Source of the DNA: Polyangia bacterium
GTDB lineage: Bacteria > Myxococcota_A > Polyangia > Polyangiales > JAUICN01
NCBI GenBank assembly: GCA_030427835.1
Contig: JAUICN010000006.1
Span: 1 to 64,000 of the forward strand
Direction of reading: 5' to 3'
DNA length: 64,000 nucleotides
In this document: positions 1-64,000 of the stretch, piece by piece
Layout: each line of letters opens with the position of its first letter
How positions within the stretch are numbered: position 1 is the stretch's first letter
Notes under the pieces: generated by a model
What the model saw: only the letters and a program-made list of their open reading frames with translations
What the model was told of the DNA's origin: nothing
Databases searched by the model: none
Program-made: the position numbers and the translations under genes

Positions 1-1
1 G

Positions 2-196
2 CAAGGCGGTAAGGTGCAGGAATACCGCGAGTATTTCAAATCCTTGCCAACAAAGCAGCCGCGTTTGCATGGGCTTCAAGGCGCCGCGGGATTTATGAGA
101 TGGGTTCTAGGACCATTCGGGCGCTCTACTCTGTTGAGTGGAGCAACTGCGTGGGGCTACTGCTGGGCGTGGCTTTTGCCAAACACGTGGTTGTAA
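2..196 (+). CDS. C-terminal end of an unidentified protein (truncated by window edge)
   Basis: An open frame enters from the left edge and stops at TAA 194-196. The visible 64 residues are basic at first (QEYREYFKSLP) and end in an aromatic, hydrophobic stretch (WGYCWAWLLP). No family is recognised. The tail overlaps the 3' end of the convergent lipoprotein gene by about 40 bases, which is tolerable for convergent genes but lowers confidence. It could also be a chance open frame. Confidence 0.35.
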   Translation, partial: QGGKVQEYREYFKSLPTKQPRLHGLQGAAGFMRWVLGPFGRSTLLSGATAWGYCWAWLLPNTWL

Positions 197-1482
197 AAGT
201 CGATGGGTTTTGGGTAGGGCTCGTGGGTGCTAGGGGGCTGCCATCCTAGGTTTTCGAGCGCAGATACCCAAACCTCCTGCTGAAGGCTTTCGCGACTCAG
301 GTCATCGACGTGAATCGTTCTACTGAGCGCGTGCCTTCCCCGAAATAGGGTTGCAATGTGCGAGGCCAAATCGTTCATCATGGAGTGGGAGGTGTTCCTC
401 AGCGTGGCTTCCATGGCCTCACTCATGGCTTGAATCTGATCGGCGCTCTGGTTCTCTTGTAGCCACTTCAATGCGGCTTTTTTCCCGGGAGCGGTGCACC
501 GAACACTGGCGGAGGCGAACGGGTTTTCAACAGTTCGCGGTAGGGCCACCCAGGACCCATCGCTGCCCTGTTCACCCTCCAAGAGATAAGCGTTGTGACA
601 TCCCAGTGGACCATCCGAGTTGGCGTGAGCCGCCCGGTACACAAACCAGCTTCGGTACCTTCCGCCGCTCACGTCTGCCCCCACGGGCAAGGCTTGCCCA
701 ACATCGACATGCGACAATAGATCCTGGGCAATGGTTTTCACAAGTGCGCGCGTGACAACCCGGTCGGCTTGCAGTGTCAGTTGTGCCAAGCGCAGCCAAA
801 CCAACCGTCGAAGGGCGATTGAAAGCCGGTCCTTTGTTTTTTCGTCCCCTAAATCAGGGAAGACCGCTAAGGAGGTCTGGTCGTTCAGATACGCGAAGTG
901 GAGTTCCTCCGGATCACTGTCCTCCTCAAAACCAAAAAAATAACCCGGCCCCTGAAACTTCCACACGGCTTCCCCATGGGATAGTTCCACGGTTTCTCCT
1001 GCCGTGACCGTCCTCACGGCAAAGGCACCCAACAGGAAGTTGTGGTCCAGCGCCCCCGTGGTTTCCCGAACATCAAAGCAGACCGGCCCATTCTTTTGTG
1101 AACCGGAGGGGCTGAACACATTCTTCAACCCAACGAGCGGAATTTCGTCGGTAAACACGTCATCCGCGTTCTGCTCGTCAACCATATTGAGCAGGGGGTA
1201 GCCGAAGTCGACCAATACGTCGTCGCCGTACCGACTGAGGGCACCACAAAGTTCGTCTGTTTGAATACGAATGGTGCTCTCGTGGGTTTGCCCGTGAAGA
1301 TCCACGGTGGTGGTGTAGTTTTTGTCGATACCGACGGACTTGTCGTGGCCTACCCCCGGGATTGGCGTGAACACGCAGCCGTGACTGGCCACGACCAGCA
1401 CCAGGCCAAAGAACAGCCGACCCGAACCTAAACGGCCCAGATGCAAAAACATACGCCTTAACTTCTGACGATTCATATTCAT
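157..1482 (-). CDS. Hypothetical lipoprotein, 441 aa
   Basis: Start chosen at the ATG of MNMNRQKLRRMF. It is preceded by a G-rich stretch and followed by a basic n-region, a hydrophobic segment (LFFGLVLVVASHG) and a Cys near residue 36, the layout of a lipoprotein signal. A longer open frame upstream lacks a signal and is rejected. The mature part has no recognised domain. It contains spaced cysteines and a helical C-terminal third (SADQIQAMSEAMEATL). It is transcribed away from the glycosyltransferase at 1667 and shares the 184-base divergent region with it. Likely envelope-anchored; function unknown. Confidence 0.7.
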   Translation of the reverse strand: MNMNRQKLRRMFLHLGRLGSGRLFFGLVLVVASHGCVFTPIPGVGHDKSVGIDKNYTTTVDLHGQTHESTIRIQTDELCGALSRYGDDVLVDFGYPLLNMVDEQNADDVFTDEIPLVGLKNVFSPSGSQKNGPVCFDVRETTGALDHNFLLGAFAVRTVTAGETVELSHGEAVWKFQGPGYFFGFEEDSDPEELHFAYLNDQTSLAVFPDLGDEKTKDRLSIALRRLVWLRLAQLTLQADRVVTRALVKTIAQDLLSHVDVGQALPVGADVSGGRYRSWFVYRAAHANSDGPLGCHNAYLLEGEQGSDGSWVALPRTVENPFASASVRCTAPGKKAALKWLQENQSADQIQAMSEAMEATLRNTSHSMMNDLASHIATLFRGRHALSRTIHVDDLSRESLQQEVWVSALENLGWQPPSTHEPYPKPIDFYNHVFGKSHAQQ

Positions 1483-1654
1483 GCCCTTACCCCCCAACGG
1501 TGGCCGACCCTGTTTAGCAACAGCGGCGGCACAGAGCGTCCCCAAAGATGGATCCGAAGTCCCACCTTTGCACGCAATATCCCACATATTGGGGGTCGAC
1601 TACGGTCACATGACCGAAAACATTCCCAAATAGTTTGAGGTGGCGCCTTTTTGC

Positions 1655-1659
1655 GGAGG
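1655..1659 (+). promoter_or_regulatory. Ribosome binding site GGAGG deciding the GTG start at 1667
   Basis: GGAGG lies 7 bases before GTG 1667, whereas the upstream GTG at 1640 has no comparable site. This fixes the start of the glycosyltransferase at 1667. Confidence 0.6.
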
Positions 1660-1666
1660 CATTTTT

Positions 1667-3037
1667 GTGAGGTTTGGCTGCGGTTGCGCAAGTACCACCC
1701 CGGTCCCACAGTCCGGTTCCGTTCAGGATCCCGTGGCAAAACCCGCCCACAAACGCCGCATTTTGATGGTGGCCCCCTATTTCCCACCCCGTCGAAGGGT
1801 GGGTGCCTTGCGTCCCTACAAGTTTGCCCTGCACCTGGCCGATTTGGGTTGGGAGCCCACGGTGCTCCATCTGGCAAACCCCGGCCAACACCTCACCCCA
1901 CGGGAGCAGGAGTTGCTCAGGGGCGTGGAACTCAAGGCGATGGGCAAACCTAGTTCCACGCCCAAGCCTGCGAAAGCGCGCAGTACCGGTGCTCAAGAGA
2001 GCCAGGCGGGTTGGTCCGGGCCCCGTAAACTTGTGGACCGTCTGCACCCGGTGGATTCCTGGTGGGCAATACACCGGTGGCATGCCTGGCGTTTGCAATC
2101 CTGGGTGAAAGAACTGAAACCCGATGTGGTGTGGAGTACCGCCGACCCCTGGTCGAGTCACCTGCTTGGTGAACGCCTTTCCCAGGCTGCGGGTGTGCCC
2201 TGGGTGGCTGATTTCCGTGACCCCTGGTCACTCTGTGCGGTCCGGTTGGAAGAACGCCCCGCTTGGGTACGTCGGATCGATGCCGCGGTAGAAAAGCGAT
2301 GGTTAAAACAGGCTTCTCACGTGGTGTTCACCGCCCAACAAACCACCGAGCGTTACCTGAAAGCCTACCCCGACCTCAACACGCCGATCTCCACCATTCG
2401 CAATAGTTTTGAACGGCAGTGTTTTGAGGAACCTCCCGTTCACGACGTGCACCCCCTCCCGCCGGATGGTGTGTTTCGGATGCTGTTTTTTGGGGCGTTC
2501 CGAAGGCTCTCCCCGGCGACTCCCGTCATCCAACTTCTGGCTGCCCTGAAGTCACTCCAACCGGAGCTGCTGGAGCGTGTGCGCGTGCAATCCACCGCAC
2601 CCCTCGAACCCTCGGATCAAGCCTTTGCGGAGTCCCTTGGGGTGCACACCTGTTTTGAGACCATCGATCCTGTGCCATACGAGCAGGCGCTTCGGGTGTT
2701 GGCCCCGGTAGATCTTCTGTTGCTCAGCACCGAGCCCCGCCGCGACGAAATCATCCCCGCGAAACTATGGGATTACCTCTGTGCCGGAAAGCCCATCTTT
2801 GCATTGTGCAACAACCCAGAAGTACACGGCATTGTGCAACAGGCCCACGCAGGAAGGGCATTCCGGACCGACGGTGAAATGGGCGACGCGGCAAAACACC
2901 TGGCTGATCGGATCAAGGGGGAAAACCCAGATCTAAACGCAGACAGTCGCGCCCATGTTGCGCTGGATGGTTTTTCGTCCCGGCGGGCCACCGAGAAGTT
3001 GGTAGAAATTCTACGGAGCGTGAGCTCCCATGGCTGA
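1667..3037 (+). CDS. GT4-like glycosyltransferase, 456 aa
   Basis: The N-terminal Rossmann half starts with RILMVAPYFPPRR, typical of GT-B family 4 enzymes that transfer sugars to lipid-linked or surface glycans. The donor-binding half carries EPRRDEIIPAKLWDYLCAGKP, matching the family pattern with E and the PAKLxDYLxAGxP loop. It is cytoplasmic, with no signal peptide. GTG start is chosen from a GGAGG site. Its last 8 bases overlap the start of the flippase at 3030, so the two are probably translationally coupled. That fits a polysaccharide assembly step followed by export. Donor and acceptor sugars cannot be inferred. Confidence 0.85.
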   Translation: MRFGCGCASTTPVPQSGSVQDPVAKPAHKRRILMVAPYFPPRRRVGALRPYKFALHLADLGWEPTVLHLANPGQHLTPREQELLRGVELKAMGKPSSTPKPAKARSTGAQESQAGWSGPRKLVDRLHPVDSWWAIHRWHAWRLQSWVKELKPDVVWSTADPWSSHLLGERLSQAAGVPWVADFRDPWSLCAVRLEERPAWVRRIDAAVEKRWLKQASHVVFTAQQTTERYLKAYPDLNTPISTIRNSFERQCFEEPPVHDVHPLPPDGVFRMLFFGAFRRLSPATPVIQLLAALKSLQPELLERVRVQSTAPLEPSDQAFAESLGVHTCFETIDPVPYEQALRVLAPVDLLLLSTEPRRDEIIPAKLWDYLCAGKPIFALCNNPEVHGIVQQAHAGRAFRTDGEMGDAAKHLADRIKGENPDLNADSRAHVALDGFSSRRATEKLVEILRSVSSHG

Positions 3038-4577
3038 ACCAAGGGCCGAAAGTACAAGCGACAAGGTCGCCCACGTCGTGCGTGCAAGGCTGTTGTCTTC
3101 CCTGGTGGACGTGGGGCTGGGGGTGGCACTCGTACACCTGTTGCCCAAGGGGGAGTTTGCGGCACTCAGCCTGCTGTTGTTTCTGTTCCAACTCGCCAAG
3201 CAGTTTGCGGTGCTGGGTTTGCCAGAAAGCATCTACTACTTCTTTGGAACGTTGCGCACGGAGCAACACCGCCCCTTCGCGTTGCAAACACTGGGCCTCA
3301 TGTCGGCCATTGCCGTGGTTGCGGGGCTTGGGCTGGCGGGCCTCGGGTGGACTGCACCCCTGTGGTTGCCCCACTGGGAGCCGGCCCATGTGAGCTTTGT
3401 GCAGATGTGGCTGCCCTGGATTGGCCTGGTGGCTGCCCTTGAGTTCCCCACCTGGATGCTCATCCCAGCGCTGATCGGGTCTGGCCGTGCGCGCCAGGGG
3501 GGTGCCTACCAGTTGCTCACTACAGTACTGGTGTTTGTGGCCACCGTGATTCCTATTCTGCTCGGTTACGGTGCCGGCGGTGCGGTTGTGGGCCTAGTGC
3601 TCTACGCGGTATTGCGTTTTGTACTCACCGTTGTTTGGTTGTTGCGAGCTCTCGCACCGGGGCACAGCCACGACTCGGGGCAGGCGCGACTTCCCCAGGG
3701 CTCCCTGCAACAGCAGCTCGCGTTTGGAATCCCCCTGGGGCTTAACGCACTCGCGAACCGGCTGAACAAGTACATCGACAAGGGTGTGGTGACACTCATG
3801 TTGCCCGCGGCCGCCCTCGCAGAATACACCACCGCAAGTTACGAAGTGCCCTTCGTTTCCGTGATTCCTTACGCAGTGGGCTCAGTGCTCATCACCCGCT
3901 ACGTGGTGTTACAGAAGTCGGGTGACATGGAGAGCCTGCGTCAGTTGTGGTACCGGGCGATTCACAAGGTCGCCCTGGCCGTACTTCCGTCCACGGTGGC
4001 CCTGCTGATTTCAGCACCTGTGTTGGTGCCCCTGGTGTTTGGAAGCCAGTACGCGGGTGCGGTTGTTCCATTCCAAATCCTGCTGGCGGTGCTTCTGCAG
4101 CGAGTGGCCCACTACGGTGCCGTACTGCAGGCCTTTGGGCAGACAAAAAGCATCCTGCGCTACACCCTCGCGGGGCTTTGTACCAATGCCATTCTCAGCG
4201 TGCCGCTCACCTGGACCATGGGTATCGTGGGCACGGCCCTTGGAACTCTTGTGGCCAGCATGGTCGCCTTCGCGCTTTACCTCCGGGCCTGCGCACGCCA
4301 CCTGGAAGTGCCCTGGTGGAAGGTAATTCCTGCATTGCACTACACAAGGGTGCTGGTGGCTTCCGTTCTTGCCGCGGCCTGCGGGAGTTTGGTGCTCTAT
4401 CTGCCGTACCTGGTGGCCGTATGGCCCAGCGCCCTGCGCCTTGGGGGATTTGTGGGGGTCGTTTCCGTGCTTTACCCAGTGCTTGCCCGGGCCCTTCATG
4501 CCTGGTTGCCAGACGATACCCAGTCACTCAAGCAGCTGGCCGGCATACCCATATCCCCGTCCACAAATGGGGAGTAG
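3030..4577 (+). CDS. Polysaccharide flippase, MOP/Wzx-like family, 515 aa
   Basis: A polytopic membrane protein with about 12-14 hydrophobic segments along its length, starting near residue 25 (RLLSSLVDVGLGVALVHLLP). The middle loop (NALANRLNKYIDKGVVTLMLP) resembles the conserved region of oligosaccharide/teichoic acid flippases that carry lipid-linked sugar units across the inner membrane. The length is usual for the family. It overlaps the upstream glycosyltransferase by 8 bases, giving a two-gene export unit. A second, unrelated-looking flippase lies at 15388. Substrate unknown. Confidence 0.85.
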   Translation: MAEPRAESTSDKVAHVVRARLLSSLVDVGLGVALVHLLPKGEFAALSLLLFLFQLAKQFAVLGLPESIYYFFGTLRTEQHRPFALQTLGLMSAIAVVAGLGLAGLGWTAPLWLPHWEPAHVSFVQMWLPWIGLVAALEFPTWMLIPALIGSGRARQGGAYQLLTTVLVFVATVIPILLGYGAGGAVVGLVLYAVLRFVLTVVWLLRALAPGHSHDSGQARLPQGSLQQQLAFGIPLGLNALANRLNKYIDKGVVTLMLPAAALAEYTTASYEVPFVSVIPYAVGSVLITRYVVLQKSGDMESLRQLWYRAIHKVALAVLPSTVALLISAPVLVPLVFGSQYAGAVVPFQILLAVLLQRVAHYGAVLQAFGQTKSILRYTLAGLCTNAILSVPLTWTMGIVGTALGTLVASMVAFALYLRACARHLEVPWWKVIPALHYTRVLVASVLAAACGSLVLYLPYLVAVWPSALRLGGFVGVVSVLYPVLARALHAWLPDDTQSLKQLAGIPISPSTNGE

Positions 4578-4641
4578 GAAGGCTACGTTGTAGCCGCCAC
4601 AAAGCCGATCCATAGTGCGAATTATCGGAGTTTGATCGATC

Positions 4642-5142
4642 ATGCCCAATCCCCCACGCCGAGCCGGCCGCGCCCTGCTCATCATGGTTCTTATCGGTGG
4701 AACTCTTGTGGCCACCCACGAGGGCGAGTTCTGGCCTTTCAGTATTTACCCTATGTTTTCCCAGGCAGGCCGACCCTGGAACCGCATGTTGGTTCGTGAC
4801 GTCACCACGGTGGCAGAAACGGAGCTCACCCAGGACCGTAGCCCGGAGGACTTGCCAGGATCTCCCCTGGCCCTACATGCACTGGGAATTCCTCAAAATG
4901 ATTTCAACAAGCTTATCAAGTTGACGGACGTTTGGACCGACGAGCGGAAAGCGGTGCTTCGAGGCATGTTTCAAAGCGTACTGGATCAGGGTCGCACCCT
5001 ACTGGTCTACCGAGTACACGGAGACGTGACCGACGACGGCCAAGCATATTCCATCGCAGAACCTCTGGTGCTTCTGGACCGTGAACGGGCCAGGGTCGTT
5101 GCTGAAAACGAACTTGCCCAAAACATCTCAACGGGGCCCTAA
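4642..5142 (+). CDS. Small membrane-anchored partner protein, copy 1, 166 aa
   Basis: One N-terminal hydrophobic helix (ALLIMVLIGGTLVA) is followed at once by HEGEFWPFSIYPMFSQAGRPW, then a soluble domain of about 120 residues. The HxGEFWPFSxYxMFSxAGxPW block recurs in the protein at 6085, so the two are paralogues. Each precedes an HTTM-like membrane protein. GGAG at 4627 lies 11 bases before the ATG. The stop is 1 base before the ATG of the next gene. Small partners of HTTM proteins with this motif are familiar from myxobacteria and planctomycetes, but the role is unknown. Confidence 0.8.
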   Translation: MPNPPRRAGRALLIMVLIGGTLVATHEGEFWPFSIYPMFSQAGRPWNRMLVRDVTTVAETELTQDRSPEDLPGSPLALHALGIPQNDFNKLIKLTDVWTDERKAVLRGMFQSVLDQGRTLLVYRVHGDVTDDGQAYSIAEPLVLLDRERARVVAENELAQNISTGP

Positions 5143-5143
5143 C

Positions 5144-6088
5144 ATGTGGAAGAAAATCACCACCCGAATGAGCGATGAGTTGTTTGGTTTTGATCGTCCT
5201 GAAACCACGGGAGAGCGCGTACGATTTCGTCTGTTTGAGCTTTTTGCCGTGGTCTACGCGGTGTATTGGGCCTGGGACTGGGGCACCTACATCCAATCCA
5301 TCGAAGGAGTGGTGCTGCCCCTGGGCATCGCCAACCACCTGGACGTTTCGTTCATGTTCAACAACGGAGTGTCGCTGGTGAACGCGGGTGTGCTTACCGT
5401 TTTTATCCTGTTGGGGTTCTTCCGGGTGGCGCCCAAGTGGACCTACTCCCTGGCCGTGCTTGCGTTCCATTTGCACTACGCCTCCCGGTATTCCCTGGGA
5501 GAGATTTGCCATGCATCCCAGTTTGTGGGCATGAGCGTTCTGGCCTTGCCCATTTCCATGTGGTTTTCCAAGGAGCCCAAAACCCAACGGCGCTTTGCTT
5601 TGGGTGCAGTCTATTTTTTCATCGGTCTTGGGTACGTTTCAGCAGCCCTTTCCAAACTCATTGCCACAGGTCCGGGTTGGATTCAGGGCCGACACCTTTG
5701 GTTGTGGATTGGGGAAAAGTCCATCGACGCCTATTCGAAGTTCGGCGTTCTTGAGCACAATTGGCTCCAGGAGTTCGCGCTTTCGAGTGTAACCATCTCC
5801 ACCATGATTCTGGCCGTTGGCATACTGACCGAAGCCGCCGGCTTGCTCCTGTGGTTTCGTCGTACCCGCCCCTTCATCGCAGTGGCCTGTGTGGGCATGC
5901 ACTTTGGTATCTACCTATCCATGAACATCATGTTCGACATGTTCATCTACCAACTCCTTTTGATTGGCCTGCCCTGGGATCGCTGGATCGACCAATGGCT
6001 CAATCGCTCTTCCGCAACCTCCACGGGTGCCGTGCCACGCTGGGTACGTGCCTTCGCCCTTGAACCCAGGTCCCCGTCACTACAATGA
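5144..6088 (+). CDS. HTTM/vitamin K-dependent carboxylase-like membrane protein, copy 1, 314 aa
   Basis: Polytopic inner-membrane protein with about seven helices. The segment KLIATGPGWIQGRHLWLWI followed by a membrane helix and a late GMHFGIYLSMN block matches the HTTM (horizontally transferred transmembrane) family, related to the membrane part of gamma-glutamyl carboxylase. Start is the ATG just after the upstream stop; an upstream in-frame start would overlap the small gene by 62 bases. Its stop overlaps the next ATG as ATGA. It is clearly paralogous to the protein at 6665 (shared ELFxF, LSSVxISTMIL, WFRRxRP). Enzymatic activity is unproven. Confidence 0.8.
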   Translation: MWKKITTRMSDELFGFDRPETTGERVRFRLFELFAVVYAVYWAWDWGTYIQSIEGVVLPLGIANHLDVSFMFNNGVSLVNAGVLTVFILLGFFRVAPKWTYSLAVLAFHLHYASRYSLGEICHASQFVGMSVLALPISMWFSKEPKTQRRFALGAVYFFIGLGYVSAALSKLIATGPGWIQGRHLWLWIGEKSIDAYSKFGVLEHNWLQEFALSSVTISTMILAVGILTEAAGLLLWFRRTRPFIAVACVGMHFGIYLSMNIMFDMFIYQLLLIGLPWDRWIDQWLNRSSATSTGAVPRWVRAFALEPRSPSLQ

Positions 6089-6642
6089 CAGCATTGGCCA
6101 CCTATCCTGTACGCCAGGGTCCTCTCCGCAGGCGCCCGCTCCATCGGGCAGGAATGGCTGTTCTTGTGGTTTGGGGCGTGGGGCTGCTGTTTGCAGCAAC
6201 CCACAAGGGTGAGTTCTGGCCCTTCAGTACCTACTCCATGTTCTCCCATGCGGGTCAGCCGTGGATGCGTGTGGTGATTCGTGACGTAACCAGCACTCCC
6301 AACACCAAGGGGGCAGTTCTTGACTCCCTGGAACACCTCGAGGGTGATCCGTTGCCCCTGAAGCCCCTGGGCGTACTTCAGAAAGACATGAACCGCCTTT
6401 TCCGCGTGGCCGACGGGCAATGGAATCCAGAGCAGATCCGTGTGGTTCGCAGCGCCCTGTCAACGCCCCTTTCTAGACAGCGTGTTCTTCTCGCCTACCG
6501 GATCGAAGGGCGGCCCTCCCCCAAGGGTAGGTGGACCGTCCGAGCGGTACCAATGCTTAAAATTTCACCGAGCGAAAGCGAGGTTTTGAATGTTGCAGTT
6601 TCCGCAGGTTCGCAACGGAGCGGAGTTCAGCAAGTGCACTAG
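6085..6642 (+). CDS. Small membrane-anchored partner protein, copy 2, 185 aa
   Basis: Same layout as the protein at 4642: a basic N-terminus, one helix (MAVLVVWGVGLLFAA), then HKGEFWPFSTYSMFSHAGQPW and a soluble domain with a matching RDVT motif. The start overlaps the stop of the first HTTM gene by ATGA, so it is translated as part of one run of four genes. It has a C-terminal extension (SAGSQRSGVQQVH) absent from copy 1. Function unknown; likely works with the HTTM protein downstream. Confidence 0.8.
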   Translation: MTALATYPVRQGPLRRRPLHRAGMAVLVVWGVGLLFAATHKGEFWPFSTYSMFSHAGQPWMRVVIRDVTSTPNTKGAVLDSLEHLEGDPLPLKPLGVLQKDMNRLFRVADGQWNPEQIRVVRSALSTPLSRQRVLLAYRIEGRPSPKGRWTVRAVPMLKISPSESEVLNVAVSAGSQRSGVQQVH

Positions 6643-6664
6643 GGCGAAAAAAAGGGGGGAAATC

Positions 6665-7588
6665 ATGAACTGGGTAAGGCGATCGGCGTCACGGTTGGGG
6701 TTGGAGCTATTTGATTTTGAAAGCGTGGAAACGCCAGGCGAACGAATTCATTTCAAAACGTTTGAACTATTTGTGGCGGTTCAAGCCGTGGTGTGGTCCT
6801 GGGTATGGGCGGGTCAGATCCAGCAGTTTGAAGCCGTCGTGCGGCCTCGCGGCATGGCAGAGTATGTGGACGTTACCTTCATGTTTGAAGGGGGCACTTC
6901 CGTGGCCAACGCGTGTGTGCTCACCGTGTGTTTGCTACTAGGCAACCTGCGGATTCTTCCCCAGGTATTTTATGTTCTTGCTGCGGCATCCTTGCACCTG
7001 CAGTACGTGGCCCGGTTTTCCCAGGGGTCGGTGATTCATCTGGCACACATGGCAGGCACGAGTGTGGTGTTGCTTGCGATTGCAATGACCCTATTTCGTG
7101 AACCTGTCCTTCGTAGGCGGTTTGCGTTGGGGTCCATCCTATTCTTTACGGGTTGGAGCTACGTGATGGCCGCGATCGCAAAGCTTGCCGTGACCGGGCC
7201 CCTGTGGGTGGATGGCAGGCATTTGTGGTCCTGGATTCGCATGAAGAGTGTGGACACCTTTTCCGAGACAGGTGTGCTCGGGTACAACAGTTTGCAGGAG
7301 CTGGCGCTCTCGAGTGTTGTGATTTCCACCATGATCCTATGTGTTGGGTTGCTCACAGAAGCCGTGGGGTTTCTACTTTGGTTCCGTCGGGTGCGCCCCT
7401 GGGTCACCCTCGCGTGCATTGGTTTGCACCTGGGTATTTACCTATCCATGAACATCCTGTTCCACACGTTCATCTACCATCTACTCCTCATCGGATTGCC
7501 CTGGGGCCGGTGGATCGACAGGTGGATTCGCCGCACACGTCCAGACGCGTGGCGCCCCATCATCCGCGTGGCCGAAACGCTCGCGTAG
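6665..7588 (+). CDS. HTTM/vitamin K-dependent carboxylase-like membrane protein, copy 2, 307 aa
   Basis: Paralogue of the protein at 5144 with the same helices and the block KLAVTGPLWVDGRHLWSWI. The terminal GLHLGIYLSMNILFHTFIY block is also conserved. Start ATG 6665 follows a strong purine-rich site (GGGGGGAAATC); a longer upstream frame overlapping the small gene is rejected. It ends the duplicated cassette, and a perfect hairpin follows 68 bases later. The TGPxWxxGRHLW block is the most constant feature between copies and is likely functional. Confidence 0.8.
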   Translation: MNWVRRSASRLGLELFDFESVETPGERIHFKTFELFVAVQAVVWSWVWAGQIQQFEAVVRPRGMAEYVDVTFMFEGGTSVANACVLTVCLLLGNLRILPQVFYVLAAASLHLQYVARFSQGSVIHLAHMAGTSVVLLAIAMTLFREPVLRRRFALGSILFFTGWSYVMAAIAKLAVTGPLWVDGRHLWSWIRMKSVDTFSETGVLGYNSLQELALSSVVISTMILCVGLLTEAVGFLLWFRRVRPWVTLACIGLHLGIYLSMNILFHTFIYHLLLIGLPWGRWIDRWIRRTRPDAWRPIIRVAETLA

Positions 7589-7656
7589 GTTCCGCAGGGT
7601 CCACAAGACATTGAAATCACTAATGAACTTGGGAGAAACGGCATTTTCACGCACAC

Positions 7657-7685
7657 GTGGGTAGAATTGCGGCAATTCTACCCAC
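7657..7685 (+). terminator. Perfect 13-bp hairpin after the HTTM cassette
   Basis: GTGGGTAGAATTG and its exact complement are separated by 3 bases (CGG). It lies between convergent genes, 68 bases after the HTTM stop. There is no T-run on the + side, so it may stop transcription weakly, protect mRNA ends or bind a protein. Confidence 0.5.
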
Positions 7686-7691
7686 CAAGGT

Positions 7692-7721
7692 AAAAACGCC
7701 TGAGTTTTAGAGTATTAGGCG
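7692..7721 (-). terminator. Intrinsic terminator candidate for the gene at 7715-8719
   Basis: Read on the - strand, CGCCT pairs with AGGCG across a 15-base loop, followed immediately by TTTTTA. The left arm overlaps the last codons and stop codon of the glycosyltransferase. Confidence 0.4.
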
Positions 7722-8719
7722 GCGTTTTCTAGGGCGTTGCCGAGCAGGACGTTGCGCACGCATTCGGTCAGGGGTGGCATGCGTTGTTCCAGCTGCACGG
7801 ACGTAAACTCACCGCCCTGGGCCCGGGACATGAACTCTTCCAGGTGCTTGCGTGAAAGGGTTCGCATCCTTCGTGACATGCCAGCATCTGCCTGATTGAG
7901 CAGTGCTCCATTGAGTGCCTGTTCGTGGTCACCATCGGCGTACAAACCAAAGACAGGAGTTTCCGTGAGCATGCATTCGCTCAGCACGTTGCTCCCAGCG
8001 GAGCTCACCACCGCCCGTGCACGGGTTAACGCATCTGCAAAAAGCCCCCGATCAAAGGAGCATTGTTGCACGCGACTTGAGGTGGTGGATAGCCGATGGC
8101 CAAACACCTTTACCTGGTGGCCCATGGCCGCAAGCGCCTCCACCACGTCAGCTCCATTGGGATCCCGAAAGTAGGCCAGGATAAAATCCTCACGCTCGGG
8201 TTGGACGCAAAGCTCAGGCGGAACGTTGGGGCGCGCACAGGTTGCCGTGGGTCGCTTGGATTCCAGGGGCAAAAAGTGAACCGCGATTTGGGCGGTGCTG
8301 AACCAGGTGGGAATGGCGCCGTTCATGGTTTGGTGCGCCAGGGATCGGGTGGGCAAACCACTGGGCATTTGGCCGCAGGTGAACGTAAGGTCGTGGCCAA
8401 TAGCCAATACGGGAATGCCCGCCATGCGCGCGCCAAGCACGGACGCCTGATCCCCATCCGCAATGACCCAATCGGGTTTCACCTCACGTAGGGTGCGTGC
8501 ATCCTGGGCTGCCATGGCACCAATGCGCGCCAGGGCGCTTGGCCCCGGGGCGACGATGGTTCGATCATGCAAGGCAGCCTGCCCGTCCAACAGGTCCTTG
8601 GCGGATCCGCCGGCGAAGACTTCCACCTCCGCACCCATCTCCTGGAGCAGCGGAAGTACCGACAACGCTCGCCTAGAATGGCCGCGCCCATGGCCATGCA
8701 CGTAGTAAAGAATGCGCAT
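7715..8719 (-). CDS. GT-B fold glycosyltransferase (MurG/UGT-like), 334 aa
   Basis: The N-terminus MRILYYVHGHGRGHSRRA is the glycine/histidine loop of a GT-B enzyme family found in MJ1255-like conserved proteins related to GT28/GT1. The C-terminal half has VSSAGSNVLSECMLTETPVFGLYADGDHEQ, matching the nucleotide-sugar binding loop (SxGxNxxxE, then DHEQ). It probably transfers a sugar in envelope glycan synthesis. Start at MRILYY; an upstream ATG adds ten residues without fold support. It is divergent from the RND gene at 8799. Confidence 0.75.
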   Translation of the reverse strand: MRILYYVHGHGRGHSRRALSVLPLLQEMGAEVEVFAGGSAKDLLDGQAALHDRTIVAPGPSALARIGAMAAQDARTLREVKPDWVIADGDQASVLGARMAGIPVLAIGHDLTFTCGQMPSGLPTRSLAHQTMNGAIPTWFSTAQIAVHFLPLESKRPTATCARPNVPPELCVQPEREDFILAYFRDPNGADVVEALAAMGHQVKVFGHRLSTTSSRVQQCSFDRGLFADALTRARAVVSSAGSNVLSECMLTETPVFGLYADGDHEQALNGALLNQADAGMSRRMRTLSRKHLEEFMSRAQGGEFTSVQLEQRMPPLTECVRNVLLGNALENAA

Positions 8720-8798
8720 CTGGCAAAACCTAGCATGCCTGTGGGCCATTCATGGGATAGGTTCCAGGAAATCCCCGTGAACGCTTGCAGCAGTATCC

Positions 8799-11327
8799 AT
8801 GGACACCCACTCGTCACCATCATCTAAGTTTCCACGCTCGTTAGAACGCTTTGCCATTCGCTACGTGCAGTTTTGTCGCCGTCGTCCTTTGGCCGTGTCG
8901 TTGGGTTGCCTGTTGCTTGCCGGTCTCGCCCTCATTCCCGCCCTGCGGTTGGACGTGGATCCAAACCTGGTGACCCTGTTGCCAAAGGACACGCCGTCCC
9001 GAAAAGCACTGGAGGAACTGCGCCACCGTTTCACAAGCGGAGCACCCCTGTATCTTTTGGTGGAGTCCAACGACATTGAGCTGAATCAATCCCTCGCCCG
9101 GGAAGTTCAACAGCGCGCAAGCCTGTGGCCCGAAACCCAATCCGCGATCAACCAACGCAACGTGGACTTTTTTTTGAAGAACCGCCTGCTGTACCTTCCG
9201 GCAGATGAAATCCACAGGCTTGCAGACGAGGTGGAAGAGAAGGTGGAGTGGCGCCGTTGTGAGGCGATCCCAGGTTGCGTCAATTTCGACGATGAGCCTG
9301 AAGGGCCCGACACCGATCGCTTGAAGGAAAAAATTCGGGCCCTCCCCGCAGTGCAGTCCCTGGCAGGAATCGTAGGTGGCTCCAGTGTGGACCGTGCCAT
9401 CGACGGGGGCCAACAGGCAGCGAGCCAAGACAGTTCACGGGACCGCCGTGATTCAAACAGTATCGGTGACCTGTGTTCCGATGACGGTCGGGTGTGTGCG
9501 GTGGAAGTGGTGCTTCGCGGCAGGCCTACGGATCTGGAGTTTGCCATCCGCATGGTGAAAAAGGCCGAGGCCATGCTGCGTGAGGTGCGGCCAGAATCTG
9601 CGCCCAAGGATCTACGCATGGTGGTGAGCGGCCAGTACCGAAACGCGCCCATCATTAAACAAACGGTGATGAAAGATCTGGGCCGCACCACCCTGGTGAG
9701 TCTCACGCTGTTGGTATTGTTGCTGGCCTGGCAGTTTCGCGGGCTTCGCGCCCTGGTGGTCCTGCTCGTACCGCTTGCTGCGGGAGCCCTTTGGACCGCA
9801 GGTGTCATCGGGCTTGTTCTTCCAACGCTCAATCTCATCAGCGCGTTCACTCTGGTGGTGCTTGCCGGTGTGGGGATTGATTTTGGGGTGCACCTGCTCT
9901 CGCACTACGGGCATGAACGGCAACAGGGGCACACGCCTGAAGAAAGCTTGCTTCACACCATGCCGGCCCTTGCGCGCTCCATGCTCAACGCGGCCATTAC
10001 CACCGGTTGCGGTTTTGGTGCCCTTGCAGTGGCGAAGTTTCCAGGGTTTTCCCAGTTGGGGTTGCTTGCCGGTATTGGCATTGTGCTTACTCTGGTGGCG
10101 TCGGTGGTTCTGTTCCCTCCCCTGGTTCTATTGACCCACAGGCTGTGGCCAGAACGGCACTCCCCGGTGCGTAGTTGGTCCTGGCTACCCCACTGGGCAA
10201 CTTGGCTGAGCGGTCCCACAGGCCGGCGCATGTGGTGGGTGTCGGCGATTCTGGTAGCGGTATTTGCAGCCGTGGGAACACAAATCGATTTTGAATACAA
10301 CACACGAAAACTGAACCCGGCCACCGTGCGTCACGGGATTCCCTGGAAGGCTGCAGTTCACGGCAGTGCCAAGACAGCGGTCTACATGTTGGCAGATTCG
10401 CCCAAGGATTTGGAGCAGGCCGCGGACGCGATTCGGCAGGAGGATCTGACAGAACTTGAACTTCCTCACGACCCAGCCCGTGACACCACAGCCTCCATCC
10501 TCACGCCTGCCGCGTTTCTTCCTGAGCATCAACCTGCCCGTCTGCAGGCGATTGCACGCCTGCGTGACGTCGTGCAGGACGCCAAGCGCCACGTCGACGA
10601 GGAGTTGCTGGGCACGTTGAATCAATGGCAGCCCCAACTGGAGGTCACCGAGCCCATCACGGCGGACAGCTTGCCCCAGTGGGCATCTGCCTGGTTGCGA
10701 GAGAAGGACGGTTCCTTTGGCACCATCGGAGTGTTCTATTCACCCCTACGTGGTCGCGACGCCCGGGAAATGGAAGTGCTCGCCGACCGCATGAACCTGT
10801 GGAGCGAGAAGTACCCGAAGGTGAGGTTCGCGTCCCCCGTGGCATTGCTCGGCGAAATCGTTCCCGGCCTGCGTCGTGATGCGTTCCCGTTGATAGGCTT
10901 GGCGCTCCTGGGTTTGTTAGTCGGTACCCTGATCATGACCCGGTCGGTCCGCACGAGTGTCACCGTGCTTGTGCCCACCGTGTCTGCCGTGGCCCTTACC
11001 CTGGGGGTGATGGTGCTCACGGGGCAACGCATCAACCTCTACAACATGCTCGTCTTCCCGCTCGCTTTTGGCATTGGAGTCGACGGGGCCATTTACATGG
11101 TGGACGCCCACCGAAGGCAACGGGCCGGTGAGGCGGGTGCGCTTCTTACAAGTACCCGCGCCGTGCTTGGCTCCACCCTCACCACGGCAGGAGCCTTTGG
11201 CGCCCTCACCACCGCAAACAACCCAGGTGTCGCCACCATCGGCACCCTCGCCCTCACCGCCATGGGCGCCGCCCTCTGCATCAACCTAGCCGCCCTCCCC
11301 TCCTGGCTCCGCCGCAAGCGCGGTTAG
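8799..11327 (+). CDS. RND/MMPL-family transporter, HpnN-like, 842 aa
   Basis: A twofold-repeated RND protein. Helix 1 is near residues 30-50, a large periplasmic loop follows, then a five-helix sterol-sensing-like block around residues 290-460 (VGIDFGVHLLSHYGHERQ). A second loop and second block (GIGVDGAIYMVDAHRRQR) fill residues 690-840. Asp in VGIDFG and GVDGAI is the expected proton-relay position. Size and lack of an inner-membrane fusion partner match MMPL and HpnN-type lipid (hopanoid) exporters. No hopanoid genes are visible here, so the lipid substrate is inferred. Confidence 0.8.
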   Translation: MDTHSSPSSKFPRSLERFAIRYVQFCRRRPLAVSLGCLLLAGLALIPALRLDVDPNLVTLLPKDTPSRKALEELRHRFTSGAPLYLLVESNDIELNQSLAREVQQRASLWPETQSAINQRNVDFFLKNRLLYLPADEIHRLADEVEEKVEWRRCEAIPGCVNFDDEPEGPDTDRLKEKIRALPAVQSLAGIVGGSSVDRAIDGGQQAASQDSSRDRRDSNSIGDLCSDDGRVCAVEVVLRGRPTDLEFAIRMVKKAEAMLREVRPESAPKDLRMVVSGQYRNAPIIKQTVMKDLGRTTLVSLTLLVLLLAWQFRGLRALVVLLVPLAAGALWTAGVIGLVLPTLNLISAFTLVVLAGVGIDFGVHLLSHYGHERQQGHTPEESLLHTMPALARSMLNAAITTGCGFGALAVAKFPGFSQLGLLAGIGIVLTLVASVVLFPPLVLLTHRLWPERHSPVRSWSWLPHWATWLSGPTGRRMWWVSAILVAVFAAVGTQIDFEYNTRKLNPATVRHGIPWKAAVHGSAKTAVYMLADSPKDLEQAADAIRQEDLTELELPHDPARDTTASILTPAAFLPEHQPARLQAIARLRDVVQDAKRHVDEELLGTLNQWQPQLEVTEPITADSLPQWASAWLREKDGSFGTIGVFYSPLRGRDAREMEVLADRMNLWSEKYPKVRFASPVALLGEIVPGLRRDAFPLIGLALLGLLVGTLIMTRSVRTSVTVLVPTVSAVALTLGVMVLTGQRINLYNMLVFPLAFGIGVDGAIYMVDAHRRQRAGEAGALLTSTRAVLGSTLTTAGAFGALTTANNPGVATIGTLALTAMGAALCINLAALPSWLRRKRG

Positions 11328-11338
11328 GGTGTGAAGTA

Positions 11339-12315
11339 TCACCCTTGGAGCGATTTTTTGATTTCTTCCAAGGTGAGGCGCTTCTTTTTCAACCCGTGGA
11401 TTCGCGCAACCTGTTCGACCATCTCCTGCGAATAGAGTTGATATCCCGCACGGGTTATTTCGGCGACTTCCAATAGGCCCGCTTTGGTCCAATGGCGAAT
11501 TGTGGAGTTGCTTTCACCTACACGTTTGGCGAGTTCGCCAATCTTCAGAAGCCTGTGACCCGAAGGAGCTTTGGAATCCTTACCCGTGGCAGCCCGCAAG
11601 TAGATATCCAGCGATTGATCGACTGCCTTCGCGATGATCTTGAAGAACGGTTCTTTGGGGCCACCAAGCTGGGCCGTCTCCAATGCACCGACGTAGGCCA
11701 GGCGATGGCGTTTGTGGATGATCGCGGTTGGGTAGCCCTCCCTAAGAAGGATCATATTCATGAGAAGTCGGGCAGTGCGACCGTTGCCGTCCACAAAAGG
11801 ATGGATGTAACCAGCCGGTAATGGGCCTCTGCGGCCAACTCCACTGGATGCAATGAATCCTCTGCTTCGAGCCAACGCACAAATTGGGTCATCAAGTCGG
11901 GGGCTTTGCGCGGGTTTGGAAACACAACCGTGGAACCAGAGATGCGTACCGGGATGGACCGGTACCTCCCCGCATGGGTGTCGTCGATGCCCCTTAGGAT
12001 CGTCCCATGAATATCTAGAATATCCCGTTCTGTCGCAGGACTTGGCCCACGGGTAATCCACGCCCTGACCCAATCTAGTGCCTGGGCATGGTTGGTGGCC
12101 TCTAGATGCTCGTTGAGCGAGCGACCACCCACGGCCAGGCCTTTCTCGAGAACCAATGCGGTTTCACGCCGGGTGAGCGTGTTTCCCTCAAGCGCATTGC
12201 TTGTGTAGGTCAGTTCAACCCGAAACCAATCCTCCAGATTGCGTTCAAGCGCACCGGGCAGCGGCAAAAGGCCCGCCAACCGCTCCTTTTTTCCTGTCAG
12301 TCCATCAAAGTCCAC
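11339..12315 (-). pseudogene. Fic-domain protein with C-terminal MerR-type DNA-binding domain, frameshifted
   Basis: The first frame (GTG 12315) has an N-terminal inhibitory helix motif SNALEGN and runs to AAEAHYRLV. The second frame then supplies YIHPFVDGNGRTARLLMN, the Fic catalytic motif, and a C-terminal helix-turn-helix (KIGELAKRVGESNSTIRHW) of MerR type. Adding one T near 11809 would join them into about 325 residues. Fic enzymes transfer AMP to target hydroxyls. The fused MerR domain suggests autoregulation. Either this is a genuine one-base deletion, a sequencing error, or a switchable site; the break is exactly at the catalytic motif. Confidence 0.75.
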
Positions 12316-12414
12316 AACATAAACCGTAAACCATAACGTTACACTTTTTACATCAATCGCCAGAAAACGATCCAGGTTAAAAAAATAGATAGTAATTTCA
12401 CGCAGAAATGCAGC

Positions 12415-13524
12415 CTATGGCTGCGGGCTTAGGGTGTTGAGTAGTGCTTCGGCATTGCTGGCATGCCAGGAGTCGGGGGAGGTCAGTATGAGTTGGGTGA
12501 AGCGCTCTCTGGCTTTTTCACGACGTCCGGCGGAGAGGTGGGATCGGCCTGACCAGAAAAGAAAGTCAGCGACGTTTGAAGAGGGGGGAAGCCCCTTGAG
12601 AATCCTGTCGAATGCAAATGCGGAGGCGTCATACCTGCCCTGTTGGTAGAGGGTCCAAGCGACCTGAAATTCAGAATCCACCTGGTGATTCCTGGGAGCG
12701 CTGCCAGAGGAAGTTGCTGGACGTGTCGAGTACCGGCGTCTCACAGGGAGTTGTCGGACGGGTTCGGGATCATCATTTGACCCAATCCTCGTGGCGTAGC
12801 GCCCCTGGGCGTGCAGGCGCTGCACCTCATCGCTCCTGTGGAGCACAACCACTTCACCGTGGTCCACTTCAACGGAAACAAGTTGATCGTCGAAAGCTTC
12901 CACCCGAAACCGCGTACCGTGAACCACCACGGTATGGGAGCCCACAACCACATGGAACGCCTGATTTTTTCCCAAGGGAGAAACCGTGAACCACACGGCC
13001 CCTCGACGGATGCGGTACGACTCTTGGGGTAGGGGCGACAGCTTGGAAAAAATCGCTCCAAGCTCCGGTTCGATCTTTGCATTGCTGACTGGGTGTGCGG
13101 GCAGTGAATCCGGTCGTAGGTCGGGTGTGCCCAATCTGAAACCCTCGGACGAAGCGGTTGGGGCAGCTGTTTCTCCTTGGGATTCCCACTCCAGCACTCC
13201 CCAAGTGAGAACCCAGGCGAACAAACCTGCCACCAACAACCAACGGCGTCGCCACACCCCACTGTGCCGGAGTGGAGATTGGGCATGCATCAATACGTTG
13301 TCTTCAGATTGCCGAGCAGTGGATTCCAGACGGAAACGAATCGCATCGATACCCTGGGAGGAAATCACCGGAGCAGGGTTCTGTGTCTGCAAGAGAAGTC
13401 GCAGTTCGTCGGCCTCTTGCATCTCCTGTGCACAAATGGGGCACCCTTGCAGATGGCGTTCCACCTCCACTGGGCGAGGTTCGGATCGACCCAAGCGCAA
13501 CCAGTCGTCCACTACCCTGTGCAC
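12415..13524 (-). CDS. FecR-like anti-sigma factor with C-terminal TPR repeats, 369 aa
   Basis: The N-terminus has a zinc-binding anti-sigma signature HxxxCxxC (RHLQGCPICAQEM). A membrane helix (WLLVAGLFAWVLTWGVLEW) follows near residue 110. A FecR domain covers about residues 190-270 (RRGAVWFTVSP, HGTRFRVEAFDDQLVSVEV). The C-terminal 90 residues are TPR-like (AWTLYQQGRYDASAFAFDRIL). GTG start is set by AGGAG five bases upstream and overlaps the sigma gene by 13 bases. It likely holds the sigma factor at 13512 inactive and senses an envelope signal. Confidence 0.85.
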   Translation of the reverse strand: MHRVVDDWLRLGRSEPRPVEVERHLQGCPICAQEMQEADELRLLLQTQNPAPVISSQGIDAIRFRLESTARQSEDNVLMHAQSPLRHSGVWRRRWLLVAGLFAWVLTWGVLEWESQGETAAPTASSEGFRLGTPDLRPDSLPAHPVSNAKIEPELGAIFSKLSPLPQESYRIRRGAVWFTVSPLGKNQAFHVVVGSHTVVVHGTRFRVEAFDDQLVSVEVDHGEVVVLHRSDEVQRLHAQGRYATRIGSNDDPEPVRQLPVRRRYSTRPATSSGSAPRNHQVDSEFQVAWTLYQQGRYDASAFAFDRILKGLPPSSNVADFLFWSGRSHLSAGRREKARERFTQLILTSPDSWHASNAEALLNTLSPQP

Positions 13525-14168
13525 GGGGACTCCTTCAAGGGTTGTTTCCTCAGTGGCAGTTCCTTTACACGCTGCAAAATAACCTGGCGTGCCCTGGAGA
13601 CCCTTTTCCAAACGGTAGCTTCTGAACACTCCAGAATGCCAGATGCATTCTGTGCGGAAACACCCTCGAGTTCGCACAGCACATAGGCTTCCCGCAGTTC
13701 AGTGGAGAGCGAATGCAGAGCGTTCTGTGCGAGCAACAGTTCCTGGCGCGCTTGCAACGTTTGCTCAGCGCTGCCTTGTACGCCGCCCGTTGAGGTTGTC
13801 GGCGCGGCCCACGCAACGGCCTTCATCAACCGAAAACGACGTGCGGTGCTCCGTCTGTGGTGGCGTGCCACATGGGTGGCAATTCCCCGCAGCCAGGTGG
13901 TCACGTTGCCCCGCGCCGCGTCGTAGGTTGCGTTGCCCCGTGCGATTTCCAGAAATGTGGATTGAACGAGGTCCTCGATTTCGGAGTCCCCCTGTACCAG
14001 GTAGCGTAAGTACCGCGTGACCATAGGGTGAAATCGATGAAATAGCTCCGCCACCGCCTGGGGGTCCCGGCCACCACACGCCCGGGCCACCGCGTCATCG
14101 GAAAGCAGGGCGGGCTTGCTGTGAGCCTCCTCAGAAGACGAGCGGATGCGTGTGACGGTATTAGCCAC
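13512..14168 (-). CDS. ECF RNA polymerase sigma factor, 218 aa
   Basis: Region 2 is clear (LFHRFHPMVTRYLRYLVQGDSEIEDLVQSTFLEI), with the DL motif of sigma70 region 2. Region 4 follows near the C-terminus (LSTELREAYVLCELEGVS, then SEATVWKRVSRARQ helix-turn-helix). There is no extra domain beyond the linker. It overlaps the anti-sigma gene downstream and the exported-protein gene upstream, so all three form one unit. Target promoters are unknown. Confidence 0.9.
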   Translation of the reverse strand: MANTVTRIRSSSEEAHSKPALLSDDAVARACGGRDPQAVAELFHRFHPMVTRYLRYLVQGDSEIEDLVQSTFLEIARGNATYDAARGNVTTWLRGIATHVARHHRRSTARRFRLMKAVAWAAPTTSTGGVQGSAEQTLQARQELLLAQNALHSLSTELREAYVLCELEGVSAQNASGILECSEATVWKRVSRARQVILQRVKELPLRKQPLKESPCTG

Positions 14169-15174
14169 GTGTGCCCCCCAGCCGACGTGACAGACCCACC
14201 TGCAAACTCAATCCAAACACTCCTAGGGGGTTCGGCTCGGCCATGTCCGTTGGGTCCACCGAAGGGGAGCCCCAGTCCGGCACGTGGATTCGTGCCGATA
14301 GGCCCGTGGACAAGTCCCAGCCGCGCACGAACGGCCGCTCAAACACCGCGAGCAGTTCCAGGAGCATGTCGGCGTCCTCGTCCCGCGCAGGGGAGCCTCC
14401 TGTACGGCGTGCCGTGGCGCTGGCGATTCCAAACCCTCCGCCGATCCGCAAAGTGCCTTGTGCAATGTCTTCACGTAACCCTGCGCGCACATGAATGCGC
14501 ACGGCGCTGCGAACCACGTCTTCGTTGTTGACGGAACGTACCCCGACCACACCAACCCCGAGCCACGAACGTGAGGAAGGCACAAGAGTGAGCGCCACTT
14601 CGCCGCCGCCCCACAGGGGGCCCACATCATCCACATCCATAATGGCCCGTAGTGCAACATAGAAGGGCAAGCCGCGTTGTTCCGGTGGCGTTTGCTTGTC
14701 GGGCAGGGTTGCACCCATGGACGCTGGCCCCCTGTGGACGTGTCCAGGGCCGCGGATGTCCATGGTGGGCGGGTCGGTTGCTGTGGGCGGGTCGGCTGCT
14801 GCGGGTGGGCTGTCAGCGCGCTCTTCAACCGTATGGGTCGTGCTTAGTGATTCGGGGGTCAACCAGCTTTCGGTCCACACCGCTGCACTCCGTAGGTCGA
14901 CCACGTGTCGTTGTGCTCGTCGTGTCCCGTGACGCAGGTCCACCGAGTACCCTCCAGACCCCAGGGTCACTTGCATTAAACTTTCGGCGCAGGGCGAACT
15001 CTCCACACGGCCCAACAGACCTTCCAGCAACAGGTTGCGCAACTCCACCTGAATGTTTGAATCCGCCACGATTTCAAGGGATTCAGCGCAGGATGCTTCC
15101 TGGGCCTGCACGAAGGTACCAAACGTGAAGAGGCCAGCTACGGGCAAAGCAAAGATGGGGTGAAGTACGTACAT
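14161..15174 (-). CDS. Exported protein of the sigma/anti-sigma operon, 337 aa
   Basis: Start at MYVLHPIFALPVAGLF with cleavage likely after FVQA; the upstream ATG gives no signal peptide. The middle is Pro/Ala/Asp-rich (PPAAADPPTATDPPT) and the C-terminal half has alternating beta-like segments (GVGVVGVRSV, GLSARIHVPDW, LSLQVGLSRRL), as in an outer-membrane barrel. Its stop overlaps the sigma start by 8 bases. It could be the periplasmic or outer-membrane input or target of the sigma system. No family recognised. Confidence 0.65.
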   Translation of the reverse strand: MYVLHPIFALPVAGLFTFGTFVQAQEASCAESLEIVADSNIQVELRNLLLEGLLGRVESSPCAESLMQVTLGSGGYSVDLRHGTRRAQRHVVDLRSAAVWTESWLTPESLSTTHTVEERADSPPAAADPPTATDPPTMDIRGPGHVHRGPASMGATLPDKQTPPEQRGLPFYVALRAIMDVDDVGPLWGGGEVALTLVPSSRSWLGVGVVGVRSVNNEDVVRSAVRIHVRAGLREDIAQGTLRIGGGFGIASATARRTGGSPARDEDADMLLELLAVFERPFVRGWDLSTGLSARIHVPDWGSPSVDPTDMAEPNPLGVFGLSLQVGLSRRLGGTRG

Positions 15175-15374
15175 GAAGCTATGGTCGGAGCATCCTGTCG
15201 GAACACAAAGGCACAAGGTGAGTCCACCAGGGTTGCAGGATCGAACCCCCCCTAAGAGTGGTATTGCCCGGATGAAACCGATTCCTGACCAACTTTCTCT
15301 CTAAGGGTGGATCTTTCTGAAGTTCTGTCGAATCGCCATTGCCAGCGCCGTTGCTGGAGCCTGGTGAAGCGGCT

Positions 15375-15381
15375 AGGGAGG
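15375..15381 (+). promoter_or_regulatory. Ribosome binding site AGGGAGG deciding the ATG start at 15388
   Basis: A near-perfect Shine-Dalgarno six bases before ATG 15388 argues against the GTG at 15307 as the start of the second flippase. Confidence 0.6.
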
Positions 15382-15387
15382 CCTTTC

Positions 15388-16776
15388 ATGGAGCTTTCCG
15401 GTACCGGTCGAGATGCCAAGGATTTTCGGCGAGGTGCCTACACCAATGCCCTGGGAACGGTTGCCCGTGGCGCCCACCCAGCACTGCTGTTTTTGGTAAC
15501 CAACCTCTACGGGGCTTCCAACTGGGGTGTGTTTGTGTTGTGCCAGGCCGCCATGTACATCCTTGGACGTACTGCCATGGGTGGCATGGATCGAACCCTG
15601 CTCTACTGGATCCCTCAAAAGTCGGAGAAAAGTGCCCTGAAGGGAGTTCCAGAGCTACGCGCTGCCCGCAACCGAACTCTTGTATTCACCATCCTGGCGG
15701 GAGCGATCATGGTCTGCTCGCCCCGGTGGTTTGCGTGGGTGAACCCCTCTGGAGCGAGCACCATAGGTCCACTTTTTCGCGGTCACCGGGGTGCAGTGAC
15801 CTGGGTCGCAGCAACCATGCCGCTGTACGGCCTTATGGAGTTTCACATCCACAGCCTTGTCTCCCTGAGGGACCTTCGCGTTCAAGTGTTTGTTCGGGAT
15901 CTGCTGGTTCCCCTAACCCACATTGTATTGTGTGCGCTCACGTACCCGTTGGGTTGGGGCACTACAGCGTTGGGCTTTGCCTTTTTCGTGGCGCATCTCC
16001 TGGCAGTGGCGGTCACCTCCCGTGTGTTTGCTAAACACTTTGGGGGCGTGCCGGGCAACGGTGCACCGTCCTGGCGCTTGCCGACCACATTTTCAAGGTA
16101 TGCGAGGCCTATGTGGATTGCGGATCTCGCTGCAACGGGATTGCAGCGGGTCGACACGGTGGTTGTGGGGTGGTTCGGGGGAGCTGCCCTCGCAGGTGTT
16201 TACGATGTGGTTCGGCAGTTTGCCAATACGGTGATCGGGTTTCGGGGCAACTACGAGTCACTTGTGGTGGCCGTGGTGGCCGGCATCTCACGGGCGCACG
16301 ATCCGAATCGATTGGCCCAGGGGTTTTCGAGAGCCAGCAGCCTTGTGTTGATGTTGCAAGTGCCCACCCTTGCCCTGTTCTACCTGTTTGGACGTTCCTT
16401 GCTGGGTCTCGCGGGGGATGGGTTTGAGATCGGTTATCCAGCGTTGTGGGTGTTTTGCACGGCGCTTGTCTACGTTGCTTGCATGGGCCTCAGCGGGCAA
16501 GTGGTGAGCGGATATGGCGGTGCCCGTTCCGCGCGTTTCGCCACAAGTGTGGCGCTGGCGGTGCAGTTGGGTCTGTTGCTTTTGTGTGTTCCGCAATGGG
16601 GAATCATCGGTGGAGCAGTGGCCACGGGAAGCGCACTATTGGTGCAAAGTGTGATTCAGCTCGTGCAGATGCGTCTGGCCACGGGCGCGTGGAACTACAC
16701 TCGAAAACTCGCAACGCTTTGCATGGCGACGATCGTCCTAATGGCAACCGTCGCGTGGTGGACTCACGGAAGCTGA
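15388..16776 (+). CDS. Polysaccharide flippase, MOP family, 462 aa
   Basis: Multispanning protein beginning with RGAYTNALGTVARGAHPALLFLVTNLYG, the first helices of MOP flippases. It continues with pairs of hydrophobic helices and a conserved charged loop (DLAATGLQRVDTVVVGWFGG) in the middle. The length is typical. It precedes the CAP59-like transferase by 24 bases, so both are likely cotranscribed. It probably exports a lipid-linked glycan. Little identity is apparent with the flippase at 3030, which suggests separate substrates. Confidence 0.85.
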   Translation: MELSGTGRDAKDFRRGAYTNALGTVARGAHPALLFLVTNLYGASNWGVFVLCQAAMYILGRTAMGGMDRTLLYWIPQKSEKSALKGVPELRAARNRTLVFTILAGAIMVCSPRWFAWVNPSGASTIGPLFRGHRGAVTWVAATMPLYGLMEFHIHSLVSLRDLRVQVFVRDLLVPLTHIVLCALTYPLGWGTTALGFAFFVAHLLAVAVTSRVFAKHFGGVPGNGAPSWRLPTTFSRYARPMWIADLAATGLQRVDTVVVGWFGGAALAGVYDVVRQFANTVIGFRGNYESLVVAVVAGISRAHDPNRLAQGFSRASSLVLMLQVPTLALFYLFGRSLLGLAGDGFEIGYPALWVFCTALVYVACMGLSGQVVSGYGGARSARFATSVALAVQLGLLLLCVPQWGIIGGAVATGSALLVQSVIQLVQMRLATGAWNYTRKLATLCMATIVLMATVAWWTHGS

Positions 16777-16800
16777 CTCCACACATACCTGGTCAGGTTT

Positions 16801-17838
16801 GTGTGGAGCCGGGCAATAGGGAACATGGGAATCGCTAACGCTCTGCCCGCGTCACACCTTCAGCACGATGTTCAGGGGGAGCCCTTTTCCGCGGCGTCCT
16901 TCCTGGCGAACTTGGTCATGGTCGTCCAGGGCCACACCACAGCGGATGAGATTTTCCGGCCCCATAGGTACGCGGTGCATTTTCCAGAACACACATTTCG
17001 TGCGCGCGCGAGCAACCGAGAGCGCTACCTGAAGCAAGTTCAGTTGGGCTACCGAATTGCCCGCAGGCGGTCTGTGCGCATTGGAATCATGATCCGTGAC
17101 CGAATCGATCTGGCTCCCGTTTTGGTAGCTCGCATGCAAGCGATGATGGACATGTTTGATTGTGGACATGTGGTGATCCTTGGGGAGGATTCCACTGACG
17201 GAACCGAAAAGGTAATTCGACAGTGGAGCCACGACGATTCGGATCGAGTTACCAGTTTACGGTGCACCAAGGCTGAGCTCGACACCCTCCATGGCCTCAC
17301 CGGAATCGAACGAATCGCGGCCCTTCGCAACCGGGTGCTCGGGGCACTCGTGGAGGGCGCCAATCCGAGCGACTACCTATGCATGGTGGACGGGGATCTT
17401 GCGGGGCCCGTCAGTTTGGATGGGCTTGCCCACAGCGTGGCCGAGCTGGAACAGTCGAACCAGTTTGACGGCCTCTGCGCCCTTGGCGTCAACAATTGGG
17501 TGGGCCTGGACGCGGTGGTACCGCTGCTGGGCTACAGCTACTACGACCCATTTGCGTTTCGAGAACGTGACTGGGCGCGTACCCGTGCCGATGCGGCGGT
17601 GCGACTAAGGCTTGGCGGGCTTCGGCGGGGCGATGCTGTCCTCCCTGTGTTGAGCGGCTTTGCAGGGATGGCTCTCTACCGGGCAGAGTCAGTGAAGGGG
17701 CTTCGGTACACCACTGACGGCGGCGAATGCGAGCACGTGGGTTTTCACAAAGCATACCATCAAGCCGGCAAACGCCTGGGCCTTAACCCCTCCTTACTGC
17801 TGCTCTCCGGCCGCCAGGGCCACCACCACCAAAGGTAA
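16801..17838 (+). CDS. Glycosyltransferase resembling CAP59/GT69 mannosyltransferases, 345 aa
   Basis: The central region reads ARMQAMMDMFDCGHVVILGEDSTDGT and later RIAALRNRVLGALVEG followed by YLCMVDGDLAG. The spacing of a GEDSxDGT nucleotide loop, an RNRVL helix and a DxD-like MVDGD motif is that of the fungal capsule CAP59 family and its bacterial relatives. Start is uncertain between GTG 16801 and ATG 16825; neither has a strong ribosome site. It has no signal. It likely adds a sugar to the glycan exported by the neighbouring flippase. The C-terminus ends in His/Gln-rich GHHHQR. Confidence 0.6.
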   Translation: MWSRAIGNMGIANALPASHLQHDVQGEPFSAASFLANLVMVVQGHTTADEIFRPHRYAVHFPEHTFRARASNRERYLKQVQLGYRIARRRSVRIGIMIRDRIDLAPVLVARMQAMMDMFDCGHVVILGEDSTDGTEKVIRQWSHDDSDRVTSLRCTKAELDTLHGLTGIERIAALRNRVLGALVEGANPSDYLCMVDGDLAGPVSLDGLAHSVAELEQSNQFDGLCALGVNNWVGLDAVVPLLGYSYYDPFAFRERDWARTRADAAVRLRLGGLRRGDAVLPVLSGFAGMALYRAESVKGLRYTTDGGECEHVGFHKAYHQAGKRLGLNPSLLLLSGRQGHHHQR

Positions 17839-18148
17839 AGTCCCAGCGATCCGTCAGGAGCGCACCCTGTTGCCTTCCGTCGAGGCCGCCCCCGTCGCGC
17901 CGCAAGAGCTAGCGATATCTCACCGGAGAGCTTAGCGTGCAGAATCGAAAATTATCTGCCCGGTGAAAAATTAAATTCTGCACATGCGCGTCCCGTTGTC
18001 TAAAAGACAGGCTCGGGACAACGCGGGGTGTGACGGGGAATCACACTTGGTAGGACATGGTGTGGTGCTGCACGCACACTTCACGACCTAAATTGTGGGA
18101 ATGTTTCGAAGAACCCAATTGGCGTGAAAATTGCAAAGTATTCAGGGT
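17839..18148. other. Intergenic region (310 bases) with a 9-bp inverted repeat
   Basis: No coding signal is seen. The part around 17937-18000 is AT-rich and contains GTGCAGAAT at 17937-17945 with its exact complement ATTCTGCAC at 17975-17983. This could be an operator or promoter element for the glycosyltransferase at 18149. No convincing -35/-10 pair was assigned. Confidence 0.4.
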
Positions 18149-19786
18149 ATGAAGACCGCCGACTCCGCCGCCAAGACCGCATTTGGTCAATCTTCTCCTA
18201 AGCCCCCATCGGTAGGGGCCGCCCCAGCGGCGCCTGTTCCAGTAGTCCCCGGGACGGAACGGAGCAGGCGCGACTCGGGCATTTGGTCCATCAAGCCCCG
18301 GCCCCAAAACGACACACTGCAAAACGACAACGTCCGAAGCAACGGTGCAGCTTCCCCCACAACTTCCCCCATAGGGGCCCCCTCCCACGGGTGGCCCAAG
18401 CGCGTGGGCGTCATGAACGACTACGTTCGCATTCCCTACGCCAATGGCTCCTCCTTTGCCTCCCAGTTCATTTACCGCGAACTGGTTTCCCGTGGGCACG
18501 AAGTCACCGTGGTGGGGCCCCGGGATCCTGAGGCGACCGCCGACCAGCTACCCCCACGGCATGTACTCTTCCCGGCACTTCCCATGCGTGCTCACCCCGG
18601 CCTGTACCTTCCCGTGCCAAGCCGCAAAAGCTTGAACGAAATCGCTTCCAAGGATCTGGATATTCTCCTGGGTCAGGCCGGTTCTGAGCTGATTGATCTG
18701 GGCGTGTGGCTTCGTCACACCCACAACGTGCCGTTCCTTGCAGTGAACACCGTACACCTGCCCAGCGCTTACAACGTCATCCTTCCGGACAAGGTGATTT
18801 CCGTGAAGCCCATCCACCAGTTCTTCGAGAACCGCGTGGTGCCCTGGGTCGAACACCATTCCGCCAAGGTCTACAACGGGGGCGATGGGCTCATCGTACT
18901 TTCCAAAGGGCTCAAGCAATACTGGCGTGACCGTGGTGTCACGGTACCCATCCACGTGATTCCCCGGGCGGTGGAGCCAAAAATCTTTGACAGCACCCCT
19001 GGCGAAGACCCGTTCGATGCCAGCGCCCTACGCGGTGGTCGGCTCCTGGTTGTGTGCCGCCACACCCGTGAAAAGAGCGTCGCTCGGCTCATCGAGCTCT
19101 TCGCCAAGCACGTGGTTCCCAACACACCCAATGCCACACTTACCCTGGTGGGTGACGGGCCCGATCACGACAGCTTCGTGGAGCTCGCCAAAAAGCTTGG
19201 CGTGGAAGACCGCACCTTCTTCCCCGGAGAGTTCTCCGTCACCGATATCCCCACCTGGTACCACCATGCCGATGTGTTCGTGTACACCTCCCTGTCAGAG
19301 ACCTACGGGCAGGTGGTCACCGAAGCCATGTGGAGTGGCTTACCGGTAGTCGCCTTTGAGGACGGCATGGGCGTCTCCCACCAGATCGATCACGGCCAGG
19401 ACGGCTTTCTCATCCCCCCAGGACCCGACGAAGAGGAATCCAACCGCCGTTTCGCCCACGAGGTGAGTGGGCTTCTGAAGGATCCCACCAAGCGCCATTG
19501 GTTCGCCTCCAAGGCCCGCCGAAGCGCGCAGGACAGGGCCATGCCCGCCCGTTGCATCGAGCGTTACTACGAGGCTTTTGCCTCCGCCAAAGAGCACTGT
19601 GCCCAAACCGCCGATGAACGAAAGACCTCTGGGTTGGCCTCCAAATGGGCGTCCCAGCGTATTCTCAACCGTTGGACTTCTGTACAGCTTGCAGCCGCCG
19701 GAATGGGCCTGCTGCGGGCCCCAGTGACCCTAAACCGCCACGGGCGCAGCCAACCCAACTGGGATCTCGAGCCCAAGACCGCCTAG
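18149..19786 (+). CDS. GT4 family glycosyltransferase with disordered N-terminal extension, 545 aa
   Basis: The first 90 residues are low-complexity (Pro/Ala/Ser). A GT-B fold then follows: RVGVMNDYVRIPYANGSSF, HTHNVPFLAVNTVH, and the donor-binding half with SLSETYGQVVTEAMWSGLPVVA and the EX7E-type glutamates. This matches GT4 enzymes that act on diacylglycerol or polyprenyl-linked acceptors. Start is uncertain: TTG 18131 or ATG 18149; the latter is preferred. It is followed by the MopE-like lipoprotein. Acceptor not predictable. Confidence 0.85.
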   Translation: MKTADSAAKTAFGQSSPKPPSVGAAPAAPVPVVPGTERSRRDSGIWSIKPRPQNDTLQNDNVRSNGAASPTTSPIGAPSHGWPKRVGVMNDYVRIPYANGSSFASQFIYRELVSRGHEVTVVGPRDPEATADQLPPRHVLFPALPMRAHPGLYLPVPSRKSLNEIASKDLDILLGQAGSELIDLGVWLRHTHNVPFLAVNTVHLPSAYNVILPDKVISVKPIHQFFENRVVPWVEHHSAKVYNGGDGLIVLSKGLKQYWRDRGVTVPIHVIPRAVEPKIFDSTPGEDPFDASALRGGRLLVVCRHTREKSVARLIELFAKHVVPNTPNATLTLVGDGPDHDSFVELAKKLGVEDRTFFPGEFSVTDIPTWYHHADVFVYTSLSETYGQVVTEAMWSGLPVVAFEDGMGVSHQIDHGQDGFLIPPGPDEEESNRRFAHEVSGLLKDPTKRHWFASKARRSAQDRAMPARCIERYYEAFASAKEHCAQTADERKTSGLASKWASQRILNRWTSVQLAAAGMGLLRAPVTLNRHGRSQPNWDLEPKTA

Positions 19787-19898
19787 CGGCCCAGTTCCGG
19801 TTCTCCCAAAGTTCTTGGATCTCTTGAGTTCTTGGAATCCGAAAGCTCGCTCCTACTTTGTTCCCGGCATTTTTTGCCGCGGGTGGTAGGGTACCGCC

Positions 19899-21650
19899 GT
19901 GAACATGCAGCGTTCCTCGGTGGTGTGGGCAGCCCCCACGGTGTCTCTCTTCCTGCTGGCAGGCGGTTGCTCCCTACTGATCAACCCCGATCAATACGTG
20001 GAGAAGTCGAATCAAAACGATGGTGGCCTAGAAGATGGCGGTTCCCAAAGTTGCACATCGAGTTCCGAGTGCACCTCCAGTGAGCCCAACTGCGATTCCA
20101 GCGGCACCTGCACTGTGCAAACCTGTTCCGGCAATGGCGACTGTGTCTCTGACGAAACGTGCGACGTGGATTCGGGTCAGTGCGTAGGCAGCTGCACCAC
20201 TGCGTCCGACTGCGGAAGTCAGGAGAGTTGGGCATGCGATTCCGATGGCATGTGCGTCCCCTGCGACAACGACAATGACGGGCACCGCTGGGATCGCACC
20301 GAGTGTGGCGGTGACGACTGCGATGACTTTGACGCCTCATCCTACCCAGGCGCGCCACCTGTCTGCGACGACGGCAAGATCCAGGATTGCAATGGCAACA
20401 ACCAACCCATCGACGATCTCTTCCTCGGTGATGAAAACGGATTGCTCCCACTGGTGCGCCTCAATACTGGGTTGCCCCAGGGCCAGGCCGACTCCCTTAC
20501 CCTCGCTTTCGCCGACACCGACGACCTCAATGGCCGGTTCGGTTACGCCACGCTCCGTGTGGGTGGCATTGGGTACTTGGTAGGTTTCAACGCTCCAGAA
20601 TCCGGGGCATCCCAAACGGACGCCTCCTTTGTTTCGGTCCCGAACTACGATTCTGGCGCAGCGGTGTCCCTTCCCAACAAGGAGACCCATGCCCTTGGTG
20701 TGCACCGTTTTTCAGACGACGTGGTGTTTGGGGCCACAGGCATCATCGATCCACCCAGTGGTCAGGCGGACCAGCGCATGGTGCTCTATGAGGCCGATAC
20801 CCAAGTGCGGCTCGCTTTTTCCGACATGGTGTCCCAAAACAATCCGCTACCCCTCACAGCGTTCCTTTCCCACGCAGAGTTTGTGGGTCTAGGGCAAATG
20901 AACAACGCCATGGCATGGGTTCAGAATGCGGGCACCGCCAACCTACGTCTGTGGGTGGTCACAGAAGGTCAACGCTTCCGTTTCATCAATCAAATCGCAG
21001 AACCGCCCACCTGGCTTGCGGGGGCAGGTAGCGTTGTCATTTACGACATTCGGCAGGCCGGGCGCGCCACAGGGGTTGCCTTTTGGGAAACGTCCGGGAA
21101 CGCCGTTGACCAGCAAGCCGTGCCCGTGCTCAACCAGACCCAGAACCTTTTGACCGGCCGTGCCACCCTTTCCAATACGAACACCGCGTCTCAAACCCAG
21201 GACACCCGCCTATTTGCTCCCACCCAAGAAGGCGTTTGGATGGAGGAATACCAGTGCAAGTTTCAGGATACGTGCCAGTCCATCGATGGTCCCTACATCG
21301 AAACTTCTATTCACGGCGAAACCTTGTTTGACTCCGTGCAGATGGTCGATTCCACCGCCATTGTTTCCACCTTCGACGCGGGTTCAGGAGATTATGTGGT
21401 GGTCGCTCGGTTCGTGGAACAGGCAAGTTTTGACTACGTTCGCGCAGGCGGCAGCGGAAGCGGCGGCAACCCCATTGCCCTTGAACTTGCGTCCCTCAGC
21501 AAACAGGGAATTACCACAGCCCCCACAGACTTGGCCGCCAGCATTCGAAGCACGGACGACCAAGTGGACGTGGGAGTACTCCTTCAAATACCCAACGGCG
21601 CCAGCACCGACCTCTGGCTCACCGGCTACCGCATCTGCGCCGACGAGTAG
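19899..21650 (+). CDS. Cys-rich MopE-like lipoprotein, 583 aa
   Basis: A signal with a lipobox (SLFLLAGGCS) anchors it. Next comes a Cys-rich stretch (C at intervals of 5-10 residues), then DNDGHRWDRTECGGDDCDDFD ending in PGAPPVCDDGK, the putative metal-binding motif described for MopE-type and many delta-proteobacterial surface proteins. The remaining 400 residues are beta-rich without a recognised domain. Likely cell-surface and calcium or copper binding by analogy. GTG 19899 or ATG 19905 could be the start. Confidence 0.75.
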   Translation: MNMQRSSVVWAAPTVSLFLLAGGCSLLINPDQYVEKSNQNDGGLEDGGSQSCTSSSECTSSEPNCDSSGTCTVQTCSGNGDCVSDETCDVDSGQCVGSCTTASDCGSQESWACDSDGMCVPCDNDNDGHRWDRTECGGDDCDDFDASSYPGAPPVCDDGKIQDCNGNNQPIDDLFLGDENGLLPLVRLNTGLPQGQADSLTLAFADTDDLNGRFGYATLRVGGIGYLVGFNAPESGASQTDASFVSVPNYDSGAAVSLPNKETHALGVHRFSDDVVFGATGIIDPPSGQADQRMVLYEADTQVRLAFSDMVSQNNPLPLTAFLSHAEFVGLGQMNNAMAWVQNAGTANLRLWVVTEGQRFRFINQIAEPPTWLAGAGSVVIYDIRQAGRATGVAFWETSGNAVDQQAVPVLNQTQNLLTGRATLSNTNTASQTQDTRLFAPTQEGVWMEEYQCKFQDTCQSIDGPYIETSIHGETLFDSVQMVDSTAIVSTFDAGSGDYVVVARFVEQASFDYVRAGGSGSGGNPIALELASLSKQGITTAPTDLAASIRSTDDQVDVGVLLQIPNGASTDLWLTGYRICADE

Positions 21651-21796
21651 AAATCGAAACGGAGCCCTGAAGGGTCTCCAAAGAAAGGGTGGAGCTCACG
21701 CTTGGCGACCTAGTTCGACCGCCGGCCCTGGGAAACACCGTAGTACAGGTGCACTGCAGCGTTTGCAGACCGAGATATTGAAACTAAAATAACACC

Positions 21797-22279
21797 ATGG
21801 CTCGTACATCGACGTTCTTCTGGGGGATATTGGCGATGACCAATGCAGCGTGCTCTTACCCAGATCTGTGGGTGTATGTGGCCCAGTTTGAGCAATCCGT
21901 GGAGGATCTACAGTTCCACGTCAACGAACGCTTTGGCTCGGAGAAGGTTCAGTCCATTCGCGTTCTAGGTCAGGAGAATGTTGTAGTTTGGGAAATTCAA
22001 GCCGCTGACAAAAGTGTAGAGGCAGAAGAGATCGCTGATTTTGGTTACGGGGTCACCCCGGGGGGGTTTACCGAAACCGTCGCTGCCGTGGTCCTCGAGG
22101 CAGGTGCCTACGCAATCGAAGTGGATGGCAAGGACATCACAGTGCACAGAACTCACTTTGTCGTCAACGATGCAGAGCTGGTGATTCGAACCGATGGGCA
22201 AGGTGTCCCCTGCCACCCAAAATGGCAGACGGATATCCCGGACGGCCACGTCCACTGTGATTGGCCCATCGACGAATAG
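21797..22279 (+). CDS. Small lipoprotein, 160 aa
   Basis: The signal ends in MTNAACSYPD, giving a lipid-modified Cys at residue 19. The mature domain is acidic and beta-rich (VVWEIQAADKSVEAEE) with two more cysteines near the C-terminus (VPCHPKWQTD, HVHCDW). No known family. It follows the MopE-like lipoprotein by 146 bases on the same strand and may be cotranscribed. Confidence 0.7.
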   Translation: MARTSTFFWGILAMTNAACSYPDLWVYVAQFEQSVEDLQFHVNERFGSEKVQSIRVLGQENVVVWEIQAADKSVEAEEIADFGYGVTPGGFTETVAAVVLEAGAYAIEVDGKDITVHRTHFVVNDAELVIRTDGQGVPCHPKWQTDIPDGHVHCDWPIDE

Positions 22280-22315
22280 GCTACGCGAACGTCCCAGAAT
22301 GCCGCATGCGAAGTA

Positions 22316-23617
22316 TCAGGTTGTCGAACACTGAACTAGTGCAGCGTGGGTGTCGTCAAAGCTGGAGTGTTCGGTGCGGGCCTGTTTGAGGAAGGCTTCG
22401 ATGGCGTCGATGTGGGCCAGGGCGTCGTCTAGTTTGGGGTCAGAGCCGGCCTTGTACGCACCCAGGGTGACCAGGTCGCGCTTTTCTTCAAAGATGGCCA
22501 AGCGCTCCCGTAGCTTTGCGGCCGCTGTGCGGTGTTCGTCACTCACCAGCCCATCCATCACACGGGAAACGCTGTGTGAAATATCGATGGCGGGCCAGCG
22601 TCCCCGTGCACCCAGGGATCGATCGAGCACCACATGCCCATCCAAAATACCTCGGACCTCGTCAGCGATGGGCTCTTCCATGTCGCCACCTTCCACGAGC
22701 ACGGTGTAGAGCGCAGTAATGGAGCCCTTGGACGCGGTGCCCGTGCGTTCCAACATTTCAGGGAGCGCCGCAAAAACACTGGGTGGGTAACCACGTCGTG
22801 CGGGCAACTCACCTGCGGCCAACCCCACTTCACGGCCCGCGCGGGCAAACCGGGTGACACTGTCCATCAAAAACAACACCCGTTTTCCCTGGTCCCGAAA
22901 CCACTCCGCAATGGCGGTGGCCACGTAGGCGGACTTCAAACGGATGAGGGCCGGTTGGTCGCTTGTGGCACACACCACCACGCCCCGTTTGCGTCCCTCT
23001 TCTCCCAGGGAGTCTTCCAAAAACTCCACCACCTCACGCCCACGTTCGCCCACCAGGCAAACCACAAACACATCGGCTTCGGCCTGCCGCGCAATCTGCC
23101 CAAGCAAGGTACTTTTGCCCACGCCGCTTCCCGCAAACAGGCCCACCCGTTGCCCCTGGCCCACGGTTAACAACCCATCCATGGCGCGCACACCCAGGGG
23201 TAAGGGTTCCTGAATACGTGGGCGTGCCATGGGGTCGGGTGCAGCACGCATCACAGGCCAGGGCTCACCTTCCACAGGTGGCCCACCATCCATGGGTTGT
23301 CCCAGGCCGTCCAACACGCGGCCCAACAGTTGCTCCGAGCAGGGAATGGAAAAGCCATCTTCCAACGGCCGCACCACGTCGTCCGGCCCAATGCCCTCCA
23401 ATCGACCCAGGGGCATGAGCAACACGTCCTCTTCCACAAAACCGATCACCTCGGCCTTCAGGGGTGGCCCATCCCTTCGCACCACTTCCACCATCATGGA
23501 AGTGCGCCCACCCGGAAGCGAGGCCCGAAGCCCAAGCCCCACCACCGATCGTACACGCCCCTCTGCACGCACGGTTTGTGCGGCTGCCACCGCTTTCAAT
23601 CGTTGAAGATGATCCAT
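22316..23617 (-). CDS. FliI/SctN-type ATPase, 433 aa
   Basis: Walker A GSGVGKST lies at residues 163-170. Walker B is near residue 245 (RVLFLMDSVTRFA), and the RRGYPPSVFAALPEMLERTG block is the conserved F1/FliI/YscN feature. It resembles the export ATPase of flagella or type III secretion, length 433 being usual. No other flagellar or secretion gene is present in the window. Start ATG 23617 has a strong GGGAGGT site seven bases upstream. It lies 13 bases after a J-domain gene in an operon. Confidence 0.85.
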   Translation of the reverse strand: MDHLQRLKAVAAAQTVRAEGRVRSVVGLGLRASLPGGRTSMMVEVVRRDGPPLKAEVIGFVEEDVLLMPLGRLEGIGPDDVVRPLEDGFSIPCSEQLLGRVLDGLGQPMDGGPPVEGEPWPVMRAAPDPMARPRIQEPLPLGVRAMDGLLTVGQGQRVGLFAGSGVGKSTLLGQIARQAEADVFVVCLVGERGREVVEFLEDSLGEEGRKRGVVVCATSDQPALIRLKSAYVATAIAEWFRDQGKRVLFLMDSVTRFARAGREVGLAAGELPARRGYPPSVFAALPEMLERTGTASKGSITALYTVLVEGGDMEEPIADEVRGILDGHVVLDRSLGARGRWPAIDISHSVSRVMDGLVSDEHRTAAAKLRERLAIFEEKRDLVTLGAYKAGSDPKLDDALAHIDAIEAFLKQARTEHSSFDDTHAALVQCSTT

Positions 23618-23630
23618 CGATACTACCTCC

Positions 23631-24578
23631 CTAAAACCAGTTCCGTACCCGGTCGATAAAGCCCCCCTGAACGTTCCTGTCCCGGGTGCGTTCCAAGGAG
23701 ATCGCAAGTTGTTCCAGAATCTGGCGCTGGTCGGGTGTGACCGCCTCAGGTACTTCCACCCCCACAGTGACCATCTGGTCGCCGCGACCGGCACCACCAA
23801 ACATTTTGGCCCCGCGCCCCCGGAGCCGAAACACACGCCCTGGTTTCGTTCCTGGAGGAATGCGCATGGTTACCATGCCCTGCAACGTGGGAACTTCCAC
23901 CTCGGTGCCCAATACCACCTGGGGGTAGGAAAGCATCACGTCGCACATCACGTCACCGCCCTTGCGGCGCAGGTGAGCGTGGGGGGCCACCTGAATGTAC
24001 ACGTGCAAATCCCCCCGCGCCTGGGGGGTGATTTCCCCGCCCCCGGGCACAGTGCGCACGGAGCCTGTTTCCACACCTGCTGGGATCCGCACCGTGAGAC
24101 GTTCCGTCACCTCCCGTGCGGCCCCGGGCGGTTCTTCGATGGGACGTAGCACTTCGATTTCCTTTTCCGTGCCAAGCGCCGCCTCCTCGAACGTGAGCTC
24201 CAGGGTGTAGGTCAAATCCCGCGCGGATCGCGGCCGTTTGCTCGCCCGTCGCCGAAGGCTGGAGAACATCCCGCCAAGCAACCCCTCGAGCACCTCTCCC
24301 ACGATCCCAAGGCGAACCTCCGCACCACTTGGGTCGAAGTTTTGGTGACCCGCGCGGTCGTAGGATTGCCGCTGATTGGAGTCGCTCAAAATGGCGTAGG
24401 CTTCTGTAGCCGCGCGAAACCTATCCGCCGCGTCCTGGTCATCCGGATTGCGGTCCGGGTGCAACTCCATGGCCAGGCGCCGGTAAGCCTGTTTGATCTC
24501 CTCTGGGGTGGCCCCACGGGTCACGCCCAATACATCGTAGTAGCTGGTGGCCCACTCCGGCGAATGCTCGGACATCAT
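23631..24578 (-). CDS. DnaJ/CbpA-type J-domain protein without zinc finger, 315 aa
   Basis: The J-domain at residues 12-80 carries the HPD motif (MELHPDRNPDD) after EIKQAYRRLA. A Gly-poor linker and two C-terminal substrate-binding domains follow (LRPIEEPPGA, RIPAGVETGS, GDLHVYIQVAPHAHLRRKG), with no CXXCXGXG zinc module. The family stimulates DnaK ATPase. It sits 16 bases after the phytochelatin-synthase-like gene and 13 bases before the ATPase, so the three are one operon. A second J-protein lies at 34087. Confidence 0.85.
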   Translation of the reverse strand: MMSEHSPEWATSYYDVLGVTRGATPEEIKQAYRRLAMELHPDRNPDDQDAADRFRAATEAYAILSDSNQRQSYDRAGHQNFDPSGAEVRLGIVGEVLEGLLGGMFSSLRRRASKRPRSARDLTYTLELTFEEAALGTEKEIEVLRPIEEPPGAAREVTERLTVRIPAGVETGSVRTVPGGGEITPQARGDLHVYIQVAPHAHLRRKGGDVMCDVMLSYPQVVLGTEVEVPTLQGMVTMRIPPGTKPGRVFRLRGRGAKMFGGAGRGDQMVTVGVEVPEAVTPDQRQILEQLAISLERTRDRNVQGGFIDRVRNWF

Positions 24579-24594
24579 GGCAGTCTACGCTCTT

Positions 24595-25365
24595 TCATGT
24601 TCCAGAATCCACCGGTGCTTGGACCAGCACATATCCGCGGGTCCTGTTGGAGTCCCCGTCCACGGTGTTCATGGCGGCCCAAAGTGCCTCGGTTTTCACC
24701 CACACAGGTGGGTACTTGTAGGTGGAGACGTCCATCACCAGAAACCGATCCGTGTCCTCGTCGTAGGCGGCCAGCGGCGAAATGTGCCCGCCCGTTTTTT
24801 GGTGGATGGCTTTTCGTACGTAGTTCACCAGTACCACGTCTCCCTCACGGGCCAGGTTCTCCCGCACCTGGGTGCGAAACTCTACTACGGAGGAATCCGA
24901 CGCATGTACCGCCTGTGCCCGGGCCCCCCGCTCGTTGAGCAGGCCCGCCAACTGGGCAAGGGTCATGCCCCCATGGGTCGTGTCGTACTCGGAGCGAATG
25001 GTTTGCCCATGATCAAAGAAGGTGTCCTGGCTCCAGGTTGCGGAAGTACCACCCATCTCGTTCAAGGCGTTGAGCGCGATGACACTGCTGGCCACGCCGC
25101 AGTAGGCCAGGCGGATCTGGGACTGAAAAAACTTCTTCACCGCCGTGTAGTCCGCCCGATCTTCGGCCCCCTCAAGCAGTGCCTGCCCCTCCTCCGTGCC
25201 CAACGCCACAAGAGATTTGTGCAGGGGCAGGTTCTGTTGTGGAGGGGTTTGATAGAACCTCCACTCCTTGGCCACCCGGGGAGCTCCCCAGGTGCCTACC
25301 ACCAGCAGGAGTGCAAATCCCACCAACATCGTCCAAGATGATCGGGTCATCCGTGTATTGCCCAT
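24595..25365 (-). CDS. Membrane-anchored phytochelatin-synthase-like cysteine peptidase, 256 aa
   Basis: An N-terminal anchor (WTMLVGFALLLVVGTW) is followed by the PCS fold. Cys89 in RLAYCGVASS, His194 in TGGHISPLAA and Asp212 in MDVSTYKYPP form the Cys-His-Asp triad of the phytochelatin synthase family. That family cleaves gamma-Glu-Cys-Gly peptides and, in eukaryotes, makes phytochelatin. Bacterial members often only hydrolyse glutathione. The helix suggests action on the periplasmic side. Start chosen as the ATG at 25365; ATG 25350 is equally possible. It is the first gene of the operon with the J-protein and ATPase. Confidence 0.8.
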   Translation of the reverse strand: MGNTRMTRSSWTMLVGFALLLVVGTWGAPRVAKEWRFYQTPPQQNLPLHKSLVALGTEEGQALLEGAEDRADYTAVKKFFQSQIRLAYCGVASSVIALNALNEMGGTSATWSQDTFFDHGQTIRSEYDTTHGGMTLAQLAGLLNERGARAQAVHASDSSVVEFRTQVRENLAREGDVVLVNYVRKAIHQKTGGHISPLAAYDEDTDRFLVMDVSTYKYPPVWVKTEALWAAMNTVDGDSNRTRGYVLVQAPVDSGT

Positions 25366-25387
25366 CGGCGGACTATGACCCTGAACC

Positions 25388-26350
25388 ATGACCTTGCCCA
25401 TCTCCCACAGGCAGCTTGGCCACGAAATTCCTGTGACCGAACAGCACACGGGCACCCGTCTGGATCGCTTCCTGGCCCAGCAGGTGGACCATATGAGCCG
25501 CGATCGGGCCCGGGAATGGATCCAATCCGGTCGCGTCACCGTCAATCAAAAGTACCGGCCCAAGAGCCACCTGGTAACCCAGGGCGATCGGGTGCAACTG
25601 CGCGAACTCCCCATACCAAAGGAGTTTGAGCCTCTCCCCAATCCCAACCTTGCTCTGGATGTGCGCCACGAGGACGAATACGTATGGGTGGTGCACAAGC
25701 CCCGGGGCATGCACACCCACCCCCTGGGGCCAGCCGATCGGGATACCCTCGTCAATGCATTGGTGGCCCGTGATCCCACGTTGCATGGCGTAGGTTACGG
25801 CCCCACCGAACCAGGTATTCTCCATCGCCTGGATCGCTGGACCAGCGGCCTGGTCATCGTGGCTAAAACCCAGCCCGCCTTCGAACACCTGCGTCGCCAA
25901 CTCAAACGCGGAGCGATTGAAAAAGAGTACACCCTCCTGTGCGCGGGCATTCCCGCTGCCCCCCAAACCCTCAACCACCCCATCGCCGACCACCCCGCCG
26001 ATCCCAAGCGCGTGGTCGTGGTGGACCGCGCCGATTCCGCGCTCACAAAGAGAGCCCGCCCCGCCCACACCGTGGTGCTTTCTGCGGAGCCCGTCAGTGA
26101 GCGCGAAGGCAACGTGGTCTCCCGGGTATACGTGCAAGCCAACCACGCCACCCGACACCAGGTCCGCGCCCACCTCGCCCACGCCGGCCACCCCCTCCTG
26201 GGCGACGCCACCTACGGTGGCCCTCCCATGCCCAACCTAAAAGGCCACGCCCTCCACGCCAGCCTCGTGCGCTTCACCCACCCAAAGACGGGTTTCACCC
26301 TAGAAATTCAGGATCCAGCCCCACCTCCCGTATTTCCCAAGGGTATTTAG
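25388..26350 (+). CDS. RluA-family pseudouridine synthase, 320 aa
   Basis: An N-terminal S4 domain (RLDRFLAQQVDHMSRDRAREWIQ) precedes a synthase domain. The conserved box is ILHRLDRWTSGLVIVAKT, with the catalytic Asp in HRLDxxTSG. Domain order matches RluC/RluD-type enzymes that convert uridines to pseudouridine in 23S rRNA. It is divergent from the phytochelatin-synthase gene by 22 bases, so promoters overlap. The exact target uridine cannot be inferred, so no gene symbol is given. Confidence 0.9.
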   Translation: MTLPISHRQLGHEIPVTEQHTGTRLDRFLAQQVDHMSRDRAREWIQSGRVTVNQKYRPKSHLVTQGDRVQLRELPIPKEFEPLPNPNLALDVRHEDEYVWVVHKPRGMHTHPLGPADRDTLVNALVARDPTLHGVGYGPTEPGILHRLDRWTSGLVIVAKTQPAFEHLRRQLKRGAIEKEYTLLCAGIPAAPQTLNHPIADHPADPKRVVVVDRADSALTKRARPAHTVVLSAEPVSEREGNVVSRVYVQANHATRHQVRAHLAHAGHPLLGDATYGGPPMPNLKGHALHASLVRFTHPKTGFTLEIQDPAPPPVFPKGI

Positions 26351-26416
26351 GGTCCATGGGGAACATCGAGCCCGTCTTGTACGTACATGGGTTAGCCTCG
26401 CAATGCAGTAACGCTG

Positions 26417-26422
26417 AAGGAG
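26417..26422 (+). promoter_or_regulatory. Ribosome binding site AAGGAG placing the start at 26432
   Basis: AAGGAG nine bases before ATG 26432 shows that the 15-bp repeats downstream are translated, and that the later ATG at 26525 is not the start. Confidence 0.6.
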
Positions 26423-26431
26423 TGATTCACG

Positions 26432-27367
26432 ATGTCGCGGATGCCCCCAGTTGCCCTACCTCTAGCTGCCCTGCCCCCAGTTGCCCTGCCCCCAGTTGCC
26501 CTGCCCCCGCTTGTCCTAACTCCGATGGTTCCGTTCCTAGTGTTGCTAGGCACCGCATGTACGATGCCATCGCCGGGTAGCTCTAAAATAGCCGCGGAGC
26601 CGTTGGGTACGCCTGAGGTAGTTGCAGATCTGAAGGGTGTTCCATGGTTTGATCCTGTGATCCGCGATCATCTGACGTTGAAGTCCCAAGTCGTGAAACA
26701 GATTTTGGTGATTCAGGAAGTCCTAGACAATGGCGGCCTGCAACAACACAGCTCGCCTCCCTACACCGAAACCTTCAAGAAGGTTTTCAGCGACAAGAGC
26801 GATGTGAAACGTGTTCTTGCCATGGTCGAAACGGAACTGACGGCAGTCCTATGCGATGTGCGGCCGAGTTTTTTTGGGCCCACAGTTCAATGCGGTTGGG
26901 TTTCCGGTTGGTTCGGTCAGCTGCGTAGGTGTGACCTCGCCAAAATTTCAACCCCGCTCGACGAAGCAGACCACTGCCCAGAGGTCGTGTTGAGGGTAGA
27001 ACCAAGCCAGGAGAACGTGGATCAACTAAACAAAGTAGCACCCCGCGTGTCAGAACTGTCCGGCGCCGCAAGTCTCTGTGGAATTCACTCAAAAACGGCA
27101 CAGTTCACCGCCATACCAGGAACAGCAAAGTGGGTTTCGGTGGGGTACCCTGTGATGGATCCACGATCGGATAGTTCCCTCGCCTTACTCGGGGAAAAAG
27201 AAGATCGGGGCGTGAATGTTTGGGTGGGTTTTGTGCGCCGCGGGTTTCTCCATTGCGACATCGACACCAACTGCGCCAACAAGGACGACCGGTGCGCCGA
27301 GGTATTCCTCTATTACGACCTCTTCGGCCACATCCACGGCTTCCGCGCCCCCGGCCCAGATGAGTAG
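26432..27367 (+). CDS. Lipoprotein with a repeat-built signal peptide, 311 aa
   Basis: Residues 5-30 are repeats of PPVAL-type units and merge into the hydrophobic core (PFLVLLGTAC, Cys43). This gives an unusually long lipoprotein signal. The mature domain has about seven cysteines (VLCDVRPS, VQCGWVSG, LRRCDLAK, SLCGIHSK, HCDIDTNC, DRCAEV) and no known family. The start is fixed by a strong Shine-Dalgarno. It is convergent with the DUF3570 gene, 12 bases apart. Confidence 0.7.
   Translation: MSRMPPVALPLAALPPVALPPVALPPLVLTPMVPFLVLLGTACTMPSPGSSKIAAEPLGTPEVVADLKGVPWFDPVIRDHLTLKSQVVKQILVIQEVLDNGGLQQHSSPPYTETFKKVFSDKSDVKRVLAMVETELTAVLCDVRPSFFGPTVQCGWVSGWFGQLRRCDLAKISTPLDEADHCPEVVLRVEPSQENVDQLNKVAPRVSELSGAASLCGIHSKTAQFTAIPGTAKWVSVGYPVMDPRSDSSLALLGEKEDRGVNVWVGFVRRGFLHCDIDTNCANKDDRCAEVFLYYDLFGHIHGFRAPGPDE
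26446..26520 (+). repeat. Five-copy 15-bp tandem repeat inside a signal peptide
   Basis: Unit CCCAGTTGCCCTGCC occurs in five steps, of which the third and fourth are identical and the fifth is degenerate. Being a multiple of three, copy-number change would keep the frame and alter signal peptide length. Confidence 0.7.
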
Positions 27368-27379
27368 GGTATGACAATC

Positions 27380-28543
27380 CTAAAACGGAAACCGTAGGGC
27401 GGCCTGGCTGATGACTCCGTTGCCGTAGCGGTTGGTGCGTTGCACCCAGTCGAAGGACAGTTCGCCCCGTGCCGGTGCCAGAAATTGCAATGGTGTGCCT
27501 TCGAGCCAGTTGAGCTCCAATGAAACGAGACCGCCCACGAGATGGCTTTCAAAGGGTTCCATCTTTGGGTCGGCAGTCCACAGTTGATCGTCAATGGTGT
27601 AGGAGGATCGATAAAACGAAGAGGCCGTCTGCCCGTAGTAGCGGTAGCGCAATCGTATGTAGGCCACGTCCCCAAACTCCTGGTAGGCCCGCACCTCGGG
27701 GGTGACAGCGGTGACATCCCAACTGTCCCGGTACACCCGAAGTATCCCATGCACGGCGGTGCGGGTGGTGGGTAGGTACCACGCAACCCGGCCGTACACG
27801 GTGTGTCGGTGGCGTGTGCCAGGGTGGTTTTCTCCCTGGGCAAAACCATCCACCGTCACCAGCCGATAGGGGTTGGCCAGGAATCCGGTGAGGTACCCGT
27901 AGTCGTACCCGGCGGTGGTCGTCATGCGCGGCGAAATCACCCGGTCCACAGAAGCGCGCAACACCACCCCGTCCAAGTTGCCCACGTCCGTGGCCCCCAT
28001 CAATTGCCCGCCCGTTGCAGGGTTGATGCCTCGCAGGCGTTGCTGCACGTCGTCGTGAATCCCGGTGACGGACCCGTGGAACACAGTGTTCCGTTCGTCC
28101 ACCGACCAGGAAGCCGCCAGCGTGCCACCCAGCGACCGGTAGTCCGGTTCACGGCTGCCGTGGGCCGAAAAAGAAAGGTCCAGCGCACTACGGTTTCCGT
28201 TCTTCCCAGAAAGGGCGAACTCCTTGCCCACACCCGCACTGACGTCGTGCCGTACCTCGGTGAATAGAATGTCGCTGCGTGCCCCCGCACCAATACTTGC
28301 ACTCGTAATGGCATCCACCAGGTACCCGGCGTTCAACCTCACACCGGTGGGGGAGCTCACCTGGCCCGAAATTTCAGGCGCCATCACCCGGGTGCTGGTT
28401 TCCCAGTAGTAGTTCCCCCGGGCTTCTACCGAGCCAGTCCACGTGCCGGTCGCCTCGTCTGCCTCGGCGCGGTCCGGAGCAAGGGTGGCAAGCACCAGCG
28501 TCAACACCGCTGTAGTCGCCGCTCGTTTCACTCCAACAGTCAC
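27380..28543 (-). CDS. DUF3570-like outer-membrane beta-barrel protein, 387 aa
   Basis: After a signal (AVLTLVLATLAPDRAEA) the sequence is a chain of alternating beta strands with aromatic girdles and ends in AALRFPF, the typical C-terminal Phe of outer-membrane barrels. The order of segments and the preceding DUF4266 gene match DUF3570 proteins, which are normally paired with DUF4266. GTG start is set one base after the DUF4266 stop; GTG 28531 or 28558 are alternatives. Proposed export or assembly role is not established. Confidence 0.7.
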   Translation of the reverse strand: MTVGVKRAATTAVLTLVLATLAPDRAEADEATGTWTGSVEARGNYYWETSTRVMAPEISGQVSSPTGVRLNAGYLVDAITSASIGAGARSDILFTEVRHDVSAGVGKEFALSGKNGNRSALDLSFSAHGSREPDYRSLGGTLAASWSVDERNTVFHGSVTGIHDDVQQRLRGINPATGGQLMGATDVGNLDGVVLRASVDRVISPRMTTTAGYDYGYLTGFLANPYRLVTVDGFAQGENHPGTRHRHTVYGRVAWYLPTTRTAVHGILRVYRDSWDVTAVTPEVRAYQEFGDVAYIRLRYRYYGQTASSFYRSSYTIDDQLWTADPKMEPFESHLVGGLVSLELNWLEGTPLQFLAPARGELSFDWVQRTNRYGNGVISQAALRFPF

Positions 28544-28544
28544 C

Positions 28545-28772
28545 CTAGTTGCACCCACATCCTCCACCGGTACTGGAGGATCCACCCGTGGCGCCCTCCC
28601 GGGAATCCTGCACATGGGCGTAGAACTTCACTTCGTTGGCCTCCCGGGCGGCATCCATGGTGGGCCGTGAAAGGTGCTCCCGTTCATAGGCCGCCACATG
28701 GCCACATGCGGAGGTTAAAAGTGCGGTAATAGCAATCACCCACACCGAGGGCAGGCGGGACAGGGTCGTCAT
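28545..28772 (-). CDS. DUF4266-type small lipoprotein, 75 aa
   Basis: A signal with Cys23 (LLTSACGHV) is followed by AAYEREHLSRPTMD, the family signature, and a glycine-rich C-terminus ending in GGGCGCN. DUF4266 proteins are nearly always encoded beside DUF3570, as here with one base between stop and next start. A longer upstream open frame has no signal and is rejected. Very short, but strongly supported by motif and neighbour. Confidence 0.8.
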   Translation of the reverse strand: MTTLSRLPSVWVIAITALLTSACGHVAAYEREHLSRPTMDAAREANEVKFYAHVQDSREGATGGSSSTGGGCGCN

Positions 28773-28785
28773 GGTCGGCAGCCTA

Positions 28786-30729
28786 CTACTCCTGCTCGGG
28801 TGCAATCCAGTTGGCGAACGCCACCAGGGGCTGGAGCGCCCAGCGCACAACCCTTCGCACGCCGTCCCGTTTGCGTATCCAGTCCGCCACCGGTGGGCTG
28901 TATTCGTAGTATTGCCGTACGAACCACTGGCCTGCGCCATGGGTTAGCAAGTGTTGGTCCCGAAAACGCCGTAGGGCATTGATTTCTGCGGCAAACGGTG
29001 TGCCCCAGGCCGCAGTGGCAATGAAGCAGGGGTCCACGGTGGTAAAGTGAATCTCCGTGGTGGTGATTTTCCCAGACGCCATGGGGCCCGCCACGTTGCA
29101 TCGGTCCACAGGTTTGACCGCGACGTAGTAGGTTGTCTGGGGAAGCATGCCCCCGAACTCCACTTCCGTGGTGGTACCGGGCGAGCCACCCGTGGGTACA
29201 ACCAGGCCCTCGCTTTCCATGGAAGCCGCATTGGCCGGCTGTGCCCGCTCAAACGAATCCTGGTCCGTAATGGGCTCCCGGCTGTACCGTACGTCGTACC
29301 GCTCGATGTCCCGCAGGCTGTCCCCCACGGTGAACGCCATGTACCCCCATTGGTGAGAGTTGGTTTCCCCATGGTTGGAAAAGCTTAGGTCCTCCACAAC
29401 AGACGGTGCGGTATCCACCTCGCACAGCCCGGCACAGGTGAAGTTGCTGTCACACAGGAAACCGCTCGGGCACGGGTCATCGGTGTTGCACTCCATGCTG
29501 CATTCCGGCGGGGGGTTGGCAGAGGCACAGGGGTTCTTGGAAATCGCTCTCAACCGCACACGGGCCCCGTCCGACATGGCATGGAGCCGGTCCACACCGC
29601 TGCCGGGCGCATTGCTGGGGTCCTCTACGATTCCCACCAGGTTCGTGTCCACCGCGCCCGTGGTGCCGTGGATGTGTCCGTTGCCGTGGGCCCCCAACAC
29701 CGTCACATCGCCCGTGTCCGAGAGTTGGAACGGAAGTTTGTACACAATGGACGGCTGCCCACGGTAGGGGTACCCGTAGTTCTTTGCCCAGGTGTCCCAC
29801 TCCGCCTGGGGCGTGGTGGGCGTGGGATGGGTTTGATCGTCGTAATATCCCGGGCTGTAGTCCCCCTCCGTGTTGACCTCGAGCCACGCGACCAGTGGTT
29901 CGCCCTCCCAGGAGGATGGAGCGTCGAACTGCACCCGAGTGAACTCCTGGTCGGGGGGCGTGGCCATGGTCACCGCATCGATATCGGGCATGACCGTTCG
30001 GGTGTGGATGTCGTAGTCCTCCACGTCCGCCGTGTCATGGCCGTTGCAACCCGTGGCCCCACTATTGCAACGGTTCACATCCCTACGTGGCGGATAGTTC
30101 GAGTAAAGGCCCAGGGGGCGTGTGTCGCTGGATTGCCAACCTGGAAAGGGTTCGTGGTAGCCCCCGTCCACGTCCCCTTGGGTAATGTAGCGCCCCTTGT
30201 CGCTGTTGAAGGCGTTTGCGCTCGCACAGGTGACCGCGTCCAAACCCTCTTTCTGGGTGGAAGCAATGTTGAAAGACAGACAGAAGTACGGGTCGGAAGA
30301 AAAGTCATTCGCCGTGCGAGACGCGAGCCCCTCGTAGGTGCGGTTTTGGAAAATCACACGTTGGAACTGTGCTGCGCCCGGGGCTTCCGAGCGGCGGTGC
30401 CCCCAAACCGGAAGGATCCCCTCACGCCGACCATAGGGCCAACGGTACCCGCTGTTCATCAGCATGGCCCCCGGGCGGTTACCCACACCCCGGTAGGCCA
30501 CGGCCTGGGTCAGGCGCACCGTTTGCAGGAAGTCCCCGTCGTCGTTCTCAATCCAAATCGCTATCTGGGCGCGCTTGGTGGGAGTAAACTCGATTTCCAG
30601 CAGGTGCGAACTCTGCGCATACACCGGTGCTTGGGGTGCAAATAGACCCAACAACACCCCCATTGCCATCAAACTGCGGATCCCCGTTGCCAAGGCTTCT
30701 AGGGTAGTTCGATTGGGGCGCGTAAACAA
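28786..30729 (-). CDS. Exported protein with DUF2271-like N-terminus and CFI-box C-terminus, 647 aa
   Basis: The signal peptide (LMAMGVLLGLFAPQAPVYAQ) is followed by QIAIWIENDDGDFLQTV, typical of the DUF2271 family. The middle is beta-rich with a Cys-rich patch (MECNTDDPCPSGFLCDS) and a fibronectin-type part (TEVEFGGMLPQTTYYVAVKP). The last 75 residues begin CFIATAAWGTPFA and end in basic helices, which is the CFI-box-CTERM domain of surface-targeted proteins. It lies 13 bases upstream of the DUF4266 gene, so the three genes look like one unit. Likely cell-surface. Confidence 0.8.
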   Translation of the reverse strand: MFTRPNRTTLEALATGIRSLMAMGVLLGLFAPQAPVYAQSSHLLEIEFTPTKRAQIAIWIENDDGDFLQTVRLTQAVAYRGVGNRPGAMLMNSGYRWPYGRREGILPVWGHRRSEAPGAAQFQRVIFQNRTYEGLASRTANDFSSDPYFCLSFNIASTQKEGLDAVTCASANAFNSDKGRYITQGDVDGGYHEPFPGWQSSDTRPLGLYSNYPPRRDVNRCNSGATGCNGHDTADVEDYDIHTRTVMPDIDAVTMATPPDQEFTRVQFDAPSSWEGEPLVAWLEVNTEGDYSPGYYDDQTHPTPTTPQAEWDTWAKNYGYPYRGQPSIVYKLPFQLSDTGDVTVLGAHGNGHIHGTTGAVDTNLVGIVEDPSNAPGSGVDRLHAMSDGARVRLRAISKNPCASANPPPECSMECNTDDPCPSGFLCDSNFTCAGLCEVDTAPSVVEDLSFSNHGETNSHQWGYMAFTVGDSLRDIERYDVRYSREPITDQDSFERAQPANAASMESEGLVVPTGGSPGTTTEVEFGGMLPQTTYYVAVKPVDRCNVAGPMASGKITTTEIHFTTVDPCFIATAAWGTPFAAEINALRRFRDQHLLTHGAGQWFVRQYYEYSPPVADWIRKRDGVRRVVRWALQPLVAFANWIAPEQE

Positions 30730-30780
30730 CGGAGTGGTTCGAAAACTGGGATGTGGACCCAGGTCAGATAGGATGGGCGG

Positions 30781-32121
30781 ATGGGTTCGGTTTCAATTTT
30801 TCTCCTCACCATTGCCGGTATCTTTTTGATCGGCATCATCGGCGAACTGGTATTTGCCCGCACGGGTCTGCCAGACGTGATTTGGCTGCTCGCCGTTGGG
30901 CTTGTATTGGGGCCCATTACCGGGGCCATCAAACGTTCTTCTCTACTGGAAATCGCGCCCTATTTCGGCGCGTTGACCCTGGTGGTGGTGCTATTTGACG
31001 GCGGCAGCAAACTGCAGCTTCACGAGTTGCGCAAAGCAGCGGCCCGAGGGGGTGTACTGGCGTTGCTGAGCTTTGTGATTTCTGTCGGGCTCGTCACCCC
31101 AATCGCCATGTTGGGATCCTGGGCGGGGATACTGCCCCAACAATGGACCTGGATGCACGCGCTGACCCTGGGCACGATTCTCGGCGGCCCCAGTTCTGTG
31201 GTCATCATGCCCGCCCTGCGAAACGCGAAACTTCCGAGCCAAATTTCGAACATCGCCAATCTTGAATCCTCTTTGACAGATGTGTTGTGCGTGGTTTCTA
31301 CGGTGGCCCTGGTGCGCATCATGAAATCGGGTTCAACAGATGTGGAAGCCACGTTTGCTGCGCTGGGTAAGTCCTTCGGCGTGGGCCTTGGCGTCGGTCT
31401 CGCCGTGGGGCTGATCTCACTCTGGGTATTGCGCCGTTTACAATCCAGCACCTACGCCTATCCATTGGTGCTCGGCACGCTACTGGTGGTCTACGTACTC
31501 ATTGACGAACTGGGCGGGAGTGCCGCCCTGGGAATCCTGGCCATTGCCATCTGCGTGGGCAACGCACCCTCCATTTCCAAGGCCATGGGCCTGAACCAAC
31601 AGGCGATGTTGGGTCAGGGGGTCAGTGGAGTGCACGACCAAATCGCTTTCATCATCAAGTCATTCTTTTTCACCTTCATCGGCGCCATGCTTGGGCCGCC
31701 CTGGGGGTTGTTGGCGTTTGGTGCAGGCATTGGCGTGGTGTTGTTGGTTGCCCGTGTTCCTTCCGTGGCTGTGGGGATGCTTGGGGCAAAACTTCCGCAG
31801 GGGTCCAAGGGAGTTCTGCGTGTGCTGCTACCGCGGGGCATGGCGGCGGGCGTGCTCGCAATGCTTCCCGCCCAGGAGGGAATACCTGGAATGCACAATC
31901 TACCCGTGGTCGTATTCGCTGCGGTGGTGAGCACGGTTGTACTCTTCGCGATTGGATTCCCCACAACCAAAAAGAGGCTGGCCGCCGCGGTCGCAAATGG
32001 GGAAGCTGGGATCGAGGGCGACTCGTCTGGAGGATCAGACGGGAGCCCAAACGGATCAACTGGGACTCTGGATCAACTCGCGGATCACGCGTCCGCCGAC
32101 GATACAGTGGTCGATGTTTGA
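30781..32121 (+). CDS. Cation:proton antiporter (CPA family), 446 aa
   Basis: About 12 membrane helices from residue 5 on. The segment NIANLESSLTDVLCVV matches the (N/D)LESxxxD ion-binding region of monovalent cation/proton antiporters, and LFDGGSKLQL is the early conserved helix. The C-terminus is a short hydrophilic tail rich in Gly, Ser and Asp (SGGSDGSPNGS). Divergent from the DUF2271-like gene by 51 bases. It probably exchanges Na+ or K+ for H+; direction and ion not predictable. Confidence 0.8.
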   Translation: MGSVSIFLLTIAGIFLIGIIGELVFARTGLPDVIWLLAVGLVLGPITGAIKRSSLLEIAPYFGALTLVVVLFDGGSKLQLHELRKAAARGGVLALLSFVISVGLVTPIAMLGSWAGILPQQWTWMHALTLGTILGGPSSVVIMPALRNAKLPSQISNIANLESSLTDVLCVVSTVALVRIMKSGSTDVEATFAALGKSFGVGLGVGLAVGLISLWVLRRLQSSTYAYPLVLGTLLVVYVLIDELGGSAALGILAIAICVGNAPSISKAMGLNQQAMLGQGVSGVHDQIAFIIKSFFFTFIGAMLGPPWGLLAFGAGIGVVLLVARVPSVAVGMLGAKLPQGSKGVLRVLLPRGMAAGVLAMLPAQEGIPGMHNLPVVVFAAVVSTVVLFAIGFPTTKKRLAAAVANGEAGIEGDSSGGSDGSPNGSTGTLDQLADHASADDTVVDV

Positions 32122-32243
32122 GTGTCCTAAGTATTTGAAATAAAAAAGTAATTTGTGAATGCCCATGCTGTGGTGGGTACCGCTATTGGGCGCGGTTGTC
32201 CGGGTTCTGGCGTTACGGTTTTGGTCGCCCCATAGTAGATGCC

Positions 32244-33071
32244 GTGAGCATTCGTTTTGAGAAGTACCAGGGGCTAGGAAACGACTTCATCATTGTGGAG
32301 ACGCCCGAGCTTTGGTCCGCGCAACGGGTCAGGCAAACATGCGATCGGCACCGGGGGGTGGGTGCCGACGGCGTGTTGTTCGTCGACTACCTGGGTGTTC
32401 CCGGAAAGCCAGCCACCCCCAGAATGCGCGTCATCAACTCAGACGGAAGCCAGCCTGAAATGTGCGGCAATGGACTGCGTTGCGTCGTGAGGTACTTGGC
32501 GGATCAAGGCAAGGTATCAGGCGGCAGGATCATCGTAGAGACCGACGCGGGCCCCCACACCTGCACTTACGACGACCAAACGGTCACCGTAGAAATGGCT
32601 GTCCCCTCCTTCGATCCCAGCGACATCCCCACCACCTCCCCCACCCCCCTAATCAACCACCCTCTCCCCCCCCAATGGGGCCTGGCCCCAGACATTCGAA
32701 TGACAGCCCTATCTATGGGCAATCCCCACGCCGTGTTGTTTCACGTGCCTGAAGCCGCAGTAGAAAACACTGCACAGGCCGCTGCCACCGCAGATCTGTT
32801 CCCTAGTGGTGTTAACGTAGGGATCGCAAACGACTCGACGGAAAACAGCCTGAGCCTGCGGGTTTTTGAGCGAGGTGTGGGCTGGACTCAAGCATGTGGA
32901 ACCGGTGCATGTGCGGCAGCTGTCGCTGCCGTTGAGAGTCGTGACTACCCAAGGCACCAGTGGATTTCAGTTCTGTTGCCAGGTGGATCCCTCCAGATTC
33001 AAGTGGGAATGTCCAGTGAACCTGTGCAAATGCGGGGTCCAGCCGAGCAAGTCTTCTCCGGCACGCTCTAA
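32244..33071 (+). CDS. dapF: Diaminopimelate epimerase, 275 aa
   Basis: Converts LL- to meso-diaminopimelate for lysine and peptidoglycan. The two catalytic cysteines are Cys74 in PEMCGNGLRC and the Cys in TQACGTGACA. GLGNDF near the N-terminus is the conserved opening. GTG 32244 gives the usual length; a TTG 48 bases upstream adds a non-conserved tail. It is directly followed by the parS cluster. Confidence 0.95.
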   Translation: MSIRFEKYQGLGNDFIIVETPELWSAQRVRQTCDRHRGVGADGVLFVDYLGVPGKPATPRMRVINSDGSQPEMCGNGLRCVVRYLADQGKVSGGRIIVETDAGPHTCTYDDQTVTVEMAVPSFDPSDIPTTSPTPLINHPLPPQWGLAPDIRMTALSMGNPHAVLFHVPEAAVENTAQAAATADLFPSGVNVGIANDSTENSLSLRVFERGVGWTQACGTGACAAAVAAVESRDYPRHQWISVLLPGGSLQIQVGMSSEPVQMRGPAEQVFSGTL

Positions 33072-33095
33072 GCCGCAATACCCGCCTTTCGCTAC

Positions 33096-33123
33096 CCAAC
33101 CAATGGTAGCCAACCAATGGTAG
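33096..33123 (+). repeat. Tandem 14-bp repeat beside the first parS site
   Basis: CCAACCAATGGTAG occurs twice in a row, and a third partial copy (CCAACCAAT) leads into the parS arm at 33134. Confidence 0.5.
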
Positions 33124-33133
33124 CCCAACCAAT

Positions 33134-33149
33134 TGTTTCACGTGAAACA
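33134..33149. other. parS site 1 (ParB-binding centromere element)
   Basis: Perfect TGTTTCACGTGAAACA, the consensus bound by ParB/Spo0J in most bacteria. The palindrome extends outward as CAATTG on both sides to 33130-33153. ParB loads here and spreads, which drives chromosome segregation. Confidence 0.9.
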
Positions 33150-33165
33150 ATTGCCCCACCCCATT

Positions 33166-33203
33166 GGGGCCAGACCCTCGCGCTTTCGATGGGGTCAGGC
33201 CCT
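33166..33203 (+). repeat. REP-like motif pair left of the RAYT gene
   Basis: GGGGCCAGACCC (33166-33177) and GGGGTCAGGCCCT (33191-33203) are close variants, like the short GC-rich palindromes mobilised by RAYT transposases. The inverted copy of the second lies at 33991. Confidence 0.55.
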
Positions 33204-33231
33204 GCACGGCAGAGTCTTGGTGATCTTCCAA

Positions 33232-33247
33232 TGTTTCACGTGAAACA
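33232..33247. other. parS site 2
   Basis: Perfect TGTTTCACGTGAAACA, 98 bases from site 1. Only the core is conserved; the outer CAATTG arms are partial (AA on the left lost, CAATT on the right). Confidence 0.9.
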
Positions 33248-33276
33248 ATTCAAGAAAAGAATCGGAAGCACACAAC

Positions 33277-33297
33277 TATCGACACTCACGGTCGATA
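33277..33297 (+). repeat. 7-bp hairpin just upstream of the RAYT gene
   Basis: TATCGAC and GTCGATA are exact complements separated by 7 bases, ending 7 bases before the RAYT start. Single-stranded hairpins at a gene edge are the kind of feature Y1 transposases recognise, but this link is inferred. Confidence 0.4.
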
Positions 33298-33304
33298 AGT
33301 GGGC

Positions 33305-33847
33305 ATGACGCGTCCATTGCGATTTCAAGAACCGGGGTTCCCCTACCACATCGTTTGCCGAGGAGTGCGCAGGGAGCGACTTTTCTTCTGCGATCGTGAC
33401 TACCAACGTTTTCAGGGCTTCATGATGCAAGCCTCCCTGAAGATTCCGATTGCTGAGCTTGGCAACTGTTTGATGCCCAATCATGTTCATATTGCCATTC
33501 AACCACACGAGAGGGGGCACCTAGCAAAATGGGTACATCGGGTAACAACCATGTACGCGATGTACTTCAACAGAACCTATGGGAAACAAGGGCATGTATT
33601 TCAAGGTCGCTATTTCTCCGAACCCATCTTGGAAGAAGAAGATCTTCCTCGGGTACTCCAGTACATTGAGAGAAACCCGTTGGCAGCCGGCCTCGTCCGG
33701 CGGGCGGAGGACTGGGAGTGGTCAAGCTTAAGACTCAGGGGCGCACCAAATCGGGCTGTACTTGAATACATTGCTCGTGACTATCCTGCGTGGCTAGAAG
33801 CCATAAACGCACCACGTCCATCAGACGCTCCGTACCAAGGCAGATAG
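33305..33847 (+). CDS. REP-associated tyrosine transposase (RAYT), Y1/HUH family, 180 aa
   Basis: The HUH metal site is MPNHVHIAI (His60 and His62). GHVFQGRYFSEPI after a Tyr-rich helix is the RAYT C-terminal signature, and ERNPLAAGLVRRAEDWEWSS completes it. These enzymes nick single-stranded palindromes and spread REP sequences. The gene sits between parS sites 2 and 3 and between inverted REP-like motifs. Start ATG 33305 is preferred to GTG 33299. It appears intact. Confidence 0.9.
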   Translation: MTRPLRFQEPGFPYHIVCRGVRRERLFFCDRDYQRFQGFMMQASLKIPIAELGNCLMPNHVHIAIQPHERGHLAKWVHRVTTMYAMYFNRTYGKQGHVFQGRYFSEPILEEEDLPRVLQYIERNPLAAGLVRRAEDWEWSSLRLRGAPNRAVLEYIARDYPAWLEAINAPRPSDAPYQGR

Positions 33848-33853
33848 ACCAAT

Positions 33854-33869
33854 TGTTTCACGTGAAACA
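33854..33869. other. parS site 3
   Basis: Perfect TGTTTCACGTGAAACA extended by CAATTG arms to 33850-33873, as for site 1. It begins 6 bases after the RAYT stop codon. Confidence 0.9.
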
Positions 33870-33990
33870 ATTGGTAACCCACTAGCATACTTGGCGAGTC
33901 ATCTGAGGCCTCAGAGAGTGCTACTCGACGGCTCGGCACACAGGTTCCGCACCCGCATAGGATCAGATACGCAAAAGCGCTAGAAGGACT

Positions 33991-34002
33991 AGGGCCTGAC
34001 CC
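33991..34002 (-). repeat. REP-like motif right of the RAYT gene, inverted
   Basis: AGGGCCTGACCC is the exact reverse complement of GGGTCAGGCCCT at 33192-33203, so the RAYT gene lies between inverted 12-bp copies. Confidence 0.55.
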
Positions 34003-34031
34003 TCACGGGTTCGGGTACAGGTTGAGGTAAT

Positions 34032-34047
34032 TGTTTCACGTGAAACA
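34032..34047. other. parS site 4
   Basis: Perfect TGTTTCACGTGAAACA, 178 bases from site 3, with AATTG/CAATT arms (34029-34050). Confidence 0.9.
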
Positions 34048-34086
34048 ATTGGTTGGGAAGGCAAAGGGAAGCGTAGGTTGTAGAGG

Positions 34087-35019
34087 TCAGAGTCTAACTG
34101 GGGAGGCGGGCTGAGTTGAATCCTGGCCCGAGGCTGCTCTTAGGTGATCGGCAACTTCTGGGTCACCTGGGGGGGGAAGCTGTACTTGAACGTGCACGAT
34201 GACATCACCTGGCGCCTTTCCACGTGCAATTCCTTTTCCTGGAATCCTCAGTTTTGAACCTGGCTGCGAACCAGGAGGTACTTTGAGGCGTACTGCACCA
34301 GAAACCGTGTCCACTGCGAAGCTTGTGCCTTCATAAGCTTCAATAAGCGAAATGGTCGCTCGCACATGCAGGTCGTTTTGCTCCCTCCAGTAGTTGGGGT
34401 GGGGTGCCACCGCTACCTTCAGTAGCAAGTCGCCTGCGCCGGCGGGGCCTGGCCCTCCTTGACCTCGGAGGCGGATGGTTTCGCCGTCGCGCACGCCTTT
34501 GGGTATGCGTACTCGAACGGTGCGGTCTCCTCCTCCGGGTTCCGAAAAGGTTAGCTCCCGTTCGGTGCCCCGTAGGCTTTCCACGAAGGTGATGGATATG
34601 GTGGAACGAAAGTCCACCCCAACGCCTCCACTGCTGGACGCCCCTGCACCGCCAAACATGTCCTGTAGGTCGGCCGAGCGAAGTAGGTCCTCCAAATTGA
34701 AGTCGCCAAAGTTAAATGATTGAAATCCTTGATTAAATTTCGATCCCCCACCCCGTTGGGGCCTGGCATAGTTGGGATCAAAGCCGTCCTGGAGTGCCGC
34801 TTCTCCGAACTGGTCGTACATGGACCGTTTTTGGGGGTCCTTGAGCACGGCGTAGGCGGCTGAAACGGACTTAAAGCGTTCTTCTGCTTGGGGATTGTCC
34901 GGGTTCCTGTCCGGGTGGAGCTCCTTAACCAGCGCGCGGTATGCCTTCTTGAGGTCATCCGTGGAGGCCTGCTTCGATACTCCCAGTTCTGCGTACAAAT
35001 CCTTCACTCGCCCGTGCAC
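34087..35019 (-). CDS. DnaJ/CbpA-type J-domain protein without zinc finger, second copy, 310 aa
   Basis: The J-domain includes KKAYRALVKELHPDRNPDNPQ with the HPD motif, then a Gly/Phe-rich linker (GSKFNQGFQSFNFGDFNLEDLL). C-terminal beta domains follow (RIPKGVRDGETIRLRGQGG, GDVIVHVQVQ). No zinc-binding cysteines. The order matches CbpA-like DnaK co-chaperones. It differs clearly from the J-protein at 23631. Divergent from uppS by 89 bases. Confidence 0.85.
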   Translation of the reverse strand: MHGRVKDLYAELGVSKQASTDDLKKAYRALVKELHPDRNPDNPQAEERFKSVSAAYAVLKDPQKRSMYDQFGEAALQDGFDPNYARPQRGGGSKFNQGFQSFNFGDFNLEDLLRSADLQDMFGGAGASSSGGVGVDFRSTISITFVESLRGTERELTFSEPGGGDRTVRVRIPKGVRDGETIRLRGQGGPGPAGAGDLLLKVAVAPHPNYWREQNDLHVRATISLIEAYEGTSFAVDTVSGAVRLKVPPGSQPGSKLRIPGKGIARGKAPGDVIVHVQVQLPPPGDPEVADHLRAASGQDSTQPASPVRL

Positions 35020-35108
35020 TCCATTCCTCTCACCAACATAAGTCCGCCATCCCGTTCTTCAACCGTGCCCCGATTGAAGGCACCAGCCGCCCATGGTACG
35101 GCCAACCC

Positions 35109-35957
35109 ATGACGTACGTCCATGTGAGTCGGTTGCCTGCCCATGTGGCGATCGTAATGGACGGCAACGGCCGATGGGCGCAACAACAAGGAAAACCACG
35201 TCCTGAAGGTCATCGCGTGGGTGCCAAGGCCGTACGCAGGATTGTGCGACTGTGTCGTAGGCTCGGGGTTCCATCGCTTACGCTCTACGCCTTCAGCGAA
35301 CAGAACTGGGATCGTCCTCGATTCGAAGTCGACGCGCTGATGGGCCTCCTCCACGAGTTCCTAGTGAGCGAACGAGATGAAATCCTCCACAACTCCATTC
35401 GGCTTCGTTCTATTGGTGATGAGGATCGATTGCCGCCCTTCGTACGCAACGTGTTGACACCCCTGTGTGAACACAGCGCGAACAATAAGGGTATGACGCT
35501 GACCCTTGCCCTCTCCTACGGTGGACGAGAAGAACTTGCCCACGCCGCCCGCGCACTGGCTGAGCAAGTGTCCCAGGGCACATTGAATCCGGAAGACATC
35601 AACGAACAGCAACTCGAAAAACACCTGCCTTCCATGGTACCCGGCCCAGTCGATCTTTTGATTCGCACGGGTGGAGAACAGAGGATTAGCAACTTTCTTC
35701 TTTGGGGAACCGCCTACGCAGAGTTGTTCTTCACGCCGAGCCTGTGGCCGGACTACACCGAGGCAGATTTCATGGAAGCGATTGCAGCGTTCCAACATCG
35801 TGAAAGGCGGTACGGCCTCGTTCAGGGTCAGCAACCCGCCCATTCCACAGCCACGCCTGAAGGTTCAAGTACATCCCAAGGCGCAGATACACCGCAGGAG
35901 CGCTCCACCGAAACGAATCATCCCGCCCTGGAACTGATACGTGGTGCGCTCGCGTAG
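35109..35957 (+). CDS. uppS: Isoprenyl transferase (undecaprenyl diphosphate synthase), 282 aa
   Basis: Makes C55 lipid carrier from isopentenyl and farnesyl diphosphate, needed for peptidoglycan and surface glycans. VAIVMDGNGRWA holds the catalytic Asp; RTGGEQRISNFLLWGTAYAE is the second signature. The C-terminal 40 residues are a hydrophilic Ser/Thr/Pro tail beyond the normal end, unusual. cdsA follows 23 bases later. Confidence 0.95.
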   Translation: MTYVHVSRLPAHVAIVMDGNGRWAQQQGKPRPEGHRVGAKAVRRIVRLCRRLGVPSLTLYAFSEQNWDRPRFEVDALMGLLHEFLVSERDEILHNSIRLRSIGDEDRLPPFVRNVLTPLCEHSANNKGMTLTLALSYGGREELAHAARALAEQVSQGTLNPEDINEQQLEKHLPSMVPGPVDLLIRTGGEQRISNFLLWGTAYAELFFTPSLWPDYTEADFMEAIAAFQHRERRYGLVQGQQPAHSTATPEGSSTSQGADTPQERSTETNHPALELIRGALA

Positions 35958-35980
35958 GATACCAACCGTACTTCCTCCCC

Positions 35981-36841
35981 ATGTCCAATCTTATCGTTCG
36001 AACCCTCACCGCTCTGGTGGCAGCACCGTTGTTGATTGGTGCACTCTTCGTGGCTCCGCCCTGGGTGTTCGCAGTGCTTGGTGCACTTACCGCCCTGGTT
36101 GCCGCCACAGAGCTGGGTTCCATGGTGGCCCCCCAACACACGGCCCTCCGAAGGTACCTGGTCATCGCGTCCCTGACGGTACACCTGTTGTGGGCGCATC
36201 TGCTTTCAGATCGGTCTCTCGGAGGATACCCCTGCATCCCCGACTTCCCACTCCTGCACACCCTGCCGTTACTCGCTCCAGTGGTGCTTACGGTATTCGG
36301 CGCTTTGATTTCCATGACACAGGTACTGCCCATGGCCACGGCCTCCACCCGCATGGGCTGGATGATCGCAGGGCCCTGGTACGCGGGGGCGCTCCCGGCC
36401 ATCCTCGTGTTGCTCCACCAGCAACCCCACGGGGCCAGCTGGGTATTGCTCGCCATGCTTCTTGCCTGGCTTGGAGACACGGGCGGTTATTTCGCAGGAA
36501 AGATGTGGGGCCGCCGGCCCATCGCACGCAACATCTCCCCCAACAAAACGGTGGCAGGTTCCCTTGGCGGCACGGCCGGAAGCCTCCTGGGTGCCCTGTT
36601 GGTTCACCTGTTTTTGCTTCCCCATGTAGCTCTTGTGCCCATGTTGATACTTGGTCTCGTGGCCTCATACATGGGCCAGTGGGGAGATCTCGTGGTCTCT
36701 GTGATCAAGCGAAGCTCTGGCGTAAAGGATACGGGTCGTATCATTCCAGGTCACGGTGGCCTGTTGGATCGAATCGATGCGCTACTGCTCACCGGGTTCA
36801 CCACTTGGATTTTTGTACAAGTTATGTACAGCACCCCCTGA
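35981..36841 (+). CDS. cdsA: Phosphatidate cytidylyltransferase, 286 aa
   Basis: Polytopic enzyme that forms CDP-diacylglycerol for phospholipid synthesis. The C-terminal signature is VIKRSSGVKDTGRIIPGHGG followed by LDRIDALL. The two Asp residues of that block bind metal. It is cotranscribed with uppS, a common bacterial pairing. Confidence 0.9.
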   Translation: MSNLIVRTLTALVAAPLLIGALFVAPPWVFAVLGALTALVAATELGSMVAPQHTALRRYLVIASLTVHLLWAHLLSDRSLGGYPCIPDFPLLHTLPLLAPVVLTVFGALISMTQVLPMATASTRMGWMIAGPWYAGALPAILVLLHQQPHGASWVLLAMLLAWLGDTGGYFAGKMWGRRPIARNISPNKTVAGSLGGTAGSLLGALLVHLFLLPHVALVPMLILGLVASYMGQWGDLVVSVIKRSSGVKDTGRIIPGHGGLLDRIDALLLTGFTTWIFVQVMYSTP

Positions 36842-36920
36842 CTTCCTCAATACTACGGAAACGGCGTCCCAGGTTTCACTTAAGAAAACTGAGACGTCTG
36901 CCGCTTCAAGGAAAGTCATC

Positions 36921-38243
36921 ATGTCCAACTCGGAATCTCCATCGTCCAGGCCATCGCTCATACCGCTGAAACCCGTGCCCGATCCGGATCGCTACGACTT
37001 CTTCAAAGTGATCCAAGGGTATCTGGACCAGGCAGCAAAGGTAGCGGACGTGCCCGACCACGTTCTGGACATCCTGTCTGAGGCCAAAAACGAGATCATC
37101 GTGCACTTCCCAGTGCTTATGGACTCAGGCGAGCATCGTTTGTTGAAGGGGTACCGAATACAACACAACAATTTGCTGGGGCCGTTTAAGGGCGGCATTC
37201 GTTACCATGAGTCCGTCGGGCTCGACGACCTCAAGGCCCTGGCGTCCATGATGACCTGGAAGTGTTCGCTGCTCGGCATTCCATTTGGTGGTGCCAAGGG
37301 AGGCATCAAGGTGAATCCACGCAACCTTTCCGAAAACGAGCTGCGCCGCATGACTCGCCGCTTCACTCACGCTCTCGGTTCAAACATTGGCCCCCAATAC
37401 GATATCCCAGCGCCCGACGTGGGTACCAACGGCCAGACCATGGTGTGGTTAATGGATACCTACATGAACACGGTGGGCCACCACAGTAAAAACGCCCAGC
37501 GCCGGGTCGTCACAGGCAAGACCGTTGCAAGTGGGGGATCACTCGGGCGTGAAAAAGCCACCTCCCAGGGCGTCGTGCATTGCATCGTCGAGTGGGCCAA
37601 GGAGAACCGGTTCGACCTGGAGGGAAAAACCGCCATCGTGCAGGGGTTCGGCAACGTGGGCTCCCACGCGTCCCTCTTGCTTGCCAAGCTTGGTGTGGCC
37701 ACGGTCGCCGTCGGGGATCACTCGGGCTACCTGTGCAATCCAGAGGGCTTCTCCCCCCACAAACTGGTGGAACACGTCAGGACCCACGGTTCGATCGAAG
37801 GCTACCCACACGGCACCACCTGCTCGCGGGAGCAGTTCTTCGGCATCAAGGCAGATATCTTTGTCCCCGCGGCCCTTGAGAACCAAGTGGGTGAAGCCGA
37901 AGCCCAGGCGTTGGACGTGAAGCTCGTTGCCGAGGGCGCAAACGGTCCCGTTAACCCAGACGGAGAACGCATCCTGCTCGAACGAGGTATCTCGGTGATA
38001 CCCGACGTGATCGCCAACAGTGGAGGCGTCACGGTGAGTTACTACGAATGGGTACAGAACGGCCGCAGTGAACGCTGGGATCTAGCAAAGGTCGACGAAA
38101 AATTGGAAAAGGACATGGTACATGCCTACAGGCGCGTGATGTTCTACTCCCGGGAAAAGAACGTGAACCCACGGGTGGCGGCCTACGCCCTGGCCCTGGA
38201 CAACCTGGCCCAGGTCTACAAAGAGCGCGGCATCTTCCCCTAA
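36921..38243 (+). CDS. Glu/Leu/Phe/Val dehydrogenase, glutamate dehydrogenase-type, 440 aa
   Basis: Interconverts glutamate and 2-oxoglutarate, or another amino acid. GPFKGGIRYHESV and IPFGGAKGGIKV carry the substrate and catalytic lysines; QGFGNVGSHASL is the nucleotide-binding turn. The extension upstream of ATG 36921 lacks homology, and AAGGAAAG precedes the ATG. It starts 80 bases after cdsA. Substrate (Glu versus Leu/Phe) is not settled by the motifs, so no symbol is given. Confidence 0.9.
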   Translation: MSNSESPSSRPSLIPLKPVPDPDRYDFFKVIQGYLDQAAKVADVPDHVLDILSEAKNEIIVHFPVLMDSGEHRLLKGYRIQHNNLLGPFKGGIRYHESVGLDDLKALASMMTWKCSLLGIPFGGAKGGIKVNPRNLSENELRRMTRRFTHALGSNIGPQYDIPAPDVGTNGQTMVWLMDTYMNTVGHHSKNAQRRVVTGKTVASGGSLGREKATSQGVVHCIVEWAKENRFDLEGKTAIVQGFGNVGSHASLLLAKLGVATVAVGDHSGYLCNPEGFSPHKLVEHVRTHGSIEGYPHGTTCSREQFFGIKADIFVPAALENQVGEAEAQALDVKLVAEGANGPVNPDGERILLERGISVIPDVIANSGGVTVSYYEWVQNGRSERWDLAKVDEKLEKDMVHAYRRVMFYSREKNVNPRVAAYALALDNLAQVYKERGIFP

Positions 38244-38307
38244 GGGTCTACCGGCCCCAATAAAACGCCCGCCTGCACAACCGGGCCTCCCTTGGTAGGG
38301 TCTAGCC

Positions 38308-39849
38308 GTGCAACGGCATGAACATGGAACGCCCGTCCTCCGGGTCGCCATCCCCATGTTGGTGTTGCTTGGTTTGAGCACCCCCACCCATGCCCAACCT
38401 TCCAACACGGTCCCGTCCACGGACCTCCAACCTTCCACTGCGCCCCAGGCCATTCGCTACAGACTGCAAAGCGTGCAGGTGCACGGCAACCGCCGTACCC
38501 GGGTGGAGATCATTCGAAGTTTCATTCCGTTTTCACGAGGTGATTTGCTGGACGTTTCTGACCCAGCCATCGAAGCCCTGCGATGGCGACTGCTTGGCAC
38601 GGGCTACTTCTCAACCGTCCGACTCCGGCTAGAGAGGGGGCAAACACGGGGTTGGGTGGTACTTCACGTTCACGTCAACGAGCGCAACACCCTCATCGTA
38701 AAGCAGCTCGCCTTTGGGCTTTCCCAAGGGGTGTCGGCAAGCTCCGACCCCAAGCGAGACACCTTGCCCTACGCGGCGCTCTCCCTTTCTGAAACCAACT
38801 TCCTAGGCCTTGGAATGGAGCTCTCCCTTTCGGGATTGGCATCCCGCCGGCAACAGGGAGTTCGCGGCCGCTTCACCGACCCCCGCCTTTTTGGGGAGCG
38901 CCAACTCGGGTCCCTGTCGCTGCACTTCCTGAACGGCCTAGAGTTTTTTGGCAACGAACCCCGGGTATCCATCCGTTGCCCTGAGCCCCGTAGGGAAGAC
39001 GACCTGTGCCCACCTGAAGTCGAAGCTGCAAACGCGGTGGTGTTCTACAAACGTTTGGGGTGGAGCCTCGGTACAGGCCGCAGCATCGGTGCTTCCACGC
39101 GGTACACCCTCGACTGGGTCGGCGATGTGGTCAATGTGCGCGTCATGCCGGATGCGGCAAGCCAATCCCGCGGCGACGCCATTGAACCCATCGACTTCGG
39201 CATTCTTCCTGACGTGAGCCTCGTTTCCTCCGTTCGTCTCGGTGTGACCTACGATCGACGTGACGACCCGGCTCTCCCCTCCCGGGGAAACCTCGTTCAG
39301 TTCCAGGGAGAAACGGCCTCCAGCCTAATTGGAAGCGACTACCCATTCGTCCGTTTGCAACTGCTGGCACGAACCTGGGTGCCCATGCCCTGGGGGGGTC
39401 GCCACGGGCGGCATCGCCTTCGGCTCGGCGCATTTGGTGGCGCCATCTTTGGTGATGCACCGTTCTTCCATCGCTTCTTCGTTTCCGATCTCAGTGACCT
39501 CATACCCAGTCGTGTCATGGAGATGAGCGTAGATGGCCGGCCGGCCCCCAACCTGCTGGGCTCTGCGGTGCGCGAAATGCGTTCCCAGGACCTGGCGGCC
39601 AGGGTGGACGTGGAATACGGCATCCCCCTCTACCGGGGCGATCGTTTCTTTCGCGCGGTGCAGGCCTACGCGCTCACGGGCCTCTACGCCCTTGCCAACC
39701 GCGACGACATCCGTGTGGGCATCAACGGCTATTCAGGCGCACCCGCCATCCCTGCAGACATCACCTTTGATCTCGGCATTCGTGCAGACACGGAAATCGG
39801 CACCCTCCAACTTGGGTTCTCCACCGCATTGGGGTTCTTCCAACCGTGA
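38308..39849 (+). CDS. BamA/TamA-family outer-membrane protein, 513 aa
   Basis: A signal (VAIPMLVLLGLSTPTHAQ) precedes a single POTRA-like domain near residues 50-130 (QSVQVHGNRRTRVEIIRSFIPFSRGD), followed by a barrel ending in FSTALGFFQP. BamA usually has five POTRA domains and TamA three; this protein has one obvious unit, so it is a short relative. GTG start. It overlaps the next gene by four bases and so is in operon with the exported protein and kinase. Role in outer-membrane assembly is likely but partner-specific. Confidence 0.75.
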   Translation: MQRHEHGTPVLRVAIPMLVLLGLSTPTHAQPSNTVPSTDLQPSTAPQAIRYRLQSVQVHGNRRTRVEIIRSFIPFSRGDLLDVSDPAIEALRWRLLGTGYFSTVRLRLERGQTRGWVVLHVHVNERNTLIVKQLAFGLSQGVSASSDPKRDTLPYAALSLSETNFLGLGMELSLSGLASRRQQGVRGRFTDPRLFGERQLGSLSLHFLNGLEFFGNEPRVSIRCPEPRREDDLCPPEVEAANAVVFYKRLGWSLGTGRSIGASTRYTLDWVGDVVNVRVMPDAASQSRGDAIEPIDFGILPDVSLVSSVRLGVTYDRRDDPALPSRGNLVQFQGETASSLIGSDYPFVRLQLLARTWVPMPWGGRHGRHRLRLGAFGGAIFGDAPFFHRFFVSDLSDLIPSRVMEMSVDGRPAPNLLGSAVREMRSQDLAARVDVEYGIPLYRGDRFFRAVQAYALTGLYALANRDDIRVGINGYSGAPAIPADITFDLGIRADTEIGTLQLGFSTALGFFQP

Positions 39850-40565
39850 ACCACCGATTCCACACATGCCTTTTCCACAGGTGCCTTGCGGTCGCGTTGG
39901 GGTTCAGCCTGCTGGGTGGTTTCGGCCTTGCAACCACAACGGCACGGGCAGACGAAGCGCGTCGGTCCATGGAAGTTCGGTGGTCCATGGGTTCTCCAGT
40001 GGTCGCATTTTCTGCCCAGGGTCTGCTGCGCGAAAAGGAATGGGCGGACCTTCGCTCCGGTCTTCCCCAGACCGTGGTGGTTCGAACCGTGGCTCGCTCG
40101 GGCGACCACACCCTGGCCCAGGCCGCCCAGGTCTGCCGCGTCACCTACGACCTGTGGGAAGAATCCTTCCAAATCGAAGTGCAGAGCCCACGTGGCAACG
40201 TTCACCACCAGTCCAACCACCTGTCCGAAGTTCTCTCCCGGTGCCTGGAAATCCGGGGCCTTCCCCTAGACGCGCCATCCGCGTTCGAGCGCAGGGCTGG
40301 CGGCATGTTTCACCTTCAGGTCCTTGTGGAGTTCAACCCCATGTCCCAGGCCACCGTGGAAAAAATCCGGAGGTGGCTCGCCCAGCCTGGAGGTCGTCAC
40401 GGTGAAAACGATGCATTCTTTGGATCGTTCGTTAGCGTGTTTGTGCAGCCACGGGTGGGCAAGGCCCAACGCACCCTACGCTTTCGCACTCTCCCGGTAC
40501 CCATTACTCCTCGCCCCACCGCAGCCCCTCGCCCCACCACAACCCCCACCACAACCCCACCATGA
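39846..40565 (+). CDS. Exported protein, DUF4390-like, preceding a sensor kinase, 239 aa
   Basis: The signal peptide (CLAVALGFSLLGGFGLATT) is followed by a globular domain with FHLQVLVEFNPMSQATVEKIRRW. This matches the position and layout of DUF4390 proteins placed before NtrY-type kinases. The end is a Pro/Thr-rich tail (PTTTPTTTPP). GTGA overlap with the upstream barrel and ATGA overlap with the kinase make it part of a three-gene unit. It may sense or feed the kinase periplasmic domain. Confidence 0.6.
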   Translation: MNHRFHTCLFHRCLAVALGFSLLGGFGLATTTARADEARRSMEVRWSMGSPVVAFSAQGLLREKEWADLRSGLPQTVVVRTVARSGDHTLAQAAQVCRVTYDLWEESFQIEVQSPRGNVHHQSNHLSEVLSRCLEIRGLPLDAPSAFERRAGGMFHLQVLVEFNPMSQATVEKIRRWLAQPGGRHGENDAFFGSFVSVFVQPRVGKAQRTLRFRTLPVPITPRPTAAPRPTTTPTTTPP

Positions 40566-42169
40566 GCCGGTTCAGCAAGTTCATGGGCCGCTTGCCCTCC
40601 ACCCGTTTTGAGCGGCGCATGGCCCTTGTCATGACGATGCTTGCCGGCGCCATCGTTTTGGGCACGGTGTGGCTCGGTCGCAGCGTGCTCAAAGAAACCC
40701 TGGACGTGGGCGTCAACCCCGCCATGGAACGGCACCTGGAATCGGAACTGGAAATCCACCGGCGATATCTGGTTCTACTCCGTTCCCAGGCCCAACAGCT
40801 CGCCCAGACCCTCGCCCAGGAGCTCATGCCGGATCTCACCCAGGAATCGAGTACCGCACCGAACCCATCACTACCGCCGGATCAACCGTCCACGGAAATG
40901 CTTGCCGGCCATTGGGCCCGTTGGTCCAGGCAACATCCGGAGCTTGCTGGGGTCGAGTGGTTCACCGAGGATGGGCTAACTTTCGTTCAGGGCACCCCCC
41001 GCGGCCAGGGCACCCGATCCATGACCCAACTCCTACCGGGAACCAAAGCCCGCCTTGTGGTTCACGTCTTCACCAAAAATGCCTTTGAGTCCTACCGGGA
41101 GGCAGGGCAGTTGGTACAAACGTACGGCGACCTTCGCAAGAACGTGGATCTGGTGTCAGGCGGGTTTCTACGTATCTTCGCCTGGGTTATCAGTGGGCTC
41201 ACATTGCTTGCGCTCCTGGCCGCCATCGTTCTCTCCCGGCGGCTTACCCGTAGCGTAGGTGAGTTGGCCCACGCCGCGGGCCGGGTGGGCCAGGGCGATC
41301 TTTCTGTGCAGGTCACGCAGCGCTCCAGCGACGAACTCGGTGAACTCACCCGCGCCTTCAACCACATGGTCAAAGACATCCGCAACTCAAGGGGGCGTAT
41401 TGAATACCTCCAGAGGATTGGTGCCTGGCAGGAGTTCGCTCGCCGCCTCGCCCACGAAATCAAAAACCCCCTCACGCCGATCCTACTCTCTGCCCAGGAA
41501 GCCGACGTGGCCACACAGCAGGGAGATCCCTCGGCCCCTCACAAGGTGAGCGAAGCCAGGCAGATCATCGAAGAAGAGGTGGCAACCCTCCGCAGGCTAG
41601 TGACCGAGTTTAGCGAGTTTGCACGACTGCCCAAGGCCCAAAGGGTCCCCACCGATCTAATAGAGTTCCTGGGGGATGCGGTCTCCTATTTAGGGTTGGA
41701 CGGTCGGCAGGCAGGCCCCGCCCACCCGGTTCAGGTCGAGCTTATTGTGGAACCGGGGTTCAACACCGTGGTCGTGGACCTCGACGCCATGCTGTTCAAA
41801 CGCGCATTGGACAACCTGGTGCGAAACGCCATCGAAGCGATCCAAGCCACCTTTCCCCCAGCAAATGCCAAAAACACTGAAAAAGAAACCCCACAGGGGA
41901 GGGTGACGCTTCACCTGTTTCCCACAGAGGATCACGTACGCCTCGAGATTACGGACAATGGGCCCGGAATACCTGAGGGCCAGCTGGAGACCGTATTTGA
42001 CCCCTATTTCACCACAAAAGCCACAGGAACGGGCCTTGGCCTACCGATCACCAAGAAGCTGATCCTGGAGCACGAGGGGGATATCCAATTTGATAACCCC
42101 CCTGGAGGCGGGGCCCGGTGCTCCATACGATTGCCGCGGCTACCCAATGCGGACCTTCCAAGGGGTTGA
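40562..42169 (+). CDS. NtrY-like sensor histidine kinase, 535 aa
   Basis: TM1 lies near residue 25 and TM2 near residue 215, with a periplasmic sensor between. HAMP follows (SRRLTRSVGELAHAAGRVGQ), then the H-box ARRLAHEIKNPLTPI. The catalytic part has N-box (LDNLVRNAIEAI), G1 (DNGPGIP), F-box (FDPYFTTK) and G2 (GTGLGLPI). No response regulator is next to it, so the partner lies elsewhere. It sits in an operon with the DUF4390-like protein and the outer-membrane barrel, suggesting an envelope signal. Confidence 0.9.
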   Translation: MSRFSKFMGRLPSTRFERRMALVMTMLAGAIVLGTVWLGRSVLKETLDVGVNPAMERHLESELEIHRRYLVLLRSQAQQLAQTLAQELMPDLTQESSTAPNPSLPPDQPSTEMLAGHWARWSRQHPELAGVEWFTEDGLTFVQGTPRGQGTRSMTQLLPGTKARLVVHVFTKNAFESYREAGQLVQTYGDLRKNVDLVSGGFLRIFAWVISGLTLLALLAAIVLSRRLTRSVGELAHAAGRVGQGDLSVQVTQRSSDELGELTRAFNHMVKDIRNSRGRIEYLQRIGAWQEFARRLAHEIKNPLTPILLSAQEADVATQQGDPSAPHKVSEARQIIEEEVATLRRLVTEFSEFARLPKAQRVPTDLIEFLGDAVSYLGLDGRQAGPAHPVQVELIVEPGFNTVVVDLDAMLFKRALDNLVRNAIEAIQATFPPANAKNTEKETPQGRVTLHLFPTEDHVRLEITDNGPGIPEGQLETVFDPYFTTKATGTGLGLPITKKLILEHEGDIQFDNPPGGGARCSIRLPRLPNADLPRG

Positions 42170-42279
42170 CCCTTCTGGCCGAACCAGCTAGTTTCGCCCG
42201 CCGCGAGCCCCGGGGTTCCGGCAATTCCGCCGGCCCCCAACCGCGACCCAGGGCCCGCGAAAACGCATCGGAAACACAC

Positions 42280-43068
42280 GTGGTTCAATCCCTACAGGGC
42301 AGTAGCCTCGAGGAACGGATCAGTTACCTCCAGGATCTACTCGGCCGCACCAATGAAAACGTGGTGCAAGAGTTCCAGGACAAGCTCGATCTTCTTTGGA
42401 TTTACCATGACAGCGCCCTCGAAGGCACCGTCTACACGGCCGAGGAAATTCAAACGGCTATCAAGTCCGATCCAGACGCGGAAGAAGATTCTACTCTCGT
42501 ACCGTTGTACGACGAGATCCGACAGAACCACGCCACCATTCGAAAGGTGCGCGAGCTAGCCGCCAAAAAGCGTGGCGACATCACCATCGACATCATTAAG
42601 GATCTCTACACCACGCTCATCCCTGAGGAGGCCGAGGGCAAGGGTGGCCCCAAGTACCGCAAGGACATGCCGATTCACCGGCTGTACTTCCACGAGATCG
42701 CAGCACCTGACAAAATTGGCTACCAGCTGCGAAATCTCGTTCAGTGGATGAACGCGCCGGAAACCAAGCGTTCCACCCACACCGTGCGTTTGGCCGCCAA
42801 GGCCCATACCCGGCTGCTCCAGGCCTACCCGTTTCCTAAACAAAGCGGAAAGGTGGCGCGCCTTCTCATGAATCTCATCCTGCTGCGCCAGGGCTACCCC
42901 CCGGTGTTGGTACACGCCACGGAACGGCAGCGCTACTACGATGCCCTCAAGAGTTCCGAAGATGTGGTCGCCAAGTTGATCACCGAAGCTCTTGGCGCCA
43001 CCATCGAGTCTACTATTCAGCACTTCGAGGTCATGCTTGGAATGCGGCATCCCACCGCTTCTCCGTAA
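42280..43068 (+). CDS. Fic-fold protein with degenerate catalytic motif (pseudo-Fic), 262 aa
   Basis: An N-terminal helix carries HDSALEGTVYT, an imperfect version of the Fic inhibitory motif, and later AAKAHTRLLQA leads to YPFPKQSGKVARLLMNLI (residues 183 on). The alignment with HPFxDGNGRxxR is evident, but His is Tyr, Asp is Lys, Asn is Ser and the first Arg is Lys. The helix framework (LLMNLILLRQGYP) is intact, so the fold is probably kept. Adenylylation is unlikely. GTG start is a best guess; a longer frame begins inside the kinase gene. Confidence 0.7.
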   Translation: MVQSLQGSSLEERISYLQDLLGRTNENVVQEFQDKLDLLWIYHDSALEGTVYTAEEIQTAIKSDPDAEEDSTLVPLYDEIRQNHATIRKVRELAAKKRGDITIDIIKDLYTTLIPEEAEGKGGPKYRKDMPIHRLYFHEIAAPDKIGYQLRNLVQWMNAPETKRSTHTVRLAAKAHTRLLQAYPFPKQSGKVARLLMNLILLRQGYPPVLVHATERQRYYDALKSSEDVVAKLITEALGATIESTIQHFEVMLGMRHPTASP

Positions 43069-43127
43069 ATAGCATCGCCTTAAACGGAACAAACGAGACC
43101 GGAGTCGGCTATCCTCGGCGCTCCTCC

Positions 43128-44957
43128 ATGGCCCAAGGATCACAGCAACTGAGGAGTCCCTTTTGGCTCCACTGGTTCCCCCCGGCAGTGGTGGGCGGCG
43201 CGGCCCTGGCCTGGGGGGGATGGCAGCGTTTCCACACCTTCCACATGGAAGATCCATGGCTGTTGCACTTCTCCCAGGTGGCGGCCCAGGGGTCCGGCCT
43301 ATTCCAGGGGTTCAATGCTTCTGCGGTGCTCATGCCGCTCGCAGTCCTTGCCTACCTCGTGCAACAGCCGGTGGCGCTCGTTCTTTTGGCGAGCCAGTGG
43401 GTAGCCCTGGCCTGTGTGTGTTGGCCCCTGGCGCGCTTCGCCCTGAACGCGACTCCGGGTAGAACTCTTGCCGGTGCAGCACCGAACACCAGCAAGTGGG
43501 GTGTGCTCTTCCCCTGGTGGGTGTGCCTGGTGTGGTGGCTCTGTTTTCCTGTGAGCCAACTGGGTTTAACCACGTTTCACCCGATGGCCCTGGGCCTGCC
43601 TGCCATTGGGTTCCTGGGGGTAAGCCTCCATCGCCATTGCACCTGGGGCGTGTGGGTTTCAAGCCTCGTGGCCTTGGCCTGCCACGTGGGCTTTGCCTGG
43701 CTCATCGTGCCCGCCTGTGTACTGCACTTCCCCCTACCCGGCGCCAAAGACAAACCCCACGGGTCCATCTCCTTCAGAGCACCCCTATTTGCGGCAGGGG
43801 TATCCACCGCGCTGTGGATCGTCATGATGTACGTTCTTCCTGCGGGGTCTCGTATCCCAGGGGCCCAGCATGCAGCGGTTCAGCATGCAGGTCCCCACAA
43901 CACAGACGCATGGTGGACGGGTGCACCGATGCTCTGGGACCTGATGACCGCCCTTGCACTACTGCCCCTGCTGGGCGTTCGGTGGTGCATCGCCCTTGCA
44001 CCCGTGCTGCTGATTCTCAGCCTTTCCCTTCCACCCTGGTTCGGCGCACTGCTTTCCAATCCCGCCTCGTTTGATCAACCGTGGCTGCTAGCCACCCTTC
44101 CATGGTTGCTCTTTGCCGCCATGGAAGGAACAGCGCGGCAGGCCCTGCAAAGGGTGGCCCCATGGGCATGGATCATCATGGGCACCACGGCCGCGTTTGC
44201 CCACGGCGTGCTTGCACCGTCACCCCTTTCTCCTGGGTTCGATCGCTCGGTTTTTGCCCAGGACGCGCGTGCCCAGGATGCGCAACATGTGTTGCAAGCC
44301 ATTCCCACCAAAGCCCATGTCGCTGCACCACCGGAGTTGGCACCGGCGCTGCTCGCCAATTCGCGCCTGGTCACCGTCCACGGGTCATCCGATCCCTTGG
44401 GCCCAAAGCACTTCACGATTTTGGATCGATCCCATCGTGACGATCTCCAGGGCAAGGTCGCGCTCTTGCGCACCCCCCAAGAAATCCAGCTACGGCAGTG
44501 GTTCGCCAAGGATGATGCAGCCCTAGTGTCGGTGCACGGCCGTTACCTTGTATTTAGGCACGGCGAAGACCCCCGCGCCCACCTGGCCAACCGTTACATT
44601 CGTGGCCACGCGAGCATCCCAGGAGGCCTGCGCCTGGCAGGTTGCCTCACCGCACGCCACGCCACCCTGCAACCCGCTGCAGTCACCCTTCAATTGGAGG
44701 CCCACGGGCCCTGCCCGGCAGACCTTGCTGTTCGGCTAGGCACGGCCTTCCGCCCAGAGCGTGTGGACCTGCTGTTCGACGGATTGCTTTCACCCGCCCA
44801 GTTGCGCCGGGGTGACGTTCTACAATCCATCCACGGCTTGAACATCGATGAGCATGCAGGCGTTGCGACCGACGGATTGCGCCTAGGCGCCGTGCTCGCC
44901 CACGGCCGCCGCCCCGACCGGGACGACCCCATCGCCGTCACGGTCCCGCTCCAATAG
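43128..44957 (+). CDS. DUF2079-like multispanning membrane protein, 609 aa
   Basis: About nine hydrophobic helices in the first 380 residues (LAVLAYLVQQPVALVLLASQWVALAC and others), then a soluble C-terminal domain beginning TKAHVAAPPELAPALLANSRLV. That join, with the sAPPELaPaL phrase, resembles DUF2079 proteins, a GT-C-like family of unknown substrate. Function unknown; may act on lipid-linked sugars or proteins at the periplasmic face. Confidence 0.55.
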   Translation: MAQGSQQLRSPFWLHWFPPAVVGGAALAWGGWQRFHTFHMEDPWLLHFSQVAAQGSGLFQGFNASAVLMPLAVLAYLVQQPVALVLLASQWVALACVCWPLARFALNATPGRTLAGAAPNTSKWGVLFPWWVCLVWWLCFPVSQLGLTTFHPMALGLPAIGFLGVSLHRHCTWGVWVSSLVALACHVGFAWLIVPACVLHFPLPGAKDKPHGSISFRAPLFAAGVSTALWIVMMYVLPAGSRIPGAQHAAVQHAGPHNTDAWWTGAPMLWDLMTALALLPLLGVRWCIALAPVLLILSLSLPPWFGALLSNPASFDQPWLLATLPWLLFAAMEGTARQALQRVAPWAWIIMGTTAAFAHGVLAPSPLSPGFDRSVFAQDARAQDAQHVLQAIPTKAHVAAPPELAPALLANSRLVTVHGSSDPLGPKHFTILDRSHRDDLQGKVALLRTPQEIQLRQWFAKDDAALVSVHGRYLVFRHGEDPRAHLANRYIRGHASIPGGLRLAGCLTARHATLQPAAVTLQLEAHGPCPADLAVRLGTAFRPERVDLLFDGLLSPAQLRRGDVLQSIHGLNIDEHAGVATDGLRLGAVLAHGRRPDRDDPIAVTVPLQ

Positions 44958-44958
44958 A

Positions 44959-46131
44959 TTACTCAGTTGAAACGTTAGCGCTCTCGCCTTCGAGCTTTGG
45001 AAACAACTCCACCTCGTTCGACATCTTTGAAAGAGCGGCACGCCAGGTCCCTGCACCCACGTCTCCAAACACGGGCAGCTTCCTAAACGCCAGTTTTGCT
45101 CCACCAAAGGCCATCGCCAATCCTAACGCCGCAAACACCGCGGCGCCCACAACAGGCGCAGTGAGTACCCCACCCACGACAAGGTAGGTCCCGGCTGCCA
45201 TCAGCGCGGTTGAAAGCACCAGGCCCAATACCCGGGTCACCCGCTTCATCGCCTTGGAAAGCCACTGGGGAAGCTCCAACCAGGAATCAAAAAACTCCGT
45301 GTCCCCCACCCACTTGGTTAACAATGCATCGCGCCACTGCAGGTACTCCTTCACGCCCTCAGCATCGTTGCCCACCGTAATCTCTTCCTGGGCAAAGCAA
45401 TGATCTTCAAAGCGGCATTCATCGCTGTAACGGTCGAGCTTCTTGTTCCCAAGGGAAACACGCATTTGGTAACGCACCTGGTCGTAGAGCGGCGCTTGTC
45501 CCTCGGCCCGGGAAGAGGTGGACGACCCAGAGGTGGACGACCCCGAGGTGGACGACCCAGAGGTGGACGACCCAGCAGAGGGCATCCCATCCAACAGAAT
45601 CCAGGCCTTGGCAGACTTTGCCCAACCCTTGGGCATAGGATCCTGGTCGCCATCGGCTGTCGCCCGCCTTGAAACCAAAGCTTTCAATACCTCTTTGGAG
45701 TCCCTGTGCTGAACGCGCTTTCGCCTGGTGACCCTCAACTTGGACAACACCGAGGTGGCTTCAGTCAAGGCATCCAATACAGCCGCCTGTTTCTCCTCAT
45801 CAGCCGCTACCATCGCGGCCTGAACCGTTTCAATCGGGTCGTCAGAAACAAAGTCGGGCACCACGTGCGCAGGAAACAGGGACCTCAGCGCCACAGCAAG
45901 ATTTGCCTCAACCCCGTCCAGGTCATCCAATGTGGAAGTGGACTCTTCGTCAAAGTGAAAACCGGCCTCCTCAAACTCCGAGGTAGCCTGCGCGGTTTTG
46001 GAAGTTGTAACCGCATTCCCGGCAAGGTCCGCAGAACAGGCAAAGGCTCCCGCCCCCAGGGAAAGCGCCATCAGCCCCGCCCCCCATTGTTTCCAAGGCC
46101 CACGACAATCCACAGTATTTACTTGCAACAT
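44959..46131 (-). CDS. Lipoprotein with Ser/Thr/Gly repeats, paralogue A, 390 aa
   Basis: AAGGAG precedes the ATG of MLQVNT. The signal ends ALSLGAGAFACSADL. The mature part is acidic at first, then has a GSSTSG repeat (4 copies, residues about 190-210), a Cys pair (ECRFEDHCFAQEE) and two hydrophobic segments near the C-terminus (VLGLVLSTALMAAGTYLVVGGVL). The ACSADL...VTTSK start recurs in the neighbour at 46194. Function unknown; likely surface-exposed. Confidence 0.7.
   Translation of the reverse strand: MLQVNTVDCRGPWKQWGAGLMALSLGAGAFACSADLAGNAVTTSKTAQATSEFEEAGFHFDEESTSTLDDLDGVEANLAVALRSLFPAHVVPDFVSDDPIETVQAAMVAADEEKQAAVLDALTEATSVLSKLRVTRRKRVQHRDSKEVLKALVSRRATADGDQDPMPKGWAKSAKAWILLDGMPSAGSSTSGSSTSGSSTSGSSTSSRAEGQAPLYDQVRYQMRVSLGNKKLDRYSDECRFEDHCFAQEEITVGNDAEGVKEYLQWRDALLTKWVGDTEFFDSWLELPQWLSKAMKRVTRVLGLVLSTALMAAGTYLVVGGVLTAPVVGAAVFAALGLAMAFGGAKLAFRKLPVFGDVGAGTWRAALSKMSNEVELFPKLEGESANVSTE
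45515..45574 (+). repeat. Four-copy 15-bp tandem repeat within a lipoprotein gene
   Basis: GAGGTGGACGACCCA repeats four times; copy 2 ends in C instead of A, and the other three are identical. On the - strand it encodes the GSSTS units. The unit length keeps the reading frame. Confidence 0.75.
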
Positions 46132-46193
46132 ACCCTGCTCCTTACCCCACAAAACCCACACACAAAACCGCCCAATACACCGAGCGGCTCCAA

Positions 46194-47276
46194 CTAACCC
46201 GTCTTATGGCGTGCTTGTTTAACTCTTTCTACGTCACGGCTGGATCCTTTGCGGTTCTTTAGCTTCTTGAACAGCCAGTACCCACCGGCGCCCAGGGCGG
46301 TCAATACCACCGGCACAACCACAATGGCCGCACCCTCCGCAAACCCCGCAATGATAATCGGCGCCAAAACCGCGCCCACAATCACCTTCGCTAGCTTCTT
46401 GCCATTCAGGTTCAGCCCAAGGTTCAAGCCCAACCCGGATTTTACCAACGCATCTTCCTCCAACCCAAGCGCTGCTGTGGCATAGGCCACCAAATCATCC
46501 GCGGTGAATGCGCTGTCGTCATCGTCGGGTTTGACTATCTCAGCAGACTGGCCTTCGGTAACTCTTGAACGATTTTCCACGATCTTAAGGTGAGAAACCT
46601 TGTTTGGGACATAAGCACGGGCGTGATTGGCCACCTCTCCGTCTTTTTCAATCAAGACGAAAGTCGCAAGGGCAGCGCCCTTCTTAAGCTCCTCGGAGGG
46701 GTTTTCTTTTGAACTTGGCTTGTAATCAAACAACGCAACCGTGGTCACCTTCGCTTGCCCAGTCTCTGGGTTGTGTGCGTCGATGAACACCGCATCCACC
46801 CAATACCGGGCGTAGTACTTTGACTTTTCAGTGTGTTCATCGTTTAAGCCTGCTGCCATCGTGGGATCAAGATCCAGCTTGGTAATGGTGCGGTACTTGA
46901 TGGTCTTCACTGCTTTGGTTGCCTGTGTGGTAGCCCCCTCTACCCCCTCACGGTTTGCGGCATGGGCTTCTTGTGCTTCACGTTCAATGGCTGCCCACGC
47001 AGCTTCACGTCCCTCGTCTGTCGGGGCGCTGAGAAATCTTTCAATGGCCCCATCGGAGATAAAGCCCAAGCCATCGGCGGCCTCTTCCAGATCGGAGTCC
47101 AGGAACTCAAGCTCCTGCTCAAAGTCACCGCTGGGATCCACAAACTTGGCTGTCGTTACCGATCCGGCGCTGAGGTCCGCCGAGCAGGCCCAAAGCCCAC
47201 CCACGAGTGTGGCCAACATGGTGGCGCCGCCCACCTGACGAAACATCCGACCTGATTTGAGTGCTTCTACGTGCAT
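46194..47276 (-). CDS. Lipoprotein with C-terminal membrane segments, paralogue B, 360 aa
   Basis: GGAGAAGG precedes the ATG. The signal ends TLVGGLWACSADLSAG, matching the neighbour's ACSADL. The mature domain is acidic, then carries a DDDDSAFTADD stretch. Two hydrophobic helices follow (AKVIVGAVLAPIIIAGFAEGAAIVVVPVVLTAL) before a basic end (KKLKNRKGSSRD). Paralogy with the protein at 44959 is limited to the N-terminus and overall shape. Function unknown. Confidence 0.7.
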   Translation of the reverse strand: MHVEALKSGRMFRQVGGATMLATLVGGLWACSADLSAGSVTTAKFVDPSGDFEQELEFLDSDLEEAADGLGFISDGAIERFLSAPTDEGREAAWAAIEREAQEAHAANREGVEGATTQATKAVKTIKYRTITKLDLDPTMAAGLNDEHTEKSKYYARYWVDAVFIDAHNPETGQAKVTTVALFDYKPSSKENPSEELKKGAALATFVLIEKDGEVANHARAYVPNKVSHLKIVENRSRVTEGQSAEIVKPDDDDSAFTADDLVAYATAALGLEEDALVKSGLGLNLGLNLNGKKLAKVIVGAVLAPIIIAGFAEGAAIVVVPVVLTALGAGGYWLFKKLKNRKGSSRDVERVKQARHKTG

Positions 47277-47495
47277 GAAATACCTTCTCCTGAGTTGGTG
47301 TTCTGCGGATCCAAAGCCAGAACGTGGGAACGTAACCTACGGGCAAGCAAAACCGGTGCCTAGCCTAATAACACCGACATTCAGCGGTTGTTGGGCCAGA
47401 TTCATCCACGATCCCCGCTCACTGGAGTACGCAGACCCCAGGATTGTGCAGAAAACAAAATTGTACCACGCAGACAATAAGCAGAATAAACGACC
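47277..47495. other. Intergenic region upstream of two lipoprotein genes
   Basis: About 220 bases without coding signal, AT-rich near 47450-47490. It separates two genes transcribed on the - strand. No promoter could be assigned with confidence. Confidence 0.4.
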
Positions 47496-48467
47496 CTACT
47501 GTTCTGTAGCCCATTGCCGTATGGCCAGGTCACGCACTTCAAAAATCGCGCTTTCCATTTGCCGCGCGTTCAACACACGCCTCAAGTAGCGTTCCCCAAT
47601 GGCGCCCTGTTCGCATGCACCGGCCACGCACACCGTGGGTGAAAACTCCTTCACGGCGCCCACTCCCACAGCGTTCAGATAGCTCAGGTTCCGTTGTGCC
47701 CACTGCTGTTGTTCCGCCCCTAGGGTTCCATTGCTCAGGTAGCCCTCGAGCAGCTGCTTTTCACTTTCAAACACGGCGTCGTAGTACCCATCCTGCCGCA
47801 ACCCACGGAGCTCCAAGCCCACAAGAATACCGCCCGACACATGCCAATGAATCTCCTGCTGGATCTCCGGGCCTTCCACAACTTGCCCATCCCTCCCCGC
47901 GCGGCCCCTGGGATTCCACACCTGAAGCACGCCGCTAGCTTCCGACCCGACCCCGCCCAACTCAAGGGCCGCAAAGGCCACGGATTGTGACTTTGTAGAC
48001 TCATCCACACTCAAAAAATCAAAAGGCCAATCTGACTGCCGCCGCAACTTCTTGTCTGCCAGCATCAGGGCCGCTTCAACCCCCGCAGAGCCGTCTTCCA
48101 GCATCTGTCGTACAAAAAACTGCCCAGCACCCTCTTCCACGCCCACATCCAAGGTCCACAGCATGGCGCCGTAGGTCACCCTGAGAATCTGCCCCTGCAA
48201 CTCCCCGTGAACCCCAATGATTGCGGTCTCGTAGGGCCTGCAGTCCCCATGGAGACCCCCAGAATTGTCCAACGCCTGGCAGTTTGCCCGCGTCTCCCAG
48301 GGGTCGTCATTCGGCCGTGAATAGTATTGCAGCACCGAGCCCCCAACGGCTTCCGCACCCGCGCTTTTCAGCCCAGTCGGCTCCGCAACACAACCAGCAA
48401 GCCAGCCCGAAAGCAGACAGAACAGGACAAGAGATCCAACACCAACCCATCGTGCAAACCAAAACAT
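47496..48467 (-). CDS. Lipoprotein of the YYSRPNDDPWET family, copy 1, 323 aa
   Basis: The signal ends LLSGWLAGCVAEP, giving a lipidated Cys. The mature protein opens QYYSRPNDDPWETRANCQAL and continues with PYETAIIGVHGELQGQ. The same block occurs in the protein at 48596, so this is a two-member family. It ends in helical segments with CVAGACEQG. Start between TTG 48485 and ATG 48467 is uncertain. Function unknown, probably surface-located. Confidence 0.7.
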   Translation of the reverse strand: MFWFARWVGVGSLVLFCLLSGWLAGCVAEPTGLKSAGAEAVGGSVLQYYSRPNDDPWETRANCQALDNSGGLHGDCRPYETAIIGVHGELQGQILRVTYGAMLWTLDVGVEEGAGQFFVRQMLEDGSAGVEAALMLADKKLRRQSDWPFDFLSVDESTKSQSVAFAALELGGVGSEASGVLQVWNPRGRAGRDGQVVEGPEIQQEIHWHVSGGILVGLELRGLRQDGYYDAVFESEKQLLEGYLSNGTLGAEQQQWAQRNLSYLNAVGVGAVKEFSPTVCVAGACEQGAIGERYLRRVLNARQMESAIFEVRDLAIRQWATEQ

Positions 48468-48595
48468 CCCCAAATGGGGACGCAAAAACTAAGCCAGACT
48501 CGTCCTATTGGCGCCGAAAACAACCCAGGTTCGAAAATTAACCAATGATTTCGGCAGAGGAGCCCCTCCGAGAGAGCTGCCAATCGGAATGCCGG

Positions 48596-49585
48596 CTAGT
48601 GGTCTTGATTCTGCTGTGCCCACCAGTACTTCACGGCCCGGTCGCGCAACTCCAAACGGTTTTGAACCATGGCCCGGTCCTTCAGCACGCGCATGGGGTA
48701 CCGGTTGGCGGGGGTTCCGTCGGGGCAATCCCCGGCCACACACACGGTGGGCGAATGCACATGCAGCGAGCTCACTCCATGGGCCCGCATGTACTCCACG
48801 TAGGCTCGAGCTTGTTCGTTGCCACTCGCAAGCACCTTTGCATATTCGCCAAGCACCTCTTCGTAACTTGCTTGGTAGTAGCCCTCGGTCACCAGGCTCT
48901 CAAGCTCAAGGGTGAGGGCCTCGCCTTCCACGCTCCACCGAATCAGTTGCTGAACTTCTTCACCCCTCCCCAATACGCCGTTCACCATGGCTCTCCCGGT
49001 GGGGGCTACCACCTCGATCACCCCTTCGTTGTCCACCCCCGCGGGCAAATCCAGAGTGGCCCAGGCCAGGGGCTGTGTGGGAGCACCCAGATCCACCGTG
49101 GCAAAGTTCAACGGCCAGCCTTCTGCCATCTTCCCTGCTTTCTTTCTCAACTGAAGGCCCATTTCTGCAAATGGCGCAAGTGAAGAACGTGGATCAAAAG
49201 AACCTTGCTTCACCTTTGCATCGTAGGTTGCCAGGCTCCAAGCGCGCAGCCCAAACCACCTTGATTGTCGTTCTGAAACCCGATCCCACGTCCACAACAA
49301 TGCCCCGTAGGAAAGGTGCAGCATCTGGTTTTCCAAACGTCCGTGAACACCAATGATGGCAGTCTCGTAGGGGGAGCATTCCCTCTCGTAGCCATGGTCC
49401 GCCTTCAGGGCCTCGCAGTTCGTCAATGTCTCCCAGGGGTCGTCATTCGGGCGTGAATAGTACTGAACTACCTCAGTAACATCACCCGGCCCAAGCTTTT
49501 CCGTGGCCGTCGGCGAAACCACCGCAGCACACCCGCCCACAAAACAGAACCCAACCCACGCCCAATTTCGAACTGCCACGAACAT
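48596..49585 (-). CDS. Lipoprotein of the YYSRPNDDPWET family, copy 2, 329 aa
   Basis: Lipobox VGGCAAV. The opening QYYSRPNDDPWETLTNC and PYETAIIGVHGRL match copy 1, as do the CVAGDCPDG cysteines and RVLKDRAM near the end. The two genes are adjacent on one strand, which suggests duplication. The start ATG overlaps a 14-bp palindrome. Function unknown. Confidence 0.7.
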   Translation of the reverse strand: MFVAVRNWAWVGFCFVGGCAAVVSPTATEKLGPGDVTEVVQYYSRPNDDPWETLTNCEALKADHGYERECSPYETAIIGVHGRLENQMLHLSYGALLWTWDRVSERQSRWFGLRAWSLATYDAKVKQGSFDPRSSLAPFAEMGLQLRKKAGKMAEGWPLNFATVDLGAPTQPLAWATLDLPAGVDNEGVIEVVAPTGRAMVNGVLGRGEEVQQLIRWSVEGEALTLELESLVTEGYYQASYEEVLGEYAKVLASGNEQARAYVEYMRAHGVSSLHVHSPTVCVAGDCPDGTPANRYPMRVLKDRAMVQNRLELRDRAVKYWWAQQNQDH

Positions 49586-49598
49586 CACCCTAGGGTGA
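49585..49598. repeat. Perfect palindrome TCACCCTAGGGTGA over a start codon
   Basis: The 14-bp palindrome covers the first base of ATG 49585 and the site where a ribosome binding sequence would lie. A dimeric repressor site or folded mRNA leader is possible; it could also be chance. Confidence 0.4.
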
Positions 49599-49641
49599 CC
49601 CTACGTCCTCAGCGGGGCAAACCTTCCAACCACCGGCCCTG

Positions 49642-51552
49642 TCATGCCGGTGCGGGTAGGGGGCCGGGTGCAAGGGACTTGCGGGTAAGTTGTGAAAGGG
49701 TCATTTCCGCACCGTCCAAGAGCTCCCACCCCTGATCCTCAAACCAAGCATCCGCCGCGTCCCGTCGTTCCTGGTTCACCAAAAACGAAACCTCATCGCC
49801 ACGCTTCCACTTCACGGATTCCGTCACCGGCTCCGCACGCCCATCCCGGTGGGTCACCATGGGTATGAACGTATTCTCGGTATCTTCCAGCACTGCAGCG
49901 AGGGACTCGGGCACCATACGCTCGACCAAACGCCAGCGTTCCATGGCCACCGTCTTGCGTCGCACTCGGGTCAACCAACCGTCCACGGCGTGGGGTCTGC
50001 CAAAAATCGCTTCACCACCAATCCCTTGAAGCAGCTTATGCGCAGATGTGCCATTGGCGTCCACCAAGCCAAACATTCGCTTCAACTTGCCGTGTTCCTT
50101 CGCCTTCTTGGCAAACAGGTAGTTCACTTCTGCGTTGGATGTCATTCCGATCACACCCCGACGAACATCCACCTGGGCTCGATCCATCATGCGTTCCTCC
50201 AGCCCGTTGCCGTACAACACCCGAAGCTGGTCCTTTTCCGCGGCAGTGCAGGCACTGGCATTGCTGTCGAGCAACACCACTTCCTCATCTTCGTTCCTGA
50301 GCGCCACCCCAAGAATGCGGGCAAGCTCGTTCGCACCCAGGATCACCCAACCGGTATCCGTCTTGCGCCGCAGCCCAAGCAGGCGAGCCACGGTTCCCCC
50401 GGTGAGACCCGCAGAAAGCACCGTCACTGCAATCACCAGAAACACCATGGCCTGCAACTCAGTGGCACCTTCCATGTCCCGTTTCTCAAGCTCCGCCGCA
50501 AAAAACGAAGCCACTGCCGCCGCCACGATTCCCCGGGGCCCAATCCAGGACATGAAAACCTTTTCCTTGGTCTTCAGTTCCGTGCCGAACGTACCTGCGA
50601 ACATGTTTAACGGTCGCACCACAAACATCAGCACCGCCACAGTAATCACGCCGGGCCACCCCAAGGCCTGCACATCGGCAATGCGCACGTCCGCAGCAAG
50701 CAGCACAAACAACATGCCGATCAACATCACGGTCAGTTGCTCCTTAAACTCGAGCAGCTCCCGTTGCACCGCGGTTTGCGAATTGCCCACCACAATGCCC
50801 GCCATGGTGCACGCAACGATGCCACTCTCCGGGGCTACCGCATTTGAGATATGAAACAGCGCCAACACCCACGACAGGGTAAACACGTTTTCCAACCCTT
50901 CGGGCACCACGTTCCGAAACCGGAGCGCAAGCCAAAGAAACATGCCCCCCGCAAAACCAATGGCGCCACCAAAACCCAGGCCCGCCACAATGTGGTAACC
51001 GCCCAGGGCAAAGTTTTGCCCCGAAGGGCTCAGCACCACTTCCAATGCCACCGTGGCTAAAATAGCGCCCACCGCGTCGATGAGTACACCCTCGGCCTCC
51101 AGCACCGTGGCCACCGCGCGGGTCACGTTCAAGCGCCGAAGCAACGGTGTAATCACGGTCGGCCCCGTCACGATCACAAGGGAACCAAACAGAATAGACA
51201 GCTGCCAGTTCCAGCCCATGATTAACTTCGCTGCAAGCGTGCCCCCCACCCCGGTGATCAGGGCACCAATGCTAATCAACTGCCGAATGGCTCGCTGCTC
51301 ACGCAACAGACGGCGAAGATTGAGGTTCATCCCACCCTCAAACAGGATCACAGCCACCGCAAAGCCCACCAGTTCAATCAGCGTGGAACCGAGCGTCTCC
51401 GGATGTACAAGGCCTGCGATATCCGGCCCCAGCACCACCCCCATACCCAACAACAGAACAATGCCGGGTAGACGTAAATGCCGCGCAATCGCTTGCGCCA
51501 CAATGCCCCCCGTCAGTGCCAACGCAACCGTAAGACCTGAGCCGTGTTCCAT
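49642..51552 (-). CDS. Sodium/proton antiporter with C-terminal TrkA-N domain, 636 aa
   Basis: Twelve helices with VILFEGGMNLNLRRLL and LEAEGVLIDAVGAILATV, the CPA1-type ion region. From about residue 400 a Rossmann domain (GWVILGANELARILG, LLDSNASAC) of the TrkA-N type follows, expected to bind NAD(H), then a C-terminal domain. It differs from the antiporter at 30781, which lacks this regulatory domain. Likely regulated by nucleotide binding. Confidence 0.8.
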   Translation of the reverse strand: MEHGSGLTVALALTGGIVAQAIARHLRLPGIVLLLGMGVVLGPDIAGLVHPETLGSTLIELVGFAVAVILFEGGMNLNLRRLLREQRAIRQLISIGALITGVGGTLAAKLIMGWNWQLSILFGSLVIVTGPTVITPLLRRLNVTRAVATVLEAEGVLIDAVGAILATVALEVVLSPSGQNFALGGYHIVAGLGFGGAIGFAGGMFLWLALRFRNVVPEGLENVFTLSWVLALFHISNAVAPESGIVACTMAGIVVGNSQTAVQRELLEFKEQLTVMLIGMLFVLLAADVRIADVQALGWPGVITVAVLMFVVRPLNMFAGTFGTELKTKEKVFMSWIGPRGIVAAAVASFFAAELEKRDMEGATELQAMVFLVIAVTVLSAGLTGGTVARLLGLRRKTDTGWVILGANELARILGVALRNEDEEVVLLDSNASACTAAEKDQLRVLYGNGLEERMMDRAQVDVRRGVIGMTSNAEVNYLFAKKAKEHGKLKRMFGLVDANGTSAHKLLQGIGGEAIFGRPHAVDGWLTRVRRKTVAMERWRLVERMVPESLAAVLEDTENTFIPMVTHRDGRAEPVTESVKWKRGDEVSFLVNQERRDAADAWFEDQGWELLDGAEMTLSQLTRKSLAPGPLPAPA

Positions 51553-51623
51553 AGGAAAGCCGCACGCTAGCAGATCCCTCCCCCGAGTCCCTGCCTCGGC
51601 AACCCTGCCTCGGCAATCAAGCG

Positions 51624-52463
51624 CTAACGATCCCGAAAGAACCCCCAGGCATCCCGGTAGGCGTTGGATTGGGCCAAGTCCAACTCCACCACCTGAACAT
51701 TCTCTCCGTCTCCCAGGTCGGCAAGTACCTCACCCCGGTGGTCACACACAAACGAAGCTCCGTAGAAGCTGAGCCCCGGGCCACCCTTCAACTGTTCACG
51801 GCCAATACGGTTCGCGGCCGCCACAGGTACAGCGTTCGCAACCGCCTGACCCACCATCACCCGCTGCCAGGGCAATCGGGTCTCGTTGTCCGGCTCCTCC
51901 GGTTCGCTCCCAATAGCGGTGGGGTAGAGCAGAATCTCCGCGCCCTGGGCCACCATCGCTCGGGAGGCCTCCGGAAACCATTGATCCCAACAGATCCCTA
52001 CCCCCACGCACCCTACGGAAGTGTTCCATACTCGATACCCACCCTGTTCGGGCTGGCTGCGCCCGGAACGAAAGTAGAACTTCTCGTTGTAGCCCGGGCC
52101 GTCTGGAATGTGGGTCTTGCGGTAAACCCCAAGCATTTCACCGTCAGCGTCGATCACGGCCACACTGTTGAAGTACGCCGCCCCTGCCTTTTCAAAGAAC
52201 GACACCGGGAGCACCACCCCCAACTCCCGCGCCAACTGAGAAAACCGAGCGATCAATGGATTACCCTCCACAGGCTGTGCGTACGTAAACCACATGGGGT
52301 CCTGGGTTTGGGGAAAGTAAGGAAATTCAAAAAGTTCAGGGGTGACGATGAGCGTGGCACCCCTGAAAGCCGCTTGCCTCACCAGGTTCTCCACCCGATC
52401 CACGTTCCCAGCCTCCCCATCACCCAGAGAACACTGCACCAAACCCAACACCACATGACCCAT
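51624..52463 (-). CDS. aguB: N-carbamoylputrescine amidase (nitrilase family), 279 aa
   Basis: Hydrolyses N-carbamoylputrescine to putrescine, CO2 and ammonia. The triad is Glu in TPELFE, Lys in YRKTHIPD and Cys in GICWDQWFPE, with the PDGPGYNEKFYF segment typical of AguB. ATG 52463 gives the usual length; a long upstream open frame is rejected. The partner enzyme, agmatine deiminase, is at 59819, not adjacent. Divergent from the lipoprotein gene at 52612. Confidence 0.85.
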   Translation of the reverse strand: MGHVVLGLVQCSLGDGEAGNVDRVENLVRQAAFRGATLIVTPELFEFPYFPQTQDPMWFTYAQPVEGNPLIARFSQLARELGVVLPVSFFEKAGAAYFNSVAVIDADGEMLGVYRKTHIPDGPGYNEKFYFRSGRSQPEQGGYRVWNTSVGCVGVGICWDQWFPEASRAMVAQGAEILLYPTAIGSEPEEPDNETRLPWQRVMVGQAVANAVPVAAANRIGREQLKGGPGLSFYGASFVCDHRGEVLADLGDGENVQVVELDLAQSNAYRDAWGFFRDR

Positions 52464-52611
52464 AGGCCACGGAGTTAACCCAGAAACCCAGGACCCCCAA
52501 GTGCTCCCCGAATCCCCTGGCCCGCACCTCGTTGTAGTGCCGTGCCTTGCTGTGACGCTGGGGATCAAACAAACTACCCGGCTACTCCACCACAGGTCTT
52601 CCCAGCCAACC

Positions 52612-54513
52612 ATGAACTCCACAGTCCACAATACAGCCCACTCGTTGGCGGCCCTCCTGGGTGCGAGCCTGTTGCTTTCCTGCGGTGGCAGTTCGGGTGC
52701 CACGCCCGCCAGCCTCCCAGACCAGGGCGACGGCAACACCAAATGGCTGTGCCAAAAAGATGCCGACTGCACCCAAGGGGTCTGCGTTTCCGGTAGTTGC
52801 CAGGTCACCACCACCTGTGGAAATCCAGTGGTCCCCTCCACCCTCAGCTTCAATGCGGGCGACTGTTCCACAGAAACCGCCTTCGAACCCACCGGCACCG
52901 GCAACTACCACGTGGCCAGCAAAGACGGTGCATTGGTTCTCCAGGCAACCACCCAGGAGCGTTCCCACATTTGGATCGTAAACACCCACGAAGCCACCGT
53001 TTCCAAAATCGACACCGCCACAAAGACGGAACTTGCACGCTACCGCACCGGTCGTCTCGGGGGGGTACGGGCGGGCAACACCGGCGACGATCCCTCCCGA
53101 ACGGCAGTGGACGCCTTTGGGGACGCGTACATCGCCAACCGCCAGGGCCGCAGTGTCGTGAAGGTTTCCTCCCAGGGTACCGCTTGCCCCGACAAAGTGC
53201 TCAACGCGCAAACCACCATCACCCAGACCTCCTCGAGCCCTACCGACGTCAAATCCTGGAACCAGGACAAATGCGTACTGTGGAGCCGTTACCTGGACGG
53301 CGGCGGGCCCCTACGCGGCATCGCTTCCCACAACGTGATCGGCCTGGATGGGGTCCTGGAAAACGCAGTATGGGTCGCCGGGTACGACGGAGTGCTTTGG
53401 AAGCTCGATGCCAACACAGGCGAAATTCTCCTGCAGACCCCTACGCCGACCCTTCAAAACGGCGACCCGATCGAGCCCTACGGAATGGCCATGGACCGAT
53501 CGGGCAACCTCTGGATGGCCACCCGCCAGTTCGGTTACCTGGGTCGCCTGGATACCACCCGTTGCATGGACGGCCCGTCCTGTGATGTCGCCACATGTGT
53601 CTCCCCAAGCCAGTCTGACAATCACCTTGGTGATGATTGCATCAAACAGGCCCTACGTATCACCAACTTCCATTCCTACGGCATCACCATCGATCAAAAA
53701 CAGCGCCTATGGTTCGGTGGGTACAACGTCACCCGTTATGATCCCGGGGCCGCCCCCAACGCTAGGGTGACCCAGCTCACCACCTTCCCATGGACACCGC
53801 CCAGCGGGTTTGACGATGTCATTCACGGCATTGCTGTCGACGATCAGGGCTGGGTATGGGGCGCTGGACTCAACGAGGGGGTGCTTCGCATTCATGCAGA
53901 CGACCCCACAGGTGCCGGTAAAGTCCACCGGGTCACGGGAACCCAGGGCTTTAGCAACAAGGGCATCGCTGTGGATGGCCAGGGCAAGGTCTGGTCCATT
54001 ACCCGCGACCAAACAGCCCTTGTCATTCAACCCGGTGCCACCATTACAAACAACACCGTGGACAGCACCAGCGTCCAGTCCTTGAACGAACCCTACACCT
54101 ATTCGGACATGACCGGCCTGCAGCACCGCCTTGCCACCCAGGCCTACGGTGTCTACCGCACCACCTTTGAACATTGCGAAAAGCCGGAACGCATCTGGTC
54201 TCGGTTACATTGGAACGCGGCGGTACCCCCAAACACACGACTCGTGTTCCGGGCGAGAACCGCCATCCATTGGCAGCGCTTCACCGGAGTGCCCTGGGTC
54301 ACCATTGCCACGGTCACCGATGCAAACCCGGTGGGAGACGCGGAGCTAACCTCGCACCTACCAAGCATAGGAATCAGCAACGGAAAAGAAGGCATGGAAC
54401 CGTGGCTAGAAGTGGAAGTGCAGCTTCAGCGCCTGGATGGTGCGTCACCGAATGCCACGCCTGCACTAAATTGGTTGGAGATCACTGGGAGTTGCAATGA
54501 CGCGGTTATTTAG
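52612..54513 (+). CDS. Beta-propeller-like lipoprotein, 633 aa
   Basis: Signal ending ASLLLSCGG gives a lipidated Cys. A short Cys cluster (CQKDADCTQGVCVSGSC) is followed by repeats of the form DxxGxxWxxG (AMDRSGNLWMAT, AVDDQGWVWGAG, AVDGQGKVWSI), the blades of an NHL/virginiamycin-lyase-like propeller. Start ATG 52612 is preferred to longer frames. Its last 17 bases overlap the next gene. Likely a surface binding protein. Confidence 0.7.
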   Translation: MNSTVHNTAHSLAALLGASLLLSCGGSSGATPASLPDQGDGNTKWLCQKDADCTQGVCVSGSCQVTTTCGNPVVPSTLSFNAGDCSTETAFEPTGTGNYHVASKDGALVLQATTQERSHIWIVNTHEATVSKIDTATKTELARYRTGRLGGVRAGNTGDDPSRTAVDAFGDAYIANRQGRSVVKVSSQGTACPDKVLNAQTTITQTSSSPTDVKSWNQDKCVLWSRYLDGGGPLRGIASHNVIGLDGVLENAVWVAGYDGVLWKLDANTGEILLQTPTPTLQNGDPIEPYGMAMDRSGNLWMATRQFGYLGRLDTTRCMDGPSCDVATCVSPSQSDNHLGDDCIKQALRITNFHSYGITIDQKQRLWFGGYNVTRYDPGAAPNARVTQLTTFPWTPPSGFDDVIHGIAVDDQGWVWGAGLNEGVLRIHADDPTGAGKVHRVTGTQGFSNKGIAVDGQGKVWSITRDQTALVIQPGATITNNTVDSTSVQSLNEPYTYSDMTGLQHRLATQAYGVYRTTFEHCEKPERIWSRLHWNAAVPPNTRLVFRARTAIHWQRFTGVPWVTIATVTDANPVGDAELTSHLPSIGISNGKEGMEPWLEVEVQLQRLDGASPNATPALNWLEITGSCNDAVI

Positions 54514-56497
54514 GAAAACCATGCCTTCTTTTCCATCGTGGCTGGGGGCGTTCATCCTGATCGTTGGAGTCACGGCCTGCAGCCGAGTTCACTCCGTACA
54601 ACAGGTCGCTTCCCTCGATGTGGAGTTGGTCACGGACTACTACGCCCCTGGCGAGTACAACAGTGTCTTCATCACCTTGGGCGAAGGAAAAACCCGCCGC
54701 GCCGAAGAAAGCCGAAAAATGCGCTGGGCGCCTGAGCCGGGCCAAGACCTCTCTAGCGGAACAGTAATCGCGAGCCTTGTCGATTTGCCACTCGGGCAGC
54801 ACTCCGTGGAAGTGAGTCTTGTGGACGCAGCCGAAAATACGGTGGCCAAGTGGCAGGCCAATGTTTTTCTGGACGGGAACAACCGTGTGCGCCTGGCCAT
54901 CGCCCGTGGGTGCCAAACCGAAGGTTGCACCAACGCGGACGGCACCATGTGTGAACTCTGCATTGGCAATGCCTGTGCCAGTACCCAATCCCTGGCCGTG
55001 GCGACCCTTGCGGGAGATGAAAGCACCGACGGCACGCTCAAACGTATCGAGAAAGTCACCCAGGCCGTCTGTGTGAACCAGTTCTGCCAGGCGGATTCAG
55101 AGTGTGGGCCGGTGGCCGAGTGCGCCGAAGCCAAATGCGTGGAGGGCGTGTGCATGCACATCATCAAACCACGCGGCTGCCAGGAACCGTTCTACTGCAA
55201 TCCCACCCCAGGTCAGGGTTGCGTGGCTCCCGAGGGTTCCCTTTGCGGCACCCTGTGTGTACCCGAAGGCGAAGAATGCCGAGTCGGGTATTGGCAGTGC
55301 GACGGCAATACCCCCATGTACTGCGACGACGTCAACCTGTGGCGGGCTGGAACCGCCTGCAGTGCTGGGTTTTGCAGTGGCCGTGGGAGTTGTGACACCT
55401 ACATCACCCTGGATGGCGTCGCCAGCAACGACCTTTTTGGAAACCACATTGCGCTTCTCGACGATCTACTTTTTGTCCATGCCTCCAACCGACAGATCGG
55501 GCAATTCCAAGGGGTCACCTACGTGTACCAACTGCAAGGCGACGGCTCGGCAGCGCTTGTGGATACCTGGGATGCCAATGTCATCGCAAACAACCATCTC
55601 ATTGAGATGATCGGGTCCAGAGATCGAATCGCCTTTGGTAAAATCCCGGGCCTCTTCACCGATCCAGAGGTGTGGGTACGTCGCCGCCAGGCCGACGGTT
55701 CCTGGGTGACCGATGGCCCCCTGAGTGATCCCAACGGCGGCGGGCTCGGCGGTTCTGCGCGCTACGGCCAACCGCTAGCCATTGTCGGCGACACGCTCAT
55801 CGTCGGAGATTCGGACCTGGATTCTGCCAACTCCCGGGATGGCGCAGCCCACGTTTACACGTTTGATGGGAGCGATTGGAATCACACGCAACAACTCCAG
55901 GCCTCTGACACAGCGAACAACCATCACTTTGGTGGTGCTGCGGCCGTGGAAGGATCCCGGTTGGTTGTCACCTCTAGCAAGGTGAACGCCGCCACCGGCG
56001 CGCAATCCACGGCCTACGTTTTTGAAAAAGTAGGGAGCACTTGGGTGGAGCAACATCAAGTTGCATCCACACTCTCGGTGAACCCAAACGTTACCGCATC
56101 AAACGTGGCCCTCTCGGGGGACTACCTCGCACTCACAAGTACCGCACTGGATGGCACCGGTGAGGTCAGCCTCTTTCAATACGATGCAGGCGCTGACCTT
56201 TGGATTGAACTTCAGGTAATCGAAGGTCCCACCAATGCAAGGTTTGTGGGTACCGATCTTCTGGTGCGTGAACCGAACAGCCAAGGCACCGGTGGTGAAT
56301 CAGCAGCGGCAGTGGTGTACCGTTTTGATGGTACACAAACCTGGGTACTTGAAAAACGGCTTACGGGCTATTCCGCCACGCCGGGAACCACCTACGCCGG
56401 CGCCGCCATCGACGGAAACGAAAAATGGGTCATCATTGGTGCGGCCGGGGACAACAATCGAGAGGGTGGAGTCTACATCTTCCACCGAGACTGGTAG
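54497..56497 (+). CDS. Cys-rich FG-GAP lipoprotein, copy 1, 666 aa
   Basis: Signal with lipobox VGVTACS. Next comes a beta domain (VTDYYAPGEYNSVFI), a Cys-rich module with about 25 cysteines from residue 135 to 295 (CELCIGNACAST, CVAPEGSLCGTLC), and a C-terminal run of FG-GAP-like repeats (DDLLFVHAS, GDTLIVGDSDLDS, GDYLALTS). The last are propeller repeats seen in integrin-like and bacterial surface proteins. The protein at 56525 has the same order. Cotranscription with the upstream propeller is likely because of the overlap. Confidence 0.75.
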   Translation: MTRLFRKTMPSFPSWLGAFILIVGVTACSRVHSVQQVASLDVELVTDYYAPGEYNSVFITLGEGKTRRAEESRKMRWAPEPGQDLSSGTVIASLVDLPLGQHSVEVSLVDAAENTVAKWQANVFLDGNNRVRLAIARGCQTEGCTNADGTMCELCIGNACASTQSLAVATLAGDESTDGTLKRIEKVTQAVCVNQFCQADSECGPVAECAEAKCVEGVCMHIIKPRGCQEPFYCNPTPGQGCVAPEGSLCGTLCVPEGEECRVGYWQCDGNTPMYCDDVNLWRAGTACSAGFCSGRGSCDTYITLDGVASNDLFGNHIALLDDLLFVHASNRQIGQFQGVTYVYQLQGDGSAALVDTWDANVIANNHLIEMIGSRDRIAFGKIPGLFTDPEVWVRRRQADGSWVTDGPLSDPNGGGLGGSARYGQPLAIVGDTLIVGDSDLDSANSRDGAAHVYTFDGSDWNHTQQLQASDTANNHHFGGAAAVEGSRLVVTSSKVNAATGAQSTAYVFEKVGSTWVEQHQVASTLSVNPNVTASNVALSGDYLALTSTALDGTGEVSLFQYDAGADLWIELQVIEGPTNARFVGTDLLVREPNSQGTGGESAAAVVYRFDGTQTWVLEKRLTGYSATPGTTYAGAAIDGNEKWVIIGAAGDNNREGGVYIFHRDW

Positions 56498-56524
56498 CCA
56501 TGCGAACCACAACCAATCCCACGG

Positions 56525-58594
56525 GTGATATTGAAACGTAGCGTCGAAAGTTCCAGGCGAAGTACAGGCCAAAACAGCATTTGTGGGGCATCCCCCCACC
56601 ACTCAAAAATAGGTCAGCGCACAGGAAATACCGGCGGGCCGGCATGGTTTTTAGGGTGGGTTCTACTCGTACTAGGCAGCGTTTCCTGCGCCCGGGTGAA
56701 CTCGGTACAACAAGTGGCCTCCCTCCATGTGGAGCTCGCCACCGACTACTACGCACCTGGCGAGTATCACGACGTGATCGTGTCGGTGGGCGAAGGCAAG
56801 ACCCAACGCAGTGAGGAAACGCGCAAGGTACGTTGGACTCCGCAACCGGGTGACGACCTTTCAAGTGGCGTCACAGTTGCAGATCTGGCCAAACTCCCAC
56901 TCGGTCAGCATTCCGTAGAGGTAAGCCTGGTGGATGCCGCTGAAAACGTGGTCGCCAAATGGAACGCGGACGTTTTTCTGGACGGGCACAACCAAGTCCG
57001 CGTGGTCATCGCGCGGGGCTGCAAAACAGATGGGTGTACCAACGACAACGGGACCCTGTGCAGGCTTTGCATCGACAACACCTGTGCCAGCACACAGTCG
57101 CTCGCGGTTGCCATGAAGGCAGGGGACGACAGCACCGGCGGCGTACTCAAAAAAATTGAAGAAGTCACCCAAGCCGTTTGCGTCAACCAGTTCTGCCAAA
57201 CCGACGCGGAGTGCGGCCCCGTGGCCGAATGTGCACAAGCCAAGTGCGTAGAAGGCGTATGCATGCACGTCATCAAACCCCGCGGTTGTCATGAGCCCTT
57301 CTACTGCAACCCCAACCCCGGTCAGGGGTGCGTAGCTCCAGAGGGCACACTTTGCGGAGCCCTCTGTGTTCCAGAGGGCGAAGAGTGTCGTGTGGGTTAC
57401 TGGCGATGTGAAGAAAACCAACCCATGTACTGCGACGACGTCAACCTGTGGCGCGCGGGCACCCCTTGCAGCACCGGTTTTTGCAGCGGCCGAGGCAACT
57501 GCGATGCCTACGTCACGCACGATGCACCCACGGGTTTTGACCAGTTTGGCCGTGAACTTGCGCTACTTGGTGACCAGCTTGTTGCGCACAGTATCCACAA
57601 AGGCCCAACCCATGAGGGAACCACATTCGTCTACGACATCTCAGAGTCCGGCGTTCCGGCCCTCAGTGAAACCTGGACAGCCGACCAGGTAGCGGGTGCC
57701 GCAGTCTTGGGTTTCTCAGCGTCCACGGATCGCGTGGCGCTTGCAAAACTTCCCGGAACGTTTGACAGTTCTGCTCGCGTCTACGTGCGGCGCCGTCTGC
57801 CCGATGGAGACTGGGTTGGTGATCCGCCCGTGGTCGACCCTAACGGTTCAGCCACCGGGAATGCCGCCGCTCTATTTGGGGTCCCCACAGCGCTGCATGA
57901 CAACACGTTGCTGGTTGCGGACACCGAGCTCCGTGTAAATCACACGCGGGAGGGCGTGGTCCATGCCTACGAGTTTAACGGAAACATTTGGAGCTACCGC
58001 CAACAGCTTGGAGCAAGTGACGCCGCCGCCTACGACTATTTTGGTGAAGCCGTGGCTGTGGATGGAGACCGGTTGGCCATTGGTTCCCAAAAAGTGAACT
58101 CAACCAATGGTGCCGGCGCAACGGTGTACATTTTTGAACGGGTAGCGGGCTCCTGGGTGGAGAAACACCGGTTTGGTTCCACCCTTTCCACCAACGCCTA
58201 CGACATCGATGCTCTTGCACTCTCGGGCGACTACCTCGCCATGACAACGCTCGCTGGAACCACGGGCGAGGTCTCCATCTTCCACTACGACGCCGGCATT
58301 GATCTTTGGGAAGAACTCCAAATTCTCAGCGGTACATCCGCCCAGTTCCTAGACCAGGATTTGCTTGTCCGTGATCCCGACGTCCGCGGCGACAACAAAC
58401 TCCATTCAGCCGCAACCCTCTATCGGTTTGACGGAAACCGAACCTGGACCTTGGAAAAGCAACTCGTGGCCTACGCAGGAGGTCCCGCCGGCAACGGCAC
58501 TTCCATCGCCGGCAATGACAAATGGATCGCCCTAGGCGCCGCCGGAGAAAACAAAAGCGAAGGCGCCCTCTACATCTTCCACCGCGACTGGTAA
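56525..58594 (+). CDS. Cys-rich FG-GAP lipoprotein, copy 2, 689 aa
   Basis: Paralogue of the protein at 54497, identical in domain order and in most cysteines (YYAPGEYHDVIV, CVNQFCQTDAECGPVAEC). The signal (FLGWVLLVLGSVSCA) starts after a 40-residue hydrophilic extension; no closer start codon was seen, so the true start is uncertain (GTG 56525 or TTG 56531). Duplication has likely been followed by separate evolution of the propeller half. Confidence 0.75.
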   Translation: MILKRSVESSRRSTGQNSICGASPHHSKIGQRTGNTGGPAWFLGWVLLVLGSVSCARVNSVQQVASLHVELATDYYAPGEYHDVIVSVGEGKTQRSEETRKVRWTPQPGDDLSSGVTVADLAKLPLGQHSVEVSLVDAAENVVAKWNADVFLDGHNQVRVVIARGCKTDGCTNDNGTLCRLCIDNTCASTQSLAVAMKAGDDSTGGVLKKIEEVTQAVCVNQFCQTDAECGPVAECAQAKCVEGVCMHVIKPRGCHEPFYCNPNPGQGCVAPEGTLCGALCVPEGEECRVGYWRCEENQPMYCDDVNLWRAGTPCSTGFCSGRGNCDAYVTHDAPTGFDQFGRELALLGDQLVAHSIHKGPTHEGTTFVYDISESGVPALSETWTADQVAGAAVLGFSASTDRVALAKLPGTFDSSARVYVRRRLPDGDWVGDPPVVDPNGSATGNAAALFGVPTALHDNTLLVADTELRVNHTREGVVHAYEFNGNIWSYRQQLGASDAAAYDYFGEAVAVDGDRLAIGSQKVNSTNGAGATVYIFERVAGSWVEKHRFGSTLSTNAYDIDALALSGDYLAMTTLAGTTGEVSIFHYDAGIDLWEELQILSGTSAQFLDQDLLVRDPDVRGDNKLHSAATLYRFDGNRTWTLEKQLVAYAGGPAGNGTSIAGNDKWIALGAAGENKSEGALYIFHRDW

Positions 58595-58595
58595 C

Positions 58596-59711
58596 CTAAA
58601 TTAAACAAACAAACTGAGGCAGAACAACCTCAACCTGATCGGCAACATCCGGGCTTGGACGTGCAAAGTGGTTTTCAAGAGTCCGAATAGATTCTACGAA
58701 GGACCAATAATCTTTGAGATGAGAACCCTTATTCACGACTCCCGACAGGGTTGTTACAATATCCTGTACGGAGGCCTGAGCTGAAAGGCCCAGCAGAGCT
58801 CGAACCCTGGGATAAACCAATCCTCCGAATACCGTCTCATAGGTGGCTCGAACACCATTGGAGAATACCGCTCGCGCATTGGAGTGGGTGCGGACCGAGT
58901 CTGGAACAGAGGACGGAATAGACTGGTCTGTGCCCAGTTGAAGCCACTCCACCAGTCGCGATGCAACTGCTCCTAGGTAGCTCACTTTGGTCGCCAATGA
59001 GCTACCTCCCTCAAGAATGTCTAAGGCCCTACCCCGTAACTCTTGGTCACCGTAGTTCTCGTACACATAGGCCCCAGCGGAGGCGGTCACCCCGTTTACA
59101 AAACCTTGGCATGCCGGGGTTAGGACGCTTTCGCCCGCGGCTCGCGCTCTGTGGACGAGTTGCATTTGTATTTCAAATGCTCGTTCTTCAACCTGATTTA
59201 GCGGTTGCTCGCCAACGGTATCCCAGCCAAAGCACTCGTTTTCCCACCAATGAAAAGCTTCGTGGCCCAGGAAGCTCGCGTAGACGACTGGGTCCAAATG
59301 TGCCGAGGCCAACCGATGCCGGTCCACTTCAATCCGTGTCCTGCCCGTCGTCTTTGAACGTATGAGCGTTGCCGGTGCGCCAACCCGATCTACTGCAACC
59401 ACCGCTACCTCACCCGCTCGGATCGCTTTTTCAAAAAACTCGGGAATCTGAGAGAGCAGGGGGGCAGCACTCAGTGAAGGGTTCAAGCAGTGAAAATTCT
59501 CTTTGCAGCGTAGATGTCGCTGTTGCCCACAGGTCTCATTCTCAGAGCTGCGGTCCGCCCACAGCGCAGCCTTGGACAAATGATCCACCACCGCGGTAGT
59601 AGTCGAATCCATGTTGCTTTTCGGCGAACCTGAGTCAACGCTACAACCGCCAAGAATTAGCAGTGCCGTCGCTAGTTGTAGATGCTTTAGATGTCTTCCG
59701 GAAACCATCAT
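58596..59711 (-). CDS. Putative zinc metallopeptidase lipoprotein (HEAFH), 371 aa
   Basis: Lipobox GGCSV gives Cys23. HEAFH at residues 150-154 is an HExxH zinc site, and VEERAFE about 25 residues later could supply the third ligand. It has five further cysteines (CGQQRHLRCKENFHC). Family unknown; the pattern recurs, as HEALH, in the partial protein at 63413. Likely an envelope peptidase, but no activity is shown by the sequence alone. Confidence 0.6.
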   Translation of the reverse strand: MMVSGRHLKHLQLATALLILGGCSVDSGSPKSNMDSTTTAVVDHLSKAALWADRSSENETCGQQRHLRCKENFHCLNPSLSAAPLLSQIPEFFEKAIRAGEVAVVAVDRVGAPATLIRSKTTGRTRIEVDRHRLASAHLDPVVYASFLGHEAFHWWENECFGWDTVGEQPLNQVEERAFEIQMQLVHRARAAGESVLTPACQGFVNGVTASAGAYVYENYGDQELRGRALDILEGGSSLATKVSYLGAVASRLVEWLQLGTDQSIPSSVPDSVRTHSNARAVFSNGVRATYETVFGGLVYPRVRALLGLSAQASVQDIVTTLSGVVNKGSHLKDYWSFVESIRTLENHFARPSPDVADQVEVVLPQFVCLI

Positions 59712-59818
59712 CGCAGCTCCTTTTCAAGCTGGGGTGGCCGAAAATACCACATTCACCTACGGGGAGCCACGTGTGGGGAGGGGCAATTCGCGTGCCATTT
59801 GCGTGAACAACCTGTCCC

Positions 59819-60820
59819 TCAGGGCTGTTGATCCCTGGAAAACACCGGTTGGGTCACGCAATGGAACGCTCCTCCACCGTGCAGCAGCCCCCGGGCGGGT
59901 AGCCCAACCACCTTGCGACCGGGCATGGCCTTTTGCAGCACATCCAGGGCTTTCGCATCCTCGCGGACTCCAAAGGTAGGTACGCAAACCGTTCCGTTCG
60001 CGATCACAAAGTTCAAATAGTTTGCGGGCATTGGGCTGTGATCAAAGGTGCTACTCACCCCACTAGGCGCCGGAACACCCACCACTTCCAACCGACGACC
60101 TCGCGCATCCCGAGCTCCCCGTAACCCCCGCATCACCTCTGCGTGAACATCCCGATTGTGCCGATCCCCACCCGGTTCTGAACAAACAACCAGTCCCGGT
60201 GCCACAAAGCGCGCCACGTTGTCCACATGCCCATCCGTGTGGTCAAAATGAAGGCCATTTTTTAGCCAAATTATTTTCTCAACGCCCATCCAACGCCTAA
60301 AAAAGCCTACCCAGGCCGACCGATCAACCCCTGGATTCCGATTGGGGTTGAGCAGGCACTGCTCAGTAACGATGGCCGTACCCTCCCCGTCCACCTCCAC
60401 AGCACCCCCCTCGAGAATCAATGACTCCTGGGTAAAACGCGTTCCCTCCGCACGAGCCACCCGTTGAGCCAAGCCCAGGTCGCCATCAAACAGGTACTTC
60501 CCACCCCACCCGTTGAATCCAAAACCCAACGTGCGCCGTGCACCCGTTGCATCCTGCAAAAACAGCGGCCCCGTGTCCCGCAACCACGTGTCCCCATAGG
60601 TTTCGTGCACACACACAACTGAGTCGCCCACCAGCACCCTTGCACGCGCGGAATCCTCCCGCCGGACCAAGAGTTTCACGGTCACCACCCCAGAAAGCGC
60701 GCGGCACAGCCCAGCCATGTCCTGCCGAGCGGCCTCCAACTGCGTCCCCCACTCCTCTGAAAGGTACGGCCACGCCGTCCACAGGGAGTCCATCCGCTCC
60801 CATTCTGCAGGCCACCTCAT
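59819..60820 (-). CDS. aguA: Agmatine deiminase, 333 aa
   Basis: Converts agmatine to N-carbamoylputrescine, feeding AguB. YGDTWLRDTGPLFL, LEGGAVEVDGEGT and the HTDGHVDNVARF block match the family, and the catalytic Cys lies in GGGAFHCVTQ near the C-terminus. The usual motif is GGGNIHC, so this is a small deviation. The enzyme sits 7 kb from aguB, on the same strand, with lipoprotein genes between. Confidence 0.85.
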   Translation of the reverse strand: MRWPAEWERMDSLWTAWPYLSEEWGTQLEAARQDMAGLCRALSGVVTVKLLVRREDSARARVLVGDSVVCVHETYGDTWLRDTGPLFLQDATGARRTLGFGFNGWGGKYLFDGDLGLAQRVARAEGTRFTQESLILEGGAVEVDGEGTAIVTEQCLLNPNRNPGVDRSAWVGFFRRWMGVEKIIWLKNGLHFDHTDGHVDNVARFVAPGLVVCSEPGGDRHNRDVHAEVMRGLRGARDARGRRLEVVGVPAPSGVSSTFDHSPMPANYLNFVIANGTVCVPTFGVREDAKALDVLQKAMPGRKVVGLPARGLLHGGGAFHCVTQPVFSRDQQP

Positions 60821-60841
60821 CCTAAACCCACAATCACTACC

Positions 60842-61912
60842 CTACAGCCACACCCGATCCCCAAACCGGGTGTACATCTGTTCCACGTGTTCCAGCAAAA
60901 ACTCCCGGCGCACCTCAAGTTGCGAAAGCATGGTAGTTGTCAGCACGGGCGCTAGTGGGTCCGAATTCAACATGCGTTTGAACTTCTCACCATCAAAACC
61001 TCTTATCTTGTCCACCGTGCTACGTCGAAACCGCTGCAGGGTTTCCAGGCGCTTGTCCATCAGGCTGTTCTGCGCCTTAGGCGTTGGAAAAAATCCCGCT
61101 CCGTTGTCCAAAAACACCAGTGGCCCGTGCTCCCCGCGGGTACGCAGGTTGGTAAACCCACCACCCCATCGGTCCACGTTGCTGGTCAGGTAGTCGAACA
61201 GAATCAGATCCGACAACTCCGCGGCACGGTCCTCGTCATTCGCCACCGCATCCGCCCAGGCGCCATCATCACCATGGTCTCCGGCCGCGTTGCGCCCGCG
61301 CCAGCCGGCAGGCCGTTGGTACGGGCTCACTTCCAAGCCACCGTTCAAGCGCACCCACTTCTCCCAACCGCGGCCAGGAACATACCGTGGCAGTCCGCCG
61401 TCCACCCAGCCCACGAACGCACCGTCCACAAGACCGTCCTCGCGCACAATAACTTCGTCCAAATGTTTGTGGTGACGTGCAAGTTGCCGAAGCTCGCTCC
61501 ATTTCATGCGCCGGCCCACAACCGGAGGCACCCGCCCAATGCCCAGTACCCGGTCCAAATAGTAGGCCGCCACCTCCGCATGCCAATATGCCGCCGAAAA
61601 CGACTGCGCCACCTTGTAGTAACCCACGGTGCCATCCTGCAGTGTCAACTTGAACGCCACCGATCGTCCGCCGCGCCCCAGCTCCCGCCCCACCACGGGC
61701 TCCTCCATCAGCGATCGCCTCCACGCGGTTTCCGGCTCGCCCAGAAAGTAGCTTTCCTCACCCCAACCAAACACCGCCTCCTCCGTGGACGGCACCTCCA
61801 ACCACCCCCGCACCCGCTCCGCCGCCAAAGCAGATTCACCACATCCGGACGCACCTGCGGCACACAGACCGAGCAAACTGAGCCAAATGCAATCTAGGAA
61901 ACGCATGGCCAT
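60842..61912 (-). CDS. Lipoprotein with a FAM20/Four-jointed-like secretory kinase domain, 356 aa
   Basis: A signal ending AAGASGC gives a lipidated Cys24. The kinase-like core has Lys100 in GYYKVAQ, Glu113 in WHAEVAAYYLDRVLG, followed by IGRVPPVVGR, then SNVDRWGGGFTN (Asp247 and Asn255) and VFLDNGAGF (Asp269). Spacing and EVAAYxLDRxLG...RVPPVxGR match the FAM20/Fjx1 secretory kinases, which phosphorylate secreted proteins or sugars in animals. A bacterial lipoprotein version would act outside the cytoplasm, where ATP is scarce. Activity is inferred only. Confidence 0.7.
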   Translation of the reverse strand: MAMRFLDCIWLSLLGLCAAGASGCGESALAAERVRGWLEVPSTEEAVFGWGEESYFLGEPETAWRRSLMEEPVVGRELGRGGRSVAFKLTLQDGTVGYYKVAQSFSAAYWHAEVAAYYLDRVLGIGRVPPVVGRRMKWSELRQLARHHKHLDEVIVREDGLVDGAFVGWVDGGLPRYVPGRGWEKWVRLNGGLEVSPYQRPAGWRGRNAAGDHGDDGAWADAVANDEDRAAELSDLILFDYLTSNVDRWGGGFTNLRTRGEHGPLVFLDNGAGFFPTPKAQNSLMDKRLETLQRFRRSTVDKIRGFDGEKFKRMLNSDPLAPVLTTTMLSQLEVRREFLLEHVEQMYTRFGDRVWL

Positions 61913-62125
61913 ACATGGTCACCCAGGGCAGGCAAATACGCAAAAAACGGCCCTCTCACAGCAAATTAGGGCATCCAAATAATGCACCAGATTACAGGTC
62001 GCTGTTCGGCTCCTTTCCCGTGTTCGCGTACAGCACGGGGTTCATGGTCACCATCTCCGCGGAGGGTAAATAGTAAATTGGTAGTTTTTGTCGTTGGAAC
62101 GGGTATTGCAAGGACCAATGTTATT

Positions 62126-63106
62126 ATGTTCACACGTTTCTTAGTGCTTTGTTTGGTCAGTGTTGCGGCGTCCGCTTGTGCCGTTTTCGCGCTTCCGGAA
62201 GGTTCCGAAAAATGCGTGAACTGTTTCAGCGTTTCAAAAATAGGAATTCCAGTCGGTCGAGCAAGTGCAGTATTCCTTCAAAAAGACTTCGTTCGCGAGA
62301 ATGCAAGCGACCCAAACGGTATTTGGAAGCATGGCGCTCTACAAAACTTTTTGTCTGCGGTTATATTGGACAAGAAAGATACGCCAGAGGGTTGCGAGAT
62401 CCTCGTAGCAACTGCACCCCACCGAAGAGACAAGCCATTCGAAAACAAACAACGCAATCTCATCAGCGTTGGCCTCGATGAGCTTCCCCGAGGTTGGACG
62501 GCGCCAGCAAACGATTTGTTCGACAACCTTACGGATGTCGTTGTCCCAGAAAAAGCACCGTGGACCGTGACTACACGCATGACTCAGGGAGTACTCAGGG
62601 AAGTCGCGACCAAAGACTTGAGTCTCGACTACGCGCTCTACAAGGCAACTTCAGTCTCTCGGAAGGTGTGCAACACTGTTCCCTCTGAGAGGGTAGAGTT
62701 TCTTCAAGAAGGCGAAAAAATCCTTGCCCTCGAGTCCTTTGGGTATGGTGCAAACCCAAAGTTGATAAAAAGCGGCTCACCCCACAGTGGTGCATTTCGC
62801 CGTCGATTCCTCCCTTTTGAAGTAGAAGACCCCGCACTAAACATCGTGATGCGTTCCTGTGTGACAGTCGGTCCCAGATGCAACTTTCCTGGCGAAATAA
62901 CCTATACAAATATGGTTGAGCTTACCCCCGTTGGCTTTCCGCAAAGCGTAAATGAAAAAGGTGATTCGGGCGGTGGCCTGTTTGCTCAAGTCGAGTGTGA
63001 TGGTGGGCAATGCCTTCGGTTTGTTGGTGTGTACTCGACCATAGGGTTTACAGGCAAGAGCGGCTTTGGATTGATCACCGAAGATATGGTGCCCACCGAA
63101 TGGTGA
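62126..63106 (+). CDS. Trypsin-like serine protease lipoprotein, 326 aa
   Basis: Signal ends VAASACAV with a likely lipidated Cys18. The triad would be His99 (VATAPHRRD), Asp168 (DLSLDYALYK) and Ser281 in KGDSGGGLFA. The GDSGG box is clear, while the His box (TAPH rather than TAAH) is a variant. An upstream extension without signal is rejected. It sits in AT-richer DNA than the rest of the window, which suggests transfer. Confidence 0.7.
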   Translation: MFTRFLVLCLVSVAASACAVFALPEGSEKCVNCFSVSKIGIPVGRASAVFLQKDFVRENASDPNGIWKHGALQNFLSAVILDKKDTPEGCEILVATAPHRRDKPFENKQRNLISVGLDELPRGWTAPANDLFDNLTDVVVPEKAPWTVTTRMTQGVLREVATKDLSLDYALYKATSVSRKVCNTVPSERVEFLQEGEKILALESFGYGANPKLIKSGSPHSGAFRRRFLPFEVEDPALNIVMRSCVTVGPRCNFPGEITYTNMVELTPVGFPQSVNEKGDSGGGLFAQVECDGGQCLRFVGVYSTIGFTGKSGFGLITEDMVPTEW

Positions 63107-63412
63107 GGCATGTGCCTGACATCGTGCGATCGGCCCCTTGATCGCACCCACAGGATCGCCACGTCCGACCATAAACGCTCCGTTCCAACACCCCCGGCTT
63201 AAGGAGTCGCCAGGCGCATCGTCCGCCGAATGGGAATTGTCTGAGACCAATCCGTCAGTCACCCATGTCTGAGGCTGTTCAACATGAGGCTGCATGCTGT
63301 AGAGACATTCATGTCGCACCGGTGGGGCCAATGCGAACAGTTGGCCCCAGCAGAATTCGGCAGAAAACGGAAGAAATGTGCTGGCACAAAACCTGCTTAG
63401 TACTCCAGCATC
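63107..63412. other. Intergenic region (306 bases)
   Basis: No gene is supported. It contains a perfect 8-bp stem, GTGCGATC with GATCGCAC, around an 8-base loop at 63124-63147. This may terminate the protease gene, though it has no T-run. Confidence 0.5.
63124..63147 (+). terminator. Perfect 8-bp hairpin after the protease gene
   Basis: GTGCGATC and GATCGCAC flank GGCCCCTT 17 bases after the stop codon. There is no U-tract, so the terminator role is tentative. Confidence 0.35.
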
Positions 63413-64000
63413 ATGAAAAACAAGAGCTTCACACAACTCACAACATATTCTGCAGCAACCATAGCGTGCACAGCACTGCTGGGATTTTCCGGGTGCGCGT
63501 TCACAGAAGGCGCGCACCAAAAAAGCACAGAAGGTAACGCAGAAGCCATCGTCACCGTTCTTCAAAGAATCGAGAGCAAATGTCGTGGTACCTACATGGG
63601 TATCGACAAGTTGTCGGTGGTCGATCAATCGGCTCCCGCGACTGGTGATGCTCCTCTCAAGTGCGAAGGCATTACCCGCCCCGTCATTGACGCAATTCGA
63701 AATGGAGAAATAGAGATCCGAACGAAAGGGTTGCCTAAAGCGCTTACCGCGATGTTCAGTCCGCCGGAAAACAACTGGCTCACAAAACACAAGGCCATAA
63801 TCATGGTACAAAACACTTCTCTCGAAAACGAGTGGGAGGAGGCGGTATTGCTCCATGAGGCATTACACGCCCGTCAATGGATGGTGGGCGGCGATCACTT
63901 TGTTCCCCATTCGGACATCCGTGATTTCGAGGGCGACGCTCACGTGGTTGAAGCACACTACTACAAGAACTTTGTGAAGAACTACAACGGCATTTCAGAG
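63413..64000 (+). CDS. Lipoprotein with HEALH motif, N-terminal 196 residues (cut by window edge)
   Basis: Signal ends LLGFSGCAF with Cys28. LLHEALHARQW at residues 148-152 is an HExxH zinc site, and VVEAHYY (Glu180) is a plausible third ligand. This is similar in layout to the lipoprotein at 58596, though they share little obvious identity. ATG 63413 follows no strong ribosome site. The 3' end lies outside the window. Likely an envelope metallopeptidase. Confidence 0.6.
   Translation, partial: MKNKSFTQLTTYSAATIACTALLGFSGCAFTEGAHQKSTEGNAEAIVTVLQRIESKCRGTYMGIDKLSVVDQSAPATGDAPLKCEGITRPVIDAIRNGEIEIRTKGLPKALTAMFSPPENNWLTKHKAIIMVQNTSLENEWEEAVLLHEALHARQWMVGGDHFVPHSDIRDFEGDAHVVEAHYYKNFVKNYNGISE

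Follow-up and report, generated by a model that had tools for sequence, protein, structure and literature searches.

The locus lies within a 64-kb window, the whole stretch of DNA analyzed here, at the start of the 212-kb contig C3 in a 30-contig draft assembly of 3,319,294 bases. Four exact copies of the 16-mer TGTTTCACGTGAAACA occur there within 0.92 kb (33134, 33232, 33854 and 34032), flanked by dapF on the left and a dnaJ-like gene on the right, with a single transposase gene between the second and third copies. The copies are referred to as parS1 to parS4, and the features are as follows.

32196..33071, + strand: dapF, left flank of the cluster; in family f12 relatives it likewise lies close to parS
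33124..33161, + strand: left arm of an inverted repeat, 38 nt, containing parS1
33134..33149: parS1, exact TGTTTCACGTGAAACA; the palindrome reaches 33130-33153, with arms CAATTG/CAATTG
33232..33247: parS2, exact 16-mer, without extended palindromic arms
33299..33847, + strand: RAYT gene (Y1_Tnp, HUH-type), 182 aa, between parS2 and parS3
33854..33869: parS3, exact, within a 28-bp perfect palindrome (33848-33875) with arms ACCAATTG/CAATTGGT that starts right after the RAYT stop codon
34020..34057, - strand: right arm of the inverted repeat, 38 nt, containing parS4
34032..34047: parS4, exact, with arms AATTG/CAATT
34087..35019, - strand: dnaJ-like gene, right flank of the cluster; parS adjoins its orthologue in many relatives
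35109..35957, + strand: uppS, conserved neighbor
35981..36841, + strand: cdsA, conserved neighbor

All four sites are intergenic, and a search of the window at up to two mismatches returns the same four and nothing else, where shuffled sequences lead one to expect 0.03. The first-pass annotation had reported four exact copies at these positions and extended palindromic AATTG arms on three of them; both observations are confirmed, the arms being those of parS1, parS3 and parS4. It had also identified the repeat as a ParB-binding centromere element. The sites match exactly the consensus palindrome of ParB, TGTTNCACGTGAAACA (PMC7022226), they are clustered, and the genome encodes one ParB with parS-type residues, all of which argues for that assignment. 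Locally, the element is of a known kind, an ordinary parS as judged by its sequence, with what appears to be an unusual transposase insertion.

Across the whole 3.32-Mb assembly there are no other exact copies of TGTTTCACGTGAAACA, with 0.0008 expected from the base count. The sole further strong candidate at up to three mismatches is TGTTTCACGTTAAACA, a one-mismatch site on contig C1 (C1:11545) that sits between topA and a DCC1-like gene; the other 18 matches in the genome all have three mismatches, and a reversed-pattern control gives nine. The genome-wide scan that the first-pass annotation had proposed therefore finds the sites at one place rather than scattered, with one imperfect site elsewhere. 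In relatives, a search for topA near parS, to a distance of about 10 kb, found none. At loci L027 (10029) and L028 (9997) parS overlaps possible gene starts, as does the one-mismatch site at L024 (10000); read as a gene start, ATGTTTCACGTGAAACA gives the N-terminus MFHVKH (bioF in G013).

Several smaller repeats accompany the sites. The 13-bp pseudo-palindrome GGGGYCWGRCCCC clusters around parS at window positions 32677, 33166, 33191, 33991 and 34444, with one copy ending exactly 28 nt before parS2 and another likewise before parS4. It is also present at L024 9980, 8 bp from the one-mismatch site. In 652 kb of the genome's own DNA, six of its nine matches at up to one mismatch fall in the parS cluster and C1:11545 loci, a post hoc count, and none was seen near parS in 22 loci of relatives. 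A unit of about 14 nt with the core CCAACCAATKG occurs three times in tandem, running into parS1 (33093-33135), and elsewhere in the 652 kb this core is found only as an inverted copy at parS4 (34046). We also note a parS half-site, TTGTTTCACGTG, within dapF (32736-32747), 0.4 kb from parS1; the ParB of Pseudomonas aeruginosa has been reported to bind half-sites (PMC7022226).

The first-pass annotation was right that the window holds no parB or dnaA. A single ParB scores over the family cut-off in the genome, on the 10.7-kb contig C21, with a ParA gene directly upstream, and the single DnaA over its cut-off is on the 9.1-kb contig C24. In its DNA-binding domain the C21 ParB can be aligned with ParBs whose structures have been solved (6t1f, 7bnk), and where Caulobacter ParB has R173 and G201 it too has R and G, residues reported as conserved in ParBs and exchanged for Q and R in Noc (PMC7383237). 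In the ParBs of nine relatives (L163-L171) R173 and G201 are kept, and Lys or Arg occupies the position of Caulobacter A184, where Lys is permissive in the ParB-to-Noc switch (PMC7383237). ParA adjoins ParB in 9/9 of the relatives' loci read, which come from the 11 relatives with single-contig chromosomes described below. Compared with these nine parAB loci, the C21 neighborhood has folD in common with four and a large tRNA synthetase gene in common with two. From this shared gene content, parAB of the present genome also seems to lie at an inherited address.

The address of the sites themselves is conserved in the order. The 14-bp core GTTTCACGTGAAAC was found in 124 of 184 genomes (a reversed control in one genome), with one to five copies in most cases (range 0-8), which among the matches listed usually share a contig. 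The exact core is absent from the other 60 genomes, which include 13/13 searched genomes of family f5 and many genomes of genus g4; this absence weighs against the centromere reading and could stem from variant parS, loss or gaps in assembly. In 40/40 examined relatives having sites, parS lies next to bioF/bioD/MoxR and/or dnaJ/uppS/cdsA. One of them, G009, has the gene order bamA-cdsA-uppS-dnaJ-parS-parS-bioF-bioD, and in family f12 parS is surrounded by dapF, aroKB, bioF and bioD. In the window the sites stand between dapF and dnaJ-uppS-cdsA; a search of contig C3 found neither bioF nor bioD. A scan of genome contigs with the dnaJ-like protein gave only distant DnaJs and no informative synteny. 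Across the 40 relatives examined, parS is found in one shared neighborhood (dapF, aroKB, bioF-bioD, dnaJ-uppS-cdsA).

The transposase gene is peculiar to this genome's copy of the locus. Its product matches Y1_Tnp (E 7e-13) and REP_Tyr_transpos (E 8e-19), the latter at 67.9 bits and thus under the model's curated cut-off of 80 bits, and an HVH motif can be read in the translation. No other Y1_Tnp gene was found in the genome, and the GC content of this one is 0.526 versus 0.577-0.589 in the neighboring genes and 0.589 in the window. No relative of the protein was detected by phmmer among all long open frames at 40 homologous parS loci; for the 13 relatives whose genomes are finished or nearly so, the search covered about 1.5 kb per side of a site. 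Because RAYT is absent from these loci, it is probably a lineage-specific intruder, most simply explained by insertion into an existing centromere. The first-pass annotation had proposed that the gene either inserted into the cluster or is hosted by it; the comparison with the 40 loci identifies RAYT as an addition to the cluster. Among the papers searched, none mentions both parS sites and a RAYT.

We consider it very likely that the four palindromes constitute the ParB-loading parS centromere of the main chromosome, at a locus inherited within the order that RAYT would have entered in this lineage. Going by what is established for ParABS, ParB from C21 would load on the four sites as a CTP clamp and slide across several kb of flanking DNA, the transposase gene included, and ParA would move the resulting partition complex, giving the locus its presumed function in segregation. 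One parS site is usually enough, so the spacing between sites would be free to change. The locus would descend from an ancestor within the order, with bioF-bioD to one side of it and dnaJ-uppS-cdsA to the other; in the present lineage bioF-bioD is not at this place, and the RAYT gene would have entered between the sites.

A possible, if rather doubtful, extension of this explanation is that the transposase also shaped the cluster: fewer ancestral sites would have been present, and RAYT, or gene conversion or repair linked to its insertion, would have copied a parS unit into inverted pairs. The sites would function as parS all the same. The two 38-nt arms that contain parS1 and parS4 are 92% complementary and enclose the RAYT gene in inverted orientation, so a parS unit may have been copied locally as the gene inserted or later, and parS3 begins directly behind the RAYT stop codon. 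Three of the four sites have CAATT(G) arms, whereas extended palindromy is only weakly above expectation in 99 parS sites of the order. The flanks common to the four sites exceed the presumed need of ParB, a hint that some other process copied DNA locally, and in G009, a syntenic relative, there are two sites. On the other hand, relatives that lack RAYT also carry three to five sites (up to eight), and the genome contains no dispersed parS copies except the one-mismatch site.

It is very unlikely that the palindromes are instead the REP elements of the transposase, a REPtron whose resemblance to parS is coincidental. Palindromic REPs are common on either side of RAYT genes (PMC6006769), and here a single HUH-type Y1 transposase gene has flanking palindromes, with a GTAG at 33120-33123, 6 nt to the left of the parS1 palindrome. 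However, no GTAG or GTGG adjoins the palindromes of parS2, parS3 or parS4, the palindromes are not dispersed in the genome, and they match the ParB consensus exactly. Unlike the elements of a REPtron, they are present at the same place in 40 relatives, none with RAYT there, which largely refutes this reading. Word counts and motif scans of the 652 kb for a dispersed REP family belonging to RAYT yielded nothing but the local GGGGYCWGRCCCC and other repeats that have no connection with the locus, and Rfam gave no match in the window. Finally, parS and parAB are on different contigs, as they might be if C3 were a secondary replicon or an integrated plasmid with its own centromere, but this is hardly credible given that housekeeping genes (dapF, uppS, cdsA) flank the sites, relatives carry the same neighborhood on a chromosome-sized contig, and the genome has a single ParB over the cut-off.

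With the four sites taken as the chromosomal centromere, their distance from the origin and from parAB was assessed in the 11 relatives that have parS, dnaA and parB on one chromosome-sized contig. These are non-independent, spanning six genera of two families, and two of the chromosome lengths are rounded. parS is separated from dnaA by 0.11-1.48 Mb, or 1.1-12.2% of the chromosome (median 9.5%), and from parB by 34-49% (median 45%, the maximum possible being 50%); dnaA and parB are 25-48% apart. C3 of the present genome contains neither parB nor dnaA. If parAB is on the same replicon as parS, the two must therefore be separated by no less than 33 kb on the left side or 178 kb on the right. 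That parS is separate from parAB, as noted in the first-pass annotation, is thus strongly supported, both by the 212-kb contig devoid of parB and by the distances in relatives. The companion claim, that the window is near the origin, is only partly supported. The distances of the orthologous locus from dnaA favor it, and the locus would accordingly be expected on the origin side of the chromosome, but in the draft C3 cannot be joined to the contig with dnaA, and the GC skew of C3 stays close to zero across most of its initial 36 kb and is mainly negative beyond, with no origin-like switch or minimum at parS. In two single-contig relatives that were sampled, the skew is too weak for placing an origin, so that "near the origin" rests on dnaA.

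Compared with the universal chromosomal ParABS systems built on TGTTNCACGTGAAACA (Bacillus subtilis, Pseudomonas aeruginosa, Caulobacter), the present one has the same 16-bp site in a small cluster, one ParA/ParB pair, and the R/G specificity residues in ParB. It differs in that parAB is not near parS, being almost antipodal to it in relatives, and in that the cluster is split by a transposase gene. Normally, parS and parAB are described as one origin-proximal unit. A canonical linked locus of this type, with parAB near parS and oriC, was found neither on the 212-kb contig of this genome nor in the 11 relatives. The first-pass annotation had drawn an analogy to Myxococcus, which holds as far as both are ParABS systems with parS clustered within a few kb. 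In other respects it is too loose: M. xanthus has 22-24 parS sites with the consensus TGTTCCACGTGGAACG, in a cluster at a distance of about 4 kb from parA and of about 30-35 kb from oriC (PMC3899335, PMC3778016), unlike the four GTTTCACGTGAAAC-type sites beside dapF/dnaJ, which are unlinked from parAB.

For specialists, the surprise is the order-wide uncoupling of parS from parAB, which lies outside the window. No description of it was found in the literature searched, and publications on parS and parB in Sorangium offered nothing relevant by title and abstract. We think it unlikely that the near-antipodal spacing throughout the order is selected rather than a frozen accident; were it selected, a possible reason would be that late replication of parAB results in a low or cell-cycle-timed dose of ParA and ParB. 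That RAYT lies within the cluster suggests that a mobile gene can be taken up into a centromere, and it permits one to ask how ParB spreading affects the expression of that gene. By keeping its centromere at a fixed bioF/dnaJ-uppS address with parAB far off, the order offers a natural experiment on whether it matters to segregation that parAB is linked to parS and oriC.
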